From Candidatus Kuenenia stuttgartensis (GTDB taxonomy: Bacteria; Planctomycetota; Phycisphaerae; Sedimentisphaerales; CAMDDF01): 48,168 bases of DNA. The position numbers were made by a program, and so were the translations under genes. The notes beneath the pieces are model-generated. The model was not told the DNA's origin and searched no databases. It saw only the letters and a list, made by a program, of their open reading frames with translations. This document shows, in pieces, positions 1-48,168 of this stretch. Location: NCBI GenBank assembly GCA_945890885.1, contig CAMDDF010000003.1, forward strand, positions 1 through 48,168, in the 5' to 3' direction. Each line of letters starts with the position of its first letter. The first letter of the stretch is position 1.

Positions 1-277
1 CCATAAACGTCTTCATAAACTGATATTCTCCAGACTATATTTCGCAAAGCACCACATTATAGCAACCAAGCCGCCGCTGTCAAGAGGCAAAACTCCAAAT
101 TTTCACACAAAAAGTCCGCCAATGCCCGTATTTACCTATTGCGGATGCCACAAGTCCATTTGCCCACAAAATCCAAATCCCTTTCTACAAATGAGGGATG
201 GTCATTCCTTTGACTAAAAACTCAGACTAACAATCCTGTCAACTTAACACTAAAAACTAAAGACTAAAGACTGCTAT

Positions 278-1480
278 CTATCTGCCAGCCTTAGATTTTA
301 TTATCTCATAAGTATCCTGAGCAATGACAAGTTCCTCATTTGTCGGAATCATCATAGCATAAACTTTCGAATTAGCGGTAGAGAAAATCTTCTCGCCTGC
401 ATTATTCTTTACTACATCGACTTCTGCTCCGATAAATGCAAAATGCGAAATCACCTTTTCTCTCAGCCAGGGATTATACTCCCCTATCCCGGCGGTAAAT
501 ACTATCGCATCAACGCCTTTCATCGCAGCAACATATGAGCCTACATACTTCATTATACGGTAAGCAAAAACATCTACCGCAACTTTAGCGCTTTCATCAT
601 CAACCGCCAGTGCAGCCAGAATATCACGCATATCGCTATGCCCGCAAAGACCAAGCAGCCCGCTCTTTTTATTGAGCAGATCATTGGTTTCCTGAAGTGA
701 AAGCCCCAGCGTTTCCATCAGGTACAGCACAACCGCCGGATCAATATCTCCGCATCGTGTCCCCATAACGATACCCTCAAGCGGCGTAAGCCCCATCGAA
801 GTATCAATTACCTTGCCGTATTCAAAAGCCGCAATTGAACCGCCGTTTCCGATATGACAGGTTATAATGCGAACCTTATCGAAAGGCTTATTCATAAGTA
901 TCGCAGCCTGTTTTGCGACATAGCCATGACTTGTGCCGTGAAAGCCGTATTTCCTTATGCCGTGCTTTTTATACAAATCTATCGGCAAACCATAAAGATA
1001 CGCCCTCTTAGGCATCGTCTGATGTATCGCAGTATCAAAAACCGCCACGTTAGGCGTATTCGGCAAAAGCGACTGAGACACCTGAATACCGGTAATATTC
1101 GGCGGATTATGCAACGGTGCCAGAATACTGTTTTCCTGAATGGCCTTGAGTACTGGCTCGGTTATAAGTGTGGATTTATGGAATTTTTCACCACCGTGAA
1201 CGACACGATGGCCAACGCCGTCAATCTCGTCAATATTTTTAATCACGCCGTAAACAGGGTTCGTCAGCGCCTTTTCGACAGCGATCATCGCCTGCTTATG
1301 ATCCTTGATTTCACCCTCGATTATGACTTTATCTTTACCAGCCGGGCTATGCTGAACCACCGAACCGGAGATTCCGATTCTTTCTACAAGCCCCTTGGCC
1401 AATATATGATAATCTTTATTTATTTCAAAAAGCTGATACTTGATACTGCTTGAGCCGCAATTGATAACTAAAATTTTCAT
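278..1480 (-). CDS. ackA: Acetate kinase
   Basis: 400 aa ORF; MKILVINCGSSSIKYQLF N-terminus, GHRVVHGGE, TSMGLTPLEGIVMGTRCGDIDP and FTAGIGE motifs typical of AckA. Confidence 0.97.
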   Translation of the reverse strand: MKILVINCGSSSIKYQLFEINKDYHILAKGLVERIGISGSVVQHSPAGKDKVIIEGEIKDHKQAMIAVEKALTNPVYGVIKNIDEIDGVGHRVVHGGEKFHKSTLITEPVLKAIQENSILAPLHNPPNITGIQVSQSLLPNTPNVAVFDTAIHQTMPKRAYLYGLPIDLYKKHGIRKYGFHGTSHGYVAKQAAILMNKPFDKVRIITCHIGNGGSIAAFEYGKVIDTSMGLTPLEGIVMGTRCGDIDPAVVLYLMETLGLSLQETNDLLNKKSGLLGLCGHSDMRDILAALAVDDESAKVAVDVFAYRIMKYVGSYVAAMKGVDAIVFTAGIGEYNPWLREKVISHFAFIGAEVDVVKNNAGEKIFSTANSKVYAMMIPTNEELVIAQDTYEIIKSKAGR

Positions 1481-1490
1481 TTTTTTCTTC

Positions 1491-2492
1491 TTACATCGCT
1501 TGAATTGAGGTTATTGCTATAGTTGCCACAATGTCGTCAGCCGAACAGCCGCGACTTAAATCGTTCACCGGCTTGCTAAGTCCCTGCAAAATAGGACCAT
1601 AAGCATCATATCCGCCGAGCCGTTCGGTAATTTTATACGCCAGATTTCCCGCACCAAGGTCAGGGAAGATAAACACATTTGCCTTACCCTCCACTGGCGA
1701 GCCTGGGGCCTTCTTAGCCGCGATAGCAGGCACATAGGCCGCATCGAACTGTAATTCGCCATCAACAGGCACTTTGCCAACGCCATAAATCTGGTCAAGT
1801 TTTTCTCTGGCAGACAATGCGACACCAGCCATCATCTTAGTCTTTTCTGAAACCGCTGAACCCTTTGTCGAATACGACAAAACTGCCACCCTTGGCTGGA
1901 AATCAAACTGAAAACCGGTTTTTACCGTTGAAAGCACAATATCAACAAGCTGTTCCGGCGTGGGGTATTCATTCAACCCGCAATCCGAAAACAATAGTGT
2001 CTGCTCACCTTTGGACATAAAGAACATACTCGATACCGTCTTTAGCCCAGGTGCCGCTTTGACAATCTGCAGCGCCGGCCTTACAGTATCCGGCGTAGAA
2101 TGTACCGCCCCTGACACAAGACCATCACAATCGCCGCCCTTTAGCATCATATTTCCGAAATACATAACGTCTTTGACCGTTGCAAGGGCTTGATCTTCCG
2201 TTATGCCCTTACTTTTCCGTAAATTAAAAAACTGCTCAGCGTAGGCTTGCAGTTTCTCGGATTTAACAGGGTCAATTACTTTAATCTCTTTGAGATTGGC
2301 TCCGGCGGCTTTTAGAGCGGACGTTATCTTGTCCGCATTGCCGAGCATCGTAATTTTCGCGAGTTTCATTTCAGTCGCGATTTGGGCAGCGGCAATCATT
2401 CGCGGGTCGTCGCCTTCAGGCAATACGATGTGCTTGACGTTTGAAGCCGCTTTTTTAAGAATTTTCTGCAAAAAAGGTTTTGTTGTATCCAT
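1491..2492 (-). CDS. pta: Phosphate acetyltransferase
   Basis: 333 aa ORF; IVLPEGDDPRMIAAA, DGLVSGAVHSTPDTVRPALQI, FPDLGAGNLAYKITERLGGYDAYGPILQGL; 10 nt upstream of ackA on the same strand. Confidence 0.96.
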   Translation of the reverse strand: MDTTKPFLQKILKKAASNVKHIVLPEGDDPRMIAAAQIATEMKLAKITMLGNADKITSALKAAGANLKEIKVIDPVKSEKLQAYAEQFFNLRKSKGITEDQALATVKDVMYFGNMMLKGGDCDGLVSGAVHSTPDTVRPALQIVKAAPGLKTVSSMFFMSKGEQTLLFSDCGLNEYPTPEQLVDIVLSTVKTGFQFDFQPRVAVLSYSTKGSAVSEKTKMMAGVALSAREKLDQIYGVGKVPVDGELQFDAAYVPAIAAKKAPGSPVEGKANVFIFPDLGAGNLAYKITERLGGYDAYGPILQGLSKPVNDLSRGCSADDIVATIAITSIQAM

Positions 2493-2679
2493 AATTCATA
2501 CCTAAAAACAATATTAGCGTTATCCTTATATCAACTATAATAGCGTATATTATATTGAAAGACTTTGCTGCGCCAAGGGGGTAACCAAAGATTGTTAAAA
2601 AATTCACAAAAAAGAATAAAATAAAACCAAAAAAGAGTAAATCAAGCGGGGAACGCAAGCGACACAAACAAATTACTGA

Positions 2680-2708
2680 AAACTCCCCTCCTGCAAAGAA
2701 GGGGAGTG
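2680..2708 (-). terminator. Putative rho-independent terminator downstream of clpC
   Basis: Minus strand reads ccactccccttctttgcaggaggggagttttc: GC-rich stem followed by T-rich tail just after the clpC stop. Confidence 0.6.
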
Positions 2709-2734
2709 GTTATTCTTTTGACTAAAAACTCAAC

Positions 2735-5326
2735 TTATTCTTTTGCATCAGAATTAGTCGCTACCGGCTGTTCCGTATTTTCCTGCACCGGCCCATCGAC
2801 AGAATCAAATTTCAGATGGTCTTCGTCTTTGACATCGATCCTTATGCACTTCGTATCCTTGAATGCTCCTCGAAGTATAGATTCGCTAATCGGGTCTTCG
2901 ACGTAATGCTCAATCGCCCTTCTCAGCGGCCTTGCTCCATATTCGGAGTTATAACCCTTATCGATGAGGAATTCTTTTGCCGCCTGAGACACATCCAGCT
3001 TCAAGCCATGCTCAGTGAGCCGTTTGAATACCTTATTAAGCTCAAGCTCAACAACATGCGTAAGGTCATCCTTCGTCAATGGATGGAACACGATTGTATC
3101 ATCAAGCCTGTTAAGGAACTCTGGCCTGAAGAATCTTTCGACTTCCTTATTAAGAAGCTCTTTCATTTTATCGTAATTCGCTTCAGCGGTTTTCTTACCA
3201 AAGCCAAAGCCCGACTGATTCTTAATCAGGTCTGCGCCGATATTACTTGTCATTATCAGCACGACATTTTTGAAATCGACGTGCCTGCCGAAATTGTCAG
3301 TCAGCCTGCCTTCTTCCATTATTTGCAGCAGCATATTATAAACATCGGAATGCGCCTTTTCGATTTCGTCGAGCAGCAGAACCGCATAAGGCCTTCTTCT
3401 GATTCGCTCGGTAAGCTGGCCGCCTTCTTCGTAGCCGACATATCCTGGAGGTGCGCCGACAAGTCTGCTGACGTTATGTTTCTCCATATATTCGCTCATA
3501 TCGATTTGTATCAGAGCATCTTCATCGCCGAACATAAACTCAGCAAGAGATTTCGCAAGCAATGTTTTACCTACGCCGCTTGGCCCGATGAATATAAAGC
3601 TTCCCATTGGCCTGTTGGGGTCTTTAAGACCGCTTCGGCTTCTTCGCACAGATTTGGCGATAGCGTTAATCGCTTCGTCCTGAGAAATAACACGTTTGTG
3701 AAGTTCAGCCTCAAGCTCAAGAAGACGCTGGGCCTCTTTCTTTTCAATTCGCGTCAAAGGCACGCCGGTCATTTTGCTGACTACCTCAGCGATAATTTCA
3801 GCATCGACCTTGCCTGCTGTTTCCTTATTTTCATCATACCATTTTTTCTGCGATTCGTTTTTCTTATCCAGAAGCTGCTGTGCCTGATCTCTCAGCGAAG
3901 CCGCTGTTTCATAATCAGCATTGCGCACTGCTTCATCTTTGTCACGCTGAAGCTTTTCGATTTCTTCTTCGATTTTTGTCAGATCCGGCGGCTGCACCAT
4001 ATTTTTCAGGCGAACACGCGCACCTGCTTCGTCGATTACGTCAATAGCTTTGTCAGGCAAACACCTGCCCGTTATATATCTCGTCGAAAGCTCAACTGCC
4101 TGATACAGCGATTCGTCTGTGTATTTGACCTTATGGTGGTCCTCATATTTATCTCTCAAGCCTTTGAGAATTGCCAGAGTTTCATCCTTTGACGGCGGCT
4201 CAACAATAATCGTCTGGAAACGCCTTTCAAGTGCGGCATCCTTTTCGATATATTTTCTGTATTCATCCATAGTTGTAGCACCGATGCACTGTACCTCGCC
4301 TCTTGCAAGAGCAGGCTTCAACACATTCGAAGCATCAATAGCACCTTCTGCACCACCGGCACCAACAAGCGTATGAAGCTCGTCGATAAAAAGTATCACA
4401 TTGGCAGCACGCCTTACTTCATTGATAACCGCTTTGATTCGTTCTTCAAACTGGCCGCGATATTTTGTGCCGGCAACCATCAACGCAAGGTCAAGCACAA
4501 CAAGCCGCCTGTCTTTCAAAATCTCAGGCACCTGCTTGTTGATAATCATCTGAGCCATCCCCTCGACAATTGCGGTTTTACCTACGCCCGCTTCGCCGAT
4601 AAGGACAGGATTATTTTTTGTTCTTCTGCAAAGGATTTGTATCAGACGTTCTATCTCGTCGGCCCTTCCGATAACAGGGTCAAGTTCATTCTGGGTCGCA
4701 AGCTCGGTAAGGTCTCTTCCGAAACTATCGAGAGCTGGAGTTTTGCTTTTGCCCTTGGCCGCCTGTGCCGCTGCCTGAGGGTCCAGTTTCTGGCCGAAAC
4801 TTGAGAAAGAATTATCGACCCCCGCTCCAAGCAGGTTCAGCACTTCCTGACGAACATTTTCAAGTTTCAAGCCAAGATTCATAAGCACCTGTGCCGCAAC
4901 TCCCTCGGTTTCACGAAGAAGCCCAAGAAGTATATGCTCAGTGCCGACGTAGTTATGGTTTAGCGAACGAGCTTCCTCTATCGCATATTCTATGACTTTT
5001 TTGGCTCGCGGTGTCTGCGGAAGTTTGCCCATAGTAACCATATCCGGGCCGCTTTTTACAAGCTTTTCAACTTCAAGGCGGAGCTTTTTAATGTCCACAT
5101 CAAGATTTTTCAGAACATTAGCTGCAACGCCGCTGCCCTCTTTGACGAGCCCAAGCAGGATATGTTCGGTTCCGATATATTCATGATTGAACCGCTGGGC
5201 CTCCTGATTAGCTAAGGCCATTACTTTTCTTGCACGGTCTGTGAAACGCTCAAACATATTAGCCTCTTGATTTTCTGAATTATTATCATTCATCATTTTA
5301 ACAATAACTGTCGTTTTGTCAACCAA
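2735..5326 (-). CDS. clpC: ATP-dependent Clp protease ATP-binding subunit ClpC (start may be internal, at about 5257, [21 protein letters not shown])
   Basis: 863 aa; two N-terminal Clp repeats, two Walker A ([26 protein letters not shown]), UVR-like middle region, C-terminal ClpB D2-small domain. Confidence 0.96.
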
Positions 5327-5473
5327 AGCCCAATGAAACAGCTTCTTTAACTTGATACATTCCTGCTTTATCTTTGTTCACGCCGATAGGGCCGCAATAA
5401 ATCAGCCACAAAACTTATCGACATTTTTTCGACCGGGCTTTGGATGATTTTAACAAAAGATTTGTAAAATAAT

Positions 5474-5503
5474 AAAAAAGGCACCCCAAATTCAGGGTGC
5501 CTC
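5474..5503 (-). terminator. Rho-independent terminator for the 5535-5813 gene
   Basis: ggcaccc-caaattca-gggtgcc stem; on the minus strand followed by TTTTTTATT. Confidence 0.7.
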
Positions 5504-5534
5504 GTGCAAAAATTGCTAAAATGTGGATAGAAAT

Positions 5535-5813
5535 CTACTTTTGGTCTCCTTCAATAAGAGTTTTAAGATGAGCATTTTCCCTTTTCGTGGCTTCAAGGTC
5601 AAAAAGAAGGTATTTGATACTCACCCGCAGATAATCCAGCGATTCCTGCAAGTTATCAACGCTTTTTTTGAGCTTTTTATGGTAGAGATTCGTCTGATGT
5701 GCCAATGTTTCCAGTTTTAATTTCTGACTCGGCGGTACCTCACCAATCTCTTTAACCAGTTCATGAAGCTTGTTTTCAAAATAATTTTCATCCATAGCCA
5801 TCACCCTTAACAA
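5535..5813 (-). CDS. Small coiled-coil protein of unknown function
   Basis: 92 aa ORF, heptad-like leucine-rich content, own downstream terminator. Confidence 0.65.
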   Translation of the reverse strand: MLRVMAMDENYFENKLHELVKEIGEVPPSQKLKLETLAHQTNLYHKKLKKSVDNLQESLDYLRVSIKYLLFDLEATKRENAHLKTLIEGDQK

Positions 5814-6270
5814 AATTAAATATTAAATCCCCAACTGGGCCATATGCACTTCTTTAAAAGCAATATTTATGCCAGTTTTGCGGAATCCTCGTGATGGTAA
5901 GTTTTATCTGGGAAAAACCTCTCTAATTCCAACCCCAGCGAATAAAAATAGCTACCCAACGGTTGAAGCATATGTAGGGTTTATAAAAATATGTTCACAA
6001 AAAGCATCATTTACCCTCAAGAAAACCGAAACACTGACCACAAATACCGCCAAATAAAGAATTTACATTAATGTTGTTTTTACGAAACACATTTTTAAAA
6101 ATGAAAAAAATTAAAATTAATCAAAAAAAAATGAAACAATTCCGATTTTTATCCGTCTTTTAATATATAGCGTTGATTTTAACAATTTAAGGTCTTAGAA
6201 TATCCTGAAATAGTATAAATTTTCTTGAATTTGCTCTTTGTTTTTTGTATAATACATCTGAGGTTTTAAA

Positions 6271-7158
6271 GTGAAATTATTTATTCAATTATTTTTGACA
6301 GTTTGTTTTGTTTTTGGTTTCGCAGGCAACTCGTTCGGGCAGATAAGTAATGGGTGCTTTGAACTGATGGATCCGTGTGAGATGATTTCCGATCCTTACT
6401 TAGATCCTCCTGTGTATATCAATCGCCCAACGATGTGGGATTGTGATAACTATGTCGCAGTACAATCGAACTTTATACCAGGCGTTCCGCCGCACACTGG
6501 GTCTGGTGGAGAGGCTAGTTGGCAATGGGTTTTTCCTGACAACAACGTAGTTCCGTACGAGGGTGAATATTTTGTTATTCTTTCGACAGGCGATATAAGG
6601 CCCGACACAACCTATTCAATGATGACTCAGGATGTAAATTTCGTAAAAGGGCAAACGGTAGAATTTTATTACTTCTTCGGCACCATGGACTACGTTCCTT
6701 TTGATGATTTTGCAACTGTTAAATTTCATGAAATCGATTCTAACGGTCTAATATTACATTCTCAAGAAGTATTAAATGTCTCGATTAGAGATATTACCAA
6801 TTACAATTGCACACCCGGCTGGGTTAAGCTTAGCTACTTCCTTGACCCAAATGACCCAAACAATTACAATCGAATCGAATTTTATGTACAAGACGTAGGC
6901 GATGCCGTCTATAATTCTTATTTCGCAATCGATGGCCTCAAACTGGGCTTTAAGCCCGAAACTGGCGATTTAAATGACGACTGGATGGTAGATTTTCAGG
7001 ATTTTGCAATTTTGGGCCAACACTGGAATCAGGACAGTAATGACCCTAATCTTCTCGGCTGGGCCGATTTTGACGACACTAATTCGGTTGATGTTAATGA
7101 TTTGATGATATTTAGCAGCTACTGGCTCGACGGCGAACCCAACATCTGCCCTCACTGA
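6271..7158 (+). CDS. Secreted protein with C-terminal dockerin type I-like repeats
   Basis: GTG start; signal peptide-like MKLFIQLFLTVCFVFGFAGNSFGQ; C-terminus GDLNDDWMVDFQDFAILGQHWNQ...ADFDDTNSVDVNDLMIFSSYWL (two Ca-binding dockerin-like loops). Confidence 0.75.
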   Translation: MKLFIQLFLTVCFVFGFAGNSFGQISNGCFELMDPCEMISDPYLDPPVYINRPTMWDCDNYVAVQSNFIPGVPPHTGSGGEASWQWVFPDNNVVPYEGEYFVILSTGDIRPDTTYSMMTQDVNFVKGQTVEFYYFFGTMDYVPFDDFATVKFHEIDSNGLILHSQEVLNVSIRDITNYNCTPGWVKLSYFLDPNDPNNYNRIEFYVQDVGDAVYNSYFAIDGLKLGFKPETGDLNDDWMVDFQDFAILGQHWNQDSNDPNLLGWADFDDTNSVDVNDLMIFSSYWLDGEPNICPH

Positions 7159-7186
7159 TTGTCATTGCCTGAAACCCGTTTTTCTT

Positions 7187-7216
7187 TTGAATACGGCGTT
7201 TTTCTTATTATATAAT
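7187..7216 (+). promoter_or_regulatory. Candidate sigma70-type promoter TTGAAT-18-TATAAT
   Basis: TTGAAT at 7187-7192 and TATAAT at 7211-7216, upstream of the preferred ATG at 7294. Confidence 0.45.
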
Positions 7217-7293
7217 TGACGCACAGCCCCAAAAAAATTATCATTACACGCAGGCTTAGAGATTATAAGGATTTTTTTGAAAAGGGCTTACAA

Positions 7294-8289
7294 ATGGATT
7301 TCATCGAAGATCAGCAATCCTGGTGGCGTATTAAATGGCAATGGGCTTTCATCATCGTTGCACTTGCTGGCATCGCGGCGGGCCTGGTCGGCAAAATTGC
7401 CAGCCTTATCACCGCCCTTTCATCTGTTTCCGCTGCTCTGATTTTCATAAGCAAATCAGCGTTACTCATCAGCGGGATTCTTTTCGCTTTTGGAATTCTG
7501 GTGCTGGCGTACTCGATATGCCAGATGCTCCGAGAAAACACCGATAGGCTTGAGAACCTCGAAAACCTGTTTGGGGAACAGCAAAAGACCATAAAGAGTA
7601 TCGACCTTGGCGTTAGATTAAGTGAAACAGCCAAGCAGATTGCATATAGGGATGCCGACTGGCAGGGCCTTCGAGAGACCGTGCTGGAAAAGCTGCATAA
7701 GCACGATTTCGATTCTACCTATCAGTTGATTAGCGATATCGCCAGAAGAGATGATTACAGGGAACTTGCCAGCCAGCTTAAAAAAGAGGCTGACGGCTAT
7801 AAAAATGCGAATGAAGACGAAAGAGCCGCCCAGATAATTGGTTATATCGAAAAACTTATGGAACAGCATCACTGGGTCAAGGCCGCCGAGCAAATCGACA
7901 GGCTTGTCAATGCCTTTCCGAATTCGGACAAAGCAAAATCTATGTCAATGCTTCTCCGTGAGCGCAAAGATATGCGAAAAAAAGAACTGCTGGCCGAGTG
8001 GGACATGGCCGTCAAAAAACAGGAAACGGATAAAAGCCTTGCGATTCTGCATGAGCTTGATTTATATCTAACGCCAAGCGAAGGGCTTGCACTTCAGGAA
8101 TCCGCCAAAGATGCCTTTAGAAGTAAATTGCACAATCTCGGCGTACAGTTTTCTCTTGCGGTAGCGGATAAGCAGTGGAAAAAAGCTGTCGAAACCGGCC
8201 AGGAAATTATTCGCGGATTCCCCAACAGCAGAATGGCGGTGGAGATTCGTAACAAAATGGCTGTCCTTACAAATCTTGCTGAAAAATAG
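7294..8289 (+). CDS. Membrane protein with two N-terminal TM segments and TPR-like C-terminal region
   Basis: ORF track starts at TTG 7216; ATG at 7294 (MDFIEDQQSWWRIKWQW) is preferred because the upstream TATAAT box overlaps the TTG; two hydrophobic helices then helical repeats. Confidence 0.7.
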   Translation: MDFIEDQQSWWRIKWQWAFIIVALAGIAAGLVGKIASLITALSSVSAALIFISKSALLISGILFAFGILVLAYSICQMLRENTDRLENLENLFGEQQKTIKSIDLGVRLSETAKQIAYRDADWQGLRETVLEKLHKHDFDSTYQLISDIARRDDYRELASQLKKEADGYKNANEDERAAQIIGYIEKLMEQHHWVKAAEQIDRLVNAFPNSDKAKSMSMLLRERKDMRKKELLAEWDMAVKKQETDKSLAILHELDLYLTPSEGLALQESAKDAFRSKLHNLGVQFSLAVADKQWKKAVETGQEIIRGFPNSRMAVEIRNKMAVLTNLAEK

Positions 8290-8324
8290 AAAATTCTTCC
8301 TCAGTATCTTTAAAGTACAATTTT

Positions 8325-8368
8325 ATGCTATTTAACGGGTTTTTCCTGCTAAATAGCATTTTTTTTTG
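8325..8368 (+). terminator. Rho-independent terminator
   Basis: ATGCTATTTA...TAAATAGCAT stem followed by TTTTTTTTT, just after the CDS stop at 8289. Confidence 0.75.
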
Positions 8369-8506
8369 GAATGGTTTTGCAGGGTCGATTTTATTACTTA
8401 TATTTTCAGTGTAAGGAACAACGCTCTTTAAAAAAGTAAAAAAACGAACCACAAGAAGTTTTGGATTTTTAAAATTTTAATAATCTGGCTTAGGGGAGGC
8501 AATATC

Positions 8507-8656
8507 ATGAAAGATGGTGAGCCAAATCCGTTTTTTTTAGTTAATTTCTTTAGGTCATGCTTCAACGCACACGAAAGGGGCCCGCCGGGACGGAAAGGGA
8601 GAGACCTTTTTGTCCCGTATAACCCCGGCAGTAAAATGCGTGCTTATAGACTTTAA
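8507..8656 (+). CDS. Candidate 49-aa small protein (MKDGEPNPFFLVNFFRSCFNAHERGPPGRKGRDLFVPYNPGSKMRAYRL)
   Basis: Not in the ORF track (too short); strong SD taggggaggc 7 nt before ATG, followed by its own terminator at 8742-8772. Confidence 0.45.
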   Translation: MKDGEPNPFFLVNFFRSCFNAHERGPPGRKGRDLFVPYNPGSKMRAYRL

Positions 8657-8741
8657 TAAGTCTGCACGAAAACAAAACACTGCTAAAAAAGACCTTATAA
8701 ATTAACAGCCAGAAAAAAAAATCCAAAGCGTATATACAATT

Positions 8742-8772
8742 AACCTCCGGATTAAACGCCGGAGGTTTTTTT
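8742..8772 (+). terminator. Rho-independent terminator
   Basis: AACCTCCGG-attaaacg-CCGGAGGTT followed by TTTTTT. Confidence 0.75.
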
Positions 8773-8814
8773 GTGAGCACATTTTTTTAACCTACCGAAT
8801 GAATCGGATATGTA

Positions 8815-8922
8815 GGCGTATCAAACCCATCATCAACCCTGATTTATTTAGGTGGTTCATAATTAAAGCCGAGCAGCGGAAGCGATTGGACATTATGAAA
8901 GCGTGGAGCGCAAGCGACACGA
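8815..8922 (+). repeat. About 108-bp direct repeat, copy 1
   Basis: ggcgtatcaaacccatcatcaaccctgat...ttcataattaaagccgag...gaagcgattggacattatgaaagcgtggagcgcaagcgacacga; near-copy at 9172-9277. Confidence 0.85.
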
Positions 8923-8963
8923 TAGAAGCCGAGTCGCGGAAGCGACCGGATAATCCCCGATTT

Positions 8964-8996
8964 GTCATCCCGAGCGAGCATAGCGACGAGGGATCT
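8964..8996 (+). repeat. Dispersed repeat GTCATtCCGAGYGAGCgcAGCGACGAGgAATCT (diverged copy)
   Basis: gtcatcccgagcgagcatagcgacgagggatct; related to 11953-11985, 12098-12130 and 16052-16084. Confidence 0.8.
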
Positions 8997-9108
8997 CTTA
9001 CACTTTGCTTGTGCCTTATACTTTTGTTACTTTTTCCACCCCCTCCTTTGTATTATTCGTAAAAACAATATTCGGCAGGTTCATAATCAATAAAACGCCG
9101 AAGGCGTT

Positions 9109-9175
9109 CAACAACGATAGCCCCCAGTGCCACTGGGGGAAATAAATCAAGCCACACAACCCGACCCCTACGGCG
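9109..9175 (+). repeat. Hairpin-bearing dispersed repeat (agcccccagtgccactggggg ... cacacaacccgaccc), copy 1
   Basis: Diverged second copy at 9393-9479. Confidence 0.7.
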
Positions 9176-9277
9176 CATCAAACCCATCACCAACCCTGAT
9201 TATTCGTGGGGTTCATAATTAAAACCAAGTCGCGAAGCGATTGGACATTATGAAAGCGTGGAGCGCAAGCGACACGA
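9172..9277 (+). repeat. About 108-bp direct repeat, copy 2
   Basis: ggcgcatcaaacccatcaccaaccctgat...ttcataattaaaaccaagtcgcgaagcgattggacattatgaaagcgtggagcgcaagcgacacga. Confidence 0.85.
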
Positions 9278-9297
9278 CAAGCAAATTTCCAACCTGT

Positions 9298-9391
9298 CAG
9301 GAATTCCAAAACTCCAAAGGAGTCGTAGGGTGCACAACTTGTTTGCACACGCTGTCTTTTTCCGACAGGAATTCCAAAACTCCGAAGGAGT
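9298..9391 (+). repeat. Pair of 26-bp direct repeats caggaattccaaaactccRaaggagt
   Basis: Copies at 9298-9323 and 9366-9391 with one mismatch. Confidence 0.8.
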
Positions 9392-9392
9392 T

Positions 9393-9479
9393 CAATAACA
9401 ATAGCCCCCAGTAAAGAGCGAAGCGATGCAACTGGGGTAAAGAAATCCACCACCACACAACCCGACCCCAACGGGGTCG
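9393..9479 (+). repeat. Hairpin-bearing dispersed repeat, copy 2 (with internal insertion)
   Basis: caataacaatagcccccagtaaagagcgaagcgatgcaactgggg...cacacaacccgaccccaacggggtcg. Confidence 0.65.
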
Positions 9480-9736
9480 AACACTTATCCAATCCCCATT
9501 TTTATTCGACCCTGTAAGGGTCATATTGTTTTTGTCTGGCCCTTACCCCGAGTTTCGCTCCGCTCACACGGGGCTATCATATTAAACCGCTTCGCGGCTC
9601 TGCTTCACCCTTTTCAAATGGACGAAAAGGGTGCCACCCAGAATTATAGTTTATGAAATTTGAAAGAGGCCACCCGCCGATCTGGTTGAGTTAAAGTTCT
9701 AAAAAAACAAAATCTTATGTTGATCAAGGCTTGGGC

Positions 9737-9784
9737 AAAAAGAAACAGTTTATTGTTGAATCTCACATTTTACATAAACTGTTT
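9737..9784 (-). terminator. Putative terminator downstream of the 9828-10364 gene
   Basis: AAACAGTTTAT / ATAAACTGTTT stem, minus strand continues CTTTTTGC. Confidence 0.5.
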
Positions 9785-9827
9785 TATTTCAACATAACTT
9801 TCATCAGGACAGTGAAGTAACTCCCTC

Positions 9828-10364
9828 TTAGTCGATGTTTCCGAAGTCTCGCCTAAGTTGCGTTTCTTTCTGTTCAGGAGACATCTTATCCCATGCCTGA
9901 TCAAGTTCGTGCTGTTCCTGTCCATCCATTTGCCATGTGGGTTTTGTAGATTTGTAATCATTATGCTTCTTTGGACTTGTATAGCTATTATACGTCTGAG
10001 ATGAAGAGAAATCATTCGAATAGGATTGGTTTGGAGTTGAGCTATTGGTCGTGCAGTTTCGAATACCAAACAAAACAAAGCAAGCGATTAGCAACAAAAA
10101 CCCGCCTTTGTACGAGACAAAAGGTTTGTATTTTATGGTCAACTGCCCACAGAGCCTTCCCATTTCAAAACAAATTGAATCAAAATTGATTTTCGGTATG
10201 AAATGGGATTGGGGGCATGCATTAATGGCAATTACCGAGTTAACCAGTATTCCTCTTTCCCGTGCTTTTTTTTCTGCATCATTTTCATCTTTGGCTTCTA
10301 TGATAAATATCACATCTTTGCCATTATTACGGAAAGCTCCACTGACCTGATATTCACGATTCAT
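9828..10364 (-). CDS. Hypothetical protein with one predicted TM segment
   Basis: 178 aa; MNREYQVSGAFRNNGKDVIFIIEAKDENDAEKKARERGI then hydrophobic GGFLLLIACFVLFGI and Ser/Asn-rich tail. Confidence 0.6.
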   Translation of the reverse strand: MNREYQVSGAFRNNGKDVIFIIEAKDENDAEKKARERGILVNSVIAINACPQSHFIPKINFDSICFEMGRLCGQLTIKYKPFVSYKGGFLLLIACFVLFGIRNCTTNSSTPNQSYSNDFSSSQTYNSYTSPKKHNDYKSTKPTWQMDGQEQHELDQAWDKMSPEQKETQLRRDFGNID

Positions 10365-10409
10365 TTTTCATTCCTACTCAGAGTGACCTATTTGAACTCT
10401 TCAACTGAA

Positions 10410-11468
10410 TTAAGGACAACCTTTTATTCTTCTTCTCAGCATCAACCCACCAAGACCAAATAAAGCAAGAGTGGTGGGTTCTGGAACTGGGGTCATCAGG
10501 AACGCATGCTCTTCACTATTAAATCTTCCATATCCCACAATTTGACCTAAATCATTAATACCAGTGGCACCAATTAACCACCAGCCACTGCCTGTGGGCA
10601 GTAAAGTATTTAAGTCAATCATATTTCCACCATCATACAAAAATGGGTGCTGGATAACATCACCACTCATATTACTGTACCCTACTATCTGACCGTTATT
10701 ATTGATGCTGGATGCTTGAGAAAAACTGCCTCCTAAAGTTCCAATATCTCTCATTATAGTACCATCATAAAAAAAAGTATGAATCGCAGAATCGCCAATA
10801 GTATAACTGCTTCCTACAACCTGAGCGTTATTATTGATGCCAAAAGCATAAGAGCTACTTCCCCCTAAAGTTCCAAGGTCTCTCATTGCAGCACCATCAT
10901 ACAAAAAAGCATGGGTGGTAGAATCGCCAGTACTACTTTTCCCTATAACCTGACCACTATTATTAATGCCCCAAGCTTGAGAAGAAATGCCACCTAAAGT
11001 CCCAAGGTCTCTCATTACAGTACCATCATACAAAAAGGCATGGATAGTAGAATTTCCCGTAATCTGACTGTACCCTATAACCTGACCGTTGTTATTGATA
11101 CCGTAAGCACCAGACTGACTTCCCCCTAAAGTTCCAATGTCTTTCATTGCAGTACCATCATACAAAAAGGCATGCTCGCCAGAATTCCCCACAATGTTAC
11201 CATTATCATTGATACCTAGAGCAGAAGCATCACCCCCTAAAGTCCCAAGGTCATTTATTGTGGTGCCATCATATAAGAAGGCATGGGTGCGATTTTCAGT
11301 AGTATAACTGCCCCCTACAACCTGACCAGTGTTATTAATGCCCCAAGCACGTGAGTAACTTCCCCCTAAAGTCCCAATATCGGTAATTGTATATTGTGTT
11401 GCTGCAATAGTCTGCCCAGAGCCAACTAACATTAAAATAGTGACCATCATGGTAATGAACTTCTTCAT
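10410..11468 (-). CDS. HAF-repeat PEP-CTERM sorting-domain protein
   Basis: Signal peptide; six D(I/L)GTLGGxxSxAxGINNxGQVVGxS repeats plus a degenerate one; C-terminal VPEPTTLALFGLGGLMLRRR. Confidence 0.92.
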   Translation of the reverse strand: MKKFITMMVTILMLVGSGQTIAATQYTITDIGTLGGSYSRAWGINNTGQVVGGSYTTENRTHAFLYDGTTINDLGTLGGDASALGINDNGNIVGNSGEHAFLYDGTAMKDIGTLGGSQSGAYGINNNGQVIGYSQITGNSTIHAFLYDGTVMRDLGTLGGISSQAWGINNSGQVIGKSSTGDSTTHAFLYDGAAMRDLGTLGGSSSYAFGINNNAQVVGSSYTIGDSAIHTFFYDGTIMRDIGTLGGSFSQASSINNNGQIVGYSNMSGDVIQHPFLYDGGNMIDLNTLLPTGSGWWLIGATGINDLGQIVGYGRFNSEEHAFLMTPVPEPTTLALFGLGGLMLRRRIKGCP

Positions 11469-11592
11469 CTTCTCTCCTTTTTACAAAATTTTATTTCACC
11501 AACAGACAACCCGCTGATTTTACACAAATAAATTTTGATGGCGTTTTAAGATGAAGAAATGCACATAAAAAAAGGGCATCGCTACATCATGC

Positions 11593-11697
11593 CCAATCAA
11601 GGCCCGGCAAGGCCCACAAGCGACACGCAAGCAATGCCCCATACGGGGCACTGTTCTTTGCGCGTTCGCTTGCACAAAATTTGCCGGTTTTGATTGG
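11593..11697. repeat. 105-nt long imperfect palindrome (multi-stem hairpin)
   Basis: CCAATCAAggCCCGGCAA ... TTGCCGGTTTTGATTGG outer arms, CAAGCG/CGCTTG middle arms, TGCCCC-ata-GGGGCA at the apex. Confidence 0.85.
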
Positions 11698-11952
11698 AAC
11701 GCCTCAAAAGTTCAGTGAACTTTCAAATATTTAGTTTTTCATAATTTACAGATTTTGTGCCTTAAAAAATATTAAGCTCAATTCTTGGTTAATTTTTATG
11801 TCTGTCATCTAATTTCTGACCTCTGAAATCTATTACCGGAAATCCCCAATACAAGCTGGAATCCCCACTTATAATCTGACATTAAGGCTTAATTATAGCT
11901 TTTTCCCTGTAAAATACAAGATAAAAATCCGCGCAATCTGCGTCTGCCCCCT

Positions 11953-11985
11953 GTCATTCCGAGTGAGCGCAGCGACGAGGAATCT
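11953..11985 (+). repeat. 33-bp dispersed repeat, forward copy
   Basis: gtcattccgagtgagcgcagcgacgaggaatct; perfect inverted copy at 12098-12130. Confidence 0.9.
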
Positions 11986-12022
11986 CGTCCAACTCAACAC
12001 TGAAAACTAATGACTAACCACC

Positions 12023-12051
12023 CTGTCATCCCCGCGTAGGCGGGGATCCAG
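12023..12051 (+). repeat. Palindromic dispersed repeat TGTCATCCCCGCGtagGCGGGGATCCAG
   Basis: CCCCGC/GCGGGG palindrome; the same word type is common in intergenic repeats of many bacteria. Confidence 0.75.
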
Positions 12052-12097
12052 TTTCTGACACATTTTGAAATCCGTGTAATCCTGTGTAATCCGTGTC

Positions 12098-12130
12098 AGA
12101 TTCCTCGTCGCTGCGCTCACTCGGAATGAC
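12098..12130 (-). repeat. 33-bp dispersed repeat, inverted copy
   Basis: agattcctcgtcgctgcgctcactcggaatgac, exact reverse complement of 11953-11985. Confidence 0.9.
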
Positions 12131-12583
12131 AACAAAAAAATCTGTGTTAATCAGTGTACATCTGTGGCTAAAAAAATCTGTAATTTTTTTATTTTCCCCC
12201 TTGACGATTTTTTGACCAGATTGAGCAATCCACAATATCTACTATTCATTTTTGATGATTTTCACGTCTTCCCACGTTTTTTCGCGCGCTTTTTGATGAT
12301 TTTCACCCTCAAAATCACGATTTCCCTGTAATCTGTGTTCTGTACTCTAACATCTTGCATTAAAAACACTTACAGTTTTTTTAATGCACTTTCTTATCGT
12401 ACTTAGTGTCGTATCACCTACCCCAAAAACCTGGCTAGCAACGTCAAAAATGGCCATTTCGCTTTTTAAATTTCCGAAAAAACACCAATTTTCACAATTT
12501 TTTACCCCATTTTTAATGTGGATTTAGAAATTCCGGAAATTTACACACCAATTATTACTAAAAAATCTTATCCTGCGATGGTA

Positions 12584-12946
12584 TTAAACGGTTTTTTGGG
12601 TTCTGTGGAAAACCAGCCGCAAAATCTGGATAATCGTAAGAAGCGTAAAAAGTATTATAAACGGCAATGCCGCTACCGAAGGTGAAATGGCCGCTAAGAC
12701 TGATTGACCAAAGGAAGTTTCATTTTCAATGCTGGTTGCCTTTACAATCCAGACCAATAACTTTGCTTCGCCGTAAAGGGCCAGCAAGATACCGGCAGCT
12801 ATGAGTATTGACAAAAGAGCGGTTTTCAGATGGTGCGGCTTATGGTCGCCCTTGAACATTCGAAATACATGAAAAAAAGGCATCAAAACGCAAAGCAAAA
12901 TATAAAATAGTCCGCCGATTCCTGTTCCTGGTAGTCCTGCTGTCAT
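12584..12946 (-). CDS. Small multi-TM membrane protein, glycosyltransferase-linked
   Basis: Track ORF starts at 13003; internal ATG at 12946 (MTAGLPGTGIGGLFYILLC) starts just after the upstream GT2 stop; three hydrophobic segments. Confidence 0.65.
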   Translation of the reverse strand: MTAGLPGTGIGGLFYILLCVLMPFFHVFRMFKGDHKPHHLKTALLSILIAAGILLALYGEAKLLVWIVKATSIENETSFGQSVLAAISPSVAALPFIILFTLLTIIQILRLVFHRTQKTV

Positions 12947-12948
12947 TG

Positions 12949-14022
12949 TTAGTGTCCTTTCTCGTAAACCGTAAGCGGACGCTTCATTACAAGCTCCAGC
13001 CACAGTGCTTTTAACATAAATATACTGTTGACTATTCTTAAAACAAAGAACCCCGGCAGGCTCATAAGTACCTTGCCGACTTCTTTTCTTTGATATCCTT
13101 TGTACAAGACAGGGATCGCCACGGCTGGTGCGTCAATGAGATACCCAAGTAAAAATAGCGGATTGACGAATATCGCCAATAATGGCACTATTATCAGATA
13201 GCACAGCGAAGCAACAATGGAATCCCACAGTGCAACGGCAATAATTGAACTAAGGCATGGGTGTTTGAGTAAATCGCGCCAGTGGATGCGTACGTTTTGA
13301 ACGAAGCCATGCGACCATCTGCGTAGCTGTGTACTCATAAAATGGTAATTGTGCGGCTCAATCGGATAGGAAACCGCTTCGGGAACAAATCTTACACCGT
13401 GGCCCGCGTGGTACAAAGTCCAGGTTAAATCCATGTCCTCGGCCATTGTGCGAAGAGACCAGCCGCCATTTGCGCGGAGTATGTCGGTTCGATATACAGA
13501 AAAGCAGCCCGAAGAAATCATAGGTTTATTATAGAAATCCTGTATAGGTTTGTAGAAAGTAAATGCAAATAAGTATTCGATATATCTGCCGCGTTCCCAT
13601 ATTGTTTTAACTATTCTTGGAAGGACAAGGCCGCAGGCAGCGGCGATGGAATCGTCAGCGAAAGCTTTCATTATTATTTCTGTTGCGTGCAACTCCAGCG
13701 TTGTATCGGCATCGACCGCCATTGTGTATTTTGTTTTTACAAATTGAAGGGCGTAGTTTTGGGCACCGGCCTTTGAGCCTGTATTTTTGGGCGGACAAAT
13801 GACGGTGGCACCTGTTGTTCTGGCAGCGGCAGCGGTTGCGTCGGTGGAGCAGTCGTCAATGACTATAATCTCTTCAGGCGGAAATGTCTGGTTCTGGAGA
13901 CTTCTTACCGTATCGACGATGTTTTTTTCTTCATTGTAGGCAGGGACGAGAATTGTCAGCCCGCTTTTTGTTTGGCAACACGTAGGGCAACTGTCAGTAT
14001 TGGTTTCTGTAATCATAATCAT
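12949..14022 (-). CDS. Glycosyltransferase family 2, membrane-associated
   Basis: TILVPAYNEEKNIVDTVRSL, AVDADTTLE, AEDMDLTW, QLRRWSHG motifs (D, DxD, ED, QxxRW) and C-terminal TMs. Confidence 0.92.
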   Translation of the reverse strand: MIMITETNTDSCPTCCQTKSGLTILVPAYNEEKNIVDTVRSLQNQTFPPEEIIVIDDCSTDATAAAARTTGATVICPPKNTGSKAGAQNYALQFVKTKYTMAVDADTTLELHATEIIMKAFADDSIAAACGLVLPRIVKTIWERGRYIEYLFAFTFYKPIQDFYNKPMISSGCFSVYRTDILRANGGWSLRTMAEDMDLTWTLYHAGHGVRFVPEAVSYPIEPHNYHFMSTQLRRWSHGFVQNVRIHWRDLLKHPCLSSIIAVALWDSIVASLCYLIIVPLLAIFVNPLFLLGYLIDAPAVAIPVLYKGYQRKEVGKVLMSLPGFFVLRIVNSIFMLKALWLELVMKRPLTVYEKGH

Positions 14023-14168
14023 GTTATATCTATCAAGTTTAACTTATATGCAATAAAAACGGCTATTATCGCACTTGTGAAAGCGATGTCAAAACAATTT
14101 TTGCGTGCCTGTGCTATGAAGGCGTGTTTGCTATTGATAAATTTCGGAATATCTGGCATTATATTGAT

Positions 14169-15023
14169 GTGAAAGCTAACAAGTTATACATTTCAGACCT
14201 TGACGGGACACTTCTTGGCAATGATGCCAGGCTGTCGGATTACGCATTGGAAAACCTTACCAGTCTTATCGAGTCGGGATTGAATTTCACCATCGCAAGC
14301 GCGCGAAGCCTTACATCAATACGCGAAATAATCCGCGGGCTGCCGGTGCGATTGCCGGTAATCGAAATAAACGGGGCGCTGATTTCCGATCTGCAAACCG
14401 GCAAACATCATACCATCAACACTATACATAAAAACACCGTCGAAAACATCTTCACGCATATCACCGACCACGGCTGTATGCCCTTTATATCAAGCTTCGA
14501 CGGCAACAAGGACAATCTCTATTACGAAAAAGTTGTCAACGAGGGTATGCGATGGTTTCTCGGCGACGATACCGAAGACCACGTCAAAAGAGTCCGCAGA
14601 ATCGGCAATATAGCTGAGTCATTCGATGAGCAGGTTGTCTGCATAACGGTAATCGACCGATTCGAAGTGATGCAGAAATTATCGGATAAAATCAAATCAG
14701 AGTTTCCAAGCCAGCTTGAAAACCATTTTTTCGCTAATCCGTATAATGAACAGTGGCATTGGCTCACTATTCACGATAAACGTGCCAACAAAGCGATAGC
14801 GGTAAAGCAGCTTGCAAATGAGTTGGGCTATGGGCTTGAAGATGTGGTTGTTTTCGGAGATAATCTTAATGATGTTCAGATGATGCAGCTTAACAGAGAT
14901 GGCGCCCATTCGGTGGCGGTCGATAACGCTACCGATGAAGTGAAATTGTTCGCAAGCGAAATTGTAGATTCCAATGAAAACGACGGCGTAGTTAAATATC
15001 TTTTGAAAGGGGTCAGATTATGA
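14169..15023 (+). CDS. HAD-superfamily (Cof-type) phosphatase
   Basis: GTG at 14169 preferred over track start 14124; YISDLDGTLLGNDARLSDYA, VVVFGDNLNDVQMMQ. Confidence 0.88.
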   Translation: MKANKLYISDLDGTLLGNDARLSDYALENLTSLIESGLNFTIASARSLTSIREIIRGLPVRLPVIEINGALISDLQTGKHHTINTIHKNTVENIFTHITDHGCMPFISSFDGNKDNLYYEKVVNEGMRWFLGDDTEDHVKRVRRIGNIAESFDEQVVCITVIDRFEVMQKLSDKIKSEFPSQLENHFFANPYNEQWHWLTIHDKRANKAIAVKQLANELGYGLEDVVVFGDNLNDVQMMQLNRDGAHSVAVDNATDEVKLFASEIVDSNENDGVVKYLLKGVRL

Positions 15024-15820
15024 AAACTCAAATTGCAGTTTTTGCGGCTTTGGTTTTAATGCTATTTTGCGGGGGCTGTGCGACGAATGCCGTAACAGGC
15101 AAAACTGAGTTTCAGCTTATGGGAGGCAATATAAGCTCCGATGTCGCGATGGGCCAGCAAGCTTCCGAAGGTGTAATAAAGGAGATGAGCAAGGGCGAGG
15201 TTTCTGGTCCGATGCAAAATTATGTGAACTATGTCGGCCAGAAGATTGCGGCGGTAAGTCATAATCCGGAACTCGAATGGCACTTTATGGTACTTAATAA
15301 TGAAACTGTCAATGCGTTTGCCCTGCCAGGCGGATATATTTATATAACTACCGGAATGCTCAAGGCATTGCAGAATGAATCACAGATGGCAGCGGTACTT
15401 GCCCACGAGGCGGTACACGTAACCGCACGGCACTCGGCCAGCGCGATGAGCAAGCAGCTCGCAGTTGACCTTGCGATATCGCTTGGAACAAATGCCCAGA
15501 CTGCTTCAGCAATGAGGGTCGCCCAGATAGTCAGCCAGCTTGAAGGCCTACGTTATAGCAGAAAGCATGAGCGTGAAGCTGATTTTTACGGACTGGATTA
15601 TCTTGTCGCGGCGGGCTATAACCCAAACGGCATGGTCGAAATGATGAAAATGCTTGAACAATTGAATAGCTCAAGCCCTATCGAATTTTTCTCTACGCAC
15701 CCAAGCCCCGAAAACAGGCTGGAATTGATAGAGCAAAAAATCAGAGAAAAAGGCTGGCAACCACTCGGCTTAGTCAATGAACAGGATTATAGGAAAAATG
15801 TACTGAGCTATCTGCCGTAA
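15020..15820 (+). CDS. M48-family zinc metalloprotease, lipoprotein
   Basis: Lipobox-like LMLFCGGCATNAV; HEAVHVTARH zinc motif; EREADFYGLDYL. Confidence 0.93.
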   Translation: MKTQIAVFAALVLMLFCGGCATNAVTGKTEFQLMGGNISSDVAMGQQASEGVIKEMSKGEVSGPMQNYVNYVGQKIAAVSHNPELEWHFMVLNNETVNAFALPGGYIYITTGMLKALQNESQMAAVLAHEAVHVTARHSASAMSKQLAVDLAISLGTNAQTASAMRVAQIVSQLEGLRYSRKHEREADFYGLDYLVAAGYNPNGMVEMMKMLEQLNSSSPIEFFSTHPSPENRLELIEQKIREKGWQPLGLVNEQDYRKNVLSYLP

Positions 15821-15849
15821 CTAATACCAAGTCAACTTAATTACGATTT

Positions 15850-15965
15850 TTATCTTTCGCCCCGTCGGGGCTTTATCCGGTCGCTTCCGCGACTCGGCTT
15901 CAATATTTCGTATTATCGTATTATCGTGTCGCTTGCGCTCCACGCTTTCATTATATTATCCGGCG
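15850..15965. repeat. Intergenic repeat mosaic copy (inverse of the 8.8-9.3 kb words)
   Basis: ccggtcgcttccgcgactcggctt...tcgtgtcgcttgcgctccacgctttcattat is the reverse complement of words at 8880-8960. Confidence 0.75.
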
Positions 15966-16051
15966 ATGGCGCTTTCAGCTACTGTTTCCGAATACCCGCA
16001 TGCGATGGTATGACAGTACGGGTGCAAAAATCAAATCCAATTAGCATACCG

Positions 16052-16084
16052 AGATTCCTCGTCGCTGCGCTCGCTCGGAATGAC
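16052..16084 (-). repeat. 33-bp dispersed repeat, third close copy
   Basis: agattcctcgtcgctgcgctcgctcggaatgac, one mismatch to 12098-12130. Confidence 0.9.
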
Positions 16085-16093
16085 AAATAGAAG

Positions 16094-17236
16094 CTATAGG
16101 CAGACCGTGGATTTTTCCTTTTCTGATTTTAATGCAGCGGTAAAGAGTTTATGGCTCAAGGCGGCTTCATCGGGCGTAACACATCCTGCGAATTTGCTTA
16201 TCGGCTTGCCGTGATGGATTTCATACAAAAATGCAGCCCACATCTGCAAAATGGAATCCGAAAATCCGGCCTCGAATATCCCGCCGGTGATTGACTTGTA
16301 AGCCATTTCGTGACCCATATCAATTACCTGCCAGGCTTGTTCGCCGCCGGTGTATTCCAGAATTTCAACGGTATTTATCTGCTTGCTCGACCAGCGTGCA
16401 GAGGCTTTTGTACCGAGAACTTCAAAGTACCATGTATTCTTATTGCCGGGGGCAATACGCTGAGTTTTTATTGTCATAGGAAACTGTACTTTGCTACTGG
16501 TATCCTCAGTAAGGCAAAATAATGTCGCATTATCCCATGTTTCACAAGGAGCCATGCCGCCCTTTCCATCGGGCCTTTCTTTGACAATCTTGCTCAAAAT
16601 AGCAGAGACGTTTTTCGGAAGCCAGCCGGCACGGAAAGGCATATGGCAAGCGTGCATACCCAAATCACCCATGCAGCCATATTCGCCGTTGAGTTTGAGC
16701 ATTCGTTTCCAGTTAATCGGTTTTGTAAAATCAAGATCGCTGGAATGCAAAAATCCGCTGTTGACTTCGAGAATATGCCCAAAGGCATTATTTTCCAGCA
16801 TTTTCCCAATTTTCTGCATAGCAGGAAAAAACAGCGATTCGCTTGAACACCGGACAAACACATTCGGATGCTTTTTAATGCAATCCATAATCGTATCGTT
16901 TGCGGGCTTATCTATGCCAAATGGTTTTTCGCCAAGCAGATGCTTTCCAGCCTTGATCGCGGCACAGTAAAGTTCAGCATGCAGGTTGTGCGGAACGGCA
17001 ATATAAACAGCTTCGACATCAGCATTTGCCAGCAGCTGCTTATAATCGGAAGTTACCTGCTTGATACTCTGAAAATTATCAGTGTACCATTTCAGGATTT
17101 TATCGCTTGTATCGCAAACGGCAACAATTTCAGGCTTGACATCAATGTCCGACAAATGGCACCACCTTGCGGCGGCACTTGCAAATTCACGGCCCATCAG
17201 GCCACAACCGATTATTCCGAATTTTACTGTACGCAT
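16094..17236 (-). CDS. Gfo/Idh/MocA family oxidoreductase
   Basis: FGIIGCGLMGREFA Rossmann motif, AVYIAVPHNLHAELYCAAIKAGKHLLGEKPFG. Confidence 0.92.
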   Translation of the reverse strand: MRTVKFGIIGCGLMGREFASAAARWCHLSDIDVKPEIVAVCDTSDKILKWYTDNFQSIKQVTSDYKQLLANADVEAVYIAVPHNLHAELYCAAIKAGKHLLGEKPFGIDKPANDTIMDCIKKHPNVFVRCSSESLFFPAMQKIGKMLENNAFGHILEVNSGFLHSSDLDFTKPINWKRMLKLNGEYGCMGDLGMHACHMPFRAGWLPKNVSAILSKIVKERPDGKGGMAPCETWDNATLFCLTEDTSSKVQFPMTIKTQRIAPGNKNTWYFEVLGTKASARWSSKQINTVEILEYTGGEQAWQVIDMGHEMAYKSITGGIFEAGFSDSILQMWAAFLYEIHHGKPISKFAGCVTPDEAALSHKLFTAALKSEKEKSTVCL

Positions 17237-17306
17237 TTTAACTCCTTATGAAAATATATAAATAGGGCCCCACATAAAAGTTATGAAGCCCTATTCGAAA
17301 GATAAA

Positions 17307-18683
17307 TTACATCAGTTCCTTTTCAGTTTCGCCAATCGCCTCATCAATCATATCAAGGCCTTTCATCAGGACTTCATCTTCCATAACAATAGGAGGACTC
17401 ATGCGGAGGATGTGCCCTGCCGGTATCCAGGCAAGACCCTTTGCGAAGGCTTTCTGATAAACTCGCTTGCCTGCTTCATTGAACGGCTCTTTGGTTTTCT
17501 TGTCTTTAACAAGCTCAATACCCATCAAGCAGCCTTTAGCACGGACATCGCCGACTATCGGATGTTCAGCTTTCATTCTTTCCATTCTTTTCAGTGCGAT
17601 CTCGCCGAGATGAGTTGCACGTTCAAGCAGATTCTCTTCTTCGATTGCTTCGATGCAAGCAAGAGCCGCTGCACAAGCCATCGGATTGCCGCCGTAACTG
17701 CTCGATGCTGAAATTGACTCAAACGATTCTTTCAAATGTTCGCGAACTGCAACACAGGTAACAGGGAAGCCATTACCGAATCCCTTGCCGAGCGTAACAA
17801 CATCCGGCACAACGTCCCAATGTTCCATGCAAAGCCATTTGCCTGTTCTGCCAAAACTTGTAAGCACTTCATCTATCATAAGCAAAATGCCTTTTTTGTC
17901 GCAGTATTTGCGAAGCTTGGGGAAGAAATCTTCCGGAGGCATAACCGAACCGCCCCAGCCCTGAATAGGCTCAAGAACGAAGCCTGCAATATTATTCATT
18001 GTGCCTTTGTCGATAAACTCATCGAAAAGCTCAATATATTTATCGGAATCAGGTGTACCATCTGGCTTTGTAAACATAGGCCTGTATGTGTTTGGGCGGG
18101 GAACCATATACATTCCCGGGGCTCTGCTGGAACCATAAACACTTGAGCGGATATGGCCGAGCGAAACACCACCGTAGGTTTTGCCGTGATAATCATAAAA
18201 ACATGAAACCATTTCTGTTTTCTTACTTGCGGCACGAAGAACACGCTGACCAGCCTCAACTGCGGTAGTGCCGGAATCGTAGAACTGGAAACCAGTTAAA
18301 TCGCCGGGCAGAATTTCAACAAGTTTTTCAACGAGCCTGGTTTTAATTTCCGTTGTAAAATCGTGGCAGTTCATCAACTTGGCAGCCATCTGCTGCACAG
18401 CTTCGGTAACCTTCGGATGGCAATGGCCCAGCGTTGTTACATAGATACCGCTGGAAAAGTCAATATACCTGTTGCCGTCGGCATCGACAAGCTCACAACC
18501 TTTGCCGCTCTCAAAAGCAACAGGAAAAAGCTTAACCTGCTCGCTTAATCCCTTGAAATATTTTGTGCATCTTGCGTGCAACGCTTTGGATTTGGGGCCT
18601 GGAACTGCGGTTTTCATATCTGGAACCTGTTTTAAGTCCAGATGTGCCCATTTCGGGGCTGAAGCTATTTTTTTCTGTGTCAT
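17307..18683 (-). CDS. Class III aminotransferase (4-aminobutyrate/acetylornithine type)
   Basis: GCELVDADGNRYIDFSSGI, LLMIDEVLTSFGRTGKWL, TLGKGFGNGFPVTCV (PLP lysine). Confidence 0.92.
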   Translation of the reverse strand: MTQKKIASAPKWAHLDLKQVPDMKTAVPGPKSKALHARCTKYFKGLSEQVKLFPVAFESGKGCELVDADGNRYIDFSSGIYVTTLGHCHPKVTEAVQQMAAKLMNCHDFTTEIKTRLVEKLVEILPGDLTGFQFYDSGTTAVEAGQRVLRAASKKTEMVSCFYDYHGKTYGGVSLGHIRSSVYGSSRAPGMYMVPRPNTYRPMFTKPDGTPDSDKYIELFDEFIDKGTMNNIAGFVLEPIQGWGGSVMPPEDFFPKLRKYCDKKGILLMIDEVLTSFGRTGKWLCMEHWDVVPDVVTLGKGFGNGFPVTCVAVREHLKESFESISASSSYGGNPMACAAALACIEAIEEENLLERATHLGEIALKRMERMKAEHPIVGDVRAKGCLMGIELVKDKKTKEPFNEAGKRVYQKAFAKGLAWIPAGHILRMSPPIVMEDEVLMKGLDMIDEAIGETEKELM

Positions 18684-18701
18684 TTTAATACTCCTGTTAA
18701 T

Positions 18702-19487
18702 TTATATTTTAGAAACAATTATTTCCGAACATATTTTCTTTAAAGACTGAAACTGCTCCGGCGTAATACCGCTATCAGTGATAAGTGCATTCACTTCGGC
18801 AAGGGAACCATTTGATGCAAAATCAATTTTGCCTATCTTCGAACTGTCGCAGAGAACGTAAGTCTGATTCGCCCTTTTTCGCATTTTCTGGTCAACTTTG
18901 GCAATTCGCATATCAGTGTTGAATAATTCTCCGTTTAATCCTATGCCGTCCGCACCTTGAAATGCAATATCAACCATAAACATATCGAGAACTTTTTCAG
19001 CGACAACTCCGGTCAGGTCAGGACTGCCCTTTCGGATAATGCCGCCCAAAAGAACGGTCTGGATGCCTGACGAAAACTGCAATACCGATGCAACCGCCAA
19101 GCTTGGGGTTATCACTGTCAAATTTTCAAAATCTTTCAACAAATATGCCAATTCAAGAGTGGTCGTGCCAGTATCAAGAATTAAACGCTGGCCCGGCTGG
19201 ACGAATTTCAAAGCCTCTTGAGCTATTGCCTTTTTAGCTTTCTGATTGCTCGCCCGGCGGCTGGCAAAATCAAATTCAAATTCCATTCGCTCAGCAGGCA
19301 CTGCTCCGCCGTAAGTTCTTTCGATGTGGCCCTGCTGCTGCAACTTATTTAAGTCCCTGTGTATCGTCATTTCGCTGACGTTGAATTTTTTCGCCAACTC
19401 ATTAACAACTAAAAGCTTACCTTGCTTTAATAGCTCGATTATATGCTTCTTTCTCTGTTCAAATGGGGCTTTTGCGGCCATGGTCAT
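18702..19487 (-). CDS. DeoR/GlpR family transcriptional regulator
   Basis: N-terminal DeoR HTH (VNELAKKFNVSEMTIHRDLNKLQQQGHIERTYGGAV), C-terminal sugar-phosphate sensor domain. Confidence 0.92.
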   Translation of the reverse strand: MTMAAKAPFEQRKKHIIELLKQGKLLVVNELAKKFNVSEMTIHRDLNKLQQQGHIERTYGGAVPAERMEFEFDFASRRASNQKAKKAIAQEALKFVQPGQRLILDTGTTTLELAYLLKDFENLTVITPSLAVASVLQFSSGIQTVLLGGIIRKGSPDLTGVVAEKVLDMFMVDIAFQGADGIGLNGELFNTDMRIAKVDQKMRKRANQTYVLCDSSKIGKIDFASNGSLAEVNALITDSGITPEQFQSLKKICSEIIVSKI

Positions 19488-19576
19488 CCTGTAAAAATGT
19501 TATATATACATACTTATAACAATTACTAACATTTTATTCAAGAAAAAAAACAAAAATATTATTTTTAATAAACTAT

Positions 19577-19605
19577 TTGCTATTTTTTTTAGAATTGGTT
19601 ATAAC
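19577..19605 (+). promoter_or_regulatory. Candidate promoter TTGCTA-17-TATAAC placing +1 at the GTG of the GntR gene
   Basis: TTGCTA 19577-19582, TATAAC 19600-19605, GTG start at 19612. Confidence 0.4.
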
Positions 19606-19611
19606 AACTAT

Positions 19612-20352
19612 GTGAAAAATAAAGAATACAGCAAAATATATGACAATGTCAAGTCGCAGATACTTGGCAGCCAATATGCCGCGGGTCAAAAACTGCCCCC
19701 GGAAAGGGTTCTATGTAATCAATTTGGGGTTTCGAGAATAACCGCCAGGCACGCTTTAAGATTACTAAAAGAAGACGGGCTCGTAGAAAGATTTCAAGGC
19801 AAAGGCACATTTGTAAAAAATACTAAAACAGCCAAACTGCCCATAACGGATTTGGGATTTGCCAAATCGGTACAGTTTTACGCGCCAGGACTATACAGAA
19901 AACTTTTAAGAAATGAAATGGTCATCGCCCCTCTGGATATTTCTAAAAGCCTTAGCCTTGATACGCAAAAATGTTTTCTCGCGGTCAGAACTGATATTTT
20001 AGATAATCAAAATATCGCTTTTGACAAGGTTTATATTGTGCCAAAGTACTGCAAAAGCGTTACGGAATATCTATTAGTAAAGGTTGATTTTTTCGAAAAA
20101 TGGCTGGAAACTGAAAAAATCAAAGTCGCTTATTGCAATGAAACAATTGAAGCTATCGAAGCGGATAAGGAAATAGCTTCTATTTTAAATATCAAACACG
20201 GCGGCCCAATTTTAAAAGCTGTAGAAACTTATTATGACACCAACAATATAACTTTTGCTGTTTTTGAATCCTATTACAGTGGAGACAAAGTTAAATTAAC
20301 GTCAACTATCAGCTGCAAGGAAAGATCAAATGCAAGAACTTCTAATATATAA
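19612..20352 (+). CDS. GntR/HutC-family regulator with UTRA domain
   Basis: GntR wHTH (GQKLPPERVLCNQFGVSRITARHALRLLKEDGLVERFQGKGTFV) and UTRA-like C-terminus. Confidence 0.9.
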   Translation: MKNKEYSKIYDNVKSQILGSQYAAGQKLPPERVLCNQFGVSRITARHALRLLKEDGLVERFQGKGTFVKNTKTAKLPITDLGFAKSVQFYAPGLYRKLLRNEMVIAPLDISKSLSLDTQKCFLAVRTDILDNQNIAFDKVYIVPKYCKSVTEYLLVKVDFFEKWLETEKIKVAYCNETIEAIEADKEIASILNIKHGGPILKAVETYYDTNNITFAVFESYYSGDKVKLTSTISCKERSNARTSNI

Positions 20353-21490
20353 TGTAAATATTGTTTTAACTGATGAGATTTTAACCAATCACTGCTTATT
20401 GATTTCAAATGGCAAGATTAAAGAAATCTCCCCAAATATAAGCCATGACAATATCGAAGCCGTGGACGGTCAAGGCAATTATCTTTGCCCAGGCTTTATC
20501 GACCTGCATATTCACGGCGTTCATGACCAACTCATAGATAACGGGCCAGAAAGTTTATCGAAAATCTGCGAGATTCTGCCTAAATACGGCGTAACCAGCT
20601 TTTTGCCGACAGTTTGCCCCCTACCTAAAGGTACAGATGCTGAATTTCTCAGGACGCTTTCGCAATCTAAACCAAAAGGCACACAAATAGCTGGCTTTCA
20701 TCTTGAAGGGCCGTTCCTGTCATTGACAGGCGCTTTGCCGCCGGAAGCGCTCGGCAATGCAGATGTTGAGCGGATTAAAAACCTCATCAAAGCAGCAAAA
20801 CCCTACAAGGCAATATTCAGCATTTCGCCTGATTTTGAAAATATTACAGATTTAATTCCGATAATGGCAGATAATAATACGCCTGTCTTTATGACACATA
20901 CGAAAGCAAATGTCCAGCAGACTCTGGATGCGATAAAAGCTGGTGCATGCCATGCAACGCATTTTTATGATGTGTTTTATTCGCCGGAAATGACCGATCC
21001 AGGCGTACGTCCATGCGGGTCAGTTGAAGCAATATACGCAAGCGAAAACGTCAGCGTCGATTTCATTCTTGACGGCGTTCATGTTGACCCGATAGCGGTT
21101 AAAATGGCATTGCAATGCAAAGGCCTCGACAAGGTCTGCCTGATTACCGATGCCAATATCGGCGCAGGCTCAGGTGCCGGAAAATACAGTTTCGGCAACG
21201 AGGAAGTTCAAATCGAATATCCCGGCGCACCTGCAAGACTGGTCAAAAACGGCGGACTGGCAGGAAGCGGGCTTACAATGAATCTGGCGGTGAAAAATGC
21301 CGTAAATATGCTTGGCATAGATTTACCGATGGCAGTGAAAATGGCAAGTGATAATCCAGCAAGAGTTTTAAGGCTTGAAAATACAGGTGCGATCAAAAAA
21401 GACTATGATGCTGACTTTACACTTTTAGACAAGCAATTGAATGTAGTCAAGACATTCGTAGGGGGGCAGTGCTGCTATGATAGAAAATAA
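20330..21490 (+). CDS. nagA: N-acetylglucosamine-6-phosphate deacetylase
   Basis: GFIDLHIHGVHD, FHLEGPFLS, THTKA, CHATHFYDVF, DGVHV, LITDA motifs. Confidence 0.9.
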   Translation: MQELLIYNVNIVLTDEILTNHCLLISNGKIKEISPNISHDNIEAVDGQGNYLCPGFIDLHIHGVHDQLIDNGPESLSKICEILPKYGVTSFLPTVCPLPKGTDAEFLRTLSQSKPKGTQIAGFHLEGPFLSLTGALPPEALGNADVERIKNLIKAAKPYKAIFSISPDFENITDLIPIMADNNTPVFMTHTKANVQQTLDAIKAGACHATHFYDVFYSPEMTDPGVRPCGSVEAIYASENVSVDFILDGVHVDPIAVKMALQCKGLDKVCLITDANIGAGSGAGKYSFGNEEVQIEYPGAPARLVKNGGLAGSGLTMNLAVKNAVNMLGIDLPMAVKMASDNPARVLRLENTGAIKKDYDADFTLLDKQLNVVKTFVGGQCCYDRK

Positions 21491-22793
21491 AGAAGTTTGC
21501 CCGACAAAAAACTTAATTACAGAAACACCTAATAACAGCCGGAATAAATCTGTTATTAAAATAATACTGTTTGTGTTTATGCTCGCGCTTTATTTCATGA
21601 GCTACTTTCATAGAGTTGCCGTTCCTGGAACCATTTTTAATGAATTGCAAAGCGACTTCAACGCCACAGCCACCAATATCGCCATGCTAGGTGCTATTTA
21701 CCTTTACATCTATGCGATCATGCAGATATTCATAGGAATACTTGTGGACAAGATAGGCCCTGCAAGGATAACTATATTTGCTGGGATCATTCTGGCAATT
21801 GGCACAATTTTATTTTCTTTCGCTACTTCATTAAATATGTTGTACGCCACAAGAGCTTTGCTAGCATGCGGTGCCAGTTTCATGTATCTGTGTTTGATAA
21901 AAGAAATCGCAGAATTATTCTCAAGTAAAAATTTTGCTGCCTTTCTTGGTGTAATTATATTAGTAGGCTATATTGGCGGAATCACCGGAACATACCCGTT
22001 TGAAAGAGCCGTAACTTTTATCGGCTGGCGCAGCTCTATACTAATAACGGGCATTATAACCGCTGTTTTTGTTGCAGGTTTTATTTTTCTTCATCTGCGT
22101 ATAAAAGATAAGAAAGTCAACTCTGTAAAGATTTCATTTGAAAATGTAACTTCGGTAATTGCAAATATTTTTACTTTTCCGATATACATATCCAACTGTA
22201 TCAGTTTTTCTATTTACTTTTTAATGCAAAGTTCTATCGGGAAAAAAATTCTCGAGGACGTTTTTAGTTTCAATTCCCAAAAAGCATCTTCATATGTTTT
22301 GGTTTTAGTAGTTCTCAGTATGATAGGAGCCGGCAGCTCGGGTCTTGTTTCAAAATTAATGCAAAATAGACGTAAGCCGCTGATCATTTTCGGTTCTTCA
22401 ATGTCCCTGAGTTTTTGTATTCTAATCCTATTTGCTATCAAAGGTCAGTTAGGGCAATATGTTTTATTGCCAGCTTTTGTTCTTTTGGGATTGTCATCCA
22501 TTGCCCTGCCCATGGGAACAGCATGCATTAAAGAATTAAATGACCATCAGATATCGGCAACGGCTATCAGTTTTATGAATGCCGCCGCTTATGGAGTCAT
22601 TGCTATATTAGTTACCGCTACGGGCTATATAATGGATCTTTTCAGAAATATGGCTACCAAAACAGATAATGCACTTATCTATCCCAAAGAGGCGTATATG
22701 GCAATTTTCACACTATGCCTGGTTTTATCAATATTTTCCTTATTTGGATCATTACTTGTAAAAGAAACGCAAGGCGTTTGTTTAGAGAGTTAA
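21477..22793 (+). CDS. MFS transporter
   Basis: 438 aa, about 12 hydrophobic segments; MSYFHRVAVPGTI...DKIGPARITIFAGIILAIGT. Confidence 0.88.
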   Translation: MIENKEVCPTKNLITETPNNSRNKSVIKIILFVFMLALYFMSYFHRVAVPGTIFNELQSDFNATATNIAMLGAIYLYIYAIMQIFIGILVDKIGPARITIFAGIILAIGTILFSFATSLNMLYATRALLACGASFMYLCLIKEIAELFSSKNFAAFLGVIILVGYIGGITGTYPFERAVTFIGWRSSILITGIITAVFVAGFIFLHLRIKDKKVNSVKISFENVTSVIANIFTFPIYISNCISFSIYFLMQSSIGKKILEDVFSFNSQKASSYVLVLVVLSMIGAGSSGLVSKLMQNRRKPLIIFGSSMSLSFCILILFAIKGQLGQYVLLPAFVLLGLSSIALPMGTACIKELNDHQISATAISFMNAAAYGVIAILVTATGYIMDLFRNMATKTDNALIYPKEAYMAIFTLCLVLSIFSLFGSLLVKETQGVCLES

Positions 22794-22820
22794 CAGTTAA
22801 TCATATTTCGGAGAAATAAA

Positions 22821-23756
22821 ATGGCGAAGTTTGAGTTCGAACCAGCAAAATGTATCCCGTTCAGGGACAAAAAAGTCGTCGCAAGATGCAGAGCTATCAA
22901 ACGTGAGGATATCGAAAAACATCCGAATCCTGATTTTAAAATACAAGTCGTCAAAGACGATGATGCAACTTTTTTGTGGTTTGGAGATTTGATTTCTCGG
23001 CTCAAGATGGCCAGTGACACCAATCAAAAAATCGTGATGATACTGCCCAATCCATGGCCTGGCTATCGGCATGTGGCAAGAATCATCAACAGATGCAAAA
23101 TCAACTGCAAAAATCTGTGGGCGTTTGCAATGGATGAATATGCAGACCAGGACGGCAATATTGCACCTGAAAGCTGGGAGTTCGGATTCAGCCATGCGAT
23201 GCTGAAATTTTTCTACTATGAAATCGACGAAGCATTAAGGCCTGCAAGAAAACAGTTTGTATGCTTCAGCGATTTAAAAGACATCAATGATTACAGCAAA
23301 ATGCTAGCCAATCAGGGCGGAGCAGATATCTGCTACAGCGGCCCCGGCTGGACAGGACATCTGGCATTCATCGAGCCGGATGCGCCGGAACTTCAAGCCC
23401 CGCTAGAAGAATGGAAAACATTCGGAGCTAAAATCGTAACATTAAGCCCCTTTACTCTTGCTCAAAATTCGCTTCACGGCTGCTTCGGCAAAAGCGGCGA
23501 TTTAACTGCGGTTCCGCCTAGAGCAGCAACGATAGGCCCTGCTGACGTAATCGCTGCAAAAGCTCGTTTTGATATGCACGGCATAACAATTGCAGGAAGT
23601 AAAAGTTCATGGCAAAGGCTCACGACAAGACTGGTTCTTCACGGGCCCGTTACGCCGTTGTTGCCACAGTCAATTCTGCAAACATTGAAAACCGATGTAT
23701 ATGTAACCGAAACAGCGGCAATGAACATTGAAACCGACTGGGACAGTGGATACTAA
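22821..23756 (+). CDS. Divergent glucosamine-6-phosphate deaminase (NagB)-like protein
   Basis: NLWAFAMDEY (cf. NagB MDEY) and GGADICYSGPGWTGHLAFIEP (cf. GxGxxGHIAFNEP). Confidence 0.8.
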   Translation: MAKFEFEPAKCIPFRDKKVVARCRAIKREDIEKHPNPDFKIQVVKDDDATFLWFGDLISRLKMASDTNQKIVMILPNPWPGYRHVARIINRCKINCKNLWAFAMDEYADQDGNIAPESWEFGFSHAMLKFFYYEIDEALRPARKQFVCFSDLKDINDYSKMLANQGGADICYSGPGWTGHLAFIEPDAPELQAPLEEWKTFGAKIVTLSPFTLAQNSLHGCFGKSGDLTAVPPRAATIGPADVIAAKARFDMHGITIAGSKSSWQRLTTRLVLHGPVTPLLPQSILQTLKTDVYVTETAAMNIETDWDSGY

Positions 23757-23762
23757 TTCACA

Positions 23763-24887
23763 ATGAAAATCATTGTTGCGACAGATTCTTTCAAGGGTAG
23801 TTTGAGTGCTCAAAGAGCCTGCAGAATTATCGCAGACACAATTTCGAAAAAGTGTCCTGATGCGCAGGTTGTAACCAAACCAATGGCAGATGGCGGCGAA
23901 GGCACGGCTGAAATAATGATAAATAACTGTGCCGGGCAATGGATACCTGAAAAAGTGATAGGGCCATTGCCAAATATGAACGTCGAGGCAGGCTTTGTAT
24001 GGATGGAAAACTCTCAGATAGCATTAGTAGAAATGGCCAGCGCAAGCGGTATTACTTTACTGTCCAATGATCTGCTCAATCCGATGAAAACCACCACATA
24101 CGGAACCGGCCAACTACTAAAACATGCAATAGAAAGACATCCCAAAGAGATATTGCTATCCATAGGAGGCAGCGCAACAGTTGATGCCGGTGTTGGAGCA
24201 GCAATGGCATTAGGATGGAAATTTCTCGATGAGAATGGCCAATGCATTGGTCTGGGAGGCGGTGAGATAAAAAACATCAAAGATATTATCCCGCCTGATA
24301 AAAAAATTGACGTTAAAGTAAAAGTGCTATGCGATGTAGATAACCCCCTATATGGGCCAAACGGCGCAGCAGTAATTTTTGGGCCGCAAAAAGGGGCTGA
24401 TTCTGAAATGGTTAAAATTCTGGACTCGGCCATTAAGCAGTTTTCAGATTTAATAAAATCCAAATTGAGCATTGACGTTTCAAATCTTCCGGGAGCAGGA
24501 GCCGCAGGCGGTCTTGGCGCAGGTGCTATAGCATTTATGAATGCAGATATAGTATCAGGAATAGATACCATCATGAATGTCGTAAAGCTTCAGGATGATT
24601 TGCAAAATGCCGATTGGATAATAACTGGCGAGGGAAAATTCGACAGCCAGTCCCTTAACGGAAAAGTCATTTCTGGCATAGTCAATCTGGCAAAAAAGAC
24701 CAACACAAAAGTCATGGTAATAGCCGGCGATGTTATTTTAGATAAGTCGGTCTATCGTAGTTTTGGAATTGTTGATGCAATCGGATTAAAAGAAAAGAAT
24801 ATGACAACAGAATATGCTATGCTAAATTGTGAACAATTATTAAAAACTGCCAGCAATAAATTTGTAGAAAAACATATTATTAAGTAA
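23763..24887 (+). CDS. Glycerate kinase (GarK/GlxK type)
   Basis: MKIIVATDSFKGSLSAQRA, KPMADGGEGTAEI, LPGAGAAGGLGAGAIAF, ADWIITGEGKFDSQSLNGK. Confidence 0.95.
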   Translation: MKIIVATDSFKGSLSAQRACRIIADTISKKCPDAQVVTKPMADGGEGTAEIMINNCAGQWIPEKVIGPLPNMNVEAGFVWMENSQIALVEMASASGITLLSNDLLNPMKTTTYGTGQLLKHAIERHPKEILLSIGGSATVDAGVGAAMALGWKFLDENGQCIGLGGGEIKNIKDIIPPDKKIDVKVKVLCDVDNPLYGPNGAAVIFGPQKGADSEMVKILDSAIKQFSDLIKSKLSIDVSNLPGAGAAGGLGAGAIAFMNADIVSGIDTIMNVVKLQDDLQNADWIITGEGKFDSQSLNGKVISGIVNLAKKTNTKVMVIAGDVILDKSVYRSFGIVDAIGLKEKNMTTEYAMLNCEQLLKTASNKFVEKHIIK

Positions 24888-24916
24888 AGCATAAATATAT
24901 AGAAAGGATAAGTAAA

Positions 24917-26239
24917 ATGGCAAATAATTTTAAAGCAGGTGCGGCACAAACTGATATAAGCCCGAAAGATTCGCAATTTCTGTTCGGTTATCCACACGTT
25001 AAAAGGTACAGCACAGGCATTCACGACAGGCTGTGGAGTTCGGCATTGTATCTTTCTGATGGAAAAAACGAAGTTATGTTTATTGCTAACGATATAATTT
25101 TCGTAAGCAAAGATCAGTCGAAATATATCCGTCAGCAAATCAGCAAACAAATACCGATAAAGCCTGAAAATATAATGGTAACTGCAACGCATACACATTC
25201 CGGGCCGATTACCCTCGATTATATAAGCAATGAAGCTGACCCTGTCGTGCCTAAGACAGACACAAAATATGTCAAGTTTATGCAGGAGCAAATTATAAAA
25301 GCTGCTGTAAATGCGTATAATTCCGCTGAGCCTGCAAAGGTCGGTTTGGCTATCGCTGATGATACCGGAGTCGGCACCAATCGAAGAAATCCGAACGGGC
25401 CCGCCGACCATAATGTACCTGTGATGGTGGTCAAAAACTTATCGGGCAATAAAAATATTGCCTGCATGCTTGTCTGCTCTATGCACCCGACTGTTCTGCA
25501 CGAGGATTCAACTTTGGTCAGCGGAGATTTTCCTGGACTATCGCGGATATATCTTCAGGAAAATGTTCTCGGCAAGGATTGCCCTGTGTTGCATCATACG
25601 GGCCCTGCCGGCAATCAAAGCCCGCGCCATGTAACCAAGGCAAATACATTTGATGAAGCAAAACGGCTCGGCGAAATCCTCGGCAAGGCAGCCGAAAAGG
25701 CAATTGAAAAAATTGAATACCAATCCGATTTAACAATAAAAGCCAGCGATATCCTTTTGAATGATTTGCCTAAACGCACATTTCCTGCTGTCGATGAAGC
25801 ATCATGCAAACTCAATAAAAGCGTGAACAGGCTGAAAATGCTTAGAGAAACTAAAGCATCATCACAAGAAATACGAACGGCGGAATGCGACTGGTTTGGA
25901 GCGGAAGAAACCCTAACGCTTTCAAAGGCTGCCGCTGATGGAAGACTTGAAAAAGCATACCCAATATGTCTGCCTGCTGAAATTCAGGTTTTCAAAGTCG
26001 GAAAGTGGAATTTTGTCGGCTGGCAAGGTGAAATATTCATCGAATATGCTCTGGAAATTAAAAAACAATCGCCAAATACGTTTGTAATCTCCGTTGCAAA
26101 CGGCGAAATGCAGGGATATATAGTAACCAAAGAGGCTTTCGATGAAGGCGGGTACGAAGCATCTAACGCTATGTTTAGTTATGAAGCCGGCGAAATATTT
26201 GTTGATAAAACTCTCGAAATTCTGGACGAACTTAAATAA
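24917..26239 (+). CDS. Neutral/alkaline ceramidase N-terminal domain-like hydrolase
   Basis: FKAGAAQTDISPKD, MVTATHTHSGP, HPTVL, QSPR motifs; no signal peptide evident. Confidence 0.8.
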   Translation: MANNFKAGAAQTDISPKDSQFLFGYPHVKRYSTGIHDRLWSSALYLSDGKNEVMFIANDIIFVSKDQSKYIRQQISKQIPIKPENIMVTATHTHSGPITLDYISNEADPVVPKTDTKYVKFMQEQIIKAAVNAYNSAEPAKVGLAIADDTGVGTNRRNPNGPADHNVPVMVVKNLSGNKNIACMLVCSMHPTVLHEDSTLVSGDFPGLSRIYLQENVLGKDCPVLHHTGPAGNQSPRHVTKANTFDEAKRLGEILGKAAEKAIEKIEYQSDLTIKASDILLNDLPKRTFPAVDEASCKLNKSVNRLKMLRETKASSQEIRTAECDWFGAEETLTLSKAAADGRLEKAYPICLPAEIQVFKVGKWNFVGWQGEIFIEYALEIKKQSPNTFVISVANGEMQGYIVTKEAFDEGGYEASNAMFSYEAGEIFVDKTLEILDELK

Positions 26240-26301
26240 TGGAATATGTATTAGGTATAGACCTTGGCACCAGCAGGAATATTTCAAAAATTGTAGAATG
26301 A
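26239..26301 (+). pseudogene. FGGY carbohydrate kinase (xylulokinase-like) N-terminal remnant
   Basis: MEYVLGIDLGTSRNISKIVE*; start overlaps the ceramidase-like stop (TAATG). Confidence 0.75.
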
Positions 26302-26333
26302 TGTTAAATAAGTAAACACAAGGAGAAATGTTA

Positions 26334-27626
26334 ATGAAAAAAAATAAAAATGTATTATTTGGCATGTCTGGCGGACCAACGCCGGTGATCAACAACTCTC
26401 TGCGGGGAGTCATAGAAGCCTGTCGCAGTTACCCGTCCGAATTCGGGAAAATCTATGCCGGCTGGCACGGAATTGAGGGCGTTCTCCAAGAGGAACTGAT
26501 CGATATATCGGCTCAACCACAAAAAGAAATTGATCTATTGGCTACAACTCCTGCCGCAGGAGCTGTTGGCACATGTCGCTATAAGCTCACAGAGGATCGT
26601 GCGGAAGATTTTGAGCGAGTTATCGAGGTGCTAAAAGCTCACGATATTGGCTACTTTTTCTACAATGGCGGCAATGACTCTATGGATACCGCCAATAAGG
26701 TGTCCGATTTCGCTAAAGAGAGAAATCTGGATCTTACCGTAGTGGGAATTCCAAAAACGGTTGATAATGATCTGGGCGATCAGGAGATGACATACTGCGA
26801 CCATACCCCCGGTTATGGCTCAATCGCTCGTCATTGGGCTTGTATAATCCAAAATGCCAATGAGGAAAGCATGGGTTGTTGCACGCACAATCCTGTCGTC
26901 GTCATGGAGGCAATGGGCCGCGGCACGGGTTTCATTCCAGCCGCTGTCCGACTGGGAGACCCAAACCGTGAAATGCCTTTGCTTATTGTGATGCCGGAAA
27001 AGAAAATTACTCTTGAGCAAATTGCCGACACCGTCAGCGACAAGCTTAAACAACACGGTCGTTGTATTGTTGTTATGAACTCCGGGCAGGAGTTCGAACC
27101 TTACGGTGGAAAAGACGCCTTTGGGCACCCCGACGGTCTTACTGTTTCCGGGCGTACACAAGGCCTATTTTTGACCAGCTATTTGAGTTCAAAGAACCTT
27201 TCCAAATATGGACCGGCTTTGTGCAATGCTTGGGGAATTGAACAGCGTATGGTGTCGGCGCTTGCCTCCAAGGTCGATCGAGAAGAAGCTTTTCTCGTTG
27301 CAAGACATGCCGTTGAAATTGCTCTCAAGGAAGGAACGGGCTGGATGTCCACCATTGAACGTAAACCCGGAGACACCTATCAAGCTTATTACGACAAGGT
27401 TGCGTTAACTGTAATTGCGAACTCTATACGGGAAGTGCCGAATGACTGGATCACAGAAGACGGTTTTGATGTGACTGACGATTTCGTTAAATACGCCAAA
27501 CCTCTCATCGGTAACGAGTGGGCCGATGTGCCGCTTGAAGGTGGTGTCCAGAGATTTGCCCGTTTCAAGAAAATTTTCGCGGAGAAACGGTGTAAAGAGT
27601 ATGTGCCGATGATGTACAGGCCATAG
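26334..27626 (+). CDS. 6-phosphofructokinase, pyrophosphate-dependent type
   Basis: LFGMSGGPTPVINNSLRGV, YFFYNGGNDSMDTANKV, GIPKTVDNDL; ATG 26334 has AAGGAG at 8-nt spacing (track start 26328). Confidence 0.9.
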   Translation: MKKNKNVLFGMSGGPTPVINNSLRGVIEACRSYPSEFGKIYAGWHGIEGVLQEELIDISAQPQKEIDLLATTPAAGAVGTCRYKLTEDRAEDFERVIEVLKAHDIGYFFYNGGNDSMDTANKVSDFAKERNLDLTVVGIPKTVDNDLGDQEMTYCDHTPGYGSIARHWACIIQNANEESMGCCTHNPVVVMEAMGRGTGFIPAAVRLGDPNREMPLLIVMPEKKITLEQIADTVSDKLKQHGRCIVVMNSGQEFEPYGGKDAFGHPDGLTVSGRTQGLFLTSYLSSKNLSKYGPALCNAWGIEQRMVSALASKVDREEAFLVARHAVEIALKEGTGWMSTIERKPGDTYQAYYDKVALTVIANSIREVPNDWITEDGFDVTDDFVKYAKPLIGNEWADVPLEGGVQRFARFKKIFAEKRCKEYVPMMYRP

Positions 27627-27667
27627 AAAAAAGCGGGAATAAAAATAATACTTAATGATAGGATTAC

Positions 27668-27742
27668 ACTACTGTCCGGTAAAAGTTTCAGGGATTTAAG
27701 GATAAAACGTGCCTGGAAAACAAGTTTTTACCGGACAGTAGT
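27668..27742. mobile_element. 75-bp MITE-like element with 17-bp perfect terminal inverted repeats
   Basis: ACTACTGTCCGGTAAAA at 27668-27684 and TTTTACCGGACAGTAGT at 27726-27742. Confidence 0.6.
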
Positions 27743-27819
27743 ACAAAGCTGTTATCCGCCCGCGCCTTGATCATCATATGACTGCAATAGGAGCTGGCAT
27801 AAAAATACCACAGATATGA

Positions 27820-28092
27820 GATGGTTTACAGGGATTTGATAATATCAAAGAAAATCACATGTGCGGCCATTTTGCCAGGGCAATTATGAAGTCAACCGCC
27901 GAAACTTTGAAAAATCTGATTGATTGCCTTTGTACTGCCGAAAAGCCTTTAAATGCGGCAGCTACCGGCGGCGGTGCTAAAAGCAATTTCTGGCTAAAAA
28001 TCTGTTCCGAAAAAACCGGCGTAAATATCTTCCGTGCCGACTGCCACGAACCGGCAACCAAAGGAGCCGCAATTACTACCGGGCACTTTTAA
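27820..28092 (+). pseudogene. FGGY carbohydrate kinase C-terminal remnant
   Basis: DGLQGFDNIKENHMCGHFARAIMKSTAETLKNLIDCL...AAATGGGAKSNFWLKICSEKTGVNIFRADCHEPATKGAAITTGHF* matches the FGGY C-terminal signature (tGGGakS..W); no intact start. Confidence 0.8.
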
Positions 28093-28111
28093 AAGCAATC
28101 GGCCGCAGTTT

Positions 28112-28546
28112 TTACTCAGGTCTTTGTCTGAATTCTATAACTTCACCATCCGGCCCGCAAAAATACGCAACCCAAACATCGGGCCTGAATTCAACAGGTT
28201 CGCCGAGAAATTTAACGCCTCTCTGTTTCAATTGTGCAATGTGTGTGTGAAAATCATTAACTTCAAAACCGATGTGAGTCAGCCCATGGTCGTATTGATT
28301 CATATTTCCGGCTTTATTTTGACCTTTGGGATTTGCATATTCAAATATTTCAAGCATTGCGTCGCCTAATTGCAGATGAGCAATTTTACAGACGGCTCCC
28401 TTAACGCCTATCACCCTTGCGATTCGATCATCTGTGATGTTAAGCTCCATAAGCACTTTCATCCCAAGAAAATCCCTGTAAAATTCCAGGGATTTTTCCA
28501 TACTGCTTACGCCCAAACCGACATGTCCCAAACTTTTAATCATCAT
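28112..28546 (-). CDS. VOC-superfamily (glyoxalase / methylmalonyl-CoA epimerase-like) protein
   Basis: IKSLGHVGLGVSSMEKSLEFYRDFLGMKV ... HIGFEVNDFHTHIAQLKQRGVKF ... GPDGEVIEF. Confidence 0.88.
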   Translation of the reverse strand: MMIKSLGHVGLGVSSMEKSLEFYRDFLGMKVLMELNITDDRIARVIGVKGAVCKIAHLQLGDAMLEIFEYANPKGQNKAGNMNQYDHGLTHIGFEVNDFHTHIAQLKQRGVKFLGEPVEFRPDVWVAYFCGPDGEVIEFRQRPE

Positions 28547-29935
28547 TTATTCCTTATATGCATCTGCCACAGCTTTTGCAACTTGCTTGTGAATCTCTCT
28601 GTCGAGAATATCAGGCAAAATCATTCCCTCAGGGGTAAGTTCCGCAAGTTTTCTCGCTGCTGCCAGCTGCATATCAATGGTTATATCTTTAGCTTTGACA
28701 TCAAGGGCACCCCTGAATAATCCGGGATACGCAAGAGCATTGTTAATTGTTCTGCCATCTACCGCAACTGCTGCACCTGCACTTAAAGCGTCATCAACAC
28801 TGATCTCGCCCTTGGGGTTGCTCAATGGAAATGCCAGCGAATTTTTAGCCATCACAGAAATCATTTTCTTTGACACCATATCAGGCTGAGCGACACCAAT
28901 AAAAATATCTCTGTCTTTAAAGCCTTCCAGTAAATCGCCTTTTATGTTGCTTTTATTTGTTATCTCCGCAAGTTTGTGCTTGTAGGGATTCATCCGTTCT
29001 GTTCTGCCCTTGTAAATTGCACCGACAGAATCATAAACGACAATATCCTTAAGACCAAATTCAAGGAGCATCATAGTTATCGCATGTCCGGCTGCGCCTG
29101 CACCAAGTATTATCGCGGTACAGTCTTGCGGTTTGCGGTTAGTCCTTTTTAATGCAGTAATCAATGCTGCCAATAAAACCGTTGCTGTGCCGTGCTGGTC
29201 ATCGTGAAAGACAGGAATATTGAGCCTTGCCTGTAATTTTTCTTCCACTTCAAAGCATGTAGGTGCAGAAATATCTTCAAGCTGAATGGCACCGAAACTT
29301 TGTGCGATTCTGCATACTGTTTCCACGATTACGTCAGGGTCTTTTGAATCTATAAGAATAGGGACAGCACTAATGCCTGTAAATTCGGCAAATATAGCAG
29401 CTTTGCCTTCCATAACCGGCAATGATGGTAGAATACCTATATTGCCCAAGCCCAAAACTGCGGTGCCATCGGTTACAATGGCTACTCTGTCGCACAGGCC
29501 TGTCAGTTCCCACGCAGACTCAGGTTCTTCAACTATTTTAGTGCAGATAGACGCTACGCCGGGGGTGTAAATCATTCTAAGGTCAGTAAGATTCGTTATC
29601 GGGACTCTGCTTATCATTTCAATAGCACCGCGACGGTGAATTTCAAGGACATTATCTTTGACGCTTAGAATTTCTATTCCTTCAATTGCCTTGAGCTGAT
29701 CAGTGACTTCATTAAGATGCTTTTTGCTGGTGCAGTAGACCTGGATATCTCTGATTTTGCTGTGGCTTTCGATTCCAACCGTAGTGATATCGCCGACATG
29801 TGCCTGCGCCTTTCCTATTGCCGTGGTAATTTTACCAAGCATTCCCGGCTTATCGGAAATTTTGCATTGCAAGGTATAAATTTCAGAAGCTCGATAACGC
29901 TCCTGCCAGCTTGTTTTATTGATGTCCATTTTCAT
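28547..29935 (-). CDS. NAD-dependent malic enzyme with N-terminal ACT domain
   Basis: ACT-like N-terminus; YTPGVASICTKI, DGTAVLGLGNIG, PVMEGKAAIF, FHDDQHGTA, ILGAGAAGHA. Confidence 0.93.
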   Translation of the reverse strand: MKMDINKTSWQERYRASEIYTLQCKISDKPGMLGKITTAIGKAQAHVGDITTVGIESHSKIRDIQVYCTSKKHLNEVTDQLKAIEGIEILSVKDNVLEIHRRGAIEMISRVPITNLTDLRMIYTPGVASICTKIVEEPESAWELTGLCDRVAIVTDGTAVLGLGNIGILPSLPVMEGKAAIFAEFTGISAVPILIDSKDPDVIVETVCRIAQSFGAIQLEDISAPTCFEVEEKLQARLNIPVFHDDQHGTATVLLAALITALKRTNRKPQDCTAIILGAGAAGHAITMMLLEFGLKDIVVYDSVGAIYKGRTERMNPYKHKLAEITNKSNIKGDLLEGFKDRDIFIGVAQPDMVSKKMISVMAKNSLAFPLSNPKGEISVDDALSAGAAVAVDGRTINNALAYPGLFRGALDVKAKDITIDMQLAAARKLAELTPEGMILPDILDREIHKQVAKAVADAYKE

Positions 29936-29946
29936 AAATTGTCCTT

Positions 29947-32121
29947 TTAAAGTTTTCTTTTTGCCGCTTTAAATATTGTTTCCTGTATATCATTTAACGA
30001 TGGACTGCAAACCGATTCAAGTTTCTTCGAAACAGGGTTCGGGATATCCAGTCCTGAAATTGTAGTAATCGGCCCGTCCAGATAATCAAAAAATTCAGCC
30101 TGACAATGTTCCGCAATCCTGGAACCAATGGAAAGACCTTTGGGGGCCTGCTCAACAATCACCAGCATTTTCGTCTTCTTAAAAGACTGGCCGATTGTTT
30201 CATAGTCAATATCATAAGGGCTAATCGTACGCAAATCAATCAATTCTACGCTGACACCCTGTTTTTTTAGATTTTCTGCCGCTTTTTGACATTCGTTTAT
30301 CATTTTGGAATAGCTAAGAACCGTTACGTCGCTGCCTTTATTGATAACCTTTGCTTTCCCAAAAGGAACGAAGTAATCCAGATTATCCTTTGGAACATCA
30401 CACTTGGTCGGATAAAGCTCGTGATGCTCAATCACAACAACAGGGTCTTTACTTTGCATGGCGGAATTAAAAAGTCCAATATAATCATAAGCATTGGATG
30501 GAGCAACAATCGTCCAGCCACTGAATAATGAAAAAATACCGACCGGATCCATTGAATGCTGACCGCCATAGCCGCAGCCAATTGCTATTCTCGTTCTGAG
30601 TACAACCGGCATATCGGTTGAGTTGCCATACATGTGACGCAATTTACCAATCTGATTAAAGAGCTGATCGGCAGCTACCAGAGCAAAGTCCGGAAACATA
30701 ATTTCAATAATAGGCTTCAAACCACTCATTGCTGCCCCGCCGCCTAAACCAACAAACCCGGATTCTGAAATAGGGGTATTCAATACCCTGTCCGGATATT
30801 TTGCGGGAAGTCCTTTGGTTGCGCCGTAGGGGCCTCCGCCAAAGTTAGCGATTTCTTCGCCCACAACAAATACACTATTATCTTTTTCCAGCCAGCGGCC
30901 TGTAACCGAAGAGATGGCTTCGACGTATGTCTTTTGCTCAACATCCGAAAAATCTTCCTTCTCGGTGAATTTGACACCATCAAATTCCTTGCCTGAACCT
31001 CGTATGCCTTCCTTAATCGTTGAAACATCCGGCCACAGTTTTTCCTGAACGCACAGTTTATTGTCATTCGTAACAGTACAAAATTTCAATGCAGTATGCA
31101 CCGCATCAATCGCTTTTTGTTTCAACTGCTCGATTTGAGAATCGGATAAGATTTTAAGTTCAACCAACTTTTGCGGAAACATCGCATAGGGGTCGAGACA
31201 TTGCCAGTTCGATTCTTCCTCTTTAACACGATACCCAAAGTTACTACCGGGAATCGGGCCAGCATGATGAAAGAAACGATAGCATTTGGCCTCAATCAAA
31301 GTAGCACCATTGCCTTCGCGAGCAGTCTGGGCAGCTTTCTGCAACCCCAAATGAACCGCAACAGGATCCATGCCGTCAACTATAATTCCTTTAATACCAT
31401 ATGCAATGGCTTTGACCACTAAATCAGGAGTGGCCGTCGAGTTCCTAATTGATGTTGCCACAGCATAGAGATTGTTCTCGATAAAATAAACCGCTGGAAG
31501 TTTCCATATACCTGCCAGATTCAATGCTTCATGGAAGGCTCCCTGATTAACTGCACCATCGCCAAGGAAAGATACTACAATATTATTTGTTTTATTATAT
31601 TTCTCTGCGAATGCCGAACCTGTTGCAAGAGGAACGCCGCCTGCCACAATCGCATTAGTACCAAGAACACCGATCTTTTCATTTCGGAGATGCATCGAGC
31701 CGCCGCGACCGCCGCAGCACCCAATTGAAAGCCCCATGATCTCGCCCATAAGATTGGTTATTTCAACCTGAAGAGGCTGAGAAATCGTATCCTTTAAAAT
31801 ATTAAATCCGTTTTGGCAATGAAAACCAACAGCCTTGGAGAGGTAGTGATGATGCGCCCTGTGAGTCGAAGATACTTTATCGGATTTTTCCAACACCGAC
31901 ATCGCCCCTGCCGCACAAGCCTCATGGCCGATACTGGTATGAACGGGGCCGTGTATACAGCCATCTGCCGATAGTTTCAATAATGTCTGTTCGAATTCTC
32001 TGATGAGAAACAGCTCAAAAGCAATATTGGCCAATTTATCCGGCGATATTTTTTTATAATCGCTGTCTTCTACTATTATCTTTGTCAAATCAAAGTTATT
32101 GTCTAATTTTAAAGTTTTCAT
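29947..32121 (-). CDS. Fused E1alpha-E1beta thiamine-dependent 2-oxoacid/acetoin-type dehydrogenase (no lipoyl domain)
   Basis: E1alpha: STHRAHHHYLSKA, GRGGSMHL, GDGAVNQGAFHEALNLA (ThDP motif); E1beta: EEIANFGGGPYGATKGL, ESGFVGLGGGAA, DLRTISPYD; 724 aa. Confidence 0.92.
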   Translation of the reverse strand: MKTLKLDNNFDLTKIIVEDSDYKKISPDKLANIAFELFLIREFEQTLLKLSADGCIHGPVHTSIGHEACAAGAMSVLEKSDKVSSTHRAHHHYLSKAVGFHCQNGFNILKDTISQPLQVEITNLMGEIMGLSIGCCGGRGGSMHLRNEKIGVLGTNAIVAGGVPLATGSAFAEKYNKTNNIVVSFLGDGAVNQGAFHEALNLAGIWKLPAVYFIENNLYAVATSIRNSTATPDLVVKAIAYGIKGIIVDGMDPVAVHLGLQKAAQTAREGNGATLIEAKCYRFFHHAGPIPGSNFGYRVKEEESNWQCLDPYAMFPQKLVELKILSDSQIEQLKQKAIDAVHTALKFCTVTNDNKLCVQEKLWPDVSTIKEGIRGSGKEFDGVKFTEKEDFSDVEQKTYVEAISSVTGRWLEKDNSVFVVGEEIANFGGGPYGATKGLPAKYPDRVLNTPISESGFVGLGGGAAMSGLKPIIEIMFPDFALVAADQLFNQIGKLRHMYGNSTDMPVVLRTRIAIGCGYGGQHSMDPVGIFSLFSGWTIVAPSNAYDYIGLFNSAMQSKDPVVVIEHHELYPTKCDVPKDNLDYFVPFGKAKVINKGSDVTVLSYSKMINECQKAAENLKKQGVSVELIDLRTISPYDIDYETIGQSFKKTKMLVIVEQAPKGLSIGSRIAEHCQAEFFDYLDGPITTISGLDIPNPVSKKLESVCSPSLNDIQETIFKAAKRKL

Positions 32122-32126
32122 ATTAC

Positions 32127-33572
32127 CTATCTATATTTAATATATGCCACTTTATGTTCAGTGAAGAACTCTACGCCGGTATGGCCAGCCTCTGGAATAC
32201 CACAGCCCGATAATTTAACGCCGCCAAAACTCAGTTGAGGTTCCTTAACTGCCGTCGGAATATTAACATGAGTAAGGCCTACGTCCGTTTTTTCGACAAA
32301 GGTCAATGCCTTTTGCAGATCATTGGTATAGATGGACGAAGAAAGGCCAAATTTTACATTATTAGCGATATCAACTGCATCATCGAAATCCTTCGCCTTT
32401 ATTACTGAAAGAACCGGGCCGAATATCTCTTCCTGAGCAATAAACATACGCGGTGTTACATTTGTGAAAACAGTAGGCTCAATGAAACATCCGTTTGCTA
32501 AATCTTTATCTTTTATCTGCTTGCCGCCAATTACAAGATTCGCACCTTCAGCTTTGCCCTTTTCGATACAATCAAGAACGTCTTCTAGCTGACTTTTCCC
32601 GCAAACCGGGCCCATCGTTGTCGCAGAATCGGTTCCTTTGCCTACCTTAATCTTTTTAACTCGGTCGAGTACCATTTCTATAAATCTGTCATATACCGGT
32701 TCTTCTACAACGGCTCTGCTAGTAGAGGTACACCATTGGCCAGCACAGGCAAATACTGCCAAAACCGCTGAATCTGCCGCTATTTCAAGGTCAGCATCAG
32801 CTAAAACAACCAGAGGATTTTTGCCGCCCATCTCAAGCTGAGTGCGTGTTAAATTGTCAGCAGCGGCTTTGTTGATACCCATACCAACTTCAGTTGAGCC
32901 GGTAAAGGTTATTGCCTTAATAGCAGGATTTTCAACAAGAGCCTGGCCAATTACAGCACCACTGCCTGTTAAAAAGTTCAATACTCCAGCGGGCAAGCCG
33001 GCATCATCAAAAAGTTTTACAAATGCAGCACCAACACCGGGAGTTAAGTTGGCAGGCTTTAATATACAGGTATTGCCTGTAATCAATGCAGGTGTAACCT
33101 TTCGGCAAGGAACATTAAAAGGAAAATTCCAAGGCGATATGACGGCTACTACGCCAAGCGGAACTCTGATACCGTAAGCCAGCACGCCATCCCTTTCGGA
33201 CGGCATGATCTCACCGCCCAAGCGAATCCCTTCGTTGATCTGATAGTCCATCTCTTTAATGGCGGATGCTATTTCGCCTCTGGATTCGTTTAAAGTCTTA
33301 CCATTTTCAGCGGTTATCACTGCCGCGATTTGTTCGATTCTTTGCTGCATCAACGAAAGGGCCTTGCGAAGATATTCTGCTCTCTGGTAAACCGTCAGTT
33401 TACGCCAGCTCTTAAAAGCCTCTTTCGCTGTCTCTATCGCATGCTGAACATCTGCAACCGTTGACTTAGGCCAAGAACCAGTAATCTGTGTCAAATCCGC
33501 TGGGGCATAATGCTTATATATTGCCTTATCGCTCGCATCAACCCATCTGCCGTTAATAAAATTCTTATTCAT
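32127..33572 (-). CDS. NAD(P)-dependent aldehyde dehydrogenase (succinate/2-oxoglutarate semialdehyde type)
   Basis: SPWNFPFN, FTGSTEVG, LEMGGKNPLVV, FACAGQWCTSTSRAVV, EEIFGPVLSV. Confidence 0.94.
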   Translation of the reverse strand: MNKNFINGRWVDASDKAIYKHYAPADLTQITGSWPKSTVADVQHAIETAKEAFKSWRKLTVYQRAEYLRKALSLMQQRIEQIAAVITAENGKTLNESRGEIASAIKEMDYQINEGIRLGGEIMPSERDGVLAYGIRVPLGVVAVISPWNFPFNVPCRKVTPALITGNTCILKPANLTPGVGAAFVKLFDDAGLPAGVLNFLTGSGAVIGQALVENPAIKAITFTGSTEVGMGINKAAADNLTRTQLEMGGKNPLVVLADADLEIAADSAVLAVFACAGQWCTSTSRAVVEEPVYDRFIEMVLDRVKKIKVGKGTDSATTMGPVCGKSQLEDVLDCIEKGKAEGANLVIGGKQIKDKDLANGCFIEPTVFTNVTPRMFIAQEEIFGPVLSVIKAKDFDDAVDIANNVKFGLSSSIYTNDLQKALTFVEKTDVGLTHVNIPTAVKEPQLSFGGVKLSGCGIPEAGHTGVEFFTEHKVAYIKYR

Positions 33573-33646
33573 TATAATTTCCTAAAAAATAAGTTCCATT
33601 GTATATATTTTCTCATTATCGCAGAAAATCTATTGACTTTTAGTCG

Positions 33647-33658
33647 ATTGTCGACAAT
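33647..33658. promoter_or_regulatory. Palindromic operator candidate ATTGTCGACAAT
   Basis: 12-bp perfect palindrome between the divergent ALDH operon and the GntR gene; resembles GntR-FCD type half-sites. Confidence 0.55.
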
Positions 33659-33698
33659 AATTATAGCATCTTTTCTCATGATAACAAGGACATTTTTT

Positions 33699-34361
33699 AT
33701 GAAATTAAACAAAATAAAAATACACAACAGCCTTTCCGAAAAAGTCTATGAAGAAATTTATAGACAAATCAGTCTTGGCAAATTGCAGCCAGGGCAGAAA
33801 ATCACCGAAAGCCAGATCTCGCAGGCTATGGGCATTAGCCGGGCACCGGTCAGGGAGGCATTCAAGCAGCTTGCCGATGATAAGTTGATTACGCTTGTTC
33901 CTCGAAGCGGATGCTATGTATCTAAAATTTCCAGTTCCGAAATCAGCGAAATCTATGAAATACGCAAACTTCTGGAATGTATGGCTCTTGAACACGCTTT
34001 TGATAAGCTGAATTTAAAACAAATCGCGGAATTAAAAAATAAATTCCAGGAATGTCTCGACGACGAAGAAGATGTTCTAATCAAAAAAACTATTGTACTC
34101 GATAACCAGTTCCATTGTATCATCAGCAAAGCATCTGAATGCCAAAATTTAAGTGAAATTCTTGAAAAATTCCGTGCAAGAATCCAATTACTTCGAATTA
34201 GAAAATCCAACGTAAAAGGCCATGCCAAAAATGCAATTGCTGAACATTTAGGAATAATAAACAGTATTCTTGATCGCAAAAAACAAGATGCGATAAATCT
34301 TCTTACGCAGCACATTGAAAACACAAAAATCGACCTTCTCAGAATACTTGAATCAGAATAA
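33699..34361 (+). CDS. GntR-family regulator (FCD subfamily)
   Basis: Track start 33510 is too far upstream; ATG 33699 gives MKLNKIKIHNSLSEKVYEEIYRQISLGKLQPGQKITESQISQAMGISRAPVREAFKQL. Confidence 0.9.
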   Translation: MKLNKIKIHNSLSEKVYEEIYRQISLGKLQPGQKITESQISQAMGISRAPVREAFKQLADDKLITLVPRSGCYVSKISSSEISEIYEIRKLLECMALEHAFDKLNLKQIAELKNKFQECLDDEEDVLIKKTIVLDNQFHCIISKASECQNLSEILEKFRARIQLLRIRKSNVKGHAKNAIAEHLGIINSILDRKKQDAINLLTQHIENTKIDLLRILESE

Positions 34362-34435
34362 AATTGAGCCCTCATACGAATGCAGGCCAGAAAATTATCT
34401 TGATATTTTAAATTTTGACGTTATTGTCAGATGAT

Positions 34436-35128
34436 ATGATGAATAGCACAATTAACAAACAGACCCTCAGCGAAATTGTCGTTTCAAAGATAAAAAAACA
34501 TATTATTGACAACGACTTAAAGGCCGGCGACCGCCTCCCAACCGAGCAAGAAATGGCGGATAGTTTTGGTGTGAGTAGATTAAGTGTTCGCGAGGCAACA
34601 ACAACACTTAGTTATTTGGGAATTATTGATTCTGCTCCGCGAAGAGGATTAACTGTTGGTAAATTTGATCTTGACAGATTAAAGGAATTTTTGGGATTTC
34701 ATTTTGCCCTCAATGATTATCCGAGGGAAAAATTGCTTTATACGCGAGTTGTAATTGAAGTAGGTATTCTGGGTTATAGCTCAAAGGCAATCATCGCAGA
34801 CAAGGGAGTGTATTATAAGCTTGATGAGATATGTAACGAAATAGATAAATATGATAGCCTTGATAGTTATATTCATTGGGATATTGAGTTTCATAGTATG
34901 CTGGTTAAGGTAGCTGGTATTGAACCTTTAGTAATGTTTAATGATCTGCTTCAGACTTTTTTCAGAAAATTTAGACTTGAGATATCCAGTATCGGAAAAT
35001 ATCGGGATAAGGGCCACAATGTTCACCGAGAAATACTGGAGTCTTTGCGTTGTGGCAATGTTGATCAGGCAGAAAATTTACTTCGAGAGCATTTGGGATG
35101 TTACAAAGAAAAAATTCAAAATAGTTAA
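34436..35128 (+). CDS. GntR-family regulator (FadR/FCD type), second tandem copy
   Basis: AGDRLPTEQEMADSFGVSRLSVREATTTLSYLGIIDSAPRRGLTV; FCD-like C-terminus. Confidence 0.9.
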   Translation: MMNSTINKQTLSEIVVSKIKKHIIDNDLKAGDRLPTEQEMADSFGVSRLSVREATTTLSYLGIIDSAPRRGLTVGKFDLDRLKEFLGFHFALNDYPREKLLYTRVVIEVGILGYSSKAIIADKGVYYKLDEICNEIDKYDSLDSYIHWDIEFHSMLVKVAGIEPLVMFNDLLQTFFRKFRLEISSIGKYRDKGHNVHREILESLRCGNVDQAENLLREHLGCYKEKIQNS

Positions 35129-35148
35129 CTTTTTGTATGGGAAGTACT

Positions 35149-35982
35149 ATGAGTGAAAAAAAGATGCAGGGTAAACACGTGCTTGTTACGGGTTCCGGAA
35201 CAGGTATCGGCAGAGAGATAGCATTGGAATTTGCCAGACAAGGTGCCGACGTGGCATTTCACTATAGCCGCAGTTCAGGTGGAGCTGAATCAGGGGTATT
35301 GCAGGTATGTAAAATGGGTAGAAGAGCAGAGGCTTTTCAAGCGGATTTAGGCAATCTTGATGAAGTGATTGGTTTGGCAGAAAATGCTATCAATTTCCTG
35401 GGTGGCATTGATGTCCTTGTCAATAATGCCGGTATTACATTTAATAAGCCATTTTTGAAGGTAACCCCTGAAGAGTATACCAAAGTTTATAATGTAAATA
35501 TGCGAGCTCAATATTTTTTAACACAAAAGGTGTCTCAACATATCATTGATAATAATGGCAGAGGTGCTGTTTGTAATATTACTTCAATTCATGGTGTATC
35601 AGGTGCCCCAGAGCATTCGGTATACGCAGGAACGAAAGGTGCTATTATTTCTTATACCCGTTCTCTTGCAATCGAGCTTGCACATAAAGGCATTCGCGTT
35701 AATGCCATTGCGCCTGGATGTGTGCCGGTAGAGAATTATCAAAATGCAATCCCCGGTTATTCGGATCAGGCTCAGGCTGATTTTGCCAGAGATAACATTC
35801 CTTTAGGACGTTATGGTTTAACGCTGGAAATCGCAAAGTTAGCAGTTTTTCTGTGTTCAGATGATTGCGGCTTTATAGTTGGCCAAACGATTGTCGCTGA
35901 TGGTGGTACAACTTCGTTGATGTCATTAATAAGAGATTTCCGCAACGAGTCTGACGTAACATTCGGTAAAGGATATCTTTAA
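35149..35982 (+). CDS. SDR family oxidoreductase (1)
   Basis: HVLVTGSGTGIGREIA, NNAGITF, YAGTKGA; ATG 35149 preferred. Confidence 0.9.
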   Translation: MSEKKMQGKHVLVTGSGTGIGREIALEFARQGADVAFHYSRSSGGAESGVLQVCKMGRRAEAFQADLGNLDEVIGLAENAINFLGGIDVLVNNAGITFNKPFLKVTPEEYTKVYNVNMRAQYFLTQKVSQHIIDNNGRGAVCNITSIHGVSGAPEHSVYAGTKGAIISYTRSLAIELAHKGIRVNAIAPGCVPVENYQNAIPGYSDQAQADFARDNIPLGRYGLTLEIAKLAVFLCSDDCGFIVGQTIVADGGTTSLMSLIRDFRNESDVTFGKGYL

Positions 35983-36018
35983 AATGATACAAATTGTTTA
36001 ATTTGAAAGTGATTAAAA

Positions 36019-36444
36019 ATGTCAAAAGGTAAAGTTGTAAAAGTAAGCAAAGTAATGCCGTTTTCACCATTACCAAACGGCGAATATATTTCAAGAATGC
36101 TGATTGATGTGTTTAACAGCGGTTCCGATAGATTGCAGGTTAATCACGGTGTATTGAAAGGCGGAGGCTCGTTTGCAGACGCAGTTCATGAGGCCCCAAA
36201 TGACGAGATGTACATTGTCCTAAGCGGCGCAGCAGTTCTTACACTGGATGGAGTTAAATATGATATCGAAAAAGGCAGTGTGGTATTTATTCCTGGTGGT
36301 ACATCGCATGGTTTAGTAAATAAAAGCAAGACCGAAGATTTTGAGCTTATAACAGTTTGGCCTGGTCAACCCACCCCGGGAGCCAATAAAGTATATGATA
36401 TGCGTAAAGAAGCATGGGGAACAACTTACAGAGAAGTAGAATAA
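36019..36444 (+). CDS. Cupin-domain protein
   Basis: DEMYIVLSGAAVLTLDGVKYDIEKGSVVFIPGGTSHGLVNKS. Confidence 0.85.
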   Translation: MSKGKVVKVSKVMPFSPLPNGEYISRMLIDVFNSGSDRLQVNHGVLKGGGSFADAVHEAPNDEMYIVLSGAAVLTLDGVKYDIEKGSVVFIPGGTSHGLVNKSKTEDFELITVWPGQPTPGANKVYDMRKEAWGTTYREVE

Positions 36445-36485
36445 CCATATAGAAATCAAAAAATGTGGATTTTTACGAGATAAAG

Positions 36486-37292
36486 ATGAGCAAAAATCTG
36501 TTTGATCTTACAGGAAAAGTAGCCATTGTAACCGGTGCAAGTCGTGGGCTGGGGCAATCTTTTGCTCGTGCTGTCGCTGTCGCCGGAGCAGATTTAGTTG
36601 TAACTGCAAGAGACCTCGAATCGCTTAAAGAATTTCAAAAGGAAATCGAGTTACTTGGCAGAAAGGTATTGCCGTTAGCTTTGGACGTGCGTGAGCATAA
36701 CAGCATAGAGAAAATGGTTGACGAAGCTTATAGACATTACGGTAAGATTGACATTCTTGTTAATAATGCCGGCTGCAATATTCGTAAGCCTGCGGTCGAT
36801 ATCACATGGGACGACTGGAATCTGGTGCTTGATACAAACCTGCGAGGTGCGTTTTTTGTTGCACAGGCAGTAGCAAAAAAAATGATACCCAAACATTACG
36901 GCCGGATTATCAATATTGGTTCAGCAACCTGCGTCTTTGGGTATGCCGGAATAGCCCCGTACTGCGCCAGCCGCGGTGGAATCAAACAACTTACAATGAG
37001 CCTTGCCGATGATTGGGGTACTTATGGCATCACGGTAAATTGTCTGGCACCTGGCTGGTTCAAGACTGACCAGACAAAGGCGCTTTGGGAAAATAAAGAA
37101 TGGATGGACTATATCACAAGCCGCCTGCCTCTTAGAAGGCTTGGTGAAGCCGCAGACCTAGATGGTACAGTTGTTTTTCTTGCTTCCGATGCCAGTGGGT
37201 ATATTACCGGCCAAACGTTACTGGTAGATGGAGGATTTACTACCGGAGCAACGAAAGCAAATATTAAGAAGGCGATCGCTAATGTTGAATAA
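36486..37292 (+). CDS. SDR family oxidoreductase (2), gluconate-5-dehydrogenase-like
   Basis: VAIVTGASRGLGQSFA, NNAGCNIRKPA, YCASRGG, ITGQTLLVDGGF. Confidence 0.9.
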   Translation: MSKNLFDLTGKVAIVTGASRGLGQSFARAVAVAGADLVVTARDLESLKEFQKEIELLGRKVLPLALDVREHNSIEKMVDEAYRHYGKIDILVNNAGCNIRKPAVDITWDDWNLVLDTNLRGAFFVAQAVAKKMIPKHYGRIINIGSATCVFGYAGIAPYCASRGGIKQLTMSLADDWGTYGITVNCLAPGWFKTDQTKALWENKEWMDYITSRLPLRRLGEAADLDGTVVFLASDASGYITGQTLLVDGGFTTGATKANIKKAIANVE

Positions 37293-38280
37293 ATACAAAG
37301 TTGTACTAGTTGATTATGATGATGATCTGTTCAGTCCTTTGGGATGGGAGGGAGATATACTTTCCAGTATAGGCGCTGCCTTTCATGTTGGACAATATCG
37401 CACTACTGAAGATGTACTTCGAGTAACAGAAGATGCCGATGTAGTAATGATTCAGTCGGTACGGCCCCTTCTTAACGGCGAGGTGATCCGAAAGATGAAG
37501 CAATGTCGCTGCATTATCAGGCTTGGCATCGGTTACGACAGCGTCGATGTTAAGGCCGCAACTAACTGTAATATAATCGTCTGCAATATACCTCTGTATT
37601 GCGTCGATGATGTTGCCGAGCATGCCTTGGCGCTTTTGCTGGATGGCGCACGACACATCAGTTTGCAGGACCGAATGATTCGTGCCAGTCAGTGGGACAG
37701 ACGCAAAGCGCGTCCGTCGCGGAGATTAAGAAGTTCAACCTTGGGTATAGTTTCTATGGGAAGGATTGCACAACGTCTTGCACAATGTGCAAAAGGTCTT
37801 TTCGCTAATGTATTGGGATTTGACCCTTATGTAAATTCGGCGACAATGGCTAAACTGGGCGTTGAGAAGGTTGAGTTGAACGAATTGCTTAGCCGCAGTG
37901 ATTTTATTTCTGTTCACACGCCATTGACAGACTCGACGCATCATTTGCTAGGCCGACATGAGTTTGAAATAATTAAACAAGGTGCAGTTCTGGTCAATAC
38001 CAGTCGCGGCGGTGTGATCGATACTCAAGCTTTGGTCAAGGCGATGCAAAGCCAGAAGCTTTGGGCCGCTGGACTTGACGTTATGGAACAAGAGCCGCTC
38101 CCACAGGATTCGCCCCTTAGGCAGTTGCCCAATGTTTCCTTTACGCCACATGTTGGAGCATGCACAGATGAAAGCGTAGCTGATCTATATCGGGCAGCAT
38201 GTGAAATTGCCTGTGATGTTTTGTGCGGCAAAACCCCGGCTTCCATAGCGAATCCGGAAGTAATAAAGAAAAAGAAATAA
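37282..38280 (+). CDS. D-isomer-specific 2-hydroxyacid dehydrogenase (CtBP-like)
   Basis: ATG 37282 preferred; IRLGIGYDSVDV, TLGIVSMGRIAQRLA, VNTSRGGVIDTQAL, LDVMEQEPLP, FTPHVG. Confidence 0.92.
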   Translation: MLNKYKVVLVDYDDDLFSPLGWEGDILSSIGAAFHVGQYRTTEDVLRVTEDADVVMIQSVRPLLNGEVIRKMKQCRCIIRLGIGYDSVDVKAATNCNIIVCNIPLYCVDDVAEHALALLLDGARHISLQDRMIRASQWDRRKARPSRRLRSSTLGIVSMGRIAQRLAQCAKGLFANVLGFDPYVNSATMAKLGVEKVELNELLSRSDFISVHTPLTDSTHHLLGRHEFEIIKQGAVLVNTSRGGVIDTQALVKAMQSQKLWAAGLDVMEQEPLPQDSPLRQLPNVSFTPHVGACTDESVADLYRAACEIACDVLCGKTPASIANPEVIKKKK

Positions 38281-38301
38281 TTTTTAAGGATAGAAGCGAT
38301 T

Positions 38302-38976
38302 ATGGCAAGATTCAAACGATTACAAGTTTTGAACACGATGATCGAAACTGGCATGATCCCTGTGTTCTATCATCCTAATATCGAGACAGCAAAGAATATT
38401 GTTCGGGCATGTACCGAAGGCGGAGCTAAGGCAATAGAATTTACCAACCGCGGCGATCAGGCTCATCTGGTATTCACAGAATTGGTCAAGCATTTTGCGG
38501 TTGAAATGCCCCATGTTATTTTGGGCGTAGGTTCAATTGTTGATGCTGCTACGGCTGGTCTGTATATCTCGTGCGGCGCTAATTTTGTGGTTGGTCCTGT
38601 TTTGAACAGCGATGTAGCTAAAATATGCAATCGGCGAAAAATTTCATACAGCCCTGGTTGCGGCAGTGCTTCTGAGATATCAGCGGCCGAAGAACTTGGC
38701 GTTGAAATATGCAAAATATTTCCAGGTTCTCAAGTTGGCGGGCCTGATTTTGTCAAGTCGGTGCTTGGCCCTTGCCCATGGGCAAGCATAATGCCGACAG
38801 GCGGAGTTGACGCCACCCGCGAAAGCATAGAAGCGTGGTTTAAATCTGGCGTTGTATGTGTTGGAATGGGCTCAAACCTGATAACCAAAGAATCGGTAGA
38901 TAAGGCTGATTTCAAGGTCATCTCACAAAAGGTCGTCCAGGTGCTGGAGTGGATCAGGCAAGTTCGCGTAAAATGA
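38302..38976 (+). CDS. KDPG/KHG aldolase (Eda-like)
   Basis: GMIPVFYHPNIETAKNIVRACTEGGAKAIEFTNRG, ILGVGSI, SYSPGCGSASEI, CKIFPGSQVGGPDFVKS, MPTGGV. Confidence 0.9.
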   Translation: MARFKRLQVLNTMIETGMIPVFYHPNIETAKNIVRACTEGGAKAIEFTNRGDQAHLVFTELVKHFAVEMPHVILGVGSIVDAATAGLYISCGANFVVGPVLNSDVAKICNRRKISYSPGCGSASEISAAEELGVEICKIFPGSQVGGPDFVKSVLGPCPWASIMPTGGVDATRESIEAWFKSGVVCVGMGSNLITKESVDKADFKVISQKVVQVLEWIRQVRVK

Positions 38977-39032
38977 AGCGGTAACTGATTAATTGAATAA
39001 TCATTATCGGGAAGAATTATAAAGGTAAAGAA

Positions 39033-40157
39033 ATGAATCATATTAAAAAGTTCCAAGATTGTGTTTACGATGCTGTTTCTTTAGGCGAAGTGATGATGCG
39101 AATAGATCCTAACGATGTTCCCACGGCGCGCGCTCGCACGGCTGCTATCTGGCATGGCGGCGGAGAGACAAATGTTGCCGAAGGATTAAGCTATTGTTTT
39201 CAGTTAAGGACAGCCGTTGTAACTGCTTTGGTTGATGACAGCATCGGACGGAATATCGAAAACCAACTTCGTGAAGCCGGCGTGGACACCAAGCACATAA
39301 TCTGGTTTAACACACATGGAAAAGGAAAATTTTCCACGGATCAAAAAGGTACGCTGCATAACGGAATCAATTTTACATGGGCAGGTAAGGGAATATTGCC
39401 TTCGATAACGGAGTATTATCGAGCACACACGCCTATAAGAGAGTTGAAACCAGGTGATTTTGATTGGGATGGGTTGTTTTCACAAGGGGTCAGATGGTTC
39501 CATACCGGCGGTATTTATGCTCTCCTTTCGCCTACCTCAGGTGAATTGGCAATAGAGTCAATGAAAGCCGCAGGAAAATTCGGAACATTTCGATCATTTG
39601 ACCTTAATTACCGCAGTAAGGTCGAGCCTGATAAAGAAAAGGCTCGCAGGCAAAACAGGAATATAGTCGAATTTACCGATTTTCTTGTTGGAAACCAAAG
39701 TGACTTTGAAGATGCTCTTGGCGAAGAATCACGCAAGGTAAGCAAGGATGCGCCTTTTGAACAGTGGCTGGAAGCGTATTCTGAATTGCTCAGGCGTGTC
39801 GCTGGTAAGTATCCCAACCTGAAACTGATTGGCACTCAGCTTCGCGCGGCTTTGAGTGCGGATCGAATAAACTGGGGAGCGATACTCTATGATGTTGCCA
39901 AAGATAAAATTTGCCTCGCAACAGTACGTCAGAACGTGGAAATCAAAGACAGAACAGGCGGCGGCGATTCGTTCTTATCGGGAGTTGCGGCAGCTCTTTT
40001 AAGCGGTAAGGAAATCGAAGATGCTGTACAATGGGGTGCCGCCCACGGGATATGCGTACAGGAAACTCCTGGAGATACAAGTATGGTAACACAAACTGAT
40101 GTTGAAAAAGAAATCAAAAGAAGTCTTAGTAACTCTGGTGTAAGTGCTCTAAGATAA
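39033..40157 (+). CDS. PfkB-family sugar kinase, 2-keto-3-deoxygluconate kinase-like
   Basis: SLGEVMMRIDP, GGGETNVAEGLS, FDLNYRSKV, DRTGGGDSFLSG. Confidence 0.88.
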   Translation: MNHIKKFQDCVYDAVSLGEVMMRIDPNDVPTARARTAAIWHGGGETNVAEGLSYCFQLRTAVVTALVDDSIGRNIENQLREAGVDTKHIIWFNTHGKGKFSTDQKGTLHNGINFTWAGKGILPSITEYYRAHTPIRELKPGDFDWDGLFSQGVRWFHTGGIYALLSPTSGELAIESMKAAGKFGTFRSFDLNYRSKVEPDKEKARRQNRNIVEFTDFLVGNQSDFEDALGEESRKVSKDAPFEQWLEAYSELLRRVAGKYPNLKLIGTQLRAALSADRINWGAILYDVAKDKICLATVRQNVEIKDRTGGGDSFLSGVAAALLSGKEIEDAVQWGAAHGICVQETPGDTSMVTQTDVEKEIKRSLSNSGVSALR

Positions 40158-40238
40158 AGTTTTTTATCAGCCTATACCAAATGGTGCTGTTACAGTAAAT
40201 TTATGAAGTAGTTTGCATATAAATACGAGAGGATTCCG

Positions 40239-42635
40239 ATGGATGTTATGAATTTCAAAAATGTATCGGCTGGACACGATAGCCTTGGCAAACAAGAATT
40301 GTTGAATCTTTATGAGAAAATGGTGCTTATAAGGAAATTTGAACAGGCAGTACAGGATAATTATAGAAAAGGTGAAGTGCCTGGATTTATTCACCTTTGC
40401 ATTGGACAAGAAGCAATTGCTGCCGGCGTATGTTCCAATCTGACAAAAGATGACTGGATCACGAGTACGCACCGCGGCCATGGACACGCGTTGGCAAAAG
40501 GAGTAAATGAAAAAATATTACTTGCTGAACTTTATGGCAAAGCTACCGGCTGCTGTGGCGGTCGCGGCGGATCAATGCATCTTTATTCATATATTAATGG
40601 CTTATTTGGAACAAATGGCATCGTTGGAGGGGGCAATCCTTTAGCTGTTGGTTTAGGAATAAGTGCCCAGGTTAAAGATACAGATGGTGTGGCGGTTTCT
40701 TTCTTTGGCGATGGAGCTGTTAATCATGGAAGTTTCCATGAATCAATTAATTATGCCGCAGTCCGAAAAGCACCTGTTATTTTTGTCTGCGAGAATAATC
40801 TATATGCGACTTGCGTGTCAATTTCAACTACAACTTTGAATAGCAGGATTTCGAGTAAGGCCGCAGCATATGGAATACCCGGAATAACAGTAGACGGCAA
40901 TAATATATTGGCTGTTCATGAGGTTGCAAGAGAAGCTGTTGAACGTGCAAGGAGAGGTGAAGGCCCTACGTTGATTGAAGCTCTTACATATAGAACAGTT
41001 GGGCATCATGAAGGCGATCCGGTTGTAGGCACTTATCGAAATAAAGAAGAATTGGATAAATGGAAGGCAAAGTGCCCGATCCTGAATTTCGAAAATTATC
41101 TTAAAGATAGCGGTATTGCTTCAGTGGAAGAAATAGATGCCATCTCTAAAAAAATTGATAAAAGAATTGCTGATGCGGTAGATTTTGCTCGTTCTTCTGA
41201 AGAACCAAAACCAAATACTGTATTTGAAAACTGTTGGATGGAACCCGTAAATCCCCCTGAGGCTCTACGGCCAGCAAGCAATTCCGGTGAAACTGTTACC
41301 CAAAGCTGGCTCGATGCCGTTAGAGACGGAATAGCAGAGGAGATGCGTAAGGATAAAAATATAATATACGTAGGTGAAGGAATCGGAGAAAGAGGCGGTA
41401 CCTATGGCCATACTAAAAATTTATGGCAGGAATTCGGTACTAAGCGCGTATTTGACGCTCCAATTTGTGAGCTGGCATTTACTGGAGCAGCAGCTTCATC
41501 TTCAGCGGCAGGCTGTCGTACTATAGCGGACCTTATGTTTTCTGAATTTATCTTTGATGCAGCTAGCCAGATAATTGACCAAGCCAGTAAATTACGCTAC
41601 ATGAGCAATGGGCAAATCAGCGTACCTATGATAATTCGTGCTGGCTTTGGCCAGATCAAGCAGGCCGGCCCACATCATAGCGGTACCTATCATTCAATAT
41701 GGGCGCATTGCCCCGGTCTTATAGTTGCGATACCTTCAAATCCGGCAGATGCTAAAGGCTTAATGAAAACCGCTTTAAGAGCAGGTGATCCTGTTATTTT
41801 CCTTGAAGCTAAATCACTCTTTTCTTCAAAGGGCCCTGTTCCTGTTGATGAACATTTTGTACCTTTTGGAAAGGCAAAAGTTTTAGAAGAAGGCAACGAT
41901 ATAACAATAGTAACTTGCGGGTTGCCGGTACATCGTTGTCTTGAGGCGGCAGGCAAGCTGAAAGAACGCGGCGTTTCGTGTGAAGTTATTGACCTGCGAA
42001 CAATAGTTCCTCTTGATGTCGAAACAATTTTGAATAGTGTTGCCAAGACAGGTCATTTGCTGGTAGTCGACGAGGCTTATCCTAGTTTTTCACTTGCCTC
42101 GGAAATAGCGGCTATTGTTACAGAAAATGCTTTCGATAAACTCAAAGCTCCATTCGGGCGGCTTAACAACTATTCTGTTCCACAACCTTTTAGCCGTTTA
42201 TTAGATATCGAAGTAGGCATTACAACTGAAAAAGTTATGGATGCGGTAACAGCGGTAATGAATGGTTCTCCCATAAAACCAAAATGTACCGTAGTTACTG
42301 GCCTTAAATCTGAGAATAATATCTATGAAGGCAAGTCGATGGCTGGCATCAAAGAAGCATCCGAAACTCATGAGGAGTCTCAAAAAATGAGTAGCGACAA
42401 TTTTATTGAAATCACAATGCCCAACCAAGGGCTTACGATAACAGAAGTGAAAATTCTCAAGTGGTACAAAAGTGTTGGCGATACCGTTAAAAAGGGTGAG
42501 GCATTATTAGATTTTGAAACTGACAAGGCCACAGTTGAATTAGAGGCACCGGCAAATGGCAAGTTAGCCAAAATTGTAGCTCAAGAGGAAGTAACCGTTG
42601 CCATAGGTGAAGTTGTTGGTTTTCTTACGAAATAA
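40239..42635 (+). CDS. Fused E1alpha-E1beta-lipoyl thiamine-dependent dehydrogenase
   Basis: 798 aa; E1alpha STHRGHGHALAKG, GRGGSMHLY, GDGAVNHGSFHES; E1beta VGEGIGERGGTYGHTKNL, DLRTIVPLD; C-terminal lipoyl domain ITMPNQG...DFETDKATVELEAPANGKL. Confidence 0.93.
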   Translation: MDVMNFKNVSAGHDSLGKQELLNLYEKMVLIRKFEQAVQDNYRKGEVPGFIHLCIGQEAIAAGVCSNLTKDDWITSTHRGHGHALAKGVNEKILLAELYGKATGCCGGRGGSMHLYSYINGLFGTNGIVGGGNPLAVGLGISAQVKDTDGVAVSFFGDGAVNHGSFHESINYAAVRKAPVIFVCENNLYATCVSISTTTLNSRISSKAAAYGIPGITVDGNNILAVHEVAREAVERARRGEGPTLIEALTYRTVGHHEGDPVVGTYRNKEELDKWKAKCPILNFENYLKDSGIASVEEIDAISKKIDKRIADAVDFARSSEEPKPNTVFENCWMEPVNPPEALRPASNSGETVTQSWLDAVRDGIAEEMRKDKNIIYVGEGIGERGGTYGHTKNLWQEFGTKRVFDAPICELAFTGAAASSSAAGCRTIADLMFSEFIFDAASQIIDQASKLRYMSNGQISVPMIIRAGFGQIKQAGPHHSGTYHSIWAHCPGLIVAIPSNPADAKGLMKTALRAGDPVIFLEAKSLFSSKGPVPVDEHFVPFGKAKVLEEGNDITIVTCGLPVHRCLEAAGKLKERGVSCEVIDLRTIVPLDVETILNSVAKTGHLLVVDEAYPSFSLASEIAAIVTENAFDKLKAPFGRLNNYSVPQPFSRLLDIEVGITTEKVMDAVTAVMNGSPIKPKCTVVTGLKSENNIYEGKSMAGIKEASETHEESQKMSSDNFIEITMPNQGLTITEVKILKWYKSVGDTVKKGEALLDFETDKATVELEAPANGKLAKIVAQEEVTVAIGEVVGFLTK

Positions 42636-42670
42636 TATTTTTAGTGTTTTCAAAAAGAAAAGGAAAGACA

Positions 42671-43141
42671 ATGGAATTAAATAAAGAACTGGCTCAAAAG
42701 TTAAATCTGCCAGCAATGAGCCAAATTGGAATTGTAGTAAAAAGTATAGATCAAACGGTAAAATACTATGAAAACGTCCTTGGACTTGGGCCGTTTGTTG
42801 AGCCAGAGATCAATTACAGCGACAAGCAGTACCATGGCAAACCAGCAGATTTTGCAATTAGAATGTCTTTTTGTTCGCTGGGGCCTATCGAATTAGAACT
42901 TATCGAACCGATTACTGAGCCTACAATTTATCATGATTTTCTAAAGGAAAAAGGCGAAGGTATCCATCATATCGGTTTTGATGTAAAAGACATGGATGAG
43001 AGAATTAAGGTTTGCGCAGAAATGGGCATTGATGTATTGCAAATGGGACGTACGCCAGCAGGAGGATTTGCATATCTCAATACTGAAAAAATTGGCGGCG
43101 TAATATTCGAGTTAATACAACGGAAATGCCGAAGAGCATAG
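42671..43141 (+). CDS. VOC-superfamily (methylmalonyl-CoA epimerase-like) protein
   Basis: QIGIVVKSIDQTVKYYENVLGLGPF, GEGIHHIGFDVKDMDERI, IGGVIFELIQ; ATG 42671 preferred over track start. Confidence 0.88.
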   Translation: MELNKELAQKLNLPAMSQIGIVVKSIDQTVKYYENVLGLGPFVEPEINYSDKQYHGKPADFAIRMSFCSLGPIELELIEPITEPTIYHDFLKEKGEGIHHIGFDVKDMDERIKVCAEMGIDVLQMGRTPAGGFAYLNTEKIGGVIFELIQRKCRRA

Positions 43142-43180
43142 TGTTGGCTCGGTACTTCAAAATATACAGAGGTTGGAATA

Positions 43181-43357
43181 ATGACGGCTAAATATGATTT
43201 CAAAGATAACGGCCATAATATAGTTGTCGATGGTGGCTGGACATGTGTGGTTTTAACAGGGATTTTTGAAATTATGATACAAAAATTTCCTTACAGACGA
43301 ATTAAAAGAACCATGAATAGAGAATTGGTAAATAGCGTAGAGAGGCGAACATGGTAG
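43181..43357 (+). pseudogene. Decayed SDR C-terminus plus LarA N-terminus (duplicate of the 45.7 kb junction)
   Basis: Removing 2 nt (tgtGTggt) gives NGHNIVVDGGWTCGFNRDF* identical to the SDR ending at 45788, followed by MIQKFPYRRI (cf. MIHHFPYKEF of LarA). Confidence 0.8.
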
Positions 43358-44274
43358 GAAATATTGTCATAGCAGGGAGTTGTCTTATTGCGCTGTCAAT
43401 GAAGGCGGAACGGTTTCCACAAGTAGGCGAAACGGTTGTTGCCAATATGTTTTTTGAAGAAACAGGCGGCAAAGGAACTAACCAAGCGATAGCAGCATCA
43501 AAACTTGGAAGCCGAGTCTCATTGATTGGATGTGTTGGAAATGACAAGTTCGGGAAAGCAATACTACAGGATCTAAATAAATTTACTGTAGACACTCAGG
43601 CAGTACGTATAGATGATTCCTGCCAGTCAGGCACCGCCTTTATTCTCATAAATGATCACGGTGATAATATGATAAGCATATTGCCTGGAGCGAATTTCAA
43701 ACTTACCAATGATGATTTTGAAAATAATCTTGATGTTATAAGAAAAAGCGATATTATTGGTTTTCAGCTTGAAAATAATATTGATTTTGTTGAGTACGGA
43801 ATTAAAAGGGCAAATGAACTTGGTATTAAAACGCTTTTGGATCCTGCACCAGCGCGGCATTTAAATGATTCTGTTTATGCCCATCTTGATTATATAAAAC
43901 CAAATGAAAGCGAAGCTTCATTATTGACGAAAATTAGTGTTACAGATATAGATAGTGCATTCAAAGCTGCTGAATGGTTTCTGGATAAAGGTGTTAAAAA
44001 CTCTATCATTACTCTTGGTCAAAAGGGAGTTGTAATATTAAACCATAAAATAAAGCACTATGTAGTGCCTCCGAAGACCAAGGCTGCAGATCCAACGGGT
44101 GCTGGTGATATATTCAGCGGCGCGTTAATGCACTGCCTGACTAATAAGATGGATTTGACAGCTGCTTGTGAATTCGCAGTTTATGCTGCGACATTTTCAG
44201 TTCGTCAAGTTGGTGTTATACAATCAATGCCTACAGAACAAGAAGTGATTGATTTTAGAAATTCTCAAACATAA
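43351..44274 (+). CDS. rbsK: Ribokinase-like PfkB sugar kinase
   Basis: GGKGTNQAIAASKLGSRVSLIGCVGNDKFG, ILPGAN, KPNESEA, DPTGAGDIFSGAL. Confidence 0.88.
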   Translation: MVGNIVIAGSCLIALSMKAERFPQVGETVVANMFFEETGGKGTNQAIAASKLGSRVSLIGCVGNDKFGKAILQDLNKFTVDTQAVRIDDSCQSGTAFILINDHGDNMISILPGANFKLTNDDFENNLDVIRKSDIIGFQLENNIDFVEYGIKRANELGIKTLLDPAPARHLNDSVYAHLDYIKPNESEASLLTKISVTDIDSAFKAAEWFLDKGVKNSIITLGQKGVVILNHKIKHYVVPPKTKAADPTGAGDIFSGALMHCLTNKMDLTAACEFAVYAATFSVRQVGVIQSMPTEQEVIDFRNSQT

Positions 44275-44286
44275 GGAAAAATATTT

Positions 44287-44973
44287 ATGTGGACAAAAGA
44301 AAAAGTTTCCGCAACTATAGACCATGCTGTCCTGAAGCCATCATTTACAGATAATGATGTAATAAAAGGCTGTGAATTAGGCAGGAAATACAAAGTTGCA
44401 AGCGTCTGCGTAAGGCCGAGCGATGTTGCTTTAGCTAAAAAACAACTTCATGGCAGTGGAGTAAAGACATCCGTCGTTGTAGGATTTCCTCATGGAGCTA
44501 ATCGCAGTGAGACAAAGGCCTTGGAAGCGAAACTTGCTATTGAAGATGGAGCCGAAGAGCTGGATATGGTTTTGAACATCGGCAAGTTACTCTCAGGTGA
44601 TTACGAGTATGTTAAAAACGACATAAAAGCAGTGGTAAAGGAGGCCAAGAAATTCGGCGTTCTGGTAAAAGTTATATTTGAAATATATTATCTTACTAAT
44701 CAGCAGATCCAAGATGCCACTAAGTTGTCGATTGAAGCAGGCGCTGATTTCGTAAAGACTTCAACTGGATTTGCAGAAGGTTCTGCAACAATTGAAGCTG
44801 TGGATATTATGATAAAAACTGCAGCTGGCAGAATTAAGGTTAAACCATCAGGCGGAATTAGAAACTTTGAAGACGCTGTCAGATTCCTTGAGCTGGGAGC
44901 CGACCGGCTTGGTGTGGGATCAACCGAGAAAGTTCTCGGAGATTCCGTTGCAAACGACAATGAAAACTATTAA
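44287..44973 (+). CDS. deoC: Deoxyribose-phosphate aldolase
   Basis: IDHAVLKPSFTD, VVVGFPHG, EELDMVLNIG, DFVKTSTGF, IKVKPSGGIR, RLGVGST. Confidence 0.95.
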   Translation: MWTKEKVSATIDHAVLKPSFTDNDVIKGCELGRKYKVASVCVRPSDVALAKKQLHGSGVKTSVVVGFPHGANRSETKALEAKLAIEDGAEELDMVLNIGKLLSGDYEYVKNDIKAVVKEAKKFGVLVKVIFEIYYLTNQQIQDATKLSIEAGADFVKTSTGFAEGSATIEAVDIMIKTAAGRIKVKPSGGIRNFEDAVRFLELGADRLGVGSTEKVLGDSVANDNENY

Positions 44974-44984
44974 TGAGGATAGCT

Positions 44985-45788
44985 ATGTCTGATAATATAA
45001 AATTAAAGTTTGATACCAAAGTGGCGATTGTAACTGGCTCTGCTGGTGGAATCGGTAAAGCAATCGCTGAAAAACTCTACCAAAACGGTGCTAATGTAAT
45101 TATTTCAGACGTTCAGATTGAACAAGGTCAGGAAACAGCCAGAAGCTTAGGTAAACGAGCAATTTTTATACCTTGCGATATCTCTGATTCATCGCAGGTC
45201 AATTCGTTAATCGATGCGGTAGTTCAACAGTTTGGGCGATTGGATATTATGGTTAATAATGCCGGCATAAATTCAGGAAGGCCGGAAGATAGAGTTACGG
45301 TTGACAAATATCCCGACGCAACCTGGCACAAGATGATAAATGTTGACCTTAACGGAACATTTTATTGCTGTAAGGCGGCAGCCGGAGTTATGGTAAAACA
45401 GAAATTTGGTTCTATCATAAATATATCATCAATCGCTGGCGTGGTGGCACTCAGACTTCAAATAGGATTTGTGGCAGCTAAGGCGGCAATCATCAAGATG
45501 ACAGAGGCAATGGCTTGCGAGCTGGCCCCGATGGGTATCAGGGTTAATGCAGTGTCGCCAGGATCGACTTTGACAGAAGGAACACGAAAACTTTTTTATA
45601 GCAAAGAAGGCAGCTTCAGCGACATGGCAGCACGTGTTGTTTCTTTTATTCCTCAGGGAAGGCCTGGCGAAGCGGATGAAATAGCAGATGCGGTTTTATT
45701 TTTGGCATCAGATTCGGCTTCGTATATAAATGGCCACAACATCGTCGTTGATGGCGGCTGGACATGCGGATTTAACAGGGATTTCTAA
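44985..45788 (+). CDS. SDR family oxidoreductase (3)
   Basis: VAIVTGSAGGIGKAIA, NNAGINSGRPED, GHNIVVDGGWTCGF; ATG 44985 preferred. Confidence 0.9.
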   Translation: MSDNIKLKFDTKVAIVTGSAGGIGKAIAEKLYQNGANVIISDVQIEQGQETARSLGKRAIFIPCDISDSSQVNSLIDAVVQQFGRLDIMVNNAGINSGRPEDRVTVDKYPDATWHKMINVDLNGTFYCCKAAAGVMVKQKFGSIINISSIAGVVALRLQIGFVAAKAAIIKMTEAMACELAPMGIRVNAVSPGSTLTEGTRKLFYSKEGSFSDMAARVVSFIPQGRPGEADEIADAVLFLASDSASYINGHNIVVDGGWTCGFNRDF

Positions 45789-47044
45789 TGATACACCATT
45801 TTCCATATAAAGAATTTGACCCGATTGAAATACCTGAAAAAAATATATCAGGATTTTATACTCTGTCTGATAATCAAAAATTCGTAGATGAATCAGAATT
45901 GATAAAAAATGCTCTGGAGAATCCTATAGGGAGCAGCAGGCTTTGTAAAATGGTTAAGCCTGATATGAAAATAGTAGTAGTGGTTGATGACAATAGTCGA
46001 AATACCAGAACAGATTTAATGCTACCGATGGTTCTGGCAGAGGTTGAAAAGGCTGGAGTTAAACGGGAGAATCTTACGGTATTTATTGCACTCGGCACAC
46101 ACCGCAAGATGACAGAAAATGAGATAGCAGAAAAATATACCGCGGCCATTGCAGATAATTACAGGTTTGTAAATCCCGACTGGAAAAATTCATTAGAATA
46201 CGGTTTGGCAGGATACTCTTCTTCTAATTTTCCAATTAAAATACACAAGGAAATACTAAATTCTGATTTTGTAATTGGCGTAGGTCAGACGATTCCGCAT
46301 ATGATAGCCGGTTTTGGCGGCGGATGTAAAATAATCAATCCAGGTTGTGCGGATGGTGAGACTATTGGGTATATGCATTGGCTTTGCAGTGAAGCTGAAG
46401 ATGGAAAACTTTTTGCGGTAAGAGATAATCCGGTTCGTCAGGTAATTGACGAAGTGGGCATAAAAGCCGGATTAAAGTTTATTATTAATGAGGTTCCGGG
46501 CGGCAGCGGCAAGATTGGCGGAGTTTTTGCTGGAAATCCGATTGAGGCACATCGGCAGGCGTGCGAATTTGCAAAAAAAACATGCCAGGTGAAACTTAAA
46601 GAAAAAACAGATATTGTGATTGCTGATTCATATCCAGCAGATATGGATTTTTGGCAGGCATTGAAAGGCCTCAATGCGGCTTATGGTGCCGTGAAAGACG
46701 GCGGAACGGTAATTTTGGTATCAACCTGCCCGGAAGGCACAAGCTCGCAACATTCAACATTAACAGATATCGGATATATTGCCGTAGAAAAAATCAAACT
46801 AATGCTTGAGGCAGGTAAACTTGACAAGGCCGTCGCTGCTAACTTATTTCTCGGAAGAAAACTTATAGATAAAGCTGATACGATCCTGGTTACAAAAGGA
46901 ATATCCAAAGGTGATACTTTAAGTATGGGCTTTGGATGGGCCGAAAATCCTGAATCGGCATTGAAAGAGGCTATGAAAAAACATGGCGAGGATGCGAAAA
47001 TAAATATACTTTACAAGGCATCTAAAATGGTTTGTGTTTTATGA
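45788..47044 (+). CDS. larA: LarA-family nickel-pincer-nucleotide-dependent racemase/epimerase
   Basis: VVVVDDNSRNTRTDLMLP, ALGTHRKMTENE, GQTIPHMIAGFGGGCKIINPG (cofactor Lys), GYMHWL. Confidence 0.88.
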   Translation: MIHHFPYKEFDPIEIPEKNISGFYTLSDNQKFVDESELIKNALENPIGSSRLCKMVKPDMKIVVVVDDNSRNTRTDLMLPMVLAEVEKAGVKRENLTVFIALGTHRKMTENEIAEKYTAAIADNYRFVNPDWKNSLEYGLAGYSSSNFPIKIHKEILNSDFVIGVGQTIPHMIAGFGGGCKIINPGCADGETIGYMHWLCSEAEDGKLFAVRDNPVRQVIDEVGIKAGLKFIINEVPGGSGKIGGVFAGNPIEAHRQACEFAKKTCQVKLKEKTDIVIADSYPADMDFWQALKGLNAAYGAVKDGGTVILVSTCPEGTSSQHSTLTDIGYIAVEKIKLMLEAGKLDKAVAANLFLGRKLIDKADTILVTKGISKGDTLSMGFGWAENPESALKEAMKKHGEDAKINILYKASKMVCVL

Positions 47045-47814
47045 ATGGTAAAACGAAAATGCTAAAACTTCAAGATATATCAAATCATATTCCTAAGAAA
47101 AATAATATGTTGATTTATTGGCTTGGCGGCGGCGGTTTTGTGTTTAAGTTCAGCGATAAAACGACGATTTGCATTGATCCATATCTTAGCAATTCGGTGG
47201 AAAGGTTATTTGGATTTAAACGGCTGATACAGCCGCCGATAACACCTGAGGCGCTGAAATATGATGCTCTTTTAGTAACACACGAACACGGGGATCATCT
47301 CGATATAGATATATTTGAGACACTCGTCAAAAAAAATCCTAAGTCAAAAACTTTTACCGTTAAAAGCTGCAAAGATTTTGTTGATGGATATACTTCAAAT
47401 TATATTATAGTGGAACCAGGAAAAACATACGATGCCGGCATGATAAAAATTGAGCCTGTTCCAGCAGACCATGGAGAATTAAGCCCCGATGCGGTAGGCT
47501 TCATGCTTTATTTTGCAAACAGGAAGATATATTTCACTGGCGACACCTCATTAAATTATGAAAAAATGGACTATGCAATAAGCTTAAAACCTGATATTCT
47601 TATACCATGCATCAATGGAGCATATGGAAATATGAATGAAATGGAAGCCGCTGTGCTTGCTGAAAAATGCAACTCGAAAATCGTGATACCGAGTCATTAT
47701 GGTTTATTTAAGGAACATGGCGGCAATGCTGAACTTTTTAGAGACAATATTTTAAAAATCTCGCCAGATTCCAACTGTATTATCTTGGGCCTGGGCGAAG
47801 GCGCAGAATCATAA
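47041..47814 (+). CDS. MBL-fold hydrolase, UlaG-like lactonase
   Basis: LLVTHEHGDHLD, FTGDTSLNYE, IPCINGAYGNMNEMEAA, IPSHYGLF. Confidence 0.87.
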   Translation: MNGKTKMLKLQDISNHIPKKNNMLIYWLGGGGFVFKFSDKTTICIDPYLSNSVERLFGFKRLIQPPITPEALKYDALLVTHEHGDHLDIDIFETLVKKNPKSKTFTVKSCKDFVDGYTSNYIIVEPGKTYDAGMIKIEPVPADHGELSPDAVGFMLYFANRKIYFTGDTSLNYEKMDYAISLKPDILIPCINGAYGNMNEMEAAVLAEKCNSKIVIPSHYGLFKEHGGNAELFRDNILKISPDSNCIILGLGEGAES

Positions 47815-47826
47815 TTATGGAGCGTT

Positions 47827-48168
47827 ATGTCTTATCCATTTGAATATGTAGTAAGTCAACTAAAAAAACACAATGTTCGTTTTGATGTTTTTTGTCCTGA
47901 TAAAAATTCTGCTGCCGTAGTTTTGTCGGATTATAACCGCATTCTCGGTGCATGGCCCGATATTCAGATGGAATGTCCTCTATGGATAAACGAAAAATTT
48001 CTTGAAAACCCGAACGATAAATCTGTTGTATGGGCGAATCCTGGGGGACATCGTGTATGGGTGGCACCAGAAAAAGAATTTTTTATTTCCGACTTAAACA
48101 AGCCTTTTGAAACATATAAAGTTCCCAAGGAAATGGACCCTGGCACGTATGATTACAAAATGGAAAGC
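47827..48168 (+). CDS. 5' part of a gene truncated by the window end; possibly a DUF6786-like protein
   Basis: Open frame for 114 codons to the edge: MSYPFEYVVSQLKKHNVRFDVF...NPGGHRVWVAPEKEFF. Confidence 0.6.
   Translation, partial: MSYPFEYVVSQLKKHNVRFDVFCPDKNSAAVVLSDYNRILGAWPDIQMECPLWINEKFLENPNDKSVVWANPGGHRVWVAPEKEFFISDLNKPFETYKVPKEMDPGTYDYKMES

Follow-up and report, generated by a model that had tools for sequence, protein, structure and literature searches.

In the classical three-component 2-oxoacid dehydrogenase complexes, the lipoyl arm resides on the E2 component, an arrangement that is the basis of substrate channelling, and E2 and E3 are encoded in the same locus. The described E1 enzymes of this type include AcoAB and PdhAB, which work with a lipoyl-bearing E2 and an E3. 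A different layout is found in the alphaproteobacterial pyruvate dehydrogenase E1-beta (PRK11892/NF008854), where an E1 subunit carries a lipoyl domain; this domain is N-terminal, lying in the extra region of about 120 residues at the start of the PRK11892 profile, the alpha subunit is separate, and the E2 proteins that partner with it keep a lipoyl domain of their own. The P64K protein of Neisseria meningitidis is a lipoyl-E3 fusion, which again places the carrier on a non-E2 component (according to a reference listed in PMC6270654). The view of a first-pass annotation of the DNA discussed here, that known complexes place the lipoyl domain only on E2, is thus too narrow.

The window (the whole stretch of 48,168 nucleotides that was analysed) encodes a protein that, as this annotation had proposed, joins both E1 halves and a C-terminal lipoyl domain in one chain, with the following features:

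40239..42635, + strand: E1alpha-E1beta-lipoyl single-chain dehydrogenase, 798 aa, translated without a stop
40314..41213, + strand: E1_dh (E1-alpha), residues 26-325, PF00676 with 282.4 bits, aligned to human PDHA1
40707..40799, + strand: thiamine-diphosphate motif GDG...NN, residues 157-187, invariant in a nine-sequence alignment
41301..41822, + strand: Transket_pyr (E1-beta, N-terminal), residues 355-528, PF02779 with 114.2 bits
41868..42236, + strand: Transketolase_C (E1-beta, C-terminal), residues 544-666, PF02780 with 125 bits
42294..42392, + strand: flexible tether, residues 686-718, AlphaFold2 pLDDT below 50
42408..42617, + strand: lipoyl domain, residues 724-793, PF00364 Biotin_lipoyl with 59.3 bits against a cut-off of 22.1
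42525-42527, + strand: lipoyl lysine K763 (motif DFETDKATVE), the same residue in all nine sequences of the alignment

The domain search that had been proposed at first pass found E1_dh, Transket_pyr, Transketolase_C and Biotin_lipoyl in this order, all four above their Pfam gathering cut-offs, the first three being the complete set of a 2-oxoacid/acetoin dehydrogenase E1. Residues GDG (157-159) and NN (186-187) of the thiamine motif, as well as K763 and the E-T-x-K motif around it, are invariant in the nine sequences, and alignments that include the human chains indicate that the active-site His and Glu are retained; under the human numbering that we assume, His263 and phospho-Ser264 of the alpha chain correspond to H256 and H257 of the fusion, and Glu59 and His128 of E1-beta to Glu411 and His480. 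In an AlphaFold2 model the E1 core is folded (mean pLDDT 88, pTM 0.81), the tether at 686-718 is disordered, and the lipoyl domain forms a separate, beta-rich unit (pLDDT about 72-94). When this model is compared with the PDB by Foldseek, the top matches come from E1: chains of the branched-chain 2-oxo acid dehydrogenase of Thermus and of human pyruvate dehydrogenase. The fusion scores below the NCBIfam cut-offs for pyruvate dehydrogenase E1 (TIGR03182, 360.8 versus 393.85 bits; TIGR03181, 263.1 versus 411.35; NF008854, 369 versus 454 bits); these models cover alpha or beta alone, which in principle would not keep a fused protein from passing. Its phospho-loop motif, GHHEGDP, resembles GHFEGD, the form found in E1-E2-E3 operons of Firmicutes, more closely than GHSMSDP, that of pyruvate dehydrogenases; this motif resemblance can serve as a lead toward an acetoin-type enzyme.

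The fusion therefore shares domains, thiamine motif and active-site residues with AcoAB and PdhAB, but differs from them in having alpha and beta in one chain and the lipoyl domain at the C-terminus of E1, in falling below the pyruvate dehydrogenase cut-offs, and in that its adjacent E2, when present, has no lipoyl domain. In comparison with PRK11892, the lipoyl domain is C-terminal rather than N-terminal and the alpha subunit is fused rather than separate; the match to this profile spans only positions 123-462, and the extra N-terminal region is unmatched. P64K carries its lipoyl domain on E3, whereas the fusion carries it on E1, and neither of the two traits of the classical complex, a lipoyl domain on E2 and a locus shared with E2 and E3, is seen in the window. 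The single-chain E1alpha-E1beta-lipoyl architecture was not found described in the literature searched, and to our knowledge no description exists, which agrees with the earlier suggestion of an undescribed architecture. It is real, conserved and uncommon, and lies outside the textbook layout, although all of its domains are known and there are precedents for a lipoyl domain on other subunits.

An architecture search, also proposed at first pass, identified the same domain order at 14 distinct loci (the window, G019, G050, G121, G209, G423, G673, L056, L057, L058, L059, L060, L061 and L062), which belong to Planctomycetota, one Verrucomicrobia MAG and alphaproteobacterial MAGs. Six of these loci were covered by Pfam; G050 has a broken frame, G121 is cut at its 5' end, and genomes duplicated between collections were counted once (L057 and G247 have identical rows, L058 and G632 are both 15,014-base contigs). 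The fusion is rare: a class-level sample of 397 genomes has about 5 with it, and an overlapping phylum-level sample of 392 has 4-5. In a tree of E1 alpha and beta built with a quick method, the lipoyl-fused sequences (12 rows, 11 distinct loci) form one clade with an SH-aLRT support of 100, and the E1-borne lipoyl domains cluster together (support 93/85), apart from the E2 lipoyl domains of the sister clade. Because the E1 parts form one clade and the lipoyl domains group together, the fusion probably arose once. In the sister group (support 93), E1, mostly fused, is followed by a lipoyl-E2. Members of this clade (L066, L071, L081, L133 and, by gene order, G498 and G752) have a fused E1 that is 43-44% identical to the fusion and resemble the fusion loci in having an SDR, and sometimes an FAHD or D-2-hydroxyacid dehydrogenase, nearby, but their E1 ends at about 670 aa and their lipoyl domain lies on E2, differs in type and has an insertion of two residues.

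The genes that surround the fusion in the window are the following:

34415..35128, + strand: GntR/FadR-type regulator, with homologues of 45-48% identity at the G019, G209 and G423 loci
36019..36444, + strand: cupin protein
36465..37292, + strand: SDR oxidoreductase (gluconate 5-dehydrogenase/KduD-like); SDR genes recur at the loci of relatives
37228..38280, + strand: D-2-hydroxyacid dehydrogenase, with homologues near E1ab-lipoyl genes in several relatives
38302..38976, + strand: KHG/KDPG aldolase (PRK07114, above the curated cut-off)
39033..40157, + strand: PfkB-family sugar kinase (2-dehydro-3-deoxygluconokinase-like)
42644..43141, + strand: VOC-superfamily protein (Glyoxalase_4; sub-threshold to methylmalonyl-CoA epimerase), 8 nt past the E1 stop

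The VOC gene is probably co-transcribed with the fusion. Across fusion loci, the recurring neighbours comprise SDR oxidoreductases, D-2-hydroxyacid dehydrogenases, FAH-family hydrolases, Ldh_2 dehydrogenases, homologues of the KDPG aldolase and of the sugar kinase, a metallo-beta-lactamase-fold protein and a FadR-type regulator, in neighbour tables that rest on a mechanical choice of open reading frames and in which unannotated neighbours may be misread. These recurring genes fit the catabolism of sugar acids, and we infer that the fusion would act on a compound formed there, with an intermediate of the acyl or acyloin kind. Further downstream in the window (43351-47044), the cluster is followed by genes for a ribokinase, deoC, an SDR and a nickel-dependent racemase of the LarA family, the latter below all curated subfamily cut-offs.

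An E2 gene lies directly downstream of the fusion in four of the 14 loci. In L058 and L236 the two genes overlap at the E1 stop, by 8 and 4 nt respectively; the E2 start is placed 22 nt past this stop in L137 and 4 nt past it in L213. Each of the four proteins contains E3_binding and 2-oxoacid_dh domains, and Biotin_lipoyl is absent by Pfam from all four (the L058 E2 is cut off by the contig end, and that of L137 comes from a damaged contig). Since these E2 proteins have no lipoyl domain of their own, the arm on E1 is likely the only one at these loci, and in these four relatives E1 would supply it to the armless E2 next door. The presence of an armless E2 directly downstream in four relatives also indicates that, as far as gene content can tell, the fusion belongs to a rearranged 2-oxoacid dehydrogenase complex and is not an enzyme that lacks a class of partner.

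The reading preferred here, and considered reasonably probable, is that the fusion is an E1 and carrier module of the acetoin/pyruvate dehydrogenase type, and that it provides the arm for an E2 that is either armless or borrowed. The alpha/beta core, a decarboxylase or acyloin-cleaving E1, would employ thiamine chemistry to generate an acyl (or hydroxyalkyl) group, which would reductively acylate the lipoyl domain of the same chain, held on a tether of about 40 flexible residues; the arm would then visit the catalytic site of an E2, yielding acyl-CoA, and be reoxidised by E3. Lipoylation of K763 and acyl transfer to E2 in trans are predicted steps; the lysine is conserved, and the genome encodes LipA and LipB, adjacent to each other on contig C48. 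Counted against this model are the lack of a local E2 in nine of the 14 loci and the trees, in which the armless E2s show no common descent with E1. An arm on E1 whose partner E2 is armless or off-locus makes it possible to ask directly if the arm needs a tether to the E2 core, and if an E2 core can work with an E1 that has an arm itself.

The nine loci with no E2 beside the fusion include the window, and come from draft assemblies in which absence is not proof; in the remaining locus, L057, the contig ends 102 bases past the fusion gene. The genome of the window is itself a fragmented assembly of 152 contigs, and a domain search of these contigs found no E2 or E3 on C3, the contig of the window, in agreement with the first reading of this DNA; as C3 ends exactly at 48168, the E2 or E3 gene just beyond that position, which had been named as a possible refutation, falls away. 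All E2 and E3 matches of the genome lie on other contigs: E2 domains on C31/C46 (a single pyruvate dehydrogenase E2 that a contig break divides in two, accompanied by pyruvate dehydrogenase genes), C45 (adjoining a fused E1), C83 and C51, and one clear E3 on C35. The E2 proteins of C31, C45 and C83 have a lipoyl domain, and that of C51 has none. In this genome, which like those of several relatives shows no dedicated E2, the arm would most likely visit a resident E2 (the pyruvate dehydrogenase E2 of C31/C46, or C51) and the E3 on C35, and borrowing of a genome-wide E2/E3, one of two options given earlier, appears the likeliest route. The other option, an unidentified acceptor, does not stand for the relatives in which an armless E2 lies directly downstream and would take that role.

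The lipoyl-less E2 of C51 was considered as a dedicated partner and rejected, because it is found order-wide without the fusion and because no such protein was found in family f5, to which the fusion carriers G019 and G050 belong. Proteins of the C51 type (lipoyl-less E2 catalytic-domain proteins of about 230-270 aa) and of the C83 type (lipoyl-E2) are spread over the order, occurring in most of its genomes, those without the fusion included. In the window genome, both the C51 (L020:5144-6160) and C83 (L021:8186-9235) proteins have HxxxNG instead of HxxxDG at the E2 active site.

The absence of an adjacent E2 at nine of the 14 loci also suits a mode of action independent of E2, in which the acyl group on the fusion's own arm would be hydrolysed off or passed to a non-CoA acceptor, perhaps via a neighbour such as the VOC protein. 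The E2 inventories point the same way: G019 and G209 (92% complete) have one E2 each, and G102 and G103 have two each, which adjoin a pyruvate-dehydrogenase-type E1-beta and a 955-958 aa open reading frame that is SucA-like by size and position, and which are, to judge by these neighbours, only of the pyruvate and oxoglutarate types. The free lipoyl proteins of L067, L084, L101 and L103 (see below), for which about 10 kb of surrounding DNA yielded no E2, are likewise in its favour, and such a mechanism would explain both the fusion genomes without a spare E2 and the lipoyl carriers without a nearby E2 in other E1 groups. It is nevertheless possible rather than probable, and we regard it as doubtful: four relatives retain a downstream E2 with an E3-binding domain, no genome is without an ordinary E2 that the fusion might share, and no chemistry is known for release without E2.

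It is also unlikely that the fusion works with a complete, lipoyl-bearing E2, its extra domain docking or adding carrier capacity. The N-terminal lipoyl domain of the alphaproteobacterial E1-beta (PRK11892) is thought to act in this manner, and all window-genome E2s except that of C51 do carry an arm, but the lack of a lipoyl domain in four of four adjacent E2s argues that the E1 arm is likely the sole one there. That the domain is vestigial or not lipoylated, and serves structure alone, is quite improbable; the window's lipoyl domain does have the longest terminal branch (1.14) among the lipoyl domains carried on E1, but K763 and E-T-x-K are invariant across several phyla, and LipA and LipB are present. 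Finally, an assembly error or frameshift joining a separate lipoyl open reading frame, raised at first pass and conceivable in so fragmented a genome, is rejected because the same in-frame architecture recurs at 14 distinct loci, in independent assemblies from several phyla.

With regard to the origin of a module that lends its arm to E2, a slid gene boundary, by which the lipoyl domain of the sister clade's E2 would have become the tail of E1, is unsupported: in E2 trees the armless E2s are placed elsewhere, none of them joining the E2s of the E1 sister clade, and the E1-borne lipoyl type differs from that borne by the sister clade's E2, though an AU test (p 0.176) does not reject it. Three of the armless E2s group together (100/97), and the fourth, from L236, pairs with the E2 of another system; the AU test does not reject keeping the armless E2s together (p-AU 0.176 and 0.207).

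Other E1 arrangements were also encountered. The window contains a second fused E1-alpha/beta, missed at first pass, at 29947-32121 on the - strand (724 aa, without a lipoyl domain), which is possibly another unusual E1. It is part of a segment (28112-33572, - strand) in which an aldehyde dehydrogenase and an ACT-malic enzyme flank it and a VOC gene follows; its homologues, with no lipoyl domain found beside them, form one tree group and adjoin the aldehyde dehydrogenase (73-82% identity) in G067, G043 and G001, and the malic enzyme (75%) in G001. Elsewhere, free lipoyl proteins of 80 aa are encoded directly past E1-alpha and E1-beta genes (L067:12017-12259, L084:12031-12273, L101:11999-12241 and L103:7404-7646), in Chloroflexi and Rhodobacteraceae MAGs where no E2 was found in about 10 kb of flanking DNA. 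Because free lipoyl proteins of about 80 aa occur in separate parts of the E1 tree (L067/L084; L101/L103/L104/L117; L078/L089), the arm seems to have parted from E2 on several occasions. The actinobacterial loci L078:6307-7128 and L089:901-1653 present a third arrangement of the same parts, with a fused E1, a free lipoyl protein of 84-85 aa and a separate, lipoyl-less E2. VOC-superfamily genes recur beside E1 genes of different groups, at 42644-43141 and 28112-28546 in the window, and at L128:11011-11544 and L091:11953-12414.
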